Below are positions 1 to 64,000 of a DNA stretch of 64,000 nucleotides, piece after piece (the stretch's first letter is position 1; every line of letters begins with the position of its first letter). Location: assembly GCF_036785885.1 (NCBI RefSeq), contig NC_092330.1, positions 20,286,319 to 20,350,318 of the forward strand. The letters run 5' to 3'. The notes beneath the pieces are model-generated. The model did not search any database. It was not told the origin of the DNA and saw only the letters and a list, made by a program, of their open reading frames with translations. This DNA is from Coffea arabica. Lineage: Eukaryota > Streptophyta > Magnoliopsida > Gentianales > Rubiaceae. Both the position numbers and the translations under genes were made by a program.

Positions 1-494
1 ACGGGTCGGGTCTACACCCGGATCCGGATCGGATCCCTGAAATTTTTGCGGGTATGGGTAGGGATTTAATTCCGTTATCCGGATCCGGATCCGTTTTTTC
101 AAACAAAAAAACGGGTCGGATACGGAATATAGTATTCCGACCCGTATTAGACCCGGATCCGGATATAAATGATTTAATAATTTATAAAAAATATATATTA
201 TCAATATAATTTGATTAGGATGATGTATTTGAGTAAAATCAATTTGATTTATTTTCTTATTTGGTTTTTTCTTTGCATTAGCTAGAAATTTGTTTACAAA
301 TATATCTTTTTCTCTTTTTTGTTAGAAATTATAAATTTTGGCAAATTTGTTCGGGTAGACCCGACCCGGATCCGAGACTCGCCGGGTCCTGATCCGGAAC
401 ATCGAATAAAAGACCCGTCGGGTAAACGGGTCGGCTCCGGGTCCGGGTCCGGAATAATGAATTCCGGCCCGGACCCGGCCCGTTGACACCCCTA
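1..494 (+). mobile_element. hAT-like element copy 0, cut by window start
   Basis: About 11 bp of the left end lie outside the window; otherwise a 505-bp element. H left half, but GTATTAGAC as in D. Confidence 0.88.
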
Positions 495-529
495 GGTGAC
501 CCCCTGGGAAATCCTCGTGTTGCACCCCT
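1..529 (+). pseudogene. Split 5S gene, copy 0 (left part outside window)
   Basis: Only the element (1-494) and the right remnant 495-529 are in the window. G102A present. Confidence 0.9.
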
Positions 530-941
530 CCCTTTTTTGTTTCGAAATCCAAATTTTCCCTTCGTTCTTTATGCTGTAGTAATTTAGCTCCGTCGGAACG
601 ATTGCTTTATATTTTGCTTCTCATCGAAGCATGAAGGCGGATCTGAAGGCGCGAGACAAGTCAGGAACGGTACGGCTGGATCGAAGCCCGGTTCGTCGGT
701 CAAAGTTGTCGGCGCAAATGTATAAGCGCAAGCGTGAAGGATCAATTTCAGGATAATTGAGAGTTGCGCGACGAGGGAAAAAAAAATGGTGCAAATCAAC
801 AAGAAAAAAATGTAAAAGTAAATAAATAAAAGGATGAGGGGAAATTCTTGAATTGACGCTTAAAATGAATTCGGGTCCAGAAAAGCCACACTGCTTCACA
901 GGACGGGGCAGTTTAAAAGAATAAAGCGAAAGGAACATGGC
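530..941 (+). other. Class A spacer leading directly into a split gene
   Basis: All class A marks are present up to the gene, but the gene at 942 is a split one. An uninterrupted gene plus a class B spacer is missing here compared with the normal order. The exchange point lies within the 5' half of the 5S gene or just before it. Confidence 0.85.
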
Positions 942-1087
942 GGGTGCGATCATACCAGCACTAATGCACCGGATCCCATCAGAACTTCGAAGTTAAGCGT
1001 GCTTGGGCGACAGTAGTACTAGGATGGGTGACCCTAGGCCGGTCAACGGGTCGGGTCTACACCCGGATCCGGATCGGATCCCTGAAA

Positions 1088-1092
1088 TTTTT
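1088..1092 (+). terminator. Possible Pol III terminator inside the element (T5)
   Basis: In H elements a T5 run lies 147-151 nt downstream of the split gene's start. In D, D-i and D-e elements it is T6; in D2 it is broken to TTATTG. It would end any transcript begun at the split gene. Inference from known Pol III behaviour. Confidence 0.5.
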
Positions 1093-1138
1093 GCGGGTAT
1101 GGGTAGGGATTTAATTCCGTTATCCGGATCCGGATCCG

Positions 1139-1144
1139 TTTTTT
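1139..1144 (+). terminator. Possible Pol III terminator inside the element (T6)
   Basis: A T6 run conserved in all element subtypes, at nt 198-203 counted from the split gene's start. It is the first strong T-run met in D2 elements. Confidence 0.5.
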
Positions 1145-1155
1145 CAAACAAAAAA

Positions 1156-1190
1156 ACGGGTCGGATACGGAATATAGTATTCCGACCCGT
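1156..1190. repeat. Internal inverted repeat of the element
   Basis: ACGGGTCGGATACGGAATA is followed after TAG by TATTCCGACCCGT. Arms pair over ACGGGTCGGA and AATA with a short bulge. The ACGGGTCGG core also matches the terminal repeat region, as expected of subterminal repeats in hAT elements. Present in all copies, with minor changes at 58.4 and 59.9 kb. Confidence 0.7.
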
Positions 1191-1208
1191 ACTAGACCCG
1201 GATCCGGA

Positions 1209-1396
1209 TATAAATGATTTAATAATTTATAAAAAATATATATTATCAATATAATTTGATTAGGATGATGTATTTGAGTAAAATCAATTTGATTTATTTT
1301 CTTATTTGGTTTTTTCTTTGCATTAGCTAGAAATTAGTTTACAAATATATCTCTTTCTCTTTTTTGTTAGAAATTATAAATTTTGGCAAATTTGTT
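1209..1396. other. AT-rich core of the element
   Basis: About 190 bp of AT-rich sequence between two GC-rich, CCGGATCC-rich ends. No open frame resembling a transposase is present, so the element is non-autonomous. Subtype marks here: GCTAGAAATT and ATCTCTTTCTC in H; GTTAGAAATT and ATTTTTTTCTC in D and most D2. Confidence 0.8.
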
Positions 1397-1574
1397 CGGG
1401 TAGACCCGACCTGGATCCGAGACTCGCCGGGTCCGGATCCGGAACACCGAATAAAAGACCCGTCGGGTAAACGGGTCGGCTCCAGGTCCGGGTCCGGAAT
1501 AATGAATTCCGGCCCGGACCCGGCCCGTTGACACCCCTAGGTGACCCCCTGGGAAATCCTCGTGTTGCACCCCT

Positions 1575-1986
1575 CCCTTTTTTGTTTCGAAATCCAAATT
1601 TTCCCTTCGTTCTTTATGCTGTAGTAATTTAGCTCCGTCGGAACGATTGCTTTATATTTTGCTTCTCATCGAAGCATGAAGGCGGATCTGAAGGCGCGAG
1701 ACAAGTCAGGAACGGTACGGCTGGATCGAAGCCCGGATCGTCGGTCAAAGTTGTCGGCGCAAATGTATACGCGCAAGCGTGAAGGATCAATTTCAGGATA
1801 ATTGAGAGTTGCGCGACGAGGGAAAAAAAAATGGTGCAAATCAACAAGAAAAAAATGTAAAAGTAAATAAATAAAAGGATGAGGGGAAATTCTTGAATTG
1901 ACGCTTAAAATGAATTCGGGTCCAGAAAAGCCACACTGCTTCACAGGACGGGGCAGTTTAAAAGAATAAAGCGAAAGGAACATGGC
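1575..1986 (+). other. Class A intergenic spacer (reference copy)
   Basis: This spacer normally runs from a split gene to an uninterrupted gene. Class A marks are AATGGTGCAAATCAAC, ATGTAAAAG, GAGGGGAAATTCTTG, TTAAAATG and CCACACTGC...GGACGGGGC. It opens with the T6 terminator and closes with the 5S upstream promoter elements. It holds no gene: the short reading frames here are artefacts of a conserved repeat and lack any recognisable domain. Confidence 0.9.
1957..1986 (+). promoter_or_regulatory. 5S upstream promoter elements (reference copy)
   Basis: A TATA-like TTTAAAAG lies at -30 to -23 and a C at -1, as in plant 5S genes; a GC dinucleotide lies at -16/-15, near the GC element known at about -12. 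The same block precedes both uninterrupted and split genes. Copies at 3562 and 11447 have TGTAAAAG. G at -16 is changed to A before genes at 45076, 49272, 55575, 60777 and before split genes at 45607, 49803, 56106, 61308. Confidence 0.75.
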
Positions 1987-2106
1987 GGGTGCGATCATAC
2001 CAGCACTAATGCACCGGATCCCATCAGAACTCCGATGTTAAGCGTGCTTGGGCGAGAGTAGTACTAGGATGGGTGACCCCCTGGGAAGTCCTCGTGTTGC
2101 ACCCCT
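1987..2106 (+). rRNA. 5S rRNA: 5S rRNA gene, uninterrupted copy 1 (reference)
   Basis: The gene gives the 120-nt RNA of the large ribosomal subunit. Ends GGGTGC and GCACCC pair to form helix I. The body has the plant 5S signatures ATACCAGCACTAATGCACCGG, GGATCCCATCAGAACTCCG, GTTAAGCGTGCTTGGGCGAG and GGATGGGTGACC. Length, upstream TTTAAAAG, C at -1 and T6 after the gene all fit a Pol III 5S gene. The 3' end could be one nucleotide shorter. This copy has A50T next to the A box (GATGTTAAG), seen in no other copy. Expression of single copies cannot be told from sequence. Confidence 0.96.
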
Positions 2107-2516
2107 CCCTTTTTTGTTTCGAAATCCAAATTTCCCCTTCGTTCTTTATGCTGTAGTAATTTAGCTCCGTCGGAACGATTGCTTGATATTTTGCTTCTCA
2201 TCGAAGCATGAAGGCGGATCTGAAGGCGCGAGACAAGTCAGGAACGGTACGGCTGGATCGAAGCCCGGATCGTCGGTCAAAGTTGTCGGCGCAAATGTAT
2301 AAGCGCAAGCGTGAAGGATCAATTTCAGGATAATTGAGAGTTGTGCGACGAGGGAAAAAAAAGGTGCAAAGCAACAAGAAAAAAATATAAAAGTAAATAA
2401 ATAAAAGGATGAGAGGAAATTCATGAATTGACGCTTAGAATGAATTCGGGTCCAGAAAAGCCAAACTGCTTCACAGGACGTGGCAGTTTAAAAGAATAAA
2501 GCGAAAGGAACATGGC
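2107..2516 (+). other. Class B intergenic spacer (reference copy)
   Basis: This spacer normally runs from an uninterrupted gene to a split gene. It aligns along its length with class A but carries AAGGTGCAAAGCAAC, ATATAAAAG, GAGAGGAAATTCATG, TTAGAATG and CCAAACTGC...GGACGTGGC. Fixed differences between the two classes show that they are inherited by position in the dimer. No gene seen. Confidence 0.9.
2110..2115 (+). terminator. Pol III T6 terminator after uninterrupted 5S gene
   Basis: A run of six T follows the gene by 3 nt (CCC then TTTTTT). The same run follows every gene and every right remnant in the array. Confidence 0.85.
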
Positions 2517-3149
2517 GAGTGCGATCATACCAGCACTAATGCACCGGATCCCATCAGAACTTCGAAGTTAAGCGTGCTTGGGCGACAGTAGTACTAGGAT
2601 GGGTGACCCTAGGCCGGTCAACGGGTCGGGTCTACACCCGGATCCGGATCGGATCCCTGAAATTTTTGCGGGTATGGGTAGGGATTTAATTCCGTTATCC
2701 GGATCCGGATCCGTTTTTTCAAACAAAAAAACGGGTCGGATACGGAATATAGTATTCCGACCCGTACTAGACCCGGATCCGGATATAAATGATTTAATAA
2801 TTTATAAAAAATATATATTATCAATATAATTTGATTAGGATGATGTATTTGAGTAAAATCAATTTGATTTATTTTCTTATTTGGTTTTTTCTTTGCATTA
2901 GCTAGAAATTAGTTTACAAATATATCACTTTCTCTTTTTTGTTAGAAATTATAAATTTTGGCAAATTTGTTCGGGTAGACCCGACCCGGATCCGAGACTC
3001 GCCGGGTCCGGATCCGGAACACCGAATAAAAGACCCGTCGGGTAAACGGGTCGGCTCCGGGTCCGGGTCCGGAATAATGAATTCCGGCCCGGACCCGGCC
3101 CGTTGACACCCCTAGGTGACCCCCTGGGAAATCCTCGTGTTGCACCCCT
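2517..3149 (+). pseudogene. Split 5S gene, copy 2
   Basis: Left 2517-2609, right 3115-3149. Type H. G2A at the 5' end (GAGTGCG), seen only here. Confidence 0.94.
2610..3114 (+). mobile_element. hAT-like element copy 2
   Basis: 505 bp, type H. ATCACTTTC in place of ATCTCTTTC in the core. Confidence 0.9.
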
Positions 3150-3561
3150 CCCTTTTTTGTTTCGAAATCCAAATTTTCCCTTCGTTCTTTATGCTGTAGT
3201 AATTTAGCTCCGTCGGAACGATTGCTTTATATTTTGCTTCTCATCGAAGCATGAAGGCGGATCTGAAGGCGCGAGACAAGTCAGGAACGGTACGGCTGGA
3301 TCGAAGCCCGGATCGTCGGTCAAAGTTGTCGGCGCAAATGTATACGCGCAAGCGTGAAGGATCAATTTCAGGATAATTGAGAGTTGCGCGACGAGGGAAA
3401 AAAAAATGGTGCAAATCAACAAGAAAAAAATGTAAAAGTAAATAAATAAAAGGATGAGGGGAAATTCTTGAATTGACGCTTAAAATGAATTCGGGTCCAG
3501 AAAAGCCACACTGCTTCACAGGACGGGGCAGTGTAAAAGAATAAAGCAAAAGGAACATGGC

Positions 3562-3681
3562 GGGTGCGATCATACCAGCACTAATGCACCGGATCCCATC
3601 AGAACTCCGAAGTTAAGCGTGCTTGGGCGAGAGTAGTACTAGGATGGGTGACCCCCTGGGAAGTCCTCGTGTTGCACCCCT
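3562..3681 (+). rRNA. 5S rRNA: 5S rRNA gene, uninterrupted copy 2
   Basis: 120 nt, array consensus. Upstream block differs: TGTAAAAG in place of TTTAAAAG, and GCAAAAGG in place of GCGAAAGG. Shared with the copy at 11447. Confidence 0.97.
3611..3655 (+). promoter_or_regulatory. 5S internal control region, nt 50-94 (reference copy)
   Basis: The intragenic promoter bound by TFIIIA in eukaryotic 5S genes. A box AGTTAAGCGTGC is at nt 50-61, the intermediate element GCGAGAG at nt 66-72, and box C GGATGGGTGACC at nt 81-92. The transposon insertion point, after nt 93, falls directly behind box C, and the duplicated target keeps box C whole on the left side of the element. Confidence 0.8.
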
Positions 3682-4091
3682 CCCTTTTTTGTTTCGAAAT
3701 CCAAATTTCCCCTTCGTTCTTTATGCTGTAGTAATTTAGCTCCGTCGGAACGATTGCTTGATATTTTGCTTCTCATCGAAGCATGAAGGCGGATCTGAAG
3801 GCGCGAGACAAGTCAGGAACGGTACGGCTGGATCGAAGCCCGGATCGTCGGTCAAAGTTGTCGGCGCAAATGTATAAGCGCAAGCGTGAAGGATCAATTT
3901 CAGGATAATTGAGAGTTGTGCGACGAGGGAAAAAAAAGGTGCAAAGCAACAAGAAAAAAATATAAAAGTAAATAAATAAAAGGATGAGAGGAAATTCATG
4001 AATTGACGCTTAGAATGAATTCGGGTCCAGAAAAGCCAAACTGCTTCACAGGACGTGGCAGTTTAAAAGAATAAAGCGAAAGGAACATGGC

Positions 4092-4724
4092 GGGTGCGAT
4101 CATACCAGCACTAATGCACCGGATCCCATCAGAACTTCGAAGTTAAGCGTGCTTGGGCGACAGTAGTACTAGGATGGGTGACCCTAGGCCGGTCAACGGG
4201 TCGGGTCTACACCCGGATCCGGATCGGATCCCTGAAATTTTTGCGGGTATGGGTAGGGATTTAATTCCGTTATCCGGATCCGGATCCGTTTTTTCAAACA
4301 AAAAAACGGGTCGGATACGGAATATAGTATTCCGACCCGTACTAGACCCGGATCCGGATATAAATGATTTAATAATTTATAAAAAATATATATTATCAAT
4401 ATAATTTGATTAGGATGATGTATTTGAGTAAAATCAATTTGATTTATTTTCTTATTTGGTTTTTTCTTTGCATTAGCTAGAAATTAGTTTACAAATATAT
4501 CTCTTTCTCTTTTTTGTTAGAAATTATAAATTTTGGCAAATTTGTTCGGGTAGACCCGACCCGGATCCGAGACTCGCCGGGTCCGGATCCGGAACACCGA
4601 ATAAAAGACCCGTCGGGTAAACGGGTCGGCTCCGGGTCCTGGTCCGGAATAATGAATTCCGGCCCGGACCCGGCCCGTTGACACCCCTAGGTGACCCCCT
4701 GGGAAATCCTCGTGTTGCACCCCT
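4092..4724 (+). pseudogene. Split 5S gene, copy 3
   Basis: Left 4092-4184, right 4690-4724. Type H. Confidence 0.94.
4185..4689 (+). mobile_element. hAT-like element copy 3
   Basis: 505 bp, type H. GGGTCCTGGTCC near the right end, also in copy 10. Confidence 0.9.
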
Positions 4725-5135
4725 CCCTTTTTTGTTTCGAAATCCAAATTTTCCCTTCGTTCTTTATGCTGTAGTAATTTAGCTCCGTCGGAACGATTGC
4801 TTTATATTTTGCTTCTCATCGAAGCATGAAGGCGGATCTGAAGGCGCGAGACAAGTCAGGAACGGTACGGCTGGATCGAAGCCCGGATCGTCGGTCAAAG
4901 TTGTCGGCGCAAATGTATAAGCGCAAGCGTGAAGGATCAATTTCAGGATAATTGAGAGTTGCGCGACGAGGGAAAAAAAATGGTGCAAATCAACAAGAAA
5001 AAAATGTAAAAGTAAATAAATAAAAGGATGAGGGGAAATTCTTGAATTGACGCTTAAAATGAATTCGGGTCCAGAAAAGCCACACTGCTTCACAGGACGG
5101 GGCAGTTTAAAAGAATAAAGCGAAAGGAACATGGC

Positions 5136-5255
5136 GGGTGCGATCATACCAGCACTAATGCACCGGATCCCATCAGAACTCCGAAGTTAAGCGTGCTTGG
5201 GCGAGAGTAGTACTAGGATGGGTGACCCCCTGGGAAGTCCTCGTGTTGCACCCCT
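5136..5255 (+). rRNA. 5S rRNA: 5S rRNA gene, uninterrupted copy 3
   Basis: 120 nt, array consensus with normal upstream elements. The preceding class A spacer lacks one A in its A-run. Confidence 0.97.
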
Positions 5256-5758
5256 CCCTTTTTTGTTTCGAAATCCAAATTTCCCCTTCGTTCTTTATGC
5301 TGTAGTAATTTAGCTCCGTCGGAACGATTGCTTGATATTTTTCTTCTCATCGAAGCATGAAGGCGGATCTGAAGGCGCGAGACAAGTCAGGAACGGTACG
5401 GCTGGATCGAAGCCCGGATCGTCGGTCAAAGTTGTCGGCGCAAATGTATAAGCGCAAGCGTGTAGGATCAATTTCAGGATAATTGAGAGTTGTGCGACGA
5501 GGGAAAAAAAAGGTGCAAAGCAACAAGAAAAAAATATAAAAGTAAATAAATAAAAGGATGAGAGGAAATTCATGAATTGACGCTTAGAATGAATTCGGGT
5601 CCAGAAAAGCCAAACTGCTTCACAGGACGTGGCAGTTTAAAAGAATAAAGCGAAAGGAACATGGCGGGTGCGATCATACCAGCACTAATGCACCGGATCC
5701 CATCAGAACTTCGAAGTTAAGCGTGCTTGGGCGACAGTAGTACTAGGATGGGTGACCC

Positions 5759-6274
5759 TAGGCCGGTCAACGGGTCGGGTCTACACCCGGATCCGGATCG
5801 GATCCCTGAAATTTTTGCGGGTATGGGTAGGGATTTAATTCCGTTATCCGGATCCGGATCCGTTTTTTCAAACAAAAAAACGGGTCGGATACGGAATATA
5901 GTATTCCGACCCGTACTAGACCCGGATCCGGATATAAATGATTTAATAATTTATAAAAAATATATATTATCAATATAATTTGATTAGGATGATGTATTTG
6001 AGTAAAATCAATTTGATTTATTTTCTTATTTGGTTTTTTCTTTGCATTAGTTAGAAATTAGTTTACAAATATATTTTTTTCTCTTTTTTGTTAGAAATTA
6101 TAAATTTTGGCAAATTTGTTCGGGTAGACCCGACCCGGATCCGAGACTCGCCGGGTCCGGATCCAGAACACAGAATAAAAGACCCGTCGGGTAAACGGGT
6201 CGGATCCGGCTCCGGGTCCGGAATAATGAATTCCGGCCCGGACCCGGCCCGGACCCGGCCCGTTGACACCCCTA
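5759..6274 (+). mobile_element. hAT-like element copy 4, H/D chimera
   Basis: 516 bp with the 11-bp duplication. H marks to about 5916 (GTACTAGAC), D marks from 6051 (GTTAGAAATT) on. Confidence 0.9.
6240..6261. repeat. 11-bp tandem duplication in the element right end
   Basis: GGACCCGGCCC occurs twice in a row (6240-6250, 6251-6261). It makes elements of 516 bp instead of 505 bp. Also in the elements starting at 12070, 16806 and 18392. Confidence 0.9.
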
Positions 6275-6721
6275 GGTGACCCCCTGGGAAATCCTCGTGT
6301 TGCACCCCTCCCTTTTTTGTTTCGAAATCCAAATTTCCCCTTCGTTCTTTATGCTGTAGTAATTTAGCTCCGTCGGAACGATTGCTTTATATTTTGCTTC
6401 TCATCGAAGCATGAAGGCGGATCTGAAGGCGCGAGACAAGTCAGGAACGGTACGGCTGGATCGAAGCCCGGATCGTCGGTCAAAGTTGTCGGCGCAAAAT
6501 TATAAGTGCAAGCGTGAAGGATCAATTTCAGGATAATTGAGAGTTGCGCGACGAGGGAAAAAAAAATGGTGCAAATCAACAAGAAAAAAATGTAAAAGTA
6601 AATAAATAAAAGGATGAGGGGAAATTCTTGAATTGACGCTTAAAATGAATTCGGGTCCAGAAAAGCCACACTGCTTCACAGGACGGGGCAGTTTAAAAGA
6701 ATAAAGCGAAAGGAACATGGC

Positions 6722-6841
6722 GGGTGCGATCATACCAGCACTAATGCACCGGATCCCATCAGAACTCCGAAGTTAAGCGTGCTTGGGCGAGAGTAGTACT
6801 AGGATGGGTGACCCCCTGGGAAGTCCTCGTGTTGCACCCCT
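6722..6841 (+). rRNA. 5S rRNA: 5S rRNA gene, uninterrupted copy 4
   Basis: 120 nt, array consensus. Confidence 0.97.
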
Positions 6842-7251
6842 CCCTTTTTTGTTTCGAAATCCAAATTTCCCCTTCGTTCTTTATGCTGTAGTAATTTAGC
6901 TCCGTCGGAACGATTGCTTTATATTTTGCTTCTTATCGAAGCATGAAGGCGGATCTGAAGGCGCGAGACAAGTCAGGAACGGTACGGCTGGATCGAAGCC
7001 CGGATCGTCGGTCAAAGTTGTCGGCGCAAATGTATAAGCGCAAGCGTGAAGGATCAATTTCAGGATAATTGAGAGTTGTGCGACGAGGGAAAAAAAAGGT
7101 GCAAAGCAACAAGAAAAAAATATAAAAGTAAATAAATAAAAGGATGAGAGGAAATTCATGAATTGACGCTTAGAATGAATTCGGGTCCAGAAAAGCCAAA
7201 CTGCTTCACAGGACGTGGCAGTTTAAAAGAATAAAGCGAAAGGAACATGGC

Positions 7252-7884
7252 GGGTGCGATCATACCAGCACTAATGCACCGGATCCCATCAGAACTTCGA
7301 AGTTAAGCGTGCTTGGGCGACAGTAGTACTAGGATGGGTGACCCTAGGCCGGTCAACGGGTCGGGTCTACACCCGGATCCGGATCGGATCCCTGAAATTT
7401 TTGCTGGTATGGGTAGGGATTTAATTCCGTTATCCGAATCCGGATCCGTTTTTTCAAACAAAAAAACGGGTCGGATACGGAATATAGTATTCCGACCCGT
7501 ACTAGACTCGGATCCGGATATAAATGATTTAATAATTTATAAAAAATATATAATATCAATATAATTTGATTAGGATGATGTATTTGAGTAAAATCAATTT
7601 GATTTATTTTCTTATTTGGTTTTTTCTTTGCATTAGCTAGAAATTAGTTTACAAATATATCTCTTTCTCTTTTTTGTTAGAAATTATAAATTTTGGCAAA
7701 TTTGTTCGGGTAGACCCGACCCGGATCCGAGACTCGCCGGGTCCGGATCCGGAACACGGAATAAAAGACCCGTCGGGTAAACGGGTCGGCTCCGGGTCCG
7801 GGTCCGGAATAATGAATTTCGGCCCGGACCCGGCCCGTTGACACCCCTAGGTGACCCCCTGGGAAATCCTCGTGTTGCACCCCT
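7252..7884 (+). pseudogene. Split 5S gene, copy 5
   Basis: Left 7252-7344, right 7850-7884. Type H. Confidence 0.94.
7345..7849 (+). mobile_element. hAT-like element copy 5
   Basis: 505 bp, type H with TTGCTGGTAT and TATCCGAATCC, shared with copy 9 only. Confidence 0.9.
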
Positions 7885-8296
7885 CCCTTTTTTGTTTCGA
7901 AATCCAAATTTTCCCTTCGTTCTTTATGCTGTAGTAATTTAGCTCCGTCGGAACGATTGCTTTATATTTTGCTTCTCATCGAAGCATGAAGGCGGATCTG
8001 AAGGCGCGAGACAAGTCAGGAACGGTACGGCTGGATCGAAGCCCGGTTCGTCGGTCAAAGTTGTCGGCGCAAATGTATAAGCGCAAGCGTGAAGGATCAA
8101 TTTCAGGATAATTGAGAGTTGCGCGACGAGGGAAAAAAAAATGGTGCAAATCAACAAGAAAAAAATGTAAAAGTAAATAAATAAAAGGATGAGGGGAAAT
8201 TCTTGAATTGACGCTTAAAATGAATTCGGGTCCAGAAAAGCCACACTGCTTCACAGGACGGGGCAGTTTAAAAGAATAAAGCGAAAGGAACATGGC

Positions 8297-8416
8297 GGGT
8301 GCGATCATACCAGCACTAATGCACCGGATCCCATCAGAACTCCGAAGTTAAGCGTGCTTGGGCGAGAGTAGTACTAGGATGGGTGACCCCCTGGGAAGTC
8401 CTCGTGTTGCACCCCT
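8297..8416 (+). rRNA. 5S rRNA: 5S rRNA gene, uninterrupted copy 5
   Basis: 120 nt, array consensus. Has a counterpart 6311 bp downstream. Confidence 0.97.
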
Positions 8417-8826
8417 CCCTTTTTTGTTTCGAAATCCAAATTTCCCCTTCGTTCTTTATGCTGTAGTAATTTAGCTCCGTCGGAACGATTGCTTTATATT
8501 TTGCTTCTCATCGAAGCATGAAGGCGGATCTGAAGGCGCGAGACAAGTCAGGAACGGTACGGCTGGATCGAAGCCCGGATCGTCGGTCAAAGTTGTCGGC
8601 GCAAATGTATAAGCGCAAGCGTGAAGGATCAATTTCAGGATAATTGAGAGTTGTGCGACGAGGGAAAAAAAAGGTGCAAAGCAACAAGAAAAAAATATAA
8701 AAGTAAATAAATAAAAGGATGAGAGGAAATTCATGAATTGACGCTTAGAATGAATTCGGGTCCAGAAAAGCCAAACTGCTTCACAGGACGTGGCAGTTTA
8801 AAAGAATAAAGCGAAAGGAACATGGC

Positions 8827-9459
8827 GGGTGCGATCATACCAGCACTAATGCACCGGATCCCATCAGAACTTCGAAGTTAAGCGTGCTTGGGCGACAGTA
8901 GTACTAGGATGGGTGACCCTAGGCCGGTCAACGGGTCGGGTCTACACCCGGATCCGGATCGGATCCCTGAAATTTTTGCGGGTATGGGTAGGGATTTAAT
9001 TCCGTTATCCGGATCCGGATCCGTTTTTTCAAACAAAAAAACGGGTCGGATACGGAATATAGTATTCCGACCCGTACTAGACCCGGATCCGGATATAAAT
9101 GATTTAATAATTTATAAAAAATATATATTATCAATATAATTTGATTAGGATGATGTATTTGAGTAAAATCAATTTGATTTATTTTCTTATTTGGTTTTTT
9201 CTTTGCATTAGCTAGAAATTAGTTTACAAATATATCTCTTTCTCTTTTTTGTTAGAAATTATAAATTTTGGCAAATTTGTTCGGGTAGACCCGACCCGGA
9301 TCCGAGACTCGCCGGGTCCGGATCCGGAACACCGAATAAAAGACCCGTCGGGTAAACGGGTCGGCTCCGGGTCCGGGTCCGGAATAATGAATTCCGGCCC
9401 GGACCCGGCCCGTTGACACCCCTAGGTGACCCCCTGGGAAATCCTCGTGTTGCACCCCT
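8827..9459 (+). pseudogene. Split 5S gene, copy 6
   Basis: Left 8827-8919, right 9425-9459. Type H. Confidence 0.94.
8920..9424 (+). mobile_element. hAT-like element copy 6
   Basis: 505 bp, type H. Confidence 0.9.
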
Positions 9460-9871
9460 CCCTTTTTTGTTTCGAAATCCAAATTTTCCCTTCGTTCTTT
9501 ATGCTGTAGTAATTTAGCTCCGTCGGAACGATTGCTTTATATTTTGCTTCTCATCGAAGCATGAAGGCGGATCTGAAGGCGCGAGACAAGTCAGGAACGG
9601 TACGGCTGGATCGAAGCCCGGATCGTCGGTCAAAGTTGTCGGCGCAAATGTATAAGCGCAAGCGTGAAGGATCAATTTCAGGATAATTGAGAGTTGCGCG
9701 ACGAGGGAAAAAAAAATGGTGCAAATCAACAAGAAAAAAATGTAAAAGTAAATAAATAAAAGGATGAGGGGAAATTCTTGAATTGACGCTTAAAATGAAT
9801 TCGGGTCCAGAAAAGCCACACTGCTTCACAGGACGGGGCAGTTTAAAAGAATAAAGCGAAAGGAACATGGC

Positions 9872-9991
9872 GGGTGCGATCATACCAGCACTAATGCACC
9901 GGATCCCATCAGAACTCCGAAGTTAAGCGTGCTTGGGCGAGAGTAGTACTAGGATGGGTGACCCCCTGGGAAGTCCTCGTGTTGCACCCCT
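9872..9991 (+). rRNA. 5S rRNA: 5S rRNA gene, uninterrupted copy 6
   Basis: 120 nt, array consensus. Followed by a class B spacer with ATATTTTTCTTC and GTGTAGGATC. Confidence 0.97.
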
Positions 9992-10401
9992 CCCTTTTTT
10001 GTTTCGAAATCCAAATTTCCCCTTCGTTCTTTATGCTGTAGTAATTTAGCTCCGTCGGAACGATTGCTTGATATTTTTCTTCTCATCGAAGCATGAAGGC
10101 GGATCTGAAGGCGCGAGACAAGTCAGGAACGGTACGGCTGGATCGAAGCCCGGATCGTCGGTCAAAGTTGTCGGCGCAAATGTATAAGCGCAAGCGTGTA
10201 GGATCAATTTCAGGATAATTGAGAGTTGTGCGACGAGGGAAAAAAAAGGTGCAAAGCAACAAGAAAAAAATATAAAAGTAAATAAATAAAAGGATGAGAG
10301 GAAATTCATGAATTGACGCTTAGAATGAATTCGGGTCCAGAAAAGCCAAACTGCTTCACAGGACGTGGCAGTTTAAAAGAATAAAGCGAAAGGAACATGG
10401 C

Positions 10402-11034
10402 GGGTGCGATCATACCAGCACTAATGCACCGGATCCCATCAGAACTTCGAAGTTAAGCGTGCTTGGGCGACAGTAGTACTAGGATGGGTGACCCTAGGCC
10501 GGTCAACGGGTCGGGTCTACACCCGGATCCGGATCGGATCCCTGAAATTTTTGCGGGTATGGGTAGGGATTTAATTCCGTTATCCGGATCCGGATCCGTT
10601 TTTTCAAACAAAAAAACGGGTCGGATACGGAATATAGTATTCCGACCCGTACTAGACCCGGATCCGGATATAAATGATTTAATAATTTATAAAAAATATA
10701 TATTATCAATATAATTTGATTAGGATGATGTATTTGAGTAAAATCAATTTGATTTATTTTCTTATTTGGTTTTTTCTTTGCATTAGCTAGAAATTAGTTT
10801 ACAAATATATCTCTTTCTCTTTTTTGTTAGAAATTATAAATTTTGGCAAATTTGTTCGGGTAGACCCGACCCGGATCCGAGACTCGCCGGGTCCGGATCC
10901 GGAACACCGAATAAAAGACCCGTCGGGTAAACGGGTCGGCTCCGGGTCCGGGTCCGGAATAATGAATTCCGGCCCGGACCCGGCCCGTTGACACCCCTAG
11001 GTGACCCCCTGGGAAATCCTCGTGTTGCACCCCT
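10402..11034 (+). pseudogene. Split 5S gene, copy 7
   Basis: Left 10402-10494, right 11000-11034. Type H. Confidence 0.94.
10495..10999 (+). mobile_element. hAT-like element copy 7
   Basis: 505 bp, type H. Confidence 0.9.
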
Positions 11035-11446
11035 CCCTTTTTTGTTTCGAAATCCAAATTTTCCCTTCGTTCTTTATGCTGTAGTAATTTAGCTCCGTCG
11101 GAACGATTGCTTTATATTTTGCTTCTCATCGAAGCATGAAGGCGGATCTGAAGGCGCGAGACAAGTCAGGAACGGTACGGCTGGATCGAAGCCCGGATCG
11201 TCGGTCAAAGTTGTCGGCGCAAATGTATACGCGCAAGCGTGAAGGATCAATTTCAGGATAATTGAGAGTTGCGCGACGAGGGAAAAAAAAATGGTGCAAA
11301 TCAACAAGAAAAAAATGTAAAAGTAAATAAATAAAAGGATGAGGGGAAATTCTTGAATTGACGCTTAAAATGAATTCGGGTCCAGAAAAGCCACACTGCT
11401 TCACAGGACGGGGCAGTGTAAAAGAATAAAGCAAAAGGAACATGGC

Positions 11447-11566
11447 GGGTGCGATCATACCAGCACTAATGCACCGGATCCCATCAGAACTCCGAAGTTA
11501 AGCGTGCTTGGGCGAGAGTAGTACTAGGATGGGTGACCCCCTGGGAAGTCCTCGTGTTGCACCCCT
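11447..11566 (+). rRNA. 5S rRNA: 5S rRNA gene, uninterrupted copy 7
   Basis: 120 nt, consensus body. Same altered upstream block as the copy at 3562, 7885 bp away. Confidence 0.97.
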
Positions 11567-11976
11567 CCCTTTTTTGTTTCGAAATCCAAATTTCCCCTTC
11601 GTTCTTTATGCTGTAGTAATTTAGCTCCGTCGGAACGATTGCTTGATATTTTGCTTCTCATCGAAGCATGAAGGCGGATCTGAAGGCGCGAGACAAGTCA
11701 GGAACGGTACGGCTGGATCGAAGCCCGGATCGTCGGTCAAAGTTGTCGGCGCAAATGTATAAGCGCAAGCGTGAAGGATCAATTTCAGGATAATTGAGAG
11801 TTGTGCGACGAGGGAAAAAAAAGGTGCAAAGCAACAAGAAAAAAATATAAAAGTAAATAAATAAAAGGATGAGAGGAAATTCATGAATTGACGCTTAGAA
11901 TGAATTCGGGTCCAGAAAAGCCAAACTGCTTCACAGGACGTGGCAGTTTAAAAGAATAAAGCGAAAGGAACATGGC

Positions 11977-12620
11977 GGGTGCGATCATACCAGCACTAAT
12001 GCACCGGATCCCATCAGAACTCCGAAGTTAAGCGTGCTTGGGCGACAGTAGTACTAGGATGGGTGACCCTAGGCCTGTCAACGGGTCCGGTCTAGACCCG
12101 GATCCGGATCGGATCGCTGAAATTTTTTCGGGTATGGGTAGGGATTTAATTCCGTTATCCGGATCCGGATCCGTTTTTTCAAACAAAAAAACGGGTCGGA
12201 TACGGAATATAGTATTCCGACCCGTATTAGACCCGGATCCGGATATAAATGATTTAATAATTTATAAAAAATATATATTATCAATATAATTTGATTAGGA
12301 TGATGTATTTGAGTAAAATCAATTTGATTTATTTTCTTATTTGGTTTTTTCTTTGCATTAGTTAGAAATTAGTTTACAAATATATTTTTTTCTCTTTTTT
12401 GTTAGAAATTATAAATTTTGGCAAATTTGTTCGGGTAGACCCGACCCGGATCCGAGACTCGCCGGGTCCGGATCCAGAACACAGAATAAAAGACCCGTCG
12501 GGTAAACGGGTCGGATCCGGCTCCGGGTCCGGAATAATGAATTCCGGCCCGGACCCGGCCCGGACCCGGCCCGTTGACACCCCTAGGTGACCCCCTGGGA
12601 AATCCTCGTGTTGCACCCCT
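11977..12620 (+). pseudogene. Split 5S gene, copy 8
   Basis: Left 11977-12069, right 12586-12620. Type D: G70C without C46T. Confidence 0.94.
12070..12585 (+). mobile_element. hAT-like element copy 8
   Basis: 516 bp, type D with the 11-bp duplication. Left end reads GGGTCCGGTC, not GGGTCGGGTC. Confidence 0.9.
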
Positions 12621-13032
12621 CCCTTTTTTGTTTCGAAATCCAAATTTCCCCTTCGTTCTTTATGCTGTAGTAATTTAGCTCCGTCGGAACGATTGCTTTA
12701 TATTTTGCTTCTCATCGAAGCATGAAGGCGGATCTGAAGGCGCGAGACAAGTCAGGAACGGTACGGCTGGATCGAAGCCCGGATCGTCGGTCAAAGTTGT
12801 CGGCGCAAATGTATAAGTGCAAGCGTGAAGGATCAATTTCAGGATAATTGAGAGTTGCGCGACGAGGGAAAAAAAAATGGTGCAAATCAACAAGAAAAAA
12901 ATGTAAAAGTAAATAAATAAAAGGATGAGGGGAAATTCTTGAATTGACGCTTAAAATGAATTCGGGTCCAGAAAAGCCACACTGCTTCACAGGACGGGGC
13001 AGTTTAAAAGAATAAAGCGAAAGGAACATGGC

Positions 13033-13152
13033 GGGTGCGATCATACCAGCACTAATGCACCGGATCCCATCAGAACTCCGAAGTTAAGCGTGCTTGGGCG
13101 AGAGTAGTACTAGGATGGGTGACCCCCTGGGAAGTCCTCGTGTTGCACCCCT
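13033..13152 (+). rRNA. 5S rRNA: 5S rRNA gene, uninterrupted copy 8
   Basis: 120 nt, array consensus. Confidence 0.97.
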
Positions 13153-13562
13153 CCCTTTTTTGTTTCGAAATCCAAATTTCCCCTTCGTTCTTTATGCTGT
13201 AGTAATTTAGCTCCGTCGGAACGATTGCTTTATATTTTGCTTCTCATCGAAGCATGAAGGCGGATCTGAAGGCGCGAGACAAGTCAGGAACGGTACGGCT
13301 GGATCGAAGCCCGGATCGTCGGTCAAAGTTGTCGGCGCAAATGTATAAGCGCAAGCGTGAAGGATCAATTTCAGGATAATTGAGAGTTGTGCGACGAGGG
13401 AAAAAAAAGGTGCAAAGCAACAAGAAAAAAATATAAAAGTAAATAAATAAAAGGATGAGAGGAAATTCATGAATTGACGCTTAGAATGAATTCGGGTCCA
13501 GAAAAGCCAAACTGCTTCACAGGACGTGGCAGTTTAAAAGAATAAAGCGAAAGGAACATGGC

Positions 13563-14195
13563 GGGTGCGATCATACCAGCACTAATGCACCGGATCCCAT
13601 CAGAACTTCGAAGTTAAGCGTGCTTGGGCGACAGTAGTACTAGGATGGGTGACCCTAGGCCGGTCAACGGGTCGGGTCTACACCCGGATCCGGATCGGAT
13701 CCCTGAAATTTTTGCTGGTATGGGTAGGGATTTAATTCCGTTATCCGAATCCGGATCCGTTTTTTCAAACAAAAAAACGGGTCGGATACGGAATATAGTA
13801 TTCCGACCCGTACTAGACCCGGATCCGGATATAAATGATTTAATAATTTATAAAAAATATATAATATCAATATAATTTGATTAGGATGATGTATTTGAGT
13901 AAAATCAATTTGATTTATTTTCTTATTTGGTTTTTTCTTTGCATTAGCTAGAAATTAGTTTACAAATATATCTCTTTCTCTTTTTTGTTAGAAATTATAA
14001 ATTTTGGCAAATTTGTTCGGGTAGACCCGACCCGGATCCGAGACTCGCCGGGTCCGGATCCGGAACACCGAATAAAAGACCCGTCGGGTAAACGGGTCGG
14101 CTCCGGGTCCGGGTCCGGAATAATGAATTTCGGCCCGGACCCGGCCCGTTGACACCCCTAGGTGACCCCCTGGGAAATCCTCGTGTTGCACCCCT
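13563..14195 (+). pseudogene. Split 5S gene, copy 9
   Basis: Left 13563-13655, right 14161-14195. Type H; counterpart of copy 5. Confidence 0.94.
13656..14160 (+). mobile_element. hAT-like element copy 9
   Basis: 505 bp, type H; shares private marks with copy 5. Confidence 0.9.
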
Positions 14196-14607
14196 CCCTT
14201 TTTTGTTTCGAAATCCAAATTTTCCCTTCGTTCTTTATGCTGTAGTAATTTAGCTCCGTCGGAACGATTGCTTTATATTTTGCTTCTCATCGAAGCATGA
14301 AGGCGGATCTGAAGGCGCGAGACAAGTCAGGAACGGTACGGCTGGATCGAAGCCCGGTTCGTCGGTCAAAGTTGTCGGCGCAAATGTATAAGCGCAAGCG
14401 TGAAGGATCAATTTCAGGATAATTGAGAGTTGCGCGACGAGGGAAAAAAAAATGGTGCAAATCAACAAGAAAAAAATGTAAAAGTAAATAAATAAAAGGA
14501 TGAGGGGAAATTCTTGAATTGACGCTTAAAATGAATTCGGGTCCAGAAAAGCCACACTGCTTCACAGGACGGGGCAGTTTAAAAGAATAAAGCGAAAGGA
14601 ACATGGC

Positions 14608-14727
14608 GGGTGCGATCATACCAGCACTAATGCACCGGATCCCATCAGAACTCCGAAGTTAAGCGTGCTTGGGCGAGAGTAGTACTAGGATGGGTGACCC
14701 CCTGGGAAGTCCTCGTGTTGCACCCCT
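14608..14727 (+). rRNA. 5S rRNA: 5S rRNA gene, uninterrupted copy 9
   Basis: 120 nt, consensus; counterpart of the copy at 8297. Confidence 0.97.
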
Positions 14728-15137
14728 CCCTTTTTTGTTTCGAAATCCAAATTTCCCCTTCGTTCTTTATGCTGTAGTAATTTAGCTCCGTCGGAACGAT
14801 TGCTTTATATTTTGCTTCTCATCGAAGCATGAAGGCGGATCTGAAGGCGCGAGACAAGTCAGGAACGGTACGGCTGGATCGAAGCCCGGATAGTCGGTCA
14901 AAGTTGTCGGCGCAAATGTATAAGCGCAAGCGTGAAGGATCAATTTCAGGATAATTGAGAGTTGTGCGACGAGGGAAAAAAAAGGTGCAAAGCAACAAGA
15001 AAAAAATATAAAAGTAAATAAATAAAAGGATGAGAGGAAATTCATGAATTGACGCTTAGAATGAATTCGGGTCCAGAAAAGCCAAACTGCTTCACAGGAC
15101 GTGGCAGTTTAAAAGAATAAAGCGAAAGGAACATGGC

Positions 15138-15770
15138 GGGTGCGATCATACCAGCACTAATGCACCGGATCCAATCAGAACTTCGAAGTTAAGCGTGCTT
15201 GGGCGACAGTAGTACTAGGATGGGTGACCCTAGGCCGGTCAACGGGTCGGGTCTACACCCGGATCCGGATCGGATCCCTGAAATTTTTGCGGGTATGGGT
15301 AGGGATTTAATTCCGTTATCCGGATCCGGATCCGTTTTTTCAAACAAAAAAACGGGTCGGATACGGAATATAGTATTCCGACCCGTACTAGACCCGGATC
15401 CGGATATAAATGATTTAATAATTTATAAAAAATATATATTATCAATATAATTTGATTAGGATGATGTATTTGAGTAAAATCAATTTGATTTATTTTCTTA
15501 TTTGGTTTTTTCTTTGCATTAGCTAGAAATTAGTTTACAAATATATCTCTTTCTCTTTTTTGTTAGAAATTATAAATTTTGGCAAATTTGTTCGGGTAGA
15601 CCCGACCCGGATCCGAGACTCGCCGGGTCCGGATCCGGAACACCGAATAAAAGACCCGTCGGGTAAACGGGTCGGCTCCGGGTCCTGGTCCGGAATAATG
15701 AATTCCGGCCCGGACCCGGCCCGTTGACACCCCTAGGTGACCCCCTGGGAAATCCTCGTGTTGCACCCCT
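15138..15770 (+). pseudogene. Split 5S gene, copy 10
   Basis: Left 15138-15230, right 15736-15770. Type H with C36A (GGATCCAATC). Confidence 0.94.
15231..15735 (+). mobile_element. hAT-like element copy 10
   Basis: 505 bp, type H. Confidence 0.9.
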
Positions 15771-16182
15771 CCCTTTTTTGTTTCGAAATCCAAATTTTCC
15801 CTTCGTTCTTTATGCTGTAGTAATTTAGCTCCGTCGGAACGATTGCTTTATATTTTGCTTCTCATCGAAGCATGAAGGCGGATCTGAAGGCGCGAGACAA
15901 GTCAGGAACGGTACGGCTGGATCGAAGCCCGGATCGTCGGTCAAAGTTGTCGGCGCAAATGTATAAGCGCAAGCGTGAAGGATCAATTTCAGGATAATTG
16001 AGAGTTGCGCGACGAGGGAAAAAAAAATGGTGCAAATCAACAAGAAAAAAATGTAAAAGTAAATAAATAAAAGGATGAGGGGAAATTCTTGAATTGACGC
16101 TTAAAATGAATTCGGGTCCAGAAAAGCCACACTGCTTCACAGGACGGGGCAGTTTAAAAGAATAAAGCGAAAGGAACATGGC

Positions 16183-16302
16183 GGGTGCGATCATACCAGC
16201 ACTAATGCACCGGATCCCATCAGAACTCCGAAGTTAAGCGTGCTTGGGCGAGAGTAGTACTAGGATGGGTGACCCCCTGGGAAGTCCTCGTGTTGCACCC
16301 CT
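16183..16302 (+). rRNA. 5S rRNA: 5S rRNA gene, uninterrupted copy 10
   Basis: 120 nt, consensus; counterpart of the copy at 9872. Confidence 0.97.
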
Positions 16303-16712
16303 CCCTTTTTTGTTTCGAAATCCAAATTTCCCCTTCGTTCTTTATGCTGTAGTAATTTAGCTCCGTCGGAACGATTGCTTGATATTTTTTTTCTCATCGA
16401 AGCATGAAGGCGGATCTGAAGGCGCGAGACAAGTCAGGAACGGTACGGCTGGATCGAAGCCCGGATCGTCGGTCAAAGTTGTCGGAGCAAATGTATAAGC
16501 GCAAGCGTGTAGGATCAATTTCAGGATAATTGAGAGTTGTGCGACGAGGGAAAAAAAAGGTGCAAAGCAACAAGAAAAAAATATAAAAGTAAATAAATAA
16601 AAGGATGAGAGGAAATTCATGAATTGACGCTTAGAATGAATTCGGGTCCAGAAAAGCCAAACTGCTTCACAGGACGTGGCAGTTTAAAAGAATAAAGCGA
16701 AAGGAACATGGC

Positions 16713-17356
16713 GGGTGCGATCATACCAGCACTAATGCACCGGATCCCATCAGAACTCCGAAGTTAAGCGTGCTTGGGCGACAGTAGTACTAGGATGGGT
16801 GACCCTAGGCCTGTCAACGGGTCGGGTCTAGACCCGGATCCGGATCGGATCGCTGAAATTTTTTCGGGTATGGGTAGGGATTTAATTCCGTTATCCGGAT
16901 CCGGATCCGTTTTTTCAAACAAAAAAACGGGTCGGATACGGAATATAGTATTCCGACCCGTATTAGACCCGGATCCGGATATAAATGATTTAATAATTTA
17001 TAAAAAATATATATTATCAATATAATTTGATTAGGATGATGTATTTGAGTAAAATCAATTTGATTTATTTTCTTATTTGGTTTTTTCTTTGCATTAGTTA
17101 GAAATTAGTTTACAAATATATTTTTTTCTCTTTTTTGTTAGAAATTATAAATTTTGGCAAATTTGTTCGGGTAGACCCGACCCGGATCCGAGACTCGCCG
17201 GGTCCGGATCCAGAACACAGAATAAAAGACCCGTCGGGTAAACGGGTCGGATCCGGCTCCGGGTCCGGAATAATGAATTCCGGCCCGGACCCGGCCCGGA
17301 CCCGGCCCGTTGACACCCCTAGGTGACCCCCTGGGAAATCCTCGTGTTGCACCCCT
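16713..17356 (+). pseudogene. Split 5S gene, copy 11
   Basis: Left 16713-16805, right 17322-17356. Type D. Confidence 0.94.
16806..17321 (+). mobile_element. hAT-like element copy 11
   Basis: 516 bp, type D with the 11-bp duplication. Confidence 0.9.
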
Positions 17357-17768
17357 CCCTTTTTTGTTTCGAAATCCAAATTTCCCCTTCGTTCTTTATG
17401 CTGTAGTAATTTAGCTCCGTCGGAACGATTGCTTTATATTTTGCTTCTCATCGAAGCATGAAGGCGGATCTGAAGGCGCGAGACAAGTCAGGAACGGTAC
17501 GGCTGGATCGAAGCCCGGATCGTCGGTCAAAGTTGTCGGCGCAAATGTATAAGTGCAAGCGTGAAGGATCAATTTCAGGATAATTGAGAGTTGCGCGACG
17601 AGGGAAAAAAAAATGGTGCAAATCAACAAGAAAAAAATGTAAAAGTAAATAAATAAAAGGATGAGGGGAAATTCTTGAATTGACGCTTAAAATGAATTCG
17701 GGTCCAGAAAAGCCACACTGCTTCACAGGACGGGGCAGTTTAAAAGAATAAAGCGAAAGGAACATGGC

Positions 17769-17888
17769 GGGTGCGATCATACCAGCACTAATGCACCGGA
17801 TCCCATCAGAACTCCGAAGTTAAGCGTGCTTGGGCGAGAGTAGTACTAGGATGGGTGACCCCCTGGGAAGTCCTCGTGTTGCACCCCT
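17769..17888 (+). rRNA. 5S rRNA: 5S rRNA gene, uninterrupted copy 11
   Basis: 120 nt, array consensus. Confidence 0.97.
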
Positions 17889-18298
17889 CCCTTTTTTGTT
17901 TCGAAATCCAAATTTCCCCTTCGTTCTTTATGCTGTAGTAATTTAGCTCCGTCGGAACGATTGCTTGATATTTTTCTTCTCATCGAAGCATGAAGGCGGA
18001 TCTGAAGGCGCGAGACAAGTCAGGAACGGTACGGCTGGATCGAAGCCCGGATCGTCGGTCAAAGTTGTCGGCGCAAATGTATAAGCGCAAGCGTGTAGGA
18101 TCAATTTCAGGATAATTGAGAGTTGTGCGACGAGGGAAAAAAAAGGTGCAAAGCAACAAGAAAAAAATATAAAAGTAAATAAATAAAAGGATGAGAGGAA
18201 ATTCATGAATTGACGCTTAGAATGAATTCGGGTCCAGAAAAGCCAAACTGCTTCACAGGACGTGGCAGTTTAAAAGAATAAAGCGAAAGGAACATGGC

Positions 18299-18942
18299 GG
18301 GTGCGATCATACCAGCACTAATGCACCGGATCCCATCAGAACTTCGAAGTTAAGCGTGCTTGGGCGACAGTAGTACTAGGATGGGTGACCCTAGGCCGGT
18401 CAACGGGTCGGGTCTACACCCGGATCCGGATCGGATCCCTGAAATTTTTGCGGGTATGGGTAGGGATTTAATTCCGTTATCCGGATCCGGATCCGTTTTT
18501 TCAAACAAAAAAACGGGTCGGATACGGAATATAGTATTCCGACCCGTATTAGACCCGGATCCGGATATAAATGATTTAATAATTTATAAAAAATATATAT
18601 TATCAATATAATTTGATTAGGATGATGTATTTGAGTAAAATCAATTTGATTTATTTTCTTATTTGGTTTTTTCTTTGCATTAGCTAGAAATTAGTTTACA
18701 AATATATCTCTTTCTCTTTTTTGTTAGAAATTATAAATTTTGGCAAATTTGTTCGGGTAGACCCGACCCGGATCCGAGACTCGCCGGGTCCGGATCCGGA
18801 ACACCGAATAAAAGACCCGTCGGGTAAACGGGTCGGCTCCGGGTCCGGGTCCGGAATAATGAATTCCGGCCCGGACCCGGCCCGGACCCGGCCCGTTGAC
18901 ACCCCTAGGTGACCCCCTGGGAAATCCTCGTGTTGCACCCCT
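18299..18942 (+). pseudogene. Split 5S gene, copy 12
   Basis: Left 18299-18391, right 18908-18942. Type H left part. Confidence 0.94.
18392..18907 (+). mobile_element. hAT-like element copy 12, mosaic
   Basis: 516 bp. H left end, D-like GTATTAGAC, H core (GCTAGAAATT), then the 11-bp duplication. Confidence 0.9.
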
Positions 18943-19354
18943 CCCTTTTTTGTTTCGAAATCCAAATTTCCCCTTCGTTCTTTATGCTGTAGTAATTTAG
19001 CTCCGTCGGAACGATTGCTTTATATTTTGCTTCTCATCGAAGCATGAAGGCGGATCTGAAGGCGCGAGACAAGTCAGGAACGGTACGGCTGGATCGAAGC
19101 CCGGATCGTCGGTCAAAGTTGTCGGCGCAAATGTATAAGTGCAAGCGTGAAGGATCAATTTCAGGATAATTGAGAGTTGCGCGACGAGGGAAAAAAAAAT
19201 GGTGCAAATCAACAAGAAAAAAATGTAAAAGTAAATAAATAAAAGGATGAGGGGAAATTCTTGAATTGACGCTTAAAATGAATTCGGGTCCAGAAAAGCC
19301 ACACTGCTTCACAGGACGGGGCAGTTTAAAAGAATAAAGCGAAAGGAACATGGC

Positions 19355-19474
19355 GGGTGCGATCATACCAGCACTAATGCACCGGATCCCATCAGAACTC
19401 CGAAGTTAAGCGTGCTTGGGCGAGAGTAGTACTAGGATGGGTGACCCCCTGGGAAGTCCTCGTGTTGCACCCCT
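19355..19474 (+). rRNA. 5S rRNA: 5S rRNA gene, uninterrupted copy 12
   Basis: 120 nt, array consensus. Confidence 0.97.
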
Positions 19475-19884
19475 CCCTTTTTTGTTTCGAAATCCAAATT
19501 TCCCCTTCGTTCTTTATGCTGTAGTAATTTAGCTCCGTCGGAACGATTGCTTGATATTTTGCTTCTCATCGAAGCATGAAGGCGGATCTGAAGGCGCGAG
19601 ACAAGTCAGGAACGGTACGGCTGGATCGAAGCCCGGATCGTCGGTCAAAGTTGTCGGCGCAAATGTATAAGCGCAAGCGTGTAGGATCAATTTCAGGATA
19701 ATTGAGAGTTGTGCGACGAGGGAAAAAAAAGGTGCAAAGCAACAAGAAAAAAATATAAAAGTAAATAAATAAAAGGATGAGAGGAAATTCATGAATTGAC
19801 GCTTAGAATGAATTCGGGTCCAGAAAAGCCAAATTGCTTCACAGGACGTGGCAGTTTAAAAGAATAAAGCGAAAGGAACATGGC

Positions 19885-20517
19885 GGGTGCGATCATACCA
19901 GCACTAATGCACCGGATCCCATCAGAACTTCGAAGTTAAGCGTGCTTGGGCGACAGTAGTACTAGGATGGGTGACCCTAGGCCGGTCAACGGGTCGGGTC
20001 TACACCCGGATCCGGATCGGATCCCTGAAATTTTTGCGGGTATGGGTAGGGATTTAATTCCGTTATCCGGATCCGGATCCGTTTTTTCAAACAAAAAAAC
20101 GGGTCGGATACGGAATATAGTATTCCGACCCGTACTAGACCCGGATCCGGATATAAATGATTTAATAATTTATAAAAAATATATATTATCAATATAATTT
20201 GATTAGGATGATGTATTTGAGTAAAATCAATTTGATTTATTTTCTTATTTGGTTTTTTCTTTGCATTAGCTAGAAATTAGTTTACAAATATATCTCTTTC
20301 TCTTTTTTGTTAGAAATTATAAATTTTGGCAAATTTGTTCGGGTAGACCCGACCCGGATCCGAGACTCGCCGGGTCCGGATCCGGAACACCGAATAAAAG
20401 ACCCGTCGGGTAAACGGGTCGGCTCCGGGTCCGGGTCCGGAATAATGAATTCCGGCCCGGACCCGGCCCGTTGACACCCCTAGGTGACCCCCTGGGAAAT
20501 CCTCGTGTTGCACCCCT
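19885..20517 (+). pseudogene. Split 5S gene, copy 13
   Basis: Left 19885-19977, right 20483-20517. Type H. Confidence 0.94.
19978..20482 (+). mobile_element. hAT-like element copy 13
   Basis: 505 bp, type H, ACACCGAAT. Confidence 0.9.
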
Positions 20518-20928
20518 CCCTTTTTTGTTTCGAAATCCAAATTTTCCCTTCGTTCTTTATGCTGTAGTAATTTAGCTCCGTCGGAACGATTGCTTTATAT
20601 TTTGCTTCTCATCGAAGCATGAAGGCGGATCTGAAGGCGCGAGACAAGTCAGGAACTGTACGGCTGGATCGAAGCCCGGTTCGTCGGTCAAAGTTGTCGG
20701 CGCAAATGTATAAGCGCAAGCGTGAAGGATCAATTTCAGGATAATTGAGAGTTGCGCGACGAGGGAAAAAAAATGGTGCAAATCAACAAGAAAAAAATGT
20801 AAAAGTAAATAAATAAAAGGATGAGGGGAAATTCTTGAATTGACGCTTAAAATGAATTCGGGTCCAGAAAAGCCACACTGCTTCACAGGACGGGGCAGTT
20901 TAAAAGAATAAAGCGAAAGGAACATGGC

Positions 20929-21048
20929 GGGTGCGATCATACCAGCACTAATGCACCGGATCCCATCAGAACTCCGAAGTTAAGCGTGCTTGGGCGAGAG
21001 TAGTACTAGGATGGGTGACCCCCTGGGAAGTCCTCGTGTTGCACCCCT
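20929..21048 (+). rRNA. 5S rRNA: 5S rRNA gene, uninterrupted copy 13
   Basis: 120 nt, consensus. Preceded by a class A spacer with GGAACTGTACGG and followed by one with GTAATATAGC; both marks recur in the next two units. Confidence 0.97.
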
Positions 21049-21458
21049 CCCTTTTTTGTTTCGAAATCCAAATTTCCCCTTCGTTCTTTATGCTGTAGTA
21101 ATATAGCTCCGTCGGAACGATTGCTTTATATTTTGCTTCTCATCGAAGCATGAAGGCGGATCTGAAGGCGCGAGACAAGTCAGGAACGGTACGGCTGGAT
21201 CGAAGCCCGGATCGTCGGTCAAAGTTGTCGGCGCAAATGTATAAGCGCAAGCGTGAAGGATCAATTTCAGGATAATTGAGAGTTGTGCGACGAGGGAAAA
21301 AAAAGGTGCAAAGCAACAAGAAAAAAATATAAAAGTAAATAAATAAAAGGATGAGAGGAAATTCATGAATTGACGCTTAGAATGAATTCGGGTCCAGAAA
21401 AGCCAAACTGCTTCACAGGACGTGGCAGTTTAAAAGAATAAAGCGAAAGGAACATGGC

Positions 21459-22091
21459 GGGTGCGATCATACCAGCACTAATGCACCGGATCCCATCAGA
21501 ACTTCGAAGTTAAGCGTGCTTGGGCGACAGTAGTACTAGGATGGGTGACCCTAGGCCGGTCAACGGGTCGGGTCTACACCCGGATCCGGATCGGATCCCT
21601 GAAATTTTTGCGGGTATGGGTAGGGATTTAATTCCGTTATCCGGATCCGGATCCGTTTTTTCAAACAAAAAAACGGGTCGGATACGGAATATAGTATTCC
21701 GACCCGTACTAGACCCGGATCCGGATATAAATGATTTAATAATTTATAAAAAATATATATTATCAATATAATTTGATTAGGATGATGTATTTGAGTAAAA
21801 TCAATTTGATTTATTTTCTTATTTGGTTTTTTCTTTGCATTAGCTAGAAATTAGTTTACAAATATATCTCTTTCTCTTTTTTGTTAGAAATTATAAATTT
21901 TGGCAAATTTGTTCGGGTAGACCCGACCCGGATCCGAGACTCGCCGGGTCCGGATCCGGAACACAGAATAAAAGACCCGTCGGGTAAACGGGTCGGCTCC
22001 GGGTCCGGGTCCGGAATAATGAATTCCGGCCCGGACCCGGCCCGTTGACACCCCTAGGTGACCCCCTGGGAAATCCTCGTGTTGCACCCCT
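21459..22091 (+). pseudogene. Split 5S gene, copy 14
   Basis: Left 21459-21551, right 22057-22091. Type H. Confidence 0.94.
21552..22056 (+). mobile_element. hAT-like element copy 14
   Basis: 505 bp, type H, ACACAGAAT. Confidence 0.9.
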
Positions 22092-22502
22092 CCCTTTTTT
22101 GTTTCGAAATCCAAATTTTCCCTTCGTTCTTTATGCTGTAGTAATTTAGCTCCGTCGGAACGATTGCTTTATATTTTGCTTCTCATCGAAGCATGAAGGC
22201 GGATCTGAAGGCGCGAGACAAGTCAGGAACTGTACGGCTGGATCGAAGCCCGGTTCGTCGGTCAAAGTTGTCGGCGCAAATGTATAAGCGCAAGCGTGAA
22301 GGATCAATTTCAGGATAATTGAGAGTTGCGCGACGAGGGAAAAAAAATGGTGCAAATCAACAAGAAAAAAATGTAAAAGTAAATAAATAAAAGGATGAGG
22401 GGAAATTCTTGAATTGACGCTTAAAATGAATTCGGGTCCAGAAAAGCCACACTGCTTCACAGGACGGGGCAGTTTAAAAGAATAAAGCGAAAGGAACATG
22501 GC

Positions 22503-22622
22503 GGGTGCGATCATACCAGCACTAATGCACCGGATCCCATCAGAACTCCGAAGTTAAGCGTGCTTGGGCGAGAGTAGTACTAGGATGGGTGACCCCCTGG
22601 GAAGTCCTCGTGTTGCACCCCT
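22503..22622 (+). rRNA. 5S rRNA: 5S rRNA gene, uninterrupted copy 14
   Basis: 120 nt, consensus, same flanking spacer marks as copy 13. Confidence 0.97.
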
Positions 22623-23032
22623 CCCTTTTTTGTTTCGAAATCCAAATTTCCCCTTCGTTCTTTATGCTGTAGTAATATAGCTCCGTCGGAACGATTGCTT
22701 TATATTTTGCTTCTCATCGAAGCATGAAGGCGGATCTGAAGGCGCGAGACAAGTCAGGAACGGTACGGCTGGATCGAAGCCCGGATCGTCGGTCAAAGTT
22801 GTCGGCGCAAATGTATAAGCGCAAGCGTGAAGGATCAATTTCAGGATAATTGAGAGTTGTGCGACGAGGGAAAAAAAAGGTGCAAAGCAACAAGAAAAAA
22901 ATATAAAAGTAAATAAATAAAAGGATGAGAGGAAATTCATGAATTGACGCTTAGAATGAATTCGGGTCCAGAAAAGCCAAACTGCTTCACAGGACGTGGC
23001 AGTTTAAAAGAATAAAGCGAAAGGAACATGGC

Positions 23033-23665
23033 GGGTGCGATCATACCAGCACTAATGCACCGGATCCCATCAGAACTTCGAAGTTAAGCGTGCTTGGGCG
23101 ACAGTAGTACTAGGATGGGTGACCCTAGGCCGGTCAACGGGTCGGGTCTACACCCGGATCCGGATCGGATCCCTGAAATTTTTGCGGGTATGGGTAGGGA
23201 TTTAATTCCGTTATCCGGATCCGGATCCGTTTTTTCAAACAAAAAAACGGGTCGGATACGGAATATAGTATTCCGACCCGTACTAGACCCGGATCCGGAT
23301 ATAAATGATTTAATAATTTATAAAAAATATATATTATCAATATAATTTGATTAGGATGATGTATTTGAGTAAAATCAATTTGATTTATTTTCTTATTTGG
23401 TTTTTTCTTTGCATTAGCTAGAAATTAGTTTACAAATATATCTCTTTCTCTTTTTTGTTAGAAATTATAAATTTTGGCAAATTTGTTCGGGTAGACCCGA
23501 CCCGGATCCGAGACTCGCCGGGTCCGGATCCGGAACACCGAATAAAAGACCCGTCGGGTAAACGGGTCGGCTCCGGGTCCGGGTCCGGAATAATGAATTC
23601 CGGCCCGGACCCGGCCCGTTGACACCCCTAGGTGACCCCCTGGGAAATCCTCGTGTTGCACCCCT
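23033..23665 (+). pseudogene. Split 5S gene, copy 15
   Basis: Left 23033-23125, right 23631-23665. Type H. Confidence 0.94.
23126..23630 (+). mobile_element. hAT-like element copy 15
   Basis: 505 bp, type H, ACACCGAAT. Confidence 0.9.
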
Positions 23666-24076
23666 CCCTTTTTTGTTTCGAAATCCAAATTTTCCCTTCG
23701 TTCTTTATGCTGTAGTAATTTAGCTCCGTCGGAACGATTGCTTTATATTTTGCTTCTCATCGAAGCATGAAGGCGGATCTGAAGGCGCGAGACAAGTCAG
23801 GAACTGTACGGCTGGATCGAAGCCCGGTTCGTCGGTCAAAGTTGTCGGCGCAAATGTATAAGCGCAAGCGTGAAGGATCAATTTCAGGATAATTGAGAGT
23901 TGCGCGACGAGGGAAAAAAAATGGTGCAAATCAACAAGAAAAAAATGTAAAAGTAAATAAATAAAAGGATGAGGGGAAATTCTTGAATTGACGCTTAAAA
24001 TGAATTCGGGTCCAGAAAAGCCACACTGCTTCACAGGACGGGGCAGTTTAAAAGAATAAAGCGAAAGGAACATGGC

Positions 24077-24196
24077 GGGTGCGATCATACCAGCACTAAT
24101 GCACCGGATCCCATCAGAACTCCGAAGTTAAGCGTGCTTGGGCGAGAGTAGTACTAGGATGGGTGACCCCCTGGGAAGTCCTCGTGTTGCACCCCT
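24077..24196 (+). rRNA. 5S rRNA: 5S rRNA gene, uninterrupted copy 15
   Basis: 120 nt, consensus, same flanking spacer marks as copy 13. Last of the unbroken run of 120-nt copies. Confidence 0.97.
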
Positions 24197-24606
24197 CCCT
24201 TTTTTGTTTCGAAATCCAAATTTCCCCTTCGTTCTTTATGCTGTAGTAATATAGCTCCGTCGGAACGATTGCTTTATATTTTGCTTCTCATCGAAGCATG
24301 AAGGCGGATCTGAAGGCGCGAGACAAGTCAGGAACGGTACGGCTGGATCGAAGCCCGGATCGTCGGTCAAAGTTGTCGGCGCAAATGTATAAGCGCAAGC
24401 GTGAAGGATCAATTTCAGGATAATTGAGAGTTGTGCGACGAGGGAAAAAAAAGGTGCAAAGCAACAAGAAAAAAATATAAAAGTAAATAAATAAAAGGAT
24501 GAGAGGAAATTCATGAATTGACGCTTAGAATGAATTCGGGTCCAGAAAAGCCAAACTGCTTCACAGGACGTGGCAGTTTAAAAGAATAAAGCGAAAGGAA
24601 CATGGC

Positions 24607-25239
24607 GGGTGCGATCATACCAGCACTAATGCACCGGATCCCATCAGAACTTCGAAGTTAAGCGTGCTTGGGCGACAGTAGTACTAGGATGGGTGACCCT
24701 AGGCCGGTCAACGGGTCGGGTCTACACCCGGATCCGGATCGGATCCCTGAAATTTTTGCGGGTATGGGTAGGGATTTAATTCCGTTATCCGGATCCGGAT
24801 CCGTTTTTTCAAACAAAAAAACGGGTCGGATACGGAATATAGTATTCCGACCCGTACTAGACCCGGATCCGGATATAAATGATTTAATAATTTATAAAAA
24901 ATATATATTATCAATATAATTTGATTAGGATGATGTATTTGAGTAAAATCAATTTGATTTATTTTCTTATTTGGTTTTTTCTTTGCATTAGCTAGAAATT
25001 AGTTTACAAATATATCTCTTTCTCTTTTTTGTTAGAAATTATAAATTTTGGCAAATTTGTTCGGGTAGACCCGACCCGGATCCGAGACTCGCCGGGTCCG
25101 GATCCGGAACACAGAATAAAAGACCCGTCGGGTAAACGGGTCGGCTCCGGGTCCGGGTCCGGAATAATGAATTCCGGCCCGGACCCGGCCCGTTGACACC
25201 CCTAGGTGACCCCCTGGGAAATCCTCGTGTTGCACCCCT
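24607..25239 (+). pseudogene. Split 5S gene, copy 16
   Basis: Left 24607-24699, right 25205-25239. Type H, last of the H block. Confidence 0.94.
24700..25204 (+). mobile_element. hAT-like element copy 16
   Basis: 505 bp, type H, ACACAGAAT. Confidence 0.9.
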
Positions 25240-25651
25240 CCCTTTTTTGTTTCGAAATCCAAATTTCCCCTTCGTTCTTTATGCTGTAGTAATTTAGCTC
25301 CGTCGGAACGATTGCTTTATATTTTGCTTCTCATCGAAGCATGAAGGCGGATCTGAAGGCGCGAGACAAGTCAGGAACGGTACGGCTGGATCGAAGCCCG
25401 GATCGTCGGTCAAAGTTGTCGGCGCAAATGTATAAGCGCAAGCGTGAAGGATCAATTTCAGGATAATTGAGAGTTGCGCGACGAGGGAAAAAAAAATGGT
25501 GCAAATCAACAAGAAAAAAATGTAAAAGTAAATAAATAAAAGGATGAGGGGAAATTCTTGAATTGACGCTTAAAATGAATTCGGGTCCAGAAAAGCCACA
25601 CTGCTTCACAGGACGGGGCAGTTTAAAAGAATAAAGCGAAAGGAACATGGC

Positions 25652-25773
25652 GGGTGCGATCATACCAGCACTAATGCACCGGATCCCATCAGAACTCCGA
25701 AGTTAAGCGTGCTTGGGCGAGAGAGGTGTACTAGGATGGGTGACCCCCTAGGAAGTCCTCGTGTTGCACCCCT
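25652..25773 (+). rRNA. 5S rRNA: 5S rRNA gene, 122-nt variant, uninterrupted copy 16 (reference for variant)
   Basis: First copy of a variant in which GAGAGTAGTACTAGG (nt 68-82) reads GAGAGAGGTGTACTAGG: two extra bases and two substitutions just after the intermediate element. This moves the A box and box C two bases further apart and alters the region that folds as loop E and helix IV in 5S rRNA. It could impair TFIIIA binding or RNA folding, so the variant may be a pseudogene class; alternatively it may be a tolerated variant. This copy also reads CCTAGGAAG for CCTGGGAAG. Confidence 0.85.
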
Positions 25774-26183
25774 CCCTTTTTTGTTTCGAAATCCAAATTT
25801 CCCCTTCGTTCTTTATGCTGTAGTAATTTAGCTCCGTCGGAACGATTGCTTTATATTTTGCTTCTCATCGAAGCATGAAGGCGGATCTGAAGGCGCGAGA
25901 CAAGTCAGGAACGGTACGGCTGGATCGAAGCCCGGATCGTCGGTCAAAGTTGTCGGCGCAAATGCATAAGCGCAAGCGTGAAGGATCAATTTCAGGATAA
26001 TTGAGAGTTGTGCGACGAGGGAAAAAAAAGGTGCAAAGCAACAAGAAAAAAATATAAAAGTAAATAAATAAAAGGATGAGAGGAAATTCATGAATTGACG
26101 CTTAGAATGAATTCGGGTCCAGAAAAGCCAAACTGATTCACAGGACGTGGCAGTTTAAAAGAATAAAGCGAAAGGAACATGGC

Positions 26184-26811
26184 GGGTGCGATCATACCAG
26201 CACTAATGCACCGGATCCCATCAGAACTCCGAAGTTAAGCGTGCTTGGGCGACAGTAGTACTAGGATGGGTGACCCTAGGCCTGTCAACGGGTCGGGTCT
26301 AGACCCGGATCCGGATCGGATCGCTGAAATTTTTTCGGGTATGGGTAGGGATTTAATTCCGTTATCCGGATCCGGATCCGTTTTTTCAAACAAAAAAACG
26401 GGTCGGATACGGAATATAGTATTCCGACCCGTATTAGACCCGGATCCGGATATAAATGATTTAATAATTTATAAAAAATATATATTATCAATATAATTTG
26501 ATTAGGATGATGTATTTGAGTAAAATCAATTTGATTTATTTTCTTATTTGGTTTTTTCTTTGCATTAGTTAGAAATTAGTTTACAAATATATTTTTTTCT
26601 CTTTTTTGTTAGAAATTATAAATTTTGGCAAATTTGTTAGACCCGACCCGGATCCGAGACTCGCCGGGTCCGGATCCGGAACACAGAATAAAAGACCCGT
26701 CGGGTAAACGGGTCGGATCCGGGTCCGGGTCCGGAATAAAGAATTCCGGCCCGGACCCGGCCCGTTGACACCCCTAGGTGACCCCCTGGGAAATCCTCGT
26801 GTTGCACTCCT
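26184..26811 (+). pseudogene. Split 5S gene, copy 17
   Basis: Left 26184-26276, right 26777-26811. Type D. Right part has C117T (GCACTCCT). Confidence 0.94.
26277..26776 (+). mobile_element. hAT-like element copy 17
   Basis: 500 bp, type D. TTTGTTAGACCC in place of TTTGTTCGGGTAGACCC: a 5-bp deletion. Confidence 0.9.
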
Positions 26812-27223
26812 CCCTTTTTTGTTTCGAAATCCAAATTTCCCCTTCGTTCTTTATGCTGTAGTAATTTAGCTCCGTCGGAACGATTGCTTTATATTTTGCT
26901 TCTCATCGAAGCATGAAGGCGGATCTGAAGGCGCGAGACAAGTCAGGAACGGTACGGCTGGATCGAAGCCCGGATCGTCGGTCAAAGTTGTCGGCGCAAA
27001 TGTATAAGCGCAAGCGTGAAGGATCAATTTCAGGATAATTGAGAGTTGCGCGACGAGGGAAAAAAAAATGGTGCAAATCAACAAGAAAAAAATGTAAAAG
27101 TAAATAAATAAAAGGATGAGGGGAAATTCTTGAATTGACGCTTAAAATGAATTCGGGTCCAGAAAAGCCACACTGCTTCACAGGACGGGGCAGTTTAAAA
27201 GAATAAAGCGAAAGGAACATGGC

Positions 27224-27345
27224 GGGTGCGATCATACCAGCACTAATGCACCGGATCCCATCAGAACTCCGAAGTTAAGCGTGCTTGGGCGAGAGAGGTG
27301 TACTAGGATGGGTGACCCCCTGGGAAGTCCTCGTGTTGCACCCCT
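27224..27345 (+). rRNA. 5S rRNA: 5S rRNA gene, 122-nt variant, uninterrupted copy 17
   Basis: 122-nt form, otherwise consensus. Confidence 0.86.
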
Positions 27346-27755
27346 CCCTTTTTTGTTTCGAAATCCAAATTTCCCCTTCGTTCTTTAAGCTGTAGTAATT
27401 TAGCTCCGTCGGAACGATTGCTTTATATTTTGCTTCTCATCGAAGCATGAAGGCGGATCTGAAGGCGCGAGACAAGTCAGGAACGGTACGGCTGGATCGA
27501 AGCCCGGATCGTCGGTCAAAGTTGTCGGCGCAAATGCATAAGCGCAAGCGTGAAGGATCAATTTCAGGATAATTGAGAGTTGTGCGACGAGGGAAAAAAA
27601 AGGTGCAAAGCAACAAGAAAAAAATATAAAAGTAAATAAATAAAAGGATGAGAGGAAATTCATGAATTGACGCTTAGAATGAATTCGGGTCCAGAAAAGC
27701 CAAACTGATTCACAGGACGTGGCAGTTTAAAAGAATAAAGCGAAAGGAACATGGC

Positions 27756-28388
27756 GGGTGCGATCATACCAGCACTAATGCACCGGATCCCATCAGAACT
27801 CCGAAGTTAAGCGTGCTTGGGCGACAGTAGTACTAGGATAGGTGACCCTAGGCCTGTCAACGGGTCGGGTCTAGACCCGGATCCGGATCGGATCGCTGAA
27901 ATTTTTTCGGGTATGGGTAGGGATTTAATTCCGTTATCCGGATCCGGATCCGTTTTTTCAAACAAAAAAACGGGTCGGATACGGAATATAGTATTCCGAC
28001 CCGTATTAGACCCGGATCCGGATATAAATGATTTAATAATTTATAAAAAATATATATTATCAATATAATTTGATTAGGATGATGTATTTGAGTAAAATCA
28101 ATTTGATTTATTTTCTTATTTGGTTTTTTCTTTGCATTAGTTAGAAATTAGTTTACAAATATATTTTTTTCTCTTTTTTGTTAGAAATTATAAATTTTGG
28201 CAAATTTGTTCGGGTAGACCCGACCCGGATCCGAGACTCGCCGGGTCCGGATCCGGAACACAGAATAAAAGACCCGTCGGGTAAACAGGTCGGATCCGGG
28301 TCCGGGTCCGGAATAATGAATTCCGGCCCGGACCCGGCCCGTTGACACCCCTAGGTGACCCCCTGGGAAATCCTCGTGTTGCACCCCT
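27756..28388 (+). pseudogene. Split 5S gene, copy 18
   Basis: Left 27756-27848, right 28354-28388. Type D-i: first copy with G85A in box C. Confidence 0.94.
27849..28353 (+). mobile_element. hAT-like element copy 18
   Basis: 505 bp, D-i, with AAACAGGTCGG. Confidence 0.9.
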
Positions 28389-28799
28389 CCCTTTTTTGTT
28401 TCGAAATCCAAATTTCCCCTTCGTTCTTTATGCTGTAGTAATTTAGCTCCGTCGGAACGATTGCTTTATATTTTGCTTCTCATCGAAGCATGAAGGCGGA
28501 TCTGAAGGCGCGAGACAAGTCAGGAACGGTACGGCTGGATCGAAGCCCGGATCGTCGGTCAAAGTTGTCGGCGCAAATGTATAAGTGCAAGCGTGAAGGA
28601 TCAATTTCAGGATAATTGAGAGTTGCGCGACGAGGGAAAAAAAATGGTGCAAATCAACAAGAAAAAAATGTAAAAGTAAATAAATAAAAGGATGAGGGGA
28701 AATTCTTGAATTGACGCTTAAAATGAATTCGGGTCCAGAAAAGCCACACTGCTTCACAGGACGGGGCAGTTTAAAAGAATAAAGCGAAAGGAACATGGC

Positions 28800-28921
28800 G
28801 GGTGCGATCATACCAGCACTAATGCACCGGATCCCATCAGAACTCCGAAGTTAAGCGTGCTTGGGCGAGAGAGGTGTACTAGGATGGGTGACCCCCTGGG
28901 AAGTCCTCGTGTTGCACCCCT
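28800..28921 (+). rRNA. 5S rRNA: 5S rRNA gene, 122-nt variant, uninterrupted copy 18
   Basis: 122-nt form. The class B spacer after it has CCCCATCG and CGAAACCCGG, marks of a recurring two-unit module. Confidence 0.86.
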
Positions 28922-29331
28922 CCCTTTTTTGTTTCGAAATCCAAATTTCCCCATCGTTCTTTATGCTGTAGTAATTTAGCTCCGTCGGAACGATTGCTTT
29001 ATATTTTGCTTCTTATCGAAGCATGAAGGCGGATCTGAAGGCGCGAGACAAGTCAGGAACGGTACGGCTGGATCGAAACCCGGATCGTCGGTCAAAGTTG
29101 TCGGCGCAAATGTATAAGCGCAAGCGTGAAGGATCAATTTCAGGATAATTGAGAGTTGTGCGACGAGGGAAAAAAAAGGTGCAAAGCAACAAGAAAAAAA
29201 TATAAAAGTAAATAAATAAAAGGATGAGAGGAAATTCATGAATTGACGCTTAGAATGAATTCGGGTCCAGAAAAGCCAAACTACTTCACAGGACGTGGCA
29301 GTTTAAAAGAATAAAGCGAAAGGAACATGGC

Positions 29332-29964
29332 GGGTGCGATCATACCAGCACTAATGCACCGGATCCCATCAGAACTCCGAAGTTAAGCGTGCTTGGGCGA
29401 CAGTAGTACTAGGATGGGTGACCCTAGGCCTGTCAACGGGTCGGGTCTAGAACCGGATCCGGATCGGATCGCTGAAATTTTTTCGGGTATGGGTAGGGAT
29501 TTAATTCCGTTATCCGGATCCGGATCCGTTTTTTCAAACAAAAAAACGGGTCGGATACGGAATATAGTATTCCGACCCGTATTAGACCCGGATCCGGATA
29601 TAAATGATTTAATAATTTATAAAAAATATATATTATCAATATAATTTGATTAGGATGATGTATTTGAGTAAAATCAATTTGATTTATTTTCTTATTTGGT
29701 TTTTTCTTTGCATTAGTTAGAAATTAGTTTACAAATATATTTTTTTCTCTTTTTTGTTAGAAATTATAAATTTTGGCAAATTTGTTCGGGTAGACCCGAC
29801 CCGGATCCGAGACTCGCCGGGTCCGGATCCGGAACACAGAATAAAAGACCCGTCGGGTAAACGGGTCGGATCCGGGTCCGGGTCCGGAATAAAGAATTCC
29901 GGCCCGGACCCGGCCCGTTGACACCCCTAGGTGACCCCCTGGGAAATCCTCGTGTTGCACTCCT
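29332..29964 (+). pseudogene. Split 5S gene, copy 19
   Basis: Left 29332-29424, right 29930-29964. Type D-e, C117T. Confidence 0.94.
29425..29929 (+). mobile_element. hAT-like element copy 19
   Basis: 505 bp, D-e, with AAAGAATTCC near the right end. Confidence 0.9.
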
Positions 29965-30376
29965 CCCTTTTTTGTTTCGAAATCCAAATTTCCCCTTCGT
30001 TCTTTATGCTGTAGTAATTTAGCTCCGTCGGAACGATTGCTTTATATTTTGCTTCTCATCGAAGCATGAAGGCGGATCTGAAGGCGCGAGACAAGTCAGG
30101 AACGGTACGGCTGGATCGAAGCCCGGATCGTCGGTCAAAGTTGTCGGCGCAAATGTATAAGCGCAAGCGTGAAGGATCAATTTCAGGATAATTGAGAGTT
30201 GCGCGACGAGGGAAAAAAAAATGGTGCAAATCAACAAGAAAAAAATGTAAAAGTAAATAAATAAAAGGATGAGGGGAAATTCTTGAATTGACGCTTAAAA
30301 TGAATTCGGGTCCAGAAAAGCCACACTGCTTCACAGGACGGGGCAGTTTAAAAGAATAAAGCGAAAGGAACATGGC

Positions 30377-30498
30377 GGGTGCGATCATACCAGCACTAAT
30401 GCACCGGATCCCATCAGAACTCCGAAGTTAAGCGTGCTTGGGCGAGAGAGGTGTACTAGGATGGGTGACCCCCTGGGAAGTCCTCGTGTTGCACCCCT
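30377..30498 (+). rRNA. 5S rRNA: 5S rRNA gene, 122-nt variant, uninterrupted copy 19
   Basis: 122-nt form, otherwise consensus. Confidence 0.86.
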
Positions 30499-30908
30499 CC
30501 CTTTTTTGTTTCGAAATCCAAATTTCCCCTTCGTTCTTTATGCTGTAGTAATTTAGCTCCGTCGGAACGATTGCTTTATATTTTGCTTCTCATCGAAGCA
30601 TGAAGGCGGATCTGAAGGCGCGAGACAAGTCAGGAACGGTACGGCTGGATCGAAGCCCGGATCGTCGGTCAAAGTTGTCGGCGCAAATGCATAAGCGCAA
30701 GCGTGAAGGATCAATTTCAGGATAATTGAGAGTTGTGCGACGAGGGAAAAAAAAGGTGCAAAGCAACAAGAAAAAAATATAAAAGTAAATAAATAAAAGG
30801 ATGAGAGGAAATTCATGAATTGACGCTTAGAATGAATTCGGGTCCAGAAAAGCCAAACTGATTCACAGGACGTGGCAGTTTAAAAGAATAAAGCGAAAGG
30901 AACATGGC

Positions 30909-31541
30909 GGGTGCGATCATACCAGCACTAATGCACCGGATCCCATCAGAACTCCGAAGTTAAGCGTGCTTGGGCGACAGTAGTACTAGGATAGGTGACC
31001 CTAGGCCTGTCAACGGGTCGGGTCTAGACCCGGATCCGGATCGGATCGCTGAAATTTTTTCGGGTATGGGTAGGGATTTAATTCCGTTATCCGGATCCGG
31101 ATCCGTTTTTTCAAACAAAAAAACGGGTCGGATACGGAATATAGTATTCCGACCCGTATTAGACCCGGATCCGGATATAAATGATTTAATAATTTATAAA
31201 AAATATATATTATCAATATAATTTGATTAGGATGATGTATTTGAGTAAAATCAATTTGATTTATTTTCTTATTTGGTTTTTTCTTTGCATTAGTTAGAAA
31301 TTAGTTTACAAATATATTTTTTTCTCTTTTTTGTTAGAAATTATAAATTTTGGCAAATTTGTTCGGGTAGACCCGACCCGGATCCGAGACTCGCCGGGTC
31401 CGGATCCGGAACACAGAATAAAAGACCCGTCGGGTAAACGGGTCGGATCCGGGTCCGGGTCCGGAATAAAGAATTCCGGCCCGGACCCGGCCCGTTGACA
31501 CCCCTAGGTGACCCCCTGGGAAATCCTCGTGTTGCACTCCT
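30909..31541 (+). pseudogene. Split 5S gene, copy 20
   Basis: Left 30909-31001, right 31507-31541. Type D-i, C117T. Confidence 0.94.
31002..31506 (+). mobile_element. hAT-like element copy 20
   Basis: 505 bp, D-i, with AAAGAATTCC. Confidence 0.9.
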
Positions 31542-31953
31542 CCCTTTTTTGTTTCGAAATCCAAATTTCCCCTTCGTTCTTTATGCTGTAGTAATTTAGC
31601 TCCGTCGGAACGATTGCTTTATATTTTGCTTCTCATCGAAGCATGAAGGCGGATCTGAAGGCGCGAGACAAGTCAGGAACGGTACGGCTGGATCGAAGCC
31701 CGGATCGTCGGTCAAAGTTGTCGGCGCAAATGTATAAGCGCAAGCGTGAAGGATCAATTTCAGGATAATTGAGAGTTGCGCGACGAGGGAAAAAAAAATG
31801 GTGCAAATCAACAAGAAAAAAATGTAAAAGTAAATAAATAAAAGGATGAGGGGAAATTCTTGAATTGACGCTTAAAATGAATTCGGGTCCAGAAAAGCCA
31901 CACTGCTTCACAGGACGGGGCAGTTTAAAAGAATAAAGCGAAAGGAACATGGC

Positions 31954-32075
31954 GGGTGCGATCATACCAGCACTAATGCACCGGATCCCATCAGAACTCC
32001 GAAGTTAAGCGTGCTTGGGCGAGAGAGGTGTACTAGGATGGGTGACCCCCTGGGAAGTCCTCGTGTTGCACCCCT
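31954..32075 (+). rRNA. 5S rRNA: 5S rRNA gene, 122-nt variant, uninterrupted copy 20
   Basis: 122-nt form, otherwise consensus; counterpart of copy 17 at a 4730-bp offset. Confidence 0.86.
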
Positions 32076-32485
32076 CCCTTTTTTGTTTCGAAATCCAAAT
32101 TTCCCCTTCGTTCTTTATGCTGTAGTAATTTAGCTCCGTCGGAACGATTGCTTTATATTTTGCTTCTCATCGAAGCATGAAGGCGGATCTGAAGGCGCGA
32201 GACAAGTCAGGAACGGTACGGCTGGATCGAAGCCCGGATCGTCGGTCAAAGTTGTCGGCGCAAATGCATAAGCGCAAGCGTGAAGGATCAATTTCAGGAT
32301 AATTGAGAGTTGTGCGACGAGGGAAAAAAAAGGTGCAAAGCAACAAGAAAAAAATATAAAAGTAAATAAATAAAAGGATGAGAGGAAATTCATGAATTGA
32401 CGCTTAGAATGAATTCGGGTCCAGAAAAGCCAAACTGATTCACAGGACGTGGCAGTTTAAAAGAATAAAGCGAAAGGAACATGGC

Positions 32486-33118
32486 GGGTGCGATCATACC
32501 AGCACTAATGCACCGGATCCCATCAGAACTCCGAAGTTAAGCGTGCTTGGGCGACAGTAGTACTAGGATAGGTGACCCTAGGCCTGTCAACGGGTCGGGT
32601 CTAGACCCGGATCCGGATCGGATCGCTGAAATTTTTTCGGGTATGGGTAGGGATTTAATTCCGTTATCCGGATCCGGATCCGTTTTTTCAAACAAAAAAA
32701 CGGGTCGGATACGGAATATAGTATTCCGACCCGTATTAGACCCGGATCCGGATATAAATGATTTAATAATTTATAAAAAATATATATTATCAATATAATT
32801 TGATTAGGATGATGTATTTGAGTAAAATCAATTTGATTTATTTTCTTATTTGGTTTTTTCTTTGCATTAGTTAGAAATTAGTTTACAAATATATTTTTTT
32901 CTCTTTTTTGTTAGAAATTATAAATTTTGGCAAATTTGTTCGGGTAGACCCGACCCGGATCCGAGACTCGCCGGGTCCGGATCCGGAACACAGAATAAAA
33001 GACCCGTCGGGTAAACAGGTCGGATCCGGGTCCGGGTCCGGAATAATGAATTCCGGCCCGGACCCGGCCCGTTGACACCCCTAGGTGACCCCCTGGGAAA
33101 TCCTCGTGTTGCACCCCT
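32486..33118 (+). pseudogene. Split 5S gene, copy 21
   Basis: Left 32486-32578, right 33084-33118. Type D-i; counterpart of copy 18. Confidence 0.94.
32579..33083 (+). mobile_element. hAT-like element copy 21
   Basis: 505 bp, D-i, with AAACAGGTCGG. Confidence 0.9.
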
Positions 33119-33529
33119 CCCTTTTTTGTTTCGAAATCCAAATTTCCCCTTCGTTCTTTATGCTGTAGTAATTTAGCTCCGTCGGAACGATTGCTTTATA
33201 TTTTGCTTCTCATCGAAGCATGAAGGCGGATCTGAAGGCGCGAGACAAGTCAGGAACGGTACGGCTGGATCGAAGCCCGGATCGTCGGTCAAAGTTGTCG
33301 GCGCAAATGTATAAGTGCAAGCGTGAAGGATCAATTTCAGGATAATTGAGAGTTGCGCGACGAGGGAAAAAAAATGGTGCAAATCAACAAGAAAAAAATG
33401 TAAAAGTAAATAAATAAAAGGATGAGGGGAAATTCTTGAATTGACGCTTAAAATGAATTCGGGTCCAGAAAAGCCACACTGCTTCACAGGACGGGGCAGT
33501 TTAAAAGAATAAAGCGAAAGGAACATGGC

Positions 33530-33651
33530 GGGTGCGATCATACCAGCACTAATGCACCGGATCCCATCAGAACTCCGAAGTTAAGCGTGCTTGGGCGAGA
33601 GAGGTGTACTAGGATGGGTGACCCCCTGGGAAGTCCTCGTGTTGCACCCCT
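33530..33651 (+). rRNA. 5S rRNA: 5S rRNA gene, 122-nt variant, uninterrupted copy 21
   Basis: 122-nt form; counterpart of copy 18, with the same CGAAACCCGG spacer behind it. Confidence 0.86.
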
Positions 33652-34061
33652 CCCTTTTTTGTTTCGAAATCCAAATTTCCCCATCGTTCTTTATGCTGTA
33701 GTAATTTAGCTCCGTCGGAACGATTGCTTTATATTTTGCTTCTTATCGAAGCATGAAGGCGGATCTGAAGGCGCGAGACAAGTCAGGAACGGTACGGCTG
33801 GATCGAAACCCGGATCGTCGGTCAAAGTTGTCGGCGCAAATGTATAAGCGCAAGCGTGAAGGATCAATTTCAGGATAATTGAGAGTTGTGCGACGAGGGA
33901 AAAAAAAGGTGCAAAGCAACAAGAAAAAAATATAAAAGTAAATAAATAAAAGGATGAGAGGAAATTCATGAATTGACGCTTAGAATGAATTCGGGTCCAG
34001 AAAAGCCAAACTACTTCACAGGACGTGGCAGTTTAAAAGAATAAAGCGAAAGGAACATGGC

Positions 34062-34694
34062 GGGTGCGATCATACCAGCACTAATGCACCGGATCCCATC
34101 AGAACTCCGAAGTTAAGCGTGCTTGGGCGACAGTAGTACTAGGATGGGTGACCCTAGGCCTGTCAACGGGTCGGGTCTAGAACCGGATCCGGATCGGATC
34201 GCTGAAATTTTTTCGGGTATGGGTAGGGATTTAATTCCGTTATCCGGATCCGGATCCGTTTTTTCAAACAAAAAAACGGGTCGGATACGGAATATAGTAT
34301 TCCGACCCGTATTAGACCCGGATCCGGATATAAATGATTTAATAATTTATAAAAAATATATATTATCAATATAATTTGATTAGGATGATGTATTTGAGTA
34401 AAATCAATTTGATTTATTTTCTTATTTGGTTTTTTCTTTGCATTAGTTAGAAATTAGTTTACAAATATATTTTTTTCTCTTTTTTGTTAGAAATTATAAA
34501 TTTTGGCAAATTTGTTCGGGTAGACCCGACCCGGATCCGAGACTCGCCGGGTCCGGATCCGGAACACAGAATAAAAGACCCGTCGGGTAAACGGGTCGGA
34601 TCCGGGTCCGGGTCCGGAATAAAGAATTCCGGCCCGGACCCGGCCCGTTGACACCCCTAGGTGACCCCCTGGGAAATCCTCGTGTTGCACTCCT
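34062..34694 (+). pseudogene. Split 5S gene, copy 22
   Basis: Left 34062-34154, right 34660-34694. Type D-e, C117T; counterpart of copy 19. Confidence 0.94.
34155..34659 (+). mobile_element. hAT-like element copy 22
   Basis: 505 bp, D-e, with AAAGAATTCC. Confidence 0.9.
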
Positions 34695-35106
34695 CCCTTT
34701 TTTGTTTCGAAATCCAAATTTCCCCTTCGTTCTTTATGCTGTAGTAATTTAGCTCCGTCGGAACGATTGCTTTATATTTTGCTTCTCATCGAAGCATGAA
34801 GGCGGATCTGAAGGCGCGAGACAAGTCAGGAACGGTACGGCTGGATCGAAGCCCGGATCGTCGGTCAAAGTTGTCGGCGCAAATGTATAAGCGCAAGCGT
34901 GAAGGATCAATTTCAGGATAATTGAGAGTTGCGCGACGAGGGAAAAAAAAATGGTGCAAATCAACAAGAAAAAAATGTAAAAGTAAATAAATAAAAGGAT
35001 GAGGGGAAATTCTTGAATTGACGCTTAAAATGAATTCGGGTCCAGAAAAGCCACACTGCTTCACAGGACGGGGCAGTTTAAAAGAATAAAGCGAAAGGAA
35101 CATGGC

Positions 35107-35228
35107 GGGTGCGATCATACCAGCACTAATGCACCGGATCCCATCAGAACTCCGAAGTTAAGCGTGCTTGGGCGAGAGAGGTGTACTAGGATGGGTGACC
35201 CCCTGGGAAGTCCTCGTGTTGCACCCCT
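35107..35228 (+). rRNA. 5S rRNA: 5S rRNA gene, 122-nt variant, uninterrupted copy 22
   Basis: 122-nt form. The next uninterrupted gene is two split genes further on. Confidence 0.86.
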
Positions 35229-35638
35229 CCCTTTTTTGTTTCGAAATCCAAATTTCTCCTTCGTTCTTTATGCTGTAGTAATTTAGCTCCGTCGGAACGA
35301 TTGCTTTATATTTTGCTTCTCATCGAAGCATGAAGGCGGATCTGAAGGCGCGAGACAAGTCAGGAACGGTACGGCTGGATCGAAGCCCGGATCGTCGGTC
35401 AAAGTTGTCGGCGCAAATGCATAAGCGCAAGCGTGAAGGATCAATTTCAGGATAATTGAGAGTTGTGCGACGAGGGAAAAAAAAGGTGCAAAGCAACAAG
35501 AAAAAAATATAAAAGTAAATAAATAAAAGGATGAGAGGAAATTCATGAATTGACGCTTAGAATGAATTCGGGTCCAGAAAAGCCAAAGTGCTTCACAGGA
35601 CGTGGCAGTTTAAAAGAATAAAGCGAAAGGAACATGGC

Positions 35639-36271
35639 GGGTGCGATCATACCAGCACTAATGCACCGGATCCCATCAGAACTTCGAAGTTAAGCGTGCT
35701 TGGGCGACAGTAGTACTAGGATGGGTGACCCTAGGCCGGTCAACGGGTCGGGTCTACACCCGGATCCGGATCGGATCCCTGAAATTTTTGCGGGTATGGG
35801 TAGGGATTTAATTCCGTTATCCGGATCCGGATCCGTTTTTTCAAACAAAAAAACGGGTCGGATACGGAATATAGTATTCCGACCCGTACTAGACCCGGAT
35901 CCGGATATAAATGATTTAATAATTTATAAAAAATTTATATTATCAATATAATTTGATTAGGATGATGTATTTGAGTAAAATCAATTTGATTTATTTTCTT
36001 ATTTGGTTTTTTCTTTGCATTAGCTAGAAATTAGTTTACAAATATATCTCTTTCTCTTTTTTGTTAGAAATTATAAATTTTGGCAAATTTGTTCGGGTAG
36101 ACCCGACCCGGATCCGAGACTCGCCGGGTCCGGATCCGGAACACCGAATAAAAGACCCGTCGGGTAAACGGGTCGGATCCGGGTCCGGGTCCGGAATAAT
36201 GAATTCCGGCCCGGACCCGGCCCGTTGACACCCCTAGGTGACCCCCTGGGAAATCCTCGTGTTGCACCCCT
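35639..36271 (+). pseudogene. Split 5S gene, copy 23
   Basis: Left 35639-35731, right 36237-36271. Type H island within the D region; followed by CCTTCC, not CCTCCC, after the gene. Confidence 0.94.
35732..36236 (+). mobile_element. hAT-like element copy 23
   Basis: 505 bp, type H with AAAAATTTATATT in the core. Confidence 0.9.
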
Positions 36272-36681
36272 TCCTTTTTTGTTTCGAAATCCAAATTTCC
36301 CCTTCGTTCTTTATGCTGTAGTAATTTAGCTCATTCGGAACGATTGCTTTATATTTTGCTTCTCATCGAAGCATGAAGGCGGATCTGAAGGCGCGAGACA
36401 AGTCAGGAACGGTACGGCTGGATCGAAGGCCGGATCGTCGGTCAAAGTTGTCGGCGCAAATGTATAAGCGCAAGCGTGAAGGATCAATTTCAGGATAATT
36501 GAGAGTTGCGCGACGAGGGAAAAAAAAGGTGCAAAGCAACAAGAAAAAAATATAAAAGTAAATAAATAAAAGGATGAGAGGAAATTCATGAATTGACGCT
36601 TAGAATGAATTCGGGTCCAGAAAAGCCAAACTGATTCACAGGACGTGGCAGTTTAAAAGAATAAAGCGAAAGGAACATGGC
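36272..36681 (+). other. Hybrid A/B spacer between two split genes
   Basis: The first part matches the class A copy at 44.7 kb (GCTCATTCGG, GAAGGCCGG, GTTGCGCGACG). From about 36528 on it is class B (AAGGTGCAAAGCAAC, ATATAAAAG, GAGAGGAAATTCATG). The switch lies between about 36509 and 36528. One uninterrupted gene is missing here. Confidence 0.85.
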
Positions 36682-37314
36682 GGGTGCGATCATACCAGCA
36701 CTAATGCCCCGGATCCCATCAGAACTCTGAAGTTAAGCGTGCTTGGGCGACAGTAGTACTAGGATGGGTGACCCTAGGCCTGTCAACGGGTCGGGTCTAG
36801 ACCCGGATCCGGATCGGATCGCTGAAATTATTGCGGGTATGGGTAGGGATTTAATTCCGTTACCCGGATCCGGATCCGTTTTTTCAAACAAAAAAACGGG
36901 TCGGATACGGAATATAGTATTCCGACCCGTATTAGATCCGGATCCGGATATAAATGATTTAATAATTTATAAAAAATATATATTATCAATATAATTTGAT
37001 TAGGATGATGTATTTGAGTAAAATCAATTTGATTTATTTTCTTATTTGGTTTTTTCTTTGCATTAGTTAGAAATTAGTTTACAAATATATTTTTTTCTCT
37101 TTTTTGTTAGAAATTATAAATTTTGGCAAATTTGTTCGGGTAGACCCGACCCGGATCCGAGACTCGCCGGGTCCGGATCCGGAACACAGAATAAAAGACC
37201 CGTCGGGTAAACGGGTCGGATCCGGGTCCGGGTCCGGAATAAAGAATTCCGGCCCGGACCCGGCCCGTTGACACCCCTAGGTGACCCCCTGGGAAATCCT
37301 CGTGTTGCACTCCT
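36682..37314 (+). pseudogene. Split 5S gene, copy 24
   Basis: Left 36682-36774, right 37280-37314. Type D2 with A27C and C47T in the left part and C117T in the right. Confidence 0.94.
36775..37279 (+). mobile_element. hAT-like element copy 24 (reference for D2)
   Basis: 505 bp, D2: GAAATTATTGCGGG and GTTACCCGGATCC; AAAGAATTCC near the right end. Confidence 0.9.
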
Positions 37315-37726
37315 CCCTTTTTTGTTTCGAAATCCAAATTTCCCCTTCGTTCTTTATGCTGTAGTAATTTAGCTCCGTCGGAACGATTGCTTTATATTTT
37401 GCTTCTCATCGAAGCATGAAGGCGGATCTGAAGGCGCGAGACAAGTCAGGAACGGTACGGCTGGATCGAAGCCCGGATCGTCGGTCAAAGTTGTCGGCGC
37501 AAATGTATAAGCGCAAGCGTGAAGGATCAATTTCAGGATAATTGAGAGTTGCGCGACGAGGGAAAAAAAAATGGTGCAAATCAACAAGAAAAAAATGTAA
37601 AAGTAAATAAATAAAAGGATGAGGGGAAATTCTTGAATTGACGCTTAAAATGAATTCGGGTCCAGAAAAGCCACACTGCTTCACAGGACGGGGCAGTTTA
37701 AAAGAATAAAGCGAAAGGAACATGGC

Positions 37727-37848
37727 GGGTGCGATCATACCAGCACTAATGCACCGGATCCCATCAGAACTCCGAAGTTAAGCGTGCTTGGGCGAGAGAG
37801 GTGTACTAGGATGGGTGACCCCCTGGGAAGTCCTCGTGTTGCACCCCT
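37727..37848 (+). rRNA. 5S rRNA: 5S rRNA gene, 122-nt variant, uninterrupted copy 23
   Basis: 122-nt form, otherwise consensus. Confidence 0.86.
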
Positions 37849-38258
37849 CCCTTTTTTGTTTCGAAATCCAAATTTCCCCTTCGTTCTTTATGCTGTAGTA
37901 ATTTAGCTCCGTCGGAACGATTGCTTTATATTTTGCTTCTCATCGAAGCATGAAGGCGGATCTGAAGGCGCGAGACAAGTCAGGAACGGTACGGCTGGAT
38001 CGAAGCCCGGATCGTCGGTCAAAGTTGTCGGCGCAAATGCATAAGCGCAAGCGTGAAGGATCAATTTCAGGATAATTGAGAGTTGTGCGACGAGGGAAAA
38101 AAAAGGTGCAAAGCAACAAGAAAAAAATATAAAAGTAAATAAATAAAAGGATGAGAGGAAATTCATGAATTGACGCTTAGAATGAATTCGGGTCCAGAAA
38201 AGCCAAACTGATTCACAGGACGTGGCAGTTTAAAAGAATAAAGCGAAAGGAACATGGC

Positions 38259-38891
38259 GGGTGCGATCATACCAGCACTAATGCACCGGATCCCATAAGA
38301 ACTCCGAAGTTAAGCGTGCTTGGGCGACAGTAGTACTAGGATAGGTGACCCTAGGCCTGTCAACGGGTCGGGTCTAGACCCGGATCCGGATCGGATCGCT
38401 GAAATTTTTTCGGGTATGGGTAGGGATTTAATTCCGTTATCCGGATCCGGATCCGTTTTTTCAAACAAAAAAACGGGTCGGATACGGAATATAGTATTCC
38501 GACCCGTATTAGACCCGGATCCGGATATAAATGATTTAATAATTTATAAAAAATATATATTATCAATATAATTTGATTAGGATGATGTATTTGAGTAAAA
38601 TCAATTTGATTTATTTTCTTATTTGGTTTTTTCTTTGCATTAGTTAGAAATTAGTTTACAAATATATTTTTTTCTCTTTTTTGTTAGAAATTATAAATTT
38701 TGGCAAATTTGTTCGGGTAGACCCGACCCGGATCCGAGACTCGCCGGGTCCGGATCCGGAACACAGAATAAAAGACCCGTCGGGTAAACAGGTCGGATCC
38801 GGGTCCGGGTCCGGAATAATGAATTCCGGCCCGGACCCGGCCCGTTGACACCCCTAGGTGACCCCCTGGGAAATCCTCGTGTTGCACCCCT
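38259..38891 (+). pseudogene. Split 5S gene, copy 25
   Basis: Left 38259-38351, right 38857-38891. Type D-i with C39A (CCCATAAG). Confidence 0.94.
38352..38856 (+). mobile_element. hAT-like element copy 25
   Basis: 505 bp, D-i, with AAACAGGTCGG. Confidence 0.9.
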
Positions 38892-39302
38892 CCCTTTTTT
38901 GTTTCGAAATCCAAATTTCCCCTTCGTTCTTTATGCTGTAGTAATTTAGCTCCGTCGGAACGATTGCTTTATATTTTGCTTCTCATCGAAGCATGAAGGC
39001 GGATCTGAAGGCGCGAGACAAGTCAGGAACGGTACGGCTGGATCGAAGCCCGGATCGTCGGTCAAAGTTGTCGGCGCAAATGTATAAGTGCAAGCGTGAA
39101 GGATCAATTTCAGGATAATTGAGAGTTGCGCGACGAGGGAAAAAAAATGGTGCAAATCAACAAGAAAAAAATGTAAAAGTAAATAAATAAAAGGATGAGG
39201 GGAAATTCTTGAATTGACGCTTAAAATGAATTCGGGTCCAGAAAAGCCACACTGCTTCACAGGACGGGGCAGTTTAAAAGAATAAAGCGAAAGGAACATG
39301 GC

Positions 39303-39424
39303 GGGTGCGATCATACCAGCACTAATGCACCGGATCCCATCAGAACTCCGAAGTTAAGCGTGCTTGGGCGAGAGAGGTGTACTAGGATGGGTGACCCCCT
39401 GGGAAGTCCTCGTGTTGCACCCCT
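39303..39424 (+). rRNA. 5S rRNA: 5S rRNA gene, 122-nt variant, uninterrupted copy 24
   Basis: 122-nt form; followed by the CGAAACCCGG spacer. Confidence 0.86.
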
Positions 39425-39834
39425 CCCTTTTTTGTTTCGAAATCCAAATTTCCCCATCGTTCTTTATGCTGTAGTAATTTAGCTCCGTCGGAACGATTGC
39501 TTTATATTTTGCTTCTTATCGAAGCATGAAGGCGGATCTGAAGGCGCGAGACAAGTCAGGAACGGTACGGCTGGATCGAAACCCGGATCGTCGGTCAAAG
39601 TTGTCGGCGCAAATGTATAAGCGCAAGCGTGAAGGATCAATTTCAGGATAATTGAGAGTTGTGCGACGAGGGAAAAAAAAGGTGCAAAGCAACAAGAAAA
39701 AAATATAAAAGTAAATAAATAAAAGGATGAGAGGAAATTCATGAATTGACGCTTAGAATGAATTCGGGTCCAGAAAAGCCAAACTACTTCACAGGACGTG
39801 GCAGTTTAAAAGAATAAAGCGAAAGGAACATGGC

Positions 39835-40467
39835 GGGTGCGATCATACCAGCACTAATGCACCGGATCCCATCAGAACTCCGAAGTTAAGCGTGCTTGGG
39901 CGACAGTAGTACTAGGATGGGTGACCCTAGGCCTGTCAACGGGTCGGGTCTAGAACCGGATCCGGATCGGATCGCTGAAATTTTTTCGGGTATGGGTAGG
40001 GATTTAATTCCGTTATCCGGATCCGGATCCGTTTTTTCAAACAAAAAAACGGGTCGGATACGGAATATAGTATTCCGACCCGTATTAGACCCGGATCCGG
40101 ATATAAATGATTTAATAATTTATAAAAAATATATATTATCAATATAATTTGATTAGGATGATGTATTTGAGTAAAATCAATTTGATTTATTTTCTTATTT
40201 GGTTTTTTCTTTGCATTAGTTAGAAATTAGTTTACAAATATATTTTTTTCTCTTTTTTGTTAGAAATTATAAATTTTGGCAAATTTGTTCGGGTAGACCC
40301 GACCCGGATCCGAGACTCGCCGGGTCCGGATCCGGAACACAGAATAAAAGACCCGTCGGGTAAACGGGTCGGATCCGGGTCCGGGTCCGGAATAAAGAAT
40401 TCCGGCCCGGACCCGGCCCGTTGACACCCCTAGGTGACCCCCTGGGAAATCCTCGTGTTGCACTCCT
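39835..40467 (+). pseudogene. Split 5S gene, copy 26
   Basis: Left 39835-39927, right 40433-40467. Type D-e, C117T. Confidence 0.94.
39928..40432 (+). mobile_element. hAT-like element copy 26
   Basis: 505 bp, D-e, with AAAGAATTCC. Confidence 0.9.
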
Positions 40468-40879
40468 CCCTTTTTTGTTTCGAAATCCAAATTTCCCCTT
40501 CGTTCTTTATGCTGTAGTAATTTAGCTCCGTCGGAACGATTGCTTTATATTTTGCTTCTCATCGAAGCATGAAGGCGGATCTGAAGGCGCGAGACAAGTC
40601 AGGAACGGTACGGCTGGATCGAAGCCCGGATCGTCGGTCAAAGTTGTCGGCGCAAATGTATAAGCGCAAGCGTGAAGGATCAATTTCAGGATAATTGAGA
40701 GTTGCGCGACGAGGGAAAAAAAAATGGTGCAAATCAACAAGAAAAAAATGTAAAAGTAAATAAATAAAAGGATGAGGGGAAATTCTTGAATTGACGCTTA
40801 AAATGAATTCGGGTCCAGAAAAGCCACACTGCTTCACAGGACGGGGCAGTTTAAAAGAATAAAGCGAAAGGAACATGGC

Positions 40880-41001
40880 GGGTGCGATCATACCAGCACT
40901 AATGCACCGGATCCCATCAGAACTCCGAAGTTAAGCGTGCTTGGGCGAGAGAGGTGTACTAGGATGGGTGACCCCCTGGGAAGTCCTCGTGTTGCACCCC
41001 T
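40880..41001 (+). rRNA. 5S rRNA: 5S rRNA gene, 122-nt variant, uninterrupted copy 25
   Basis: 122-nt form, otherwise consensus. Confidence 0.86.
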
Positions 41002-41411
41002 CCCTTTTTTGTTTCGAAATCCAAATTTCCCCTTCGTTCTTTATGCTGTAGTAATTTAGCTCCGTCGGAACGATTGCTTTATATTTTGCTTCTCATCGAA
41101 GCATGAAGGCGGATCTGAAGGCGCGAGACAAGTCAGGAACGGTACGGCTGGATCGAAGCCCGGATCGTCGGTCAAAGTTGTCGGCGCAAATGCATAAGCG
41201 CAAGCGTGAAGGATCAATTTCAGGATAATTGAGAGTTGTGCGACGAGGGAAAAAAAAGGTGCAAAGCAACAAGAAAAAAATATAAAAGTAAATAAATAAA
41301 AGGATGAGAGGAAATTCATGAATTGACGCTTAGAATGAATTCGGGTCCAGAAAAGCCAAACTGATTCACAGGACGTGGCAGTTTAAAAGAATAAAGCGAA
41401 AGGAACATGGC

Positions 41412-42044
41412 GGGTGCGATCATACCAGCACTAATGCACCGGATCCCATCAGAACTCCGAAGTTAAGCGTGCTTGGGCGACAGTAGTACTAGGATAGGTG
41501 ACCCTAGGCCTGTCAACGGGTCGGGTCTAGACCCGGATCCGGATCGGATCGCTGAAATTTTTTCGGGTATGGGTAGGGATTTAATTCCGTTATCCGGATC
41601 CGGATCCGTTTTTTCAAACAAAAAAACGGGTCGGATACGGAATATAGTATTCCGACCCGTATTAGACCCGGATCCGGATATAAATGATTTAATAATTTAT
41701 AAAAAATATATATTATCAATATAATTTGATTAGGATGATGTATTTGAGTAAAATCAATTTGATTTATTTTCTTATTTGGTTTTTTCTTTGCATTAGTTAG
41801 AAATTAGTTTACAAATATATTTTTTTCTCTTTTTTGTTAGAAATTATAAATTTTGGCAAATTTGTTCGGGTAGACCCGACCCGGATCCGAGACTCGCCGG
41901 GTCCGGATCCGGAACACAGAATAAAAGACCCGTCGGGTAAACAGGTCGGATCCGGGTCCGGGTCCGGAATAATGAATTCCGGCCCGGACCCGGCCCGTTG
42001 ACACCCCTAGGTGACCCCCTGGGAAATCCTCGTGTTGCACCCCT
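41412..42044 (+). pseudogene. Split 5S gene, copy 27
   Basis: Left 41412-41504, right 42010-42044. Type D-i. Confidence 0.94.
41505..42009 (+). mobile_element. hAT-like element copy 27
   Basis: 505 bp, D-i, with AAACAGGTCGG. Confidence 0.9.
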
Positions 42045-42455
42045 CCCTTTTTTGTTTCGAAATCCAAATTTCCCCTTCGTTCTTTATGCTGTAGTAATTT
42101 AGCTCCGTCGGAACGATTGCTTTATATTTTGCTTCTCATCGAAGCATGAAGGCGGATCTGAAGGCGCGAGACAAGTCAGGAACGGTACGGCTGGATCGAA
42201 GCCCGGATCGTCGGTCAAAGTTGTCGGCGCAAATGTATAAGTGCAAGCGTGAAGGATCAATTTCAGGATAATTGAGAGTTGCGCGACGAGGGAAAAAAAA
42301 TGGTGCAAATCAACAAGAAAAAAATGTAAAAGTAAATAAATAAAAGGATGAGGGGAAATTCTTGAATTGACGCTTAAAATGAATTCGGGTCCAGAAAAGC
42401 CACACTGCTTCACAGGACGGGGCAGTTTAAAAGAATAAAGCGAAAGGAACATGGC

Positions 42456-42577
42456 GGGTGCGATCATACCAGCACTAATGCACCGGATCCCATCAGAACT
42501 CCGAAGTTAAGCGTGCTTGGGCGAGAGAGGTGTACTAGGATGGGTGACCCCCTGGGAAGTCCTCGTGTTGCACCCCT
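42456..42577 (+). rRNA. 5S rRNA: 5S rRNA gene, 122-nt variant, uninterrupted copy 26
   Basis: 122-nt form; followed by the CGAAACCCGG spacer. Confidence 0.86.
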
Positions 42578-42987
42578 CCCTTTTTTGTTTCGAAATCCAA
42601 ATTTCCCCATCGTTCTTTATGCTGTAGTAATTTAGCTCCGTCGGAACGATTGCTTTATATTTTGCTTCTTATCGAAGCATGAAGGCGGATCTGAAGGCGC
42701 GAGACAAGTCAGGAACGGTACGGCTGGATCGAAACCCGGATCGTCGGTCAAAGTTGTCGGCGCAAATGTATAAGCGCAAGCGTGAAGGATCAATTTCAGG
42801 ATAATTGAGAGTTGTGCGACGAGGGAAAAAAAAGGTGCAAAGCAACAAGAAAAAAATATAAAAGTAAATAAATAAAAGGATGAGAGGAAATTCATGAATT
42901 GACGCTTAGAATGAATTCGGGTCCAGAAAAGCCAAACTACTTCACAGGACGTGGCAGTTTAAAAGAATAAAGCGAAAGGAACATGGC

Positions 42988-43620
42988 GGGTGCGATCATA
43001 CCAGCACTAATGCACCGGATCCCATCAGAACTCCGAAGTTAAGCGTGCTTGGGCGACAGTAGTACTAGGATGGGTGACCCTAGGCCTGTCAACGGGTCGG
43101 GTCTAGAACCGGATCCGGATCGGATCGCTGAAATTTTTTCGGGTATGGGTAGGGATTTAATTCCGTTATCCGGATCCGGATCCGTTTTTTCAAACAAAAA
43201 AACGGGTCGGATACGGAATATAGTATTCCGACCCGTATTAGACCCGGATCCGGATATAAATGATTTAATAATTTATAAAAAATATATATTATCAATATAA
43301 TTTGATTAGGATGATGTATTTGAGTAAAATCAATTTGATTTATTTTCTTATTTGGTTTTTTCTTTGCATTAGTTAGAAATTAGTTTACAAATATATTTTT
43401 TTCTCTTTTTTGTTAGAAATTATAAATTTTGGCAAATTTGTTCGGGTAGACCCGACCCGGATCCGAGACACGCCGGGTCCGGATCCGGAACACCGAATAA
43501 AAGACCCGTCGGGTAAACGGGTCGGATCCGGGTCCGGGTCCGGAATAATGAATTCCGGCCCGGACCCGGCCCGTTGACACCCCTAGGTGACCCCATGGGA
43601 AATCCTCGTGTTGCACCCCT
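42988..43620 (+). pseudogene. Split 5S gene, copy 28
   Basis: Left 42988-43080, right 43586-43620. Type D-e with C95A in the right part (CCCCATGGG). Confidence 0.94.
43081..43585 (+). mobile_element. hAT-like element copy 28
   Basis: 505 bp, D-e, with GAGACACGCC. Confidence 0.9.
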
Positions 43621-44030
43621 CCCTTTTTTGTTTCGAAATCCAAATTTCCCCTTCGTTCTTTATGCTGTAGTAATTTAGCTCCGTCGGAACGATTGCTTTA
43701 TATTTTGCTTCTCATCGAAGCATGAAGGCGGATCTGAAGGCGCGAGACAAGTCAGGAACGGTACGGCTGGATCGAAGCCCGGATCGTCGGTCAAAGTTGT
43801 CGGCGCAAATGCATAAGCGCAAGCGTGAAGGATCAATTTCAGGATAATTGAGAGTTGTGCGACGAGGGAAAAAAAAGGTGCAAAGCAACAAGAAAAAAAT
43901 ATAAAAGTAAATAAATAAAAGGATGAGAGGAAATTCATGAATTGACGCTTAGAATGAATTCGGGTCCAGAAAAGCCAAACTGATTCACAGGACGTGGCAG
44001 TTTAAAAGAATAAAGCGAAAGGAACATGGC
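43621..44030 (+). other. Class B spacer directly after a split gene
   Basis: Carries class B marks including AATGCATAAGCG and AAGGTGCAAAGC although it follows a split gene. The exchange lies between the right remnant and about 43811. One uninterrupted gene is missing. Confidence 0.8.
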
Positions 44031-44663
44031 GGGTGCGATCATACCAGCACTAATGCACCGGATCCCATCAGAACTCCGAAGTTAAGCGTGCTTGGGCGAC
44101 AGTAGTACTAGGATAGGTGACCCTAGGCCTGTCAACGGGTCGGGTCTAGACCCGGATCCGGATCGGATCGCTGAAATTTTTTCGGGTATGGGTAGGGATT
44201 TAATTCCGTTATCCGGATCCGGATCCGTTTTTTCAAACAAAAAAACGGGTCGGATACGGAATATAGTATTCCGACCCGTACTAGACCCGGATCCGGATAT
44301 AAATGATTTAATAATTTATAAAAAATTTATATTATCAATATAATTTGATTAGGATGATGTATTTGAGTAAAATCAATTTGATTTATTTTCTTATTTGGTT
44401 TTTTCTTTGCATTAGCTAGAAATTAGTTTACAAATATATCTCTTTCTCTTTTTTGTTAGAAATTATAAATTTTGGCAAATTTGTTCGGGTAGACCCGACC
44501 CGGATCCGAGACTCGCCGGGTCCGGATCCGGAACACCGAATAAAAGACCCGTCGGGTAAACGGGTCGGATCCGGGTCCGGGTCCGGAATAATGAATTCCG
44601 GCCCGGACCCGGCCCGTTGACACCCCTAGGTGACCCCCTGGGAAATCCTCGTGTTGCACCCCT
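44031..44663 (+). pseudogene. Split 5S gene, copy 29
   Basis: Left 44031-44123 (D-i, G85A), right 44629-44663. Follows copy 28 directly. Confidence 0.94.
44124..44628 (+). mobile_element. hAT-like element copy 29, D/H chimera
   Basis: 505 bp. D marks to about 44182 (T6 run), H marks from 44281 on (GTACTAGAC, AAAAATTTATATT, GCTAGAAATT). Confidence 0.9.
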
Positions 44664-45075
44664 TCCTTTTTTGTTTCGAAATCCAAATTTCCCCTTCGTT
44701 CTTTATGCTGTAGTAATTTAGCTCATTCGGAACGATTGCTTTATATTTTGCTTCTCATCGAAGCATGAAGGCGGATCTGAAGGCGCGAGACAAGTCAGGA
44801 ACGGTACGGCTGGATCGAAGGCCGGATCGTTGGTCAAAGTTGTCGGCGCAAATGTATAAGCGCAAGCGTGAAGGATCAATTTCAGGATAATTGAGAGTTG
44901 CGCGACGAGGGAAAAAAAAATGGTGCAAATCAACAAGAAAAAAATGTAAAAGTAAATAAATAAAAGGATGAGGGGAAATTCTTGAATTGACGCTTAAAAT
45001 GAATTCGGGTCCAGAAAAGCCACACTGCTTCACAGGACGGGGCAGTTTAAAAGAATAAAACGAAAGGAACATGGC

Positions 45076-45195
45076 GGGTGCGATCATACCAGCACTAATG
45101 CACCGGATCCCATCAGAACTCCGAAGTTAAGCGTGCTTGGGCGAGAGTAGTACTAGGATGGGTGACCCCCTGGGAAGTCCTCGTGTTGCACCCCT
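45076..45195 (+). rRNA. 5S rRNA: 5S rRNA gene, uninterrupted copy 27
   Basis: Return to the 120-nt consensus. Upstream G at -16 is A (AAAACGAAAGG). Confidence 0.96.
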
Positions 45196-45606
45196 CCCTT
45201 TTTTGTTTCGAAATCCAAATTTCCCCTTCGTTCTTTATGCTGTAGTAATTTAGCTCCGTCGGAACGATTGCTTTATATTTTGCTTCTTATCGAAGCATGA
45301 AGGCGGATCTGAAGGCGCGAGACAAGTCAGGAACGGTACGGCTGGATCGAAGCCCGGATCGTCGGTCAAAGTTGTCGGCGCAAATGTATAAGCGCAAGCG
45401 TGAAGGATCAATTTCGGGATAACTGAGAGTTGTGCGACGAGGGAAAAAAAAAGGTGCAAATCAACAAGAAAAAAATATAAAAGTAAATAAATAAAAGGAT
45501 GAGAGGAAATTCATGAATTGACGCTTAGAATGAATTCGGGTCCAGAAAAGCCAAACTGCTTCACAGGGCGTGGCAGTTTAAAAGAATAAAACGAAAGGAA
45601 CATGGC

Positions 45607-46239
45607 GGGTGCGATCATACCAGCACTAATGCCCCGGATCCCATCAGAACTCTGAAGTTAAGCGTGCTTGGGCGACAGTAGTACTAGGATGGGTGACCCT
45701 AGGCCTGTCAACGGGTCGGGTCTAGACCCGGATCCGGATCGGATCGCTGAAATTATTGCGGGTATGGGTAGGGATTTAATTCCGTTACCCGGATCCGGAT
45801 CCGTTTTTTCAAACAAAAAAACGGGTCGGATACGGAATATAGTATTCCGACCCGTATTAGATCCGGATCCGGATATAAATGATTTAATAATTTATAAAAA
45901 ATATATATTATCAATATAATTTGATTAGGATGATGTATTTGAGTAAAATCAATTTGATTTATTTTCTTATTTGGTTTTTTCTTTGCATTAGTTAGAAATT
46001 AGTTTACAAATATATTTTTTTCTCTTTTTTGTTAGAAATTATAAATTTTGGCAAATTTGTTCGGGTAGACCCGACCCGGATCCGAGACTCGCCGGGTCCG
46101 GATCCGGAACACAGAATAAAAGACCCGTCGGGTAAACGGGTCGGATCCGGGTCCGGGTCCGGAATAAAGAATTCCGGCCCGGACCCGGCCCGTTGACACC
46201 CCTAGGTGACCCCCTGGGAAATCCTCGTGTTGCACTCCT
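45607..46239 (+). pseudogene. Split 5S gene, copy 30
   Basis: Left 45607-45699 with A27C and C47T, right 46205-46239 with C117T. Type D2. Confidence 0.94.
45700..46204 (+). mobile_element. hAT-like element copy 30
   Basis: 505 bp, D2, with AAAGAATTCC. Confidence 0.9.
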
Positions 46240-46651
46240 CCCTTTTTTGTTTCGAAATCCAAATTTCCCCTTCGTTCTTTATGCTGTAGTAATTTAGCTC
46301 CGTCGGAACGATTGCTTTATATTTTGCTTCTCATCGAAGCATGAAGGCGGATCTGAAGGCGCGAGACAAGTCAGGAACGGTACGGCTGGATCGAAGCCCG
46401 GATCGTCGGTCAAAGTTGTCGGCGCAAATGTATAAGCGCAAGCGTGAAGGATCAATTTCAGGATAATTGAGAGTTGCGCGACGAGGGAAAAAAAAATGGT
46501 GCAAATCAACAAGAAAAAAATGTAAAAGTAAATAAATAAAAGGATGAGGGGAAATTCTTGAATTGACGCTTAAAATGAATTCGGGTCCAGAAAAGCCACA
46601 CTGCTTCACAGGACGGGGCAGTTTAAAAGAATAAAGCGAAAGGAACATGGC

Positions 46652-46773
46652 GGGTGCGATCATACCAGCACTAATGCACCGGATCCCATCAGAACTCCGA
46701 AGTTAAGCGTGCTTGGGCGAGAGAGGTGTACTAGGATGGGTGACCCCCTGGGAAGTCCTCGTGTTGCACCCCT
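46652..46773 (+). rRNA. 5S rRNA: 5S rRNA gene, 122-nt variant, uninterrupted copy 28
   Basis: 122-nt form, otherwise consensus. Confidence 0.86.
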
Positions 46774-47183
46774 CCCTTTTTTGTTTCGAAATCCAAATTT
46801 CCCCTTCGTTCTTTATGCTGTAGTAATTTAGCTCCGTCGGAACGATTGCTTTATATTTTGCTTCTCATCGAAGCATGAAGGCGGATCTGAAGGCGCGAGA
46901 CAAGTCAGGAACGGTACGGCTGGATCGAAGCCCGGATCGTCGGTCAAAGTTGTCGGCGCAAATGCATAAGCGCAAGCGTGAAGGATCAATTTCAGGATAA
47001 TTGAGAGTTGTGCGACGAGGGAAAAAAAAGGTGCAAAGCAACAAGAAAAAAATATAAAAGTAAATAAATAAAAGGATGAGAGGAAATTCATGAATTGACG
47101 CTTAGAATGAATTCGGGTCCAGAAAAGCCAAACTGATTCACAGGACGTGGCAGTTTAAAAGAATAAAGCGAAAGGAACATGGC

Positions 47184-47816
47184 GGGTGCGATCATACCAG
47201 CACTAATGCACCGGATCCCATCAGAACTCCGAAGTTAAGCGTGCTTGGGCGACAGTAGTACTAGGATGGGTGACCCTAGGCCTGTCAACGGGTCGGGTCT
47301 AGAACCGGATCCGGATCGGATCGCTGAAATTTTTTCGGGTATGGGTAGGGATTTAATTCCGTTATCCGGATCCGGATCCGTTTTTTCAAACAAAAAAACG
47401 GGTCGGATACGGAATATAGTATTCCGACCCGTATTAGACCCGGATCCGGATATAAATGATTTAATAATTTATAAAAAATATATATTATCAATATAATTTG
47501 ATTAGGATGATGTATTTGAGTAAAATCAATTTGATTTATTTTCTTATTTGGTTTTTTCTTTGCATTAGTTAGAAATTAGTTTACAAATATATTTTTTTCT
47601 CTTTTTTGTTAGAAATTATAAATTTTGGCAAATTTGTTCGGGTAGACCCGACCCGGATCCGAGACACGCCGGGTCCGGATCCGGAACACCGAATAAAAGA
47701 CCCGTCGGGTAAACGGGTCGGATCCGGGTCCGGGTCCGGAATAATGAATTCCGGCCCGGACCCGGCCCGTTGACACCCCTAGGTGACCCCATGGGAAATC
47801 CTCGTGTTGCACCCCT
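47184..47816 (+). pseudogene. Split 5S gene, copy 31
   Basis: Left 47184-47276, right 47782-47816 with C95A. Type D-e; duplicate of copy 28. Confidence 0.94.
47277..47781 (+). mobile_element. hAT-like element copy 31
   Basis: 505 bp, D-e, with GAGACACGCC. Confidence 0.9.
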
Positions 47817-48226
47817 CCCTTTTTTGTTTCGAAATCCAAATTTCCCCTTCGTTCTTTATGCTGTAGTAATTTAGCTCCGTCGGAACGATTGCTTTATATT
47901 TTGCTTCTCATCGAAGCATGAAGGCGGATCTGAAGGCGCGAGACAAGTCAGGAACGGTACGGCTGGATCGAAGCCCGGATCGTCGGTCAAAGTTGTCGGC
48001 GCAAATGCATAAGCGCAAGCGTGAAGGATCAATTTCAGGATAATTGAGAGTTGTGCGACGAGGGAAAAAAAAGGTGCAAAGCAACAAGAAAAAAATATAA
48101 AAGTAAATAAATAAAAGGATGAGAGGAAATTCATGAATTGACGCTTAGAATGAATTCGGGTCCAGAAAAGCCAAACTGATTCACAGGACGTGGCAGTTTA
48201 AAAGAATAAAGCGAAAGGAACATGGC
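47817..48226 (+). other. Class B spacer directly after a split gene (duplicate of the one at 43.6 kb)
   Basis: Same structure and marks as the spacer 4196 bp upstream, so it arose by block duplication and not by a separate exchange. Confidence 0.8.
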
Positions 48227-48859
48227 GGGTGCGATCATACCAGCACTAATGCACCGGATCCCATCAGAACTCCGAAGTTAAGCGTGCTTGGGCGACAGTA
48301 GTACTAGGATAGGTGACCCTAGGCCTGTCAACGGGTCGGGTCTAGACCCGGATCCGGATCGGATCGCTGAAATTTTTTCGGGTATGGGTAGGGATTTAAT
48401 TCCGTTATCCGGATCCGGATCCGTTTTTTCAAACAAAAAAACGGGTCGGATACGGAATATAGTATTCCGACCCGTACTAGACCCGGATCCGGATATAAAT
48501 GATTTAATAATTTATAAAAAATTTATATTATCAATATAATTTGATTAGGATGATGTATTTGAGTAAAATCAATTTGATTTATTTTCTTATTTGGTTTTTT
48601 CTTTGCATTAGCTAGAAATTAGTTTACAAATATATCTCTTTCTCTTTTTTGTTAGAAATTATAAATTTTGGCAAATTTGTTCGGGTAGACCCGACCCGGA
48701 TCCGAGACTCGCCGGGTCCGGATCCGGAACACCGAATAAAAGACCCGTCGGGTAAACGGGTCGGATCCGGGTCCGGGTCCGGAATAATGAATTCCGGCCC
48801 GGACCCGGCCCGTTGACACCCCTAGGTGACCCCCTGGGAAATCCTCGTGTTGCACCCCT
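48227..48859 (+). pseudogene. Split 5S gene, copy 32
   Basis: Left 48227-48319 (G85A), right 48825-48859. Duplicate of copy 29. Confidence 0.94.
48320..48824 (+). mobile_element. hAT-like element copy 32, D/H chimera
   Basis: 505 bp, same mosaic as copy 29, 4196 bp away. Confidence 0.9.
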
Positions 48860-49271
48860 TCCTTTTTTGTTTCGAAATCCAAATTTCCCCTTCGTTCTTT
48901 ATGCTGTAGTAATTTAGCTCATTCGGAACGATTGCTTTATATTTTGCTTCTCATCGAAGCATGAAGGCGGATCTGAAGGCGCGAGACAAGTCAGGAACGG
49001 TACGGCTGGATCGAAGGCCGGATCGTTGGTCAAAGTTGTCGGCGCAAATGTATAAGCGCAAGCGTGAAGGATCAATTTCAGGATAATTGAGAGTTGCGCG
49101 ACGAGGGAAAAAAAAATGGTGCAAATCAACAAGAAAAAAATGTAAAAGTAAATAAATAAAAGGATGAGGGGAAATTCTTGAATTGACGCTTAAAATGAAT
49201 TCGGGTCCAGAAAAGCCACACTGCTTCACAGGACGGGGCAGTTTAAAAGAATAAAACGAAAGGAACATGGC

Positions 49272-49391
49272 GGGTGCGATCATACCAGCACTAATGCACC
49301 GGATCCCATCAGAACTCCGAAGTTAAGCGTGCTTGGGCGAGAGTAGTACTAGGATGGGTGACCCCCTGGGAAGTCCTCGTGTTGCACCCCT
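49272..49391 (+). rRNA. 5S rRNA: 5S rRNA gene, uninterrupted copy 29
   Basis: 120 nt, consensus; duplicate of copy 27 at a 4196-bp offset, with the same -16 change. Confidence 0.96.
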
Positions 49392-49802
49392 CCCTTTTTT
49401 GTTTCGAAATCCAAATTTCCCCTTCGTTCTTTATGCTGTAGTAATTTAGCTCCGTCGGAACGATTGCTTTATATTTTGCTTCTTATCGAAGCATGAAGGC
49501 GGATCTGAAGGCGCGAGACAAGTCAGGAACGGTACGGCTGGATCGAAGCCCGGATCGTCGGTCAAAGTTGTCGGCGCAAATGTATAAGCGCAAGCGTGAA
49601 GGATCAATTTCGGGATAACTGAGAGTTGTGCGACGAGGGAAAAAAAAAGGTGCAAATCAACAAGAAAAAAATATAAAAGTAAATAAATAAAAGGATGAGA
49701 GGAAATTCATGAATTGACGCTTAGAATGAATTCGGGTCCAGAAAAGCCAAACTGCTTCACAGGGCGTGGCAGTTTAAAAGAATAAAACGAAAGGAACATG
49801 GC

Positions 49803-50435
49803 GGGTGCGATCATACCAGCACTAATGCCCCGGATCCCATCAGAACTCTGAAGTTAAGCGTGCTTGGGCGACAGTAGTACTAGGATGGGTGACCCTAGGC
49901 CTGTCAACGGGTCGGGTCTAGACCCGGATCCGGATCGGATCGCTGAAATTATTGCGGGTATGGGTAGGGATTTAATTCCGTTACCCGGATCCGGATCCGT
50001 TTTTTCAAACAAAAAAACGGGTCGGATACGGAATATAGTATTCCGACCCGTATTAGATCCGGATCCGGATATAAATGATTTAATAATTTATAAAAAATAT
50101 ATATTATCAATATAATTTGATTAGGATGATGTATTTGAGTAAAATCAATTTGATTTATTTTCTTATTTGGTTTTTTCTTTGCATTAGTTAGAAATTAGTT
50201 TACAAATATATTTTTTTCTCTTTTTTGTTAGAAATTATAAATTTTGGCAAATTTGTTCGGGTAGACCCGACCCGGATCCGAGACTCGCCGGGTCCGGATC
50301 CGGAACACAGAATAAAAGACCCGTCGGGTAAACGGGTCGGATCCGGGTCCGGGTCCGGAATAAAGAATTCCGGCCCGGACCCGGCCCGTTGACACCCCTA
50401 GGTGACCCCCTGGGAAATCCTCGTGTTGCACTCCT
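49803..50435 (+). pseudogene. Split 5S gene, copy 33
   Basis: Left 49803-49895 with A27C and C47T, right 50401-50435. Type D2; duplicate of copy 30. Confidence 0.94.
49896..50400 (+). mobile_element. hAT-like element copy 33
   Basis: 505 bp, D2, with AAAGAATTCC. Confidence 0.9.
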
Positions 50436-50847
50436 CCCTTTTTTGTTTCGAAATCCAAATTTCCCCTTCGTTCTTTATGCTGTAGTAATTTAGCTCCGTC
50501 GGAACGATTGCTTTATATTTTGCTTCTCATCGAAGCATGAAGGCGGATCTGAAGGCGCGAGACAAGTCAGGAACGGTACGGCTGGATCGAAGCCCGGATC
50601 GTCGGTCAAAGTTGTCGGCGCAAATGTATAAGCGCAAGCGTGAAGGATCAATTTCAGGATAATTGAGAGTTGCGCGACGAGGGAAAAAAAAATGGTGCAA
50701 ATCAACAAGAAAAAAATGTAAAAGTAAATAAATAAAAGGATGAGGGGAAATTCTTGAATTGACGCTTAAAATGAATTCGGGTCCAGAAAAGCCACACTGC
50801 TTCACAGGACGGGGCAGTTTAAAAGAATAAAGCGAAAGGAACATGGC

Positions 50848-50969
50848 GGGTGCGATCATACCAGCACTAATGCACCGGATCCCATCAGAACTCCGAAGTT
50901 AAGCGTGCTTGGGCGAGAGAGGTGTACTAGGATGGGTGACCCCCTGGGAAGTCCTCGTGTTGCACCCCT
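50848..50969 (+). rRNA. 5S rRNA: 5S rRNA gene, 122-nt variant, uninterrupted copy 30
   Basis: 122-nt form; duplicate of copy 28. Confidence 0.86.
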
Positions 50970-51379
50970 CCCTTTTTTGTTTCGAAATCCAAATTTCCCC
51001 TTCGTTCTTTATGCTGTAGTAATTTAGCTCCGTCGGAACGATTGCTTTATATTTTGCTTCTCATCGAAGCATGAAGGCGGATCTGAAGGCGCGAGACAAG
51101 TCAGGAACGGTACGGCTGGATCGAAGCCCGGATCGTCGGTCAAAGTTGTCGGCGCAAATGCATAAGCGCAAGCGTGAAGGATCAATTTCAGGATAATTGA
51201 GAGTTGTGCGACGAGGGAAAAAAAAGGTGCAAAGCAACAAGAAAAAAATATAAAAGTAAATAAATAAAAGGATGAGAGGAAATTCATGAATTGACGCTTA
51301 GAATGAATTCGGGTCCAGAAAAGCCAAACTGATTCACAGGACGTGGCAGTTTAAAAGAATAAAGCGAAAGGAACATGGC

Positions 51380-52012
51380 GGGTGCGATCATACCAGCACT
51401 AATGCACCGGATCCCATCAGAACTCCGAAGTTAAGCGTGCTTGGGCGACAGTAGTACTAGGATAGGTGACCCTAGGCCTGTCAACGGGTCGGGTCTAGAC
51501 CCGGATCCGGATCGGATCGCTGAAATTTTTTCGGGTATGGGTAGGGATTTAATTCCGTTATCCGGATCCGGATCCGTTTTTTCAAACAAAAAAACGGGTC
51601 GGATACGGAATATAGTATTCCGACCCGTATTAGACCCGGATCCGGATATAAATGATTTAATAATTTATAAAAAATATATATTATCAATATAATTTGATTA
51701 GGATGATGTATTTGAGTAAAATCAATTTGATTTATTTTCTTATTTGGTTTTTTCTTTGCATTAGTTAGAAATTAGTTTACAAATATATTTTTTTCTCTTT
51801 TTTGTTAGAAATTATAAATTTTGGCAAATTTGTTCGGGTAGACCCGACCCGGATCCGAGACTCGCCGGGTCCGGATCCGGAACACAGAATAAAAGACCCG
51901 TCGGGTAAACAGGTCGGATCCGGGTCCGGGTCCGGAATAATGAATTCCGGCCCGGACCCGGCCCGTTGACACCCCTAGGTGACCCCCTGGGAAATCCTCG
52001 TGTTGCACCCCT
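51380..52012 (+). pseudogene. Split 5S gene, copy 34
   Basis: Left 51380-51472, right 51978-52012. Type D-i. Confidence 0.94.
51473..51977 (+). mobile_element. hAT-like element copy 34
   Basis: 505 bp, D-i, with AAACAGGTCGG. Confidence 0.9.
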
Positions 52013-52423
52013 CCCTTTTTTGTTTCGAAATCCAAATTTCCCCTTCGTTCTTTATGCTGTAGTAATTTAGCTCCGTCGGAACGATTGCTTTATATTTTGC
52101 TTCTCATCGAAGCATGAAGGCGGATCTGAAGGCGCGAGACAAGTCAGGAACGGTACGGCTGGATCGAAGCCCGGATCGTCGGTCAAAGTTGTCGGCGCAA
52201 ATGTATAAGTGCAAGCGTGAAGGATCAATTTCAGGATAATTGAGAGTTGCGCGACGAGGGAAAAAAAATGGTGCAAATCAACAAGAAAAAAATGTAAAAG
52301 TAAATAAATAAAAGGATGAGGGGAAATTCTTGAATTGACGCTTAAAATGAATTCGGGTCCAGAAAAGCCACACTGCTTCACAGGACGGGGCAGTTTAAAA
52401 GAATAAAGCGAAAGGAACATGGC

Positions 52424-52545
52424 GGGTGCGATCATACCAGCACTAATGCACCGGATCCCATCAGAACTCCGAAGTTAAGCGTGCTTGGGCGAGAGAGGTG
52501 TACTAGGATGGGTGACCCCCTGGGAAGTCCTCGTGTTGCACCCCT
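52424..52545 (+). rRNA. 5S rRNA: 5S rRNA gene, 122-nt variant, uninterrupted copy 31
   Basis: 122-nt form; followed by the CGAAACCCGG spacer. Confidence 0.86.
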
Positions 52546-52955
52546 CCCTTTTTTGTTTCGAAATCCAAATTTCCCCATCGTTCTTTATGCTGTAGTAATT
52601 TAGCTCCGTCGGAACGATTGCTTTATATTTTGCTTCTTATCGAAGCATGAAGGCGGATCTGAAGGCGCGAGACAAGTCAGGAACGGTACGGCTGGATCGA
52701 AACCCGGATCGTCGGTCAAAGTTGTCGGCGCAAATGTATAAGCGCAAGCGTGAAGGATCAATTTCAGGATAATTGAGAGTTGTGCGACGAGGGAAAAAAA
52801 AGGTGCAAAGCAACAAGAAAAAAATATAAAAGTAAATAAATAAAAGGATGAGAGGAAATTCATGAATTGACGCTTAGAATGAATTCGGGTCCAGAAAAGC
52901 CAAACTACTTCACAGGACGTGGCAGTTTAAAAGAATAAAGCGAAAGGAACATGGC

Positions 52956-53588
52956 GGGTGCGATCATACCAGCACTAATGCACCGGATCCCATCAGAACT
53001 CCGAAGTTAAGCGTGCTTGGGCGACAGTAGTACTAGGATGGGTGACCCTAGGCCTGTCAACGGGTCGGGTCTAGAACCGGATCCGGATCGGATCGCTGAA
53101 ATTTTTTCGGGTATGGGTAGGGATTTAATTCCGTTATCCGGATCCGGATCCGTTTTTTCAAACAAAAAAACGGGTCGGATACGGAATATAGTATTCCGAC
53201 CCGTATTAGACCCGGATCCGGATATAAATGATTTAATAATTTATAAAAAATATATATTATCAATATAATTTGATTAGGATGATGTATTTGAGTAAAATCA
53301 ATTTGATTTATTTTCTTATTTGGTTTTTTCTTTGCATTAGTTAGAAATTAGTTTACAAATATATTTTTTTCTCTTTTTTGTTAGAAATTATAAATTTTGG
53401 CAAATTTGTTCGGGTAGACCCGACCCGGATCCGAGACACGCCGGGTCCGGATCCGGAACACCGAATAAAAGACCCGTCGGGTAAACGGGTCGGATCCGGG
53501 TCCGGGTCCGGAATAATGAATTCCGGCCCGGACCCGGCCCGTTGACACCCCTAGGTGACCCCATGGGAAATCCTCGTGTTGCACCCCT
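52956..53588 (+). pseudogene. Split 5S gene, copy 35
   Basis: Left 52956-53048, right 53554-53588 with C95A. Type D-e. Confidence 0.94.
53049..53553 (+). mobile_element. hAT-like element copy 35
   Basis: 505 bp, D-e, with GAGACACGCC. Confidence 0.9.
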
Positions 53589-54000
53589 CCCTTTTTTGTT
53601 TCGAAATCCAAATTTCCCCTTCGTTCTTTATGCTGTAGTAATTTAGCTCCGTCGGAACGATTGCTTTATATTTTGCTTCTCATCGAAGCATGAAGGCGGA
53701 TCTGAAGGCGCGAGACAAGTCAGGAACGGTACGGCTGGATCGAAGCCCGGATCGTCGGTCAAAGTTGTCGGCGCAAATGTATAAGTGCAAGCGTGAAGGA
53801 TCAATTTCAGGAAAATTGAGAGTTGCGCGACGAGGGAAAAAAAAATGGTGCAAATCAACAAGAAAAAAATGTAAAAGTAAATAAATAAAAGGATGAGGGG
53901 AAATTCTTGAATTGACGCTTAAAATGAATTCGGGTCCAGAAAAGCCACACTGCTTCACAGGACGGGGCAGTTTAAAAGAATAAAGCGAAAGGAACATGGT

Positions 54001-54120
54001 GGGTGCGATCATACCAGCACTAATGCACCGGATCCCATCAGAACTCCGAAGTTAAGCGTGCTTGGGCGAGAGTAGTACTAGGATGGGTGACCCCCTGGGA
54101 AGTCCTCGTGTTGCACCCCT
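54001..54120 (+). rRNA. 5S rRNA: 5S rRNA gene, uninterrupted copy 32
   Basis: 120 nt, consensus body, but position -1 is T in place of C, a base that matters for plant 5S initiation. Confidence 0.95.
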
Positions 54121-54529
54121 CCCTTTTTTGTTTCGAAATCGAAATTTCCCCTTCGTTCTTTATGCTGTAGTAATTTAGCTCCGTCGGAACGATTGCTTTA
54201 TATTTTGCTTCTTATCGAAGCATGAAGGCGGATCTGAAGGCGCGAGACAAGTCAGGAACGGTACGGCTGGATCGAAGCCCGGATCGTCGGTCAAAGTTGT
54301 CGGCGCAAATGTATAAGCGCAAGCGTGAAGGATCAATTTCAGGATAATTGAGAGTTGTGCGACGAGGGAAAAAAAGGTGCAAAGCAACAAGAAAAAAATA
54401 AAAAAGTAAATAAATAAAAGGATGAGAGGAAATTCATGAATTGACGCTTAGAATGAATTCGGGTCCAGAAAAGCCAAAGTGCTTCACAGGACGTGGCAGT
54501 TTAAAAGAATAAAGCGAAAGGAACATGGC

Positions 54530-55162
54530 GGGTGCGATCATACCAGCACTAATGCACCGGATCCCATCAGAACTTCGAAGTTAAGCGTGCTTGGGCGACA
54601 GTAGTACTAGGATGGGTGACCCTAGGCCGGTCAACGGGTCGGGTCTACACCCGGATCCGGATCGGATCCCTGAAATTTTTGCGGGTATGGGTAGGGATTT
54701 AATTCCGTTATCCGGATCCGGATCCGTTTTTTCAAACAAAAAAACGGGTCGGATACGGAATATAGTATTCCGACCCGTACTAGACCCGGATCCGGATATA
54801 AATGATTTAATAATTTATAAAAAATTTATATTATCAATATAATTTGATTAGGATGATGTATTTGAGTAAAATCAATTTGATTTATTTTCTTATTTGGTTT
54901 TTTCTTTGCATTAGCTAGAAATTAGTTTACAAATATATCTCTTTCTCTTTTTTGTTAGAAATTATAAATTTTGGCAAATTTGTTCGGGTAGACCCGACCC
55001 GGATCCGAGACTCGCCGGGTCCGGATCCGGAACACCGAATAAAAGACCCGTCGGGTAAACGGGTCGGATCCGGGTCCGGGTCCGGAATAATGAATTCCGG
55101 CCCGGACCCGGCCCGTTGACACCCCTAGGTGACCCCCTGGGAAATCCTCGTGTTGCACCCCT
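54530..55162 (+). pseudogene. Split 5S gene, copy 36
   Basis: Left 54530-54622, right 55128-55162. Type H, like copy 23. Confidence 0.94.
54623..55127 (+). mobile_element. hAT-like element copy 36
   Basis: 505 bp, type H with AAAAATTTATATT, like copy 23. Confidence 0.9.
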
Positions 55163-55574
55163 TCCTTTTTTGTTTCGAAATCCAAATTTCCCCTTCGTTC
55201 TTTATGCTGTAGTAATTTAGCTCATTCGGAACGATTGCTTTATATTTTGCTTCTCATCGAAGCATGAAGGCGGATCTGAAGGCGCGAGACAAGTCAGGAA
55301 CGGTACGGCTGGATCGAAGGCCGGATCGTCGGTCAAAGTTGTCGGCGCAAATGTATAAGCGCAAGCGTGAAGGATCAATTTCAGGATAATTGAGAGTTGC
55401 GCGACGAGGGAAAAAAAAATGGTGCAAATCAACAAGAAAAAAATGTAAAAGTAAATAAATAAAAGGATGAGGGGAAATTCTTGAATTGACGCTTAAAATG
55501 AATTCGGGTCCAGAAAAGCCACACTGCTTCACAGGACGGGGCAGTTTAAAAGAATAAAACGAAAGGAACATGGC

Positions 55575-55694
55575 GGGTGCGATCATACCAGCACTAATGC
55601 ACCGGATCCCATCAGAACTCCGAAGTTAAGCGTGCTTGGGCGAGAGTAGTACTAGGATGGGTGACCCCCTGGGAAGTCCTCGTGTTGCACCCCT
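55575..55694 (+). rRNA. 5S rRNA: 5S rRNA gene, uninterrupted copy 33
   Basis: 120 nt, consensus, with the -16 G-to-A change upstream. Confidence 0.96.
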
Positions 55695-56105
55695 CCCTTT
55701 TTTGTTTCGAAATCCAAATTTCCCCTTCGTTCTTTATGCTGTAGTAATTTAGCTCCGTCGGAACGATTGCTTTATATTTTGCTTCTTATCGAAGCATGAA
55801 GGCGGATCTGAAGGCGCGAGACAAGTCAGGAACGGTACGGCTGGATCGAAGCCCGGATCGTCGGTCAAAGTTGTCGGCGCAAATGTATAAGCGCAAGCGT
55901 GAAGGATCAATTTCGGGATAACTGAGAGTTGTGCGACGAGGGAAAAAAAAAGGTGCAAATCAACAAGAAAAAAATATAAAAGTAAATAAATAAAAGGATG
56001 AGAGGAAATTCATGAATTGACGCTTAGAATGAATTCGGGTCCAGAAAAGCCAAACTGCTTCACAGGGCGTGGCAGTTTAAAAGAATAAAACGAAAGGAAC
56101 ATGGC

Positions 56106-56731
56106 GGGTGCGATCATACCAGCACTAATGCCCCGGATCCCATCAGAACTCTGAAGTTAAGCGTGCTTGGGCGACAGTAGTACTAGGATGGGTGACCCTA
56201 GGCCTGTCAACGGGTCGGGTCTAGACCCGGATCCGGATCGGATCGCTGAAATTATTGCGGGTATGGGTAGGGATTTAATTCCGTTACCCGGATCCGGATC
56301 CGTTTTTTCAAACAAAAAAACGGGTCGGATACGGAATATAGTATTCCGACCCGTATTAGATCCGGATCCGGATATAAATGATTTAATAATTTAAAAAATA
56401 TATATATTATCAATATAATTTGATTAGGATGATGTATTTGAGTAAAATCAATTTGATTTATTTTCTTATTTGGTTTTTTCTTTGCATTAGTTAGAAATTA
56501 GTTTACAAATATATCTTTTTCTCTTTTTTGTCAGAAATTATAAATTTTGGCAAATTTGTTCGGGTAGACCCGACCCGGATCCGAGACTCGCCGGGTCCGG
56601 ATCCGGAACACAGAATAAAAGGCCCGTCGGGTAAACGGGTCGGATCCGGGTCCGGAATAATGAATTCCGGCCCGGACCCGGCCCGCTGACACCCTAGGTG
56701 ACCCCCTGGGAACTCCTCGTGTTGCACCCCT
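56106..56731 (+). pseudogene. Split 5S gene, copy 37
   Basis: Left 56106-56198 with A27C and C47T, right 56697-56731. Type D2; nt 102 is C (GGGAACTCC), not the A of other split genes. Confidence 0.94.
56199..56696 (+). mobile_element. hAT-like element copy 37
   Basis: 498 bp, D2. One GGGTCC repeat and one C of the right end are lost (CGCTGACACCCTA). Confidence 0.9.
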
Positions 56732-57142
56732 CCCTTTTTTGTTTCGAAATCCAAATTTCCCCTTCGTTCTTTATGCTGTAGTAACTTAGCTCCGTCGGAA
56801 CGATTGCTTTATATTTTGCTTCTCATCGAAGCATGAAGGCGGATCTGAAGGCGCGAGACAAGTCAGGAACGGTACGGCTGGATCGAAGCCCGGATCGTCG
56901 GTCAAAGTTGTCGGCGCAAATGTATAAGCGCAAGCGTGAAGGATCAATTTCAGGATAATTGAGAGTTGTGCGACGAGGGAAAAAAAAAGGTGCAAATCAA
57001 CAAGAAAAAAATATAAAAGTAAATAAATAAAAGGATGAGAGGAAATTCATGAATTGACGCTTAGAATGAATTCGGGTCCTGAAAAGCCAAACTGCTTCAC
57101 AGGACGTGGCAGTTTAAAAGAATAAAGCGAAAGGAATATGGC
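56732..57142 (+). other. Class B spacer between two split genes
   Basis: Class B with subtype marks GTAACTTAGC, AAGGTGCAAATCAAC and GGGTCCTGAAAAG. No uninterrupted gene lies between the split genes that flank it. Confidence 0.8.
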
Positions 57143-57768
57143 GGGTGCGATCATACCAGCACTAATGCACCGGATCCCATCAGAACTCCGAAGTTAAGCG
57201 TGCTTGGGCGACAGTAGTACTAGGATGGGTGACCCTAGGCCTGTCAACGGGTCGGGTCTAGACCCGGATCCGGATCGGATCGCTGAAATTATTGCGGGTA
57301 TGGGTAGGGATTTAATTCCGTTACCCGGATCCGGATCCGTTTTTTCAAACAAAAAAACGGGTCGGATACGGAATATAGTATTCCGACCCGTATTAGATCC
57401 GGATCCGGATATAAATGATTTAATAATTTAAAAAATATATATATTATCAATATAATTTGATTAGGATGATGTATTTGAGTAAAATCAATTTGATTTATTT
57501 TCTTATTTGGTTTTTTCTTTGCATTAGTTAGAAATTAGTTTACAAATATATCTTTTTCTCTTTTTTGTCAGAAATTATAAATTTTGGCAAATTTGTTCGG
57601 GTAGACCCGACCCGGATCCGAGACTCGCCGGGTCCGGATCCGGAACACAGAATAAAAGGCCCGTCGGGTAAACGGGTCGGATCCGGGTCCGGAATAATGA
57701 ATTCCGGCCCGGACCCGGCCCGCTGACACCCTAGGTGACCCCCTGGGAACTCCTCGTGTTGCACCCCT
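57143..57768 (+). pseudogene. Split 5S gene, copy 38
   Basis: Left 57143-57235 without A27C or C47T, right 57734-57768 with C102. Type D2. Confidence 0.94.
57236..57733 (+). mobile_element. hAT-like element copy 38
   Basis: 498 bp, D2, same marks as copy 37. Confidence 0.9.
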
Positions 57769-58179
57769 CCCTTTTTTGTTTCGAAATCCAAATTTCCCCT
57801 TCGTTCTTTATGCTGTAGTAACTTAGCTCCGTCGGAACGATTGCTTTATATTTTGCTTCTCATCGAAGCATGAAGGCGGATCTGAAGGCGCGAGACAAGT
57901 CAGGAACGGTACGGCTGGATCGAAGCCCGGATCGTCGGTCAAAGTTGTCGGCGCAAATGTATAAGCGCAAGCGTGAAGGATCAATTTCAGGATAATTGAG
58001 AGTTGTGCGACGAGGGAAAAAAAAAGGTGCAAATCAACAAGAAAAAAATATAAAAGTAAATAAATAAAAGGATGAGAGGAAATTCATGAATTGACGCTTA
58101 GAATGAATTCGGGTCCTGAAAAGCCAAACTGCTTCACAGGACGTGGCAGTTTAAAAGAATAAAGCGAAAGGAATATGGC
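57769..58179 (+). other. Class B spacer between two split genes (tandem duplicate)
   Basis: Carries the same private marks as the spacer 1037 bp upstream (GTAACTTAGC, GGGTCCTGAAAAG, GGAATATGGC before the gene). Confidence 0.8.
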
Positions 58180-58800
58180 GGGTGCGATCATACCAGCACT
58201 AATGCACCGGATCCCATCAGAACTCCGAAGTTAAGCGTGCTTGGGCGACAGTAGTACTAGGATGGGTGACCCTAGGCCTGTCAACGGGTCGGGTCTAGAC
58301 CCGGATCCGGATCGGATCGCTGAAATTATTGCGGGTATGGGTAGGGATTTAATTCCGTTACCCGGATCCGGATCCGTTTTTTCAAACAAAAAAACGGGTC
58401 GGATACGGAATATAGTATTCCGATCCGTATTAGACCCGGATCCGGATATAAATGATTTAATAATTTAAAAAATATAAATATTATCAATATAATTTGATTA
58501 GGATGATGTATTTGAGTAAAATCAATTTGATTTATTTTCTTATTTGGTTTTTTCTTTGCATTAGTTAGAAATTAGTTTACAAATATGTCTTTTTCTCTTT
58601 TTTGTTAGAAATTATAAATTTTGGCAAATTTGTTCGGGTAGACCCGACCCGGATCCGAGACTCGCCGGGTCCGGAACACAGAATAAAAGGCCCGTCGGGT
58701 AAACGGATCGGATCCGGGTCCGGAATAATGATTTCCGGCCCGGACCCGGCCCGCTGACACCCCTAGGTGACCCCCTGGGAAATCCTCGTGTTGCACCCCT
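58180..58800 (+). pseudogene. Split 5S gene, copy 39
   Basis: Left 58180-58272, right 58766-58800 with G102A. Type D2. Confidence 0.94.
58273..58765 (+). mobile_element. hAT-like element copy 39
   Basis: 493 bp, D2. Lacks one GGATCC before GGAACAC; TTCCGATCCG within the inverted repeat; full CACCCCTA right end. Confidence 0.9.
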
Positions 58801-59212
58801 CCCTTTTTTGTTTCGAAATCCAAATTTCCCCTTCGTTCTTTATGCTGTAGTAATTTAGCTCCGTCGGAACGATTGCTTTATATTTTGCTTCTCATCGAAG
58901 CATGAAGGCGGATCTGAAGGCGCGAGACAAGTCAGGAACGGTACGGCTGGATCGAAGCCCGGATCGTCGGTCAAAGTTGTCGGCGCAAATGTATAAGCGC
59001 AAGCGTGAAGGATCAATTTCAGGATAATTGAGAGTTGCGCGACGAGGGAAAAAAAAAAGGTGCAAATCAACAAGAAAAAAATGTAAAAGTAAATAAATAA
59101 AAGGATGAGGGGAAATTCTTGAATTGACGCTTAAAATGAATTCGGGTCCAGAAAAGCCACACTGCTTCACAGGACGGCGCAGTTTAAAAGAATAAAGCGA
59201 AAGGAACATTGC

Positions 59213-59332
59213 GGGTGCAATCATACCAGCACTAATGCACCGGATCCCATCAGAACTCCGAAGTTAAGCGTGCTTGGGCGAGAGTAGTACTAGGATGGGT
59301 GACCCCCTGGGAAGTCCTCGTGTTGCACCCCT
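59213..59332 (+). rRNA. 5S rRNA: 5S rRNA gene, uninterrupted copy 34
   Basis: 120 nt with G7A (GGGTGCAATC), a change within helix I, and CATTGC before the gene in place of CATGGC. Confidence 0.94.
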
Positions 59333-59743
59333 CCCTTTTTTGTTTCGAAATCCAAATTTCCCCTTCGTTCTTTATGCTGTAGTAATTTAGCTCCGTCGGA
59401 ACGATTGCTTTATATTTTGCTTCTTATCGAAGCATGAAGGCGGATCTGAAGGCGCGAGACAAGTCAGGAACGGTACGGCTGGATCGAAGCCCGGATCGTC
59501 GGTCAAAGTTGTCGGCGCAAATGTATAAGCGCAAGCGTGAAGGATCAATTTCAGGATAACTGAGAGTTGTGCGACGAGGGAAAAAAAAAGGTGCAAATCA
59601 ACAAGAAAAAAATATAAAAGTAAATAAATAAAAGGATGAGAGGAAATTCATGAATTGACGCTTAGAATGAATTCGGGTCCAGAAAAGCCAAACTGCTTCA
59701 CAGGACGTGGCAGTTTAAAAGAATAAAGCGAAAGGAACATGGC

Positions 59744-60364
59744 GGGTGCGATCATACCAGCACTAATGCACCGGATCCCTTCAGAACTCCGAAGTTAAGC
59801 GTGCTTGGGCGACAGTAGTACTAGGATGGGTGACCCTAGGCCTGTCAACGGGTCGGGTCTAGACCCGGATCCGGATCGGATTGCTGAAATTATTGCGAGT
59901 ATGGGTAGGGATTTAATTCCGTTACCCGAATCCGGATCCGTTTTTTCAAACAAAAAAACGGGTCGGATACGGAATATTGTATTCCGACCCGTATTAGACC
60001 CGGATCCGGATATAAATGATTTAATAATTTAAAAAATATAAATATTATCAATATAATTTGATTAGGATGATGTATTTGAGTAAAATCAATTTGATTTATT
60101 TTCTTATTTGGTTTTTTCTTTGCATTAGTTAGAAATTAGTTTACAAATATATATTTTTCTCTTTTTTGTTAGAAATTATAAATTTTGGCAAATTTGTTCG
60201 GGTAGACCCGACCCGGATCCGAGACTCGCCGGGTCCGGAACACAGAATAAAAGGCCCGTCGGGTAAACGGATCGGATCCGGGTCCGGAATAATGATTTCC
60301 GGCCCGGACCCGGCCCGCTGACACCCCTAGGTGACCCCCTGGGAAATCCTCGTGTTGCACCCCT
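59744..60364 (+). pseudogene. Split 5S gene, copy 40
   Basis: Left 59744-59836 with A37T (GGATCCCTTC), right 60330-60364. Type D2. Confidence 0.94.
59837..60329 (+). mobile_element. hAT-like element copy 40
   Basis: 493 bp, D2, with GCGAGTATGG, ACCCGAATCC and AATATTGTATT. Confidence 0.9.
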
Positions 60365-60776
60365 CCCTTTTTTGTTTCGAAATCCAAATTTCCCCTTCGT
60401 TCTTTATGCTGTAGTAATTTAGCTCCGTCGGAACGATTGCTTTATATTTTGCTTCTCATCGAAGCATGAAGGCGGATCTGAAGGCGCGAGACAAGTCAGG
60501 AACGGTACGGCTGGATCGAAGGCCGGATCGTTGGTCAAAGTTGTCGGCGCAAATGTATAAGCGCAAGCGTGAAGGATCAATTTCAGGATAATTGAGAGTT
60601 GCGCGACGAGGGAAAAAAAAATGGTGCAAATCAACAAGAAAAAAATGTAAAAGTAAATAAATAAAAGGATGAGGGGAAATTCTTGAATTGACGCTTAAAA
60701 TGAATTCGGGTCCAGAAAAGCCACACTGCTTCACAGGACGGGGCAGTTTAAAAGAATAAAACGAAAGGAACATGGC

Positions 60777-60896
60777 GGGTGCGATCATACCAGCACTAAT
60801 GCACCGGATCCCATCAGAACTCCGAAGTTAAGCGTGCTTGGGCGAGAGTAGTACTAGGATGGGTGACCCCCTGGGAAGTCCTCGTGTTGCACCCCT
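60777..60896 (+). rRNA. 5S rRNA: 5S rRNA gene, uninterrupted copy 35
   Basis: 120 nt, consensus, with the -16 G-to-A change upstream. Confidence 0.96.
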
Positions 60897-61307
60897 CCCT
60901 TTTTTGTTTCGAAATCCAAATTTCCCCTTCGTTCTTTATGCTGTAGTAATTTAGCTCCGTCGGAACGATTGCTTTATATTTTGCTTCTTATCGAAGCATG
61001 AAGGCGGATCTGAAGGCGCGAGACAAGTCAGGAACGGTACGGCTGGATCGAAGCCCGGATCGTCGGTCAAAGTTGTCGGCGCAAATGTATAAGCGCAAGC
61101 GTGAAGGATCAATTTCGGGATAACTGAGAGTTGTGCGACGAGGGAAAAAAAAAGGTGCAAATCAACAAGAAAAAAATATAAAAGTAAATAAATAAAAGGA
61201 TGAGAGGAAATTCATGAATTGACGCTTAGAATGAATTCGGGTCCAGAAAAGCCAAACTGCTTCACAGGGCGTGGCAGTTTAAAAGAATAAAACGAAAGGA
61301 ACATGGC

Positions 61308-61940
61308 GGGTGCGATCATACCAGCACTAATGCCCCGGATCCCATCAGAACTCTGAAGTTAAGCGTGCTTGGGCGACAGTAGTACTAGGATGGGTGACCC
61401 TAGGCCTGTCAACGGGTCGGGTCTAGACCCGGATCCGGATCGGATCGCTGAAATTATTGCGGGTATGGGTAGGGATTTAATTCCGTTACCCGGATCCGGA
61501 TCCGTTTTTTCAAACAAAAAAACGGGTCGGATACGGAATATAGTATTCCGACCCGTATTAGATCCGGATCCGGATATAAATGATTTAATAATTTATAAAA
61601 AATATATATTATCAATATAATTTGATTAGGATGATGTATTTGAGTAAAATCAATTTGATTTATTTTCTTATTTGGTTTTTTCTTTGCATTAGTTAGAAAT
61701 TAGTTTACAAATATATTTTTTTCTCTTTTTTGTTAGAAATTATAAATTTTGGCAAATTTGTTCGGGTAGACCCGACCCGGATCCGAGACTCGCCGGGTCC
61801 GGATCCGGAACACAGAATAAAAGACCCGTCGGGTAAACGGGTCGGATCCGGGTCCGGGTCCGGAATAAAGAATTCCGGCCCGGACCCGGCCCGTTGACAC
61901 CCCTAGGTGACCCCCTGGGAAATCCTCGTGTTGCACTCCT
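61308..61940 (+). pseudogene. Split 5S gene, copy 41
   Basis: Left 61308-61400 with A27C and C47T, right 61906-61940 with C117T. Type D2. Confidence 0.94.
61401..61905 (+). mobile_element. hAT-like element copy 41
   Basis: 505 bp, D2, with AAAGAATTCC. Confidence 0.9.
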
Positions 61941-62352
61941 CCCTTTTTTGTTTCGAAATCCAAATTTCCCCTTCGTTCTTTATGCTGTAGTAATTTAGCT
62001 CCGTCGGAACGATTGCTTTATATTTTGCTTCTCATCGAAGCATGAAGGCGGATCTGAAGGCGCGAGACAAGTCAGGAACGGTACGGCTGGATCGAAGCCC
62101 GGATCGTCGGTCAAAGTTGTCGGCGCAAATGTATAAGCGCAAGCGTGAAGGATCAATTTCAGGATAATTGAGAGTTGCGCGACGAGGGAAAAAAAAATGG
62201 TGCAAATCAACAAGAAAAAAATGTAAAAGTAAATAAATAAAAGGATGAGGGGAAATTCTTGAATTGACGCTTAAAATGAATTCGGGTCCAGAAAAGCCAC
62301 ACTGCTTCACAGGACGGGGCAGTTTAAAAGAATAAAGCGAAAGGAACATGGC

Positions 62353-62474
62353 GGGTGCGATCATACCAGCACTAATGCACCGGATCCCATCAGAACTCCG
62401 AAGTTAAGCGTGCTTGGGCGAGAGAGGTGTACTAGGATGGGTGACCCCCTGGGAAGTCCTCGTGTTGCACCCCT
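62353..62474 (+). rRNA. 5S rRNA: 5S rRNA gene, 122-nt variant, uninterrupted copy 36
   Basis: 122-nt form, otherwise consensus. Confidence 0.86.
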
Positions 62475-62884
62475 CCCTTTTTTGTTTCGAAATCCAAATT
62501 TCCCCTTCGTTCTTTATGCTGTAGTAATTTAGCTCCGTCGGAACGATTGCTTTATATTTTGCTTCTCATCGAAGCATGAAGGCGGATCTGAAGGCGCGAG
62601 ACAAGTCAGGAACGGTACGGCTGGATCGAAGCCCGGATCGTCGGTCAAAGTTGTCGGCGCAAATGCATAAGCGCAAGCGTGAAGGATCAATTTCAGGATA
62701 ATTGAGAGTTGTGCGACGAGGGAAAAAAAAGGTGCAAAGCAACAAGAAAAAAATATAAAAGTAAATAAATAAAAGGATGAGAGGAAATTCATGAATTGAC
62801 GCTTAGAATGAATTCGGGTCCAGAAAAGCCAAACTGATTCACAGGACGTGGCAGTTTAAAAGAATAAAGCGAAAGGAACATGGC

Positions 62885-63517
62885 GGGTGCGATCATACCA
62901 GCACTAATGCACCGGATCCCATCAGAACTCCGAAGTTAAGCGTGCTTGGGCGACAGTAGTACTAGGATAGGTGACCCTAGGCCTGTCAACGGGTCGGGTC
63001 TAGACCCGGATCCGGATCGGATCGCTGAAATTTTTTCGGGTATGGGTAGGGATTTAATTCCGTTATCCGGATCCGGATCCGTTTTTTCAAACAAAAAAAC
63101 GGGTCGGATACGGAATATAGTATTCCGACCCGTATTAGACCCGGATCCGGATATAAATGATTTAATAATTTATAAAAAATATATATTATCAATATAATTT
63201 GATTAGGATGATGTATTTGAGTAAAATCAATTTGATTTATTTTCTTATTTGGTTTTTTCTTTGCATTAGTTAGAAATTAGTTTACAAATATATTTTTTTC
63301 TCTTTTTTGTTAGAAATTATAAATTTTGGCAAATTTGTTCGGGTAGACCCGACCCGGATCCGAGACTCGCCGGGTCCGGATCCGGAACACAGAATAAAAG
63401 ACCCGTCGGGTAAACAGGTCGGATCCGGGTCCGGGTCCGGAATAATGAATTCCGGCCCGGACCCGGCCCGTTGACACCCCTAGGTGACCCCCTGGGAAAT
63501 CCTCGTGTTGCACCCCT
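62885..63517 (+). pseudogene. Split 5S gene, copy 42
   Basis: Left 62885-62977 (G85A), right 63483-63517. Type D-i. Confidence 0.94.
62978..63482 (+). mobile_element. hAT-like element copy 42
   Basis: 505 bp, D-i, with AAACAGGTCGG. Confidence 0.9.
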
Positions 63518-63928
63518 CCCTTTTTTGTTTCGAAATCCAAATTTCCCCTTCGTTCTTTATGCTGTAGTAATTTAGCTCCGTCGGAACGATTGCTTTATAT
63601 TTTGCTTCTCATCGAAGCATGAAGGCGGATCTGAAGGCGCGAGACAAGTCAGGAACGGTACGGCTGGATCGAAGCCCGGATCGTCGGTCAAAGTTGTCGG
63701 CGCAAATGTATAAGTGCAAGCGTGAAGGATCAATTTCAGGATAATTGAGAGTTGCGCGACGAGGGAAAAAAAATGGTGCAAATCAACAAGAAAAAAATGT
63801 AAAAGTAAATAAATAAAAGGATGAGGGGAAATTCTTGAATTGACGCTTAAAATGAATTCGGGTCCAGAAAAGCCACACTGCTTCACAGGACGGGGCAGTT
63901 TAAAAGAATAAAGCGAAAGGAACATGGC

Positions 63929-64000
63929 GGGTGCGATCATACCAGCACTAATGCACCGGATCCCATCAGAACTCCGAAGTTAAGCGTGCTTGGGCGAGAG
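63929..64000 (+). rRNA. 5S rRNA: 5S rRNA gene, copy 37, cut by window end
   Basis: First 72 nt only. The G70 (GAGAG) marks it as an uninterrupted-type gene, since split genes have C70. The window stops before the position that separates 120- and 122-nt forms. Confidence 0.88.

Follow-up and report, generated by a model that had tools for sequence, protein, structure and literature searches.

A 5S rRNA gene array of Coffea arabica in which uninterrupted genes alternate with genes split by a hAT-like MITE

Organization of the array

The window, that is, the whole 64,000-nt stretch of Coffea arabica DNA analyzed here, is an uninterrupted head-to-tail tandem array of 5S rRNA genes from end to end, and the array extends past both window ends. 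An Rfam search of the whole window gave 79 5S matches, all on the + strand. Parsed from gene start to gene start, the window divides into 78 complete units: the gene is uninterrupted in 36 (I units, 529 to 532 bp) and split by an inserted element in 42 (S units, 1,033 to 1,056 bp). The 79th gene starts at 63929 and is cut after 72 nt by the window end, with the insertion site outside the window; at nt 70 it has G, as the I genes do. The opposite edge holds part of one more element.

1 to 495, + strand: 43rd element, right part only, left end cut by the window edge

The window thus contains 43 split genes, of which 42 have a complete element and one is cut at the edge. The original prediction had 43 copies fixed at one base; the common site stands throughout, while the number of complete copies is 42. 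It had also put the transposon share at about one third of the window and the broken genes at more than half, and both estimates agree with our counts: element bases amount to 21,706 (33.9%), and split copies outnumber unbroken ones in this window. Any exact copy number for the array is unsafe.

The uninterrupted genes fall into two length classes. The 120-nt class comprises 21 of the 36 genes, 19 of them identical and two with one substitution each. The 122-nt class comprises the other 15, all with an identical 5′ part; AGGT stands in place of TA between the IE and the C box, in a stretch that the Rfam alignment assigns to loop E.

3562 to 3681, + strand: near-canonical 120-nt 5S gene, one of 19 identical copies
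25652 to 25773, + strand: first of the 15 122-nt genes; the starts of the remaining 14 range from 27224 to 62353, and the class spans 25652 to 62884 of the window

If the 122-nt genes are also impaired, near-canonical genes make up 21 of the 78 complete genes.

The inserted element

One split gene is made up as follows.

942 to 1574, + strand: split 5S gene; 5′ part 942 to 1034 (nt 1 to 93), element, second duplication copy, 3′ part 1548 to 1574 (nt 94 to 120)
1027 to 1034, + strand: left 8-bp duplication copy GGTGACCC, equal to 5S nt 86 to 93
1035 to 1539, + strand: element best called a hAT-like MITE, 505 bp, with 23-nt inverted ends, one of 42 complete copies
1540 to 1547, + strand: right 8-bp duplication copy GGTGACCC

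The insertion point follows nt 93 of the 120-nt gene in every S unit, and the target duplication (nt 86 to 93) is exact on both flanks in all 42 complete copies, as had been predicted. Removal of the element together with one target copy was expected to restore a 120-nt gene, and the two gene parts do add up to 93 + 27 = 120 nt, the length of the larger class of uninterrupted genes. The element runs from TAGGCC.GTCAACGGG on the left to TAGGGGTGTCAACGGG on the right, in accordance with the inverted ends first read, with T at the seventh base in 26 and G in 16 of the 42 copies; one C is missing from the right end in two of them. As measured on the copy at 29425 to 29929, the inverted ends are 23 nt long and match at 87%, and a strand of this copy folds back far more stably than its shuffles (z −9.97). 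Most elements are 505 bp long (33/42), the others being 516 (four), 498 (two), 493 (two), and 500 bp (one). The A+T content is 59%, and the longest of the five listed open reading frames that overlap the first element copy encodes 83 amino acids. The 42 complete copies comprise 22 distinct sequences, which diverge by 1.9% on average and by 5.1% at most. At the plant LTR rate of 1.3e-8 quoted in PMC5688495, these values correspond to about 0.7 and 2 million years, respectively, which are loose ages because exchange between copies breaks the clock.

Along the window the array forms two blocks, 1 to 25651 with 120-nt genes and mostly G-variant elements, and 25652 to 64000 with 122-nt genes and mostly T-variant elements. 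The length of 516 bp, seen in four of the 42 elements, results from a tandem duplication of 11 bp (CCGGCCCGGAC) close to the right end.

6233 to 6262, 12544 to 12573, 17280 to 17309, and 18866 to 18895: 11-bp duplication sites

The units that carry it have different 5′ gene parts, so the duplication marks exchange between lineages.

The element is best called a hAT-like MITE, a name that its 8-bp duplication and its ends alone supply. By structure it is a MITE, being short (493 to 516 bp), non-coding, and bounded by inverted ends with a stable foldback, and its 43 copies here all occupy one site. Ends of hAT type start with TAG or CAG. An assignment to hAT is suggested by the 8-bp duplication, the TAGGGGTG end, and the short inverted ends, the 42 instances of the duplication counting as one observation since all derive from one insertion. 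The 8-bp criterion has likewise been used to assign hAT MITEs in Brassica nigra (PMC7385995). Kinship with the hATm elements, described with the ends TAGGGTG/CACCCTA (PMC6004678), is only a lead suggested by the terminal bases.

Searches with the element and with its right end gave no relative in the collections covered. The right-end 16-mer TAGGGGTGTCAACGGG occurs in nine viral and 13 prokaryote contig stretches, with element-like flanks in 0 of 22, and the left-end 16-mer occurs in 29 stretches in viral contigs. Seven of the viral contigs (L001, L002, and L004 to L008) share a conserved stretch around the right-end 16-mer that is unrelated to the element. A BLAST comparison of one element with 51 loci yielded a single match, 20 bases in L027 with E = 6.6e-4, which we take as chance. 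A plant 5S 43-mer had no match in the viral contigs, and the dimer described below had none in the plasmid collection. The 12-base right end has its sole occurrence among the open-licence papers covered in one on base editing. Rfam matches to snoZ247 and AaHKsRNA41 inside the element score far below the gathering thresholds and are likewise taken as chance. We also considered a 5S-carrying element of the Cassandra type, whose mobile unit includes the 5S promoter, and do not see that layout here: the target duplication falls within the 5S gene, and between its two copies there is no Rfam 5S match of the element's own beyond the flanking gene part.

A single insertion event

Two positions within the gene itself separate the split from the uninterrupted copies. 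At nt 70 all 42 split genes have C and all 36 uninterrupted genes have G; at nt 102 the split genes have A (40) or C (two), and the uninterrupted genes have G in 36 of 36. The S and I spacers also differ in the majority base at ten alignment columns. Since the differences at nt 70 and nt 102 are borne by the gene and set S apart from I genes, a single insertion event, later amplified with the array, is supported. The same conclusion had been drawn originally from the shared site and orientation, and the two markers common to the split genes add to it.

Elements that are site specific for rDNA, such as those of the R2 or Pokey kind, make repeated targeting of one base conceivable, and the occurrence of all 43 copies at the same base in the same orientation is what an element with a preference for nt 93 of 5S genes would produce. 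Repeated hits on I-type genes, however, would yield neither the complete separation of split and uninterrupted genes at nt 70 and nt 102 nor the ten differing spacer columns. We therefore regard independent insertions as highly improbable, the markers pointing to one event.

A dimer as the amplified unit

The S and I units follow one another in near-perfect alternation. The 77 adjacencies comprise 36 SI, 36 IS, five SS, and no II, that is, 72 mixed pairs and five like-type neighbors; 20,000 shuffles gave 38.2 like-type neighbors on average and never fewer than 20. Runs of several units are repeated exactly, the largest being a block of five units.

942 to 2516, + strand: S-I dimer, 1,575 bp (split unit 942 to 1986, uninterrupted unit 1987 to 2516), the unit of amplification
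42988 to 51379, + strand: five-unit block S-S-I-S-I, 4,196 bp, exactly duplicated (42988 to 47183 and 47184 to 51379)

The divergence between S units tracks that between their I partners. Across the 36 S-I pairs (six S units with no I unit following were left out) the partial Mantel r is 0.26 with the linear distance trend removed, a value reached in eight of 5,000 permutations; for the right block, with 20 of the 36 pairs, r is 0.57 uncorrected for distance, and none of 5,000 permutations was as high. The amplified unit is thus a dimer of one I and one S gene of about 1,575 bp. Neither this dimer nor the 122-nt gene class was part of the original prediction. Its spread by unequal exchange is shown in outline by the alternation, the exact block repeats, and the correlated divergence of partners. 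The mixed adjacencies and the block repeats together give the dimer of a functional-looking and a broken 5S gene that is known from Gnetum. An rRNA array that spreads a disrupted gene to this degree had been called unusual; that description has to be tempered, since nearly every adjacency pairs an S with an I unit and an alternation of functional 5S genes with pseudogenes has already been published for Gnetum (PMC6526317).

Recombination traces at S-S junctions

At each of the five SS junctions the spacer is of I type. It follows from the spacer type that the SS pairs arose when an S unit and the next I unit recombined in their 3′ sides, an exchange by which one I gene was deleted. In one case the switch itself can be located.

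35639 to 36681, + strand: S unit before another S; the change from S-type to I-type spacer falls between columns 237 and 257 of the alignment, a recombination junction

Two of the five cases belong to the repeated 4,196-bp block, and two are alike in element, 3′ part, and spacer. The independent events that formed SS pairs may accordingly number only about three, and for this reason the complete lack of II pairs says little. A further pattern is seen at 56106 to 58179: two adjoining S units agree fully in element, 3′ gene part, and spacer but differ in their 5′ gene parts, and a third S unit follows them, which suggests a recent exchange close to the insertion point.

Misassembly is common in tandem arrays, and this one runs off both window ends, so that one may ask if separate intact and split arrays, or collapsed copies, have been wrongly interleaved. 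Such an error would hardly generate 22 distinct elements among 42, correlated divergence of neighboring partners, or five SS junctions with one coherent signature, one of them with an internal S-to-I switch. The dimer of about 1.6 kb should, moreover, lie far under the length of long reads. An assembly artefact is in our judgment quite improbable as the source of the alternation.

Fate of the split genes

The variability of the split genes is close to that of the element. Variable sites number 11/120 in the S genes and 44/505 in the element (p = 0.86), compared with 3/120 in the I genes (S vs I genes, p = 0.050), where all 42 S genes were counted and the I count excluded the stretch in which the 122-nt genes differ. 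The comparison of I genes with I spacers (23/410) is not significant (p = 0.23). That of S genes with S spacers (20/412) gives p = 0.08 in the Fisher test with 37 of the 42 spacers, the five of I type having been removed; including them raises the number of variable sites from 20 to 33 of the 412. These values fit a lack of constraint on the S genes. The excess of S genes over S spacers is not required by plain neutrality.

The position of the insertion nevertheless leaves room for activity. We take the boxes of the 5S internal promoter to lie at nt 50 to 64 (A box), 67 to 72 (IE), and 80 to 90 (C box), and on these coordinates an insertion after nt 93 falls beyond all three. Chimeric Pol III transcripts of the split genes are plausible, the internal promoter region being kept. 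Pol III could read from it into the element, and the 5S-MITE RNAs of about 150 to 200 nt might be turned into small RNAs that help to silence or dose the array. TTTAAAA is present at −30 of 42/42 S genes and of 34/36 I genes; five or more T in a row occur at nt 147 in 34 of the 42 S units, and six T occur at nt 198 in every one of them, the latter behind a hairpin in the one copy to which a bacterial-type scan was applied. Arabidopsis offers a parallel in a 210-nt 5S run-on RNA, reported to be silenced via the Pol IV siRNA pathway (PMC2691480). Against this, the change at nt 70 in all split genes and a further one at nt 85 in nine of 42 fall inside the promoter boxes as we place them, the S genes are as variable as the element, and the folding of the 150-nt RNA is no more stable than that of shuffled versions (z −0.96; the 120-nt and 122-nt genes give −1.39 and −1.07). 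The element has a CpG observed/expected ratio of 1.74 and no clear excess of methylation-type decay, with C-to-T type changes at 5/74 CG, 4/57 CHG, and 4/77 CHH sites; silencing of the split units gets no support from it. Active split genes with such a role are on balance unlikely. If they did exist, a 5S head on a foreign body would be a layout from which 5S-headed retroelements could arise.

We favor, with a probability of roughly 80%, one hAT-like insertion followed by spread of the S-I dimer through unequal exchange, with the split genes hitchhiking as pseudogenes and I genes occasionally deleted. In this account a non-autonomous hAT-like element inserted once in one 5S gene, just downstream of the internal promoter, and unequal exchange then carried the split gene and its uninterrupted neighbor as a dimer through the array. 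The split genes are probably pseudogenes that hitchhike in this higher-order repeat. Selection on 5S supply would act on the pair, the gain or loss of a dimer also altering the number of uninterrupted genes; since each added dimer adds an uninterrupted gene, selection should hardly oppose the broken member provided that enough 5S is supplied in total. Recombination between the 3′ sides of S and I units occasionally removes I genes and leaves S-S pairs. If the 122-nt genes are impaired, the hitchhiking argument weakens where they occur, as many dimers then add no good gene.

5S arrays are a standard case of homogenization, which is expected to purge broken genes. The coffee array contains a physically marked broken gene that can be traced copy by copy next to its uninterrupted partner, and it allows a direct reading of the size and register of exchanges, of the deletion of intact genes, and of the tolerance for loss of functional copies. 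The rule it suggests is that a broken gene may escape purging when it is locked with a working gene in a higher-order repeat.

Comparison with known systems

Among the matches listed from the open-licence literature, no title or abstract opening reports a 5S gene that was split by a transposon and multiplied together with the array around it, which is no proof of absence. Many 5S pseudogenes are cited for Thinopyrum, wheat, and Solanaceae (PMC11070557), and pseudogenized 5S arrays are reported for Hydnora (PMC12222929). Higher-order 5S arrays have been seen on long molecules in pikes, the sections of that report available to us describing no dimer of a broken and an intact gene (PMC5437419).

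Transposons inside 5S arrays are known from wheat chromosome 5B (PMC5688495) and maize Mo17 (PMC10335936). On wheat 5B one LTR element (Fatima) sits in 5S coding sequence, the other insertions being in spacers (PMC5688495). Unlike the present case, those in wheat and maize are described as separate insertions, and the portions of the two papers at hand describe no insert amplified with the array (PMC5688495, PMC10335936). With respect to the element itself, BniHAT-1 and BniHAT-2 of Brassica nigra are similarly short (673 and 666 bp), with inverted ends (25 and 12 bp) and an 8-bp duplication; they are, however, dispersed, with hundreds of intact copies (434 for BniHAT-1) and an A+T content of 70% to 75%, whereas the known coffee elements are copies of one insertion with 59% (PMC7385995). 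Cassandra retrotransposons also join a mobile element to the 5S internal promoter, but their LTRs carry that promoter, whereas the present element merely sits in a genomic 5S gene (PMC10853983).

The closest counterpart is found in Gnetum montanum and Ephedra altissima, where functional and pseudogene 5S copies share one unit, the pseudogenes being of comparable or higher number, and their amplification is ascribed to concerted evolution (PMC6526317). Their broken copies are shortened, diverged pseudogenes for which the relevant part of the account names no transposon, while here the cause is a precise insertion (PMC6526317). The Gnetum alternation is backed by Southern blots, with the long-range order left open and called uncertain by its authors, whereas in the present assembly the order is contiguous over 64 kb (PMC6526317). 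The alternation of functional and pseudogene 5S copies was thus already known from Gnetum, as far as that account goes (PMC6526317); what is new here is the transposon as the cause and a record of the process at the level of single bases.
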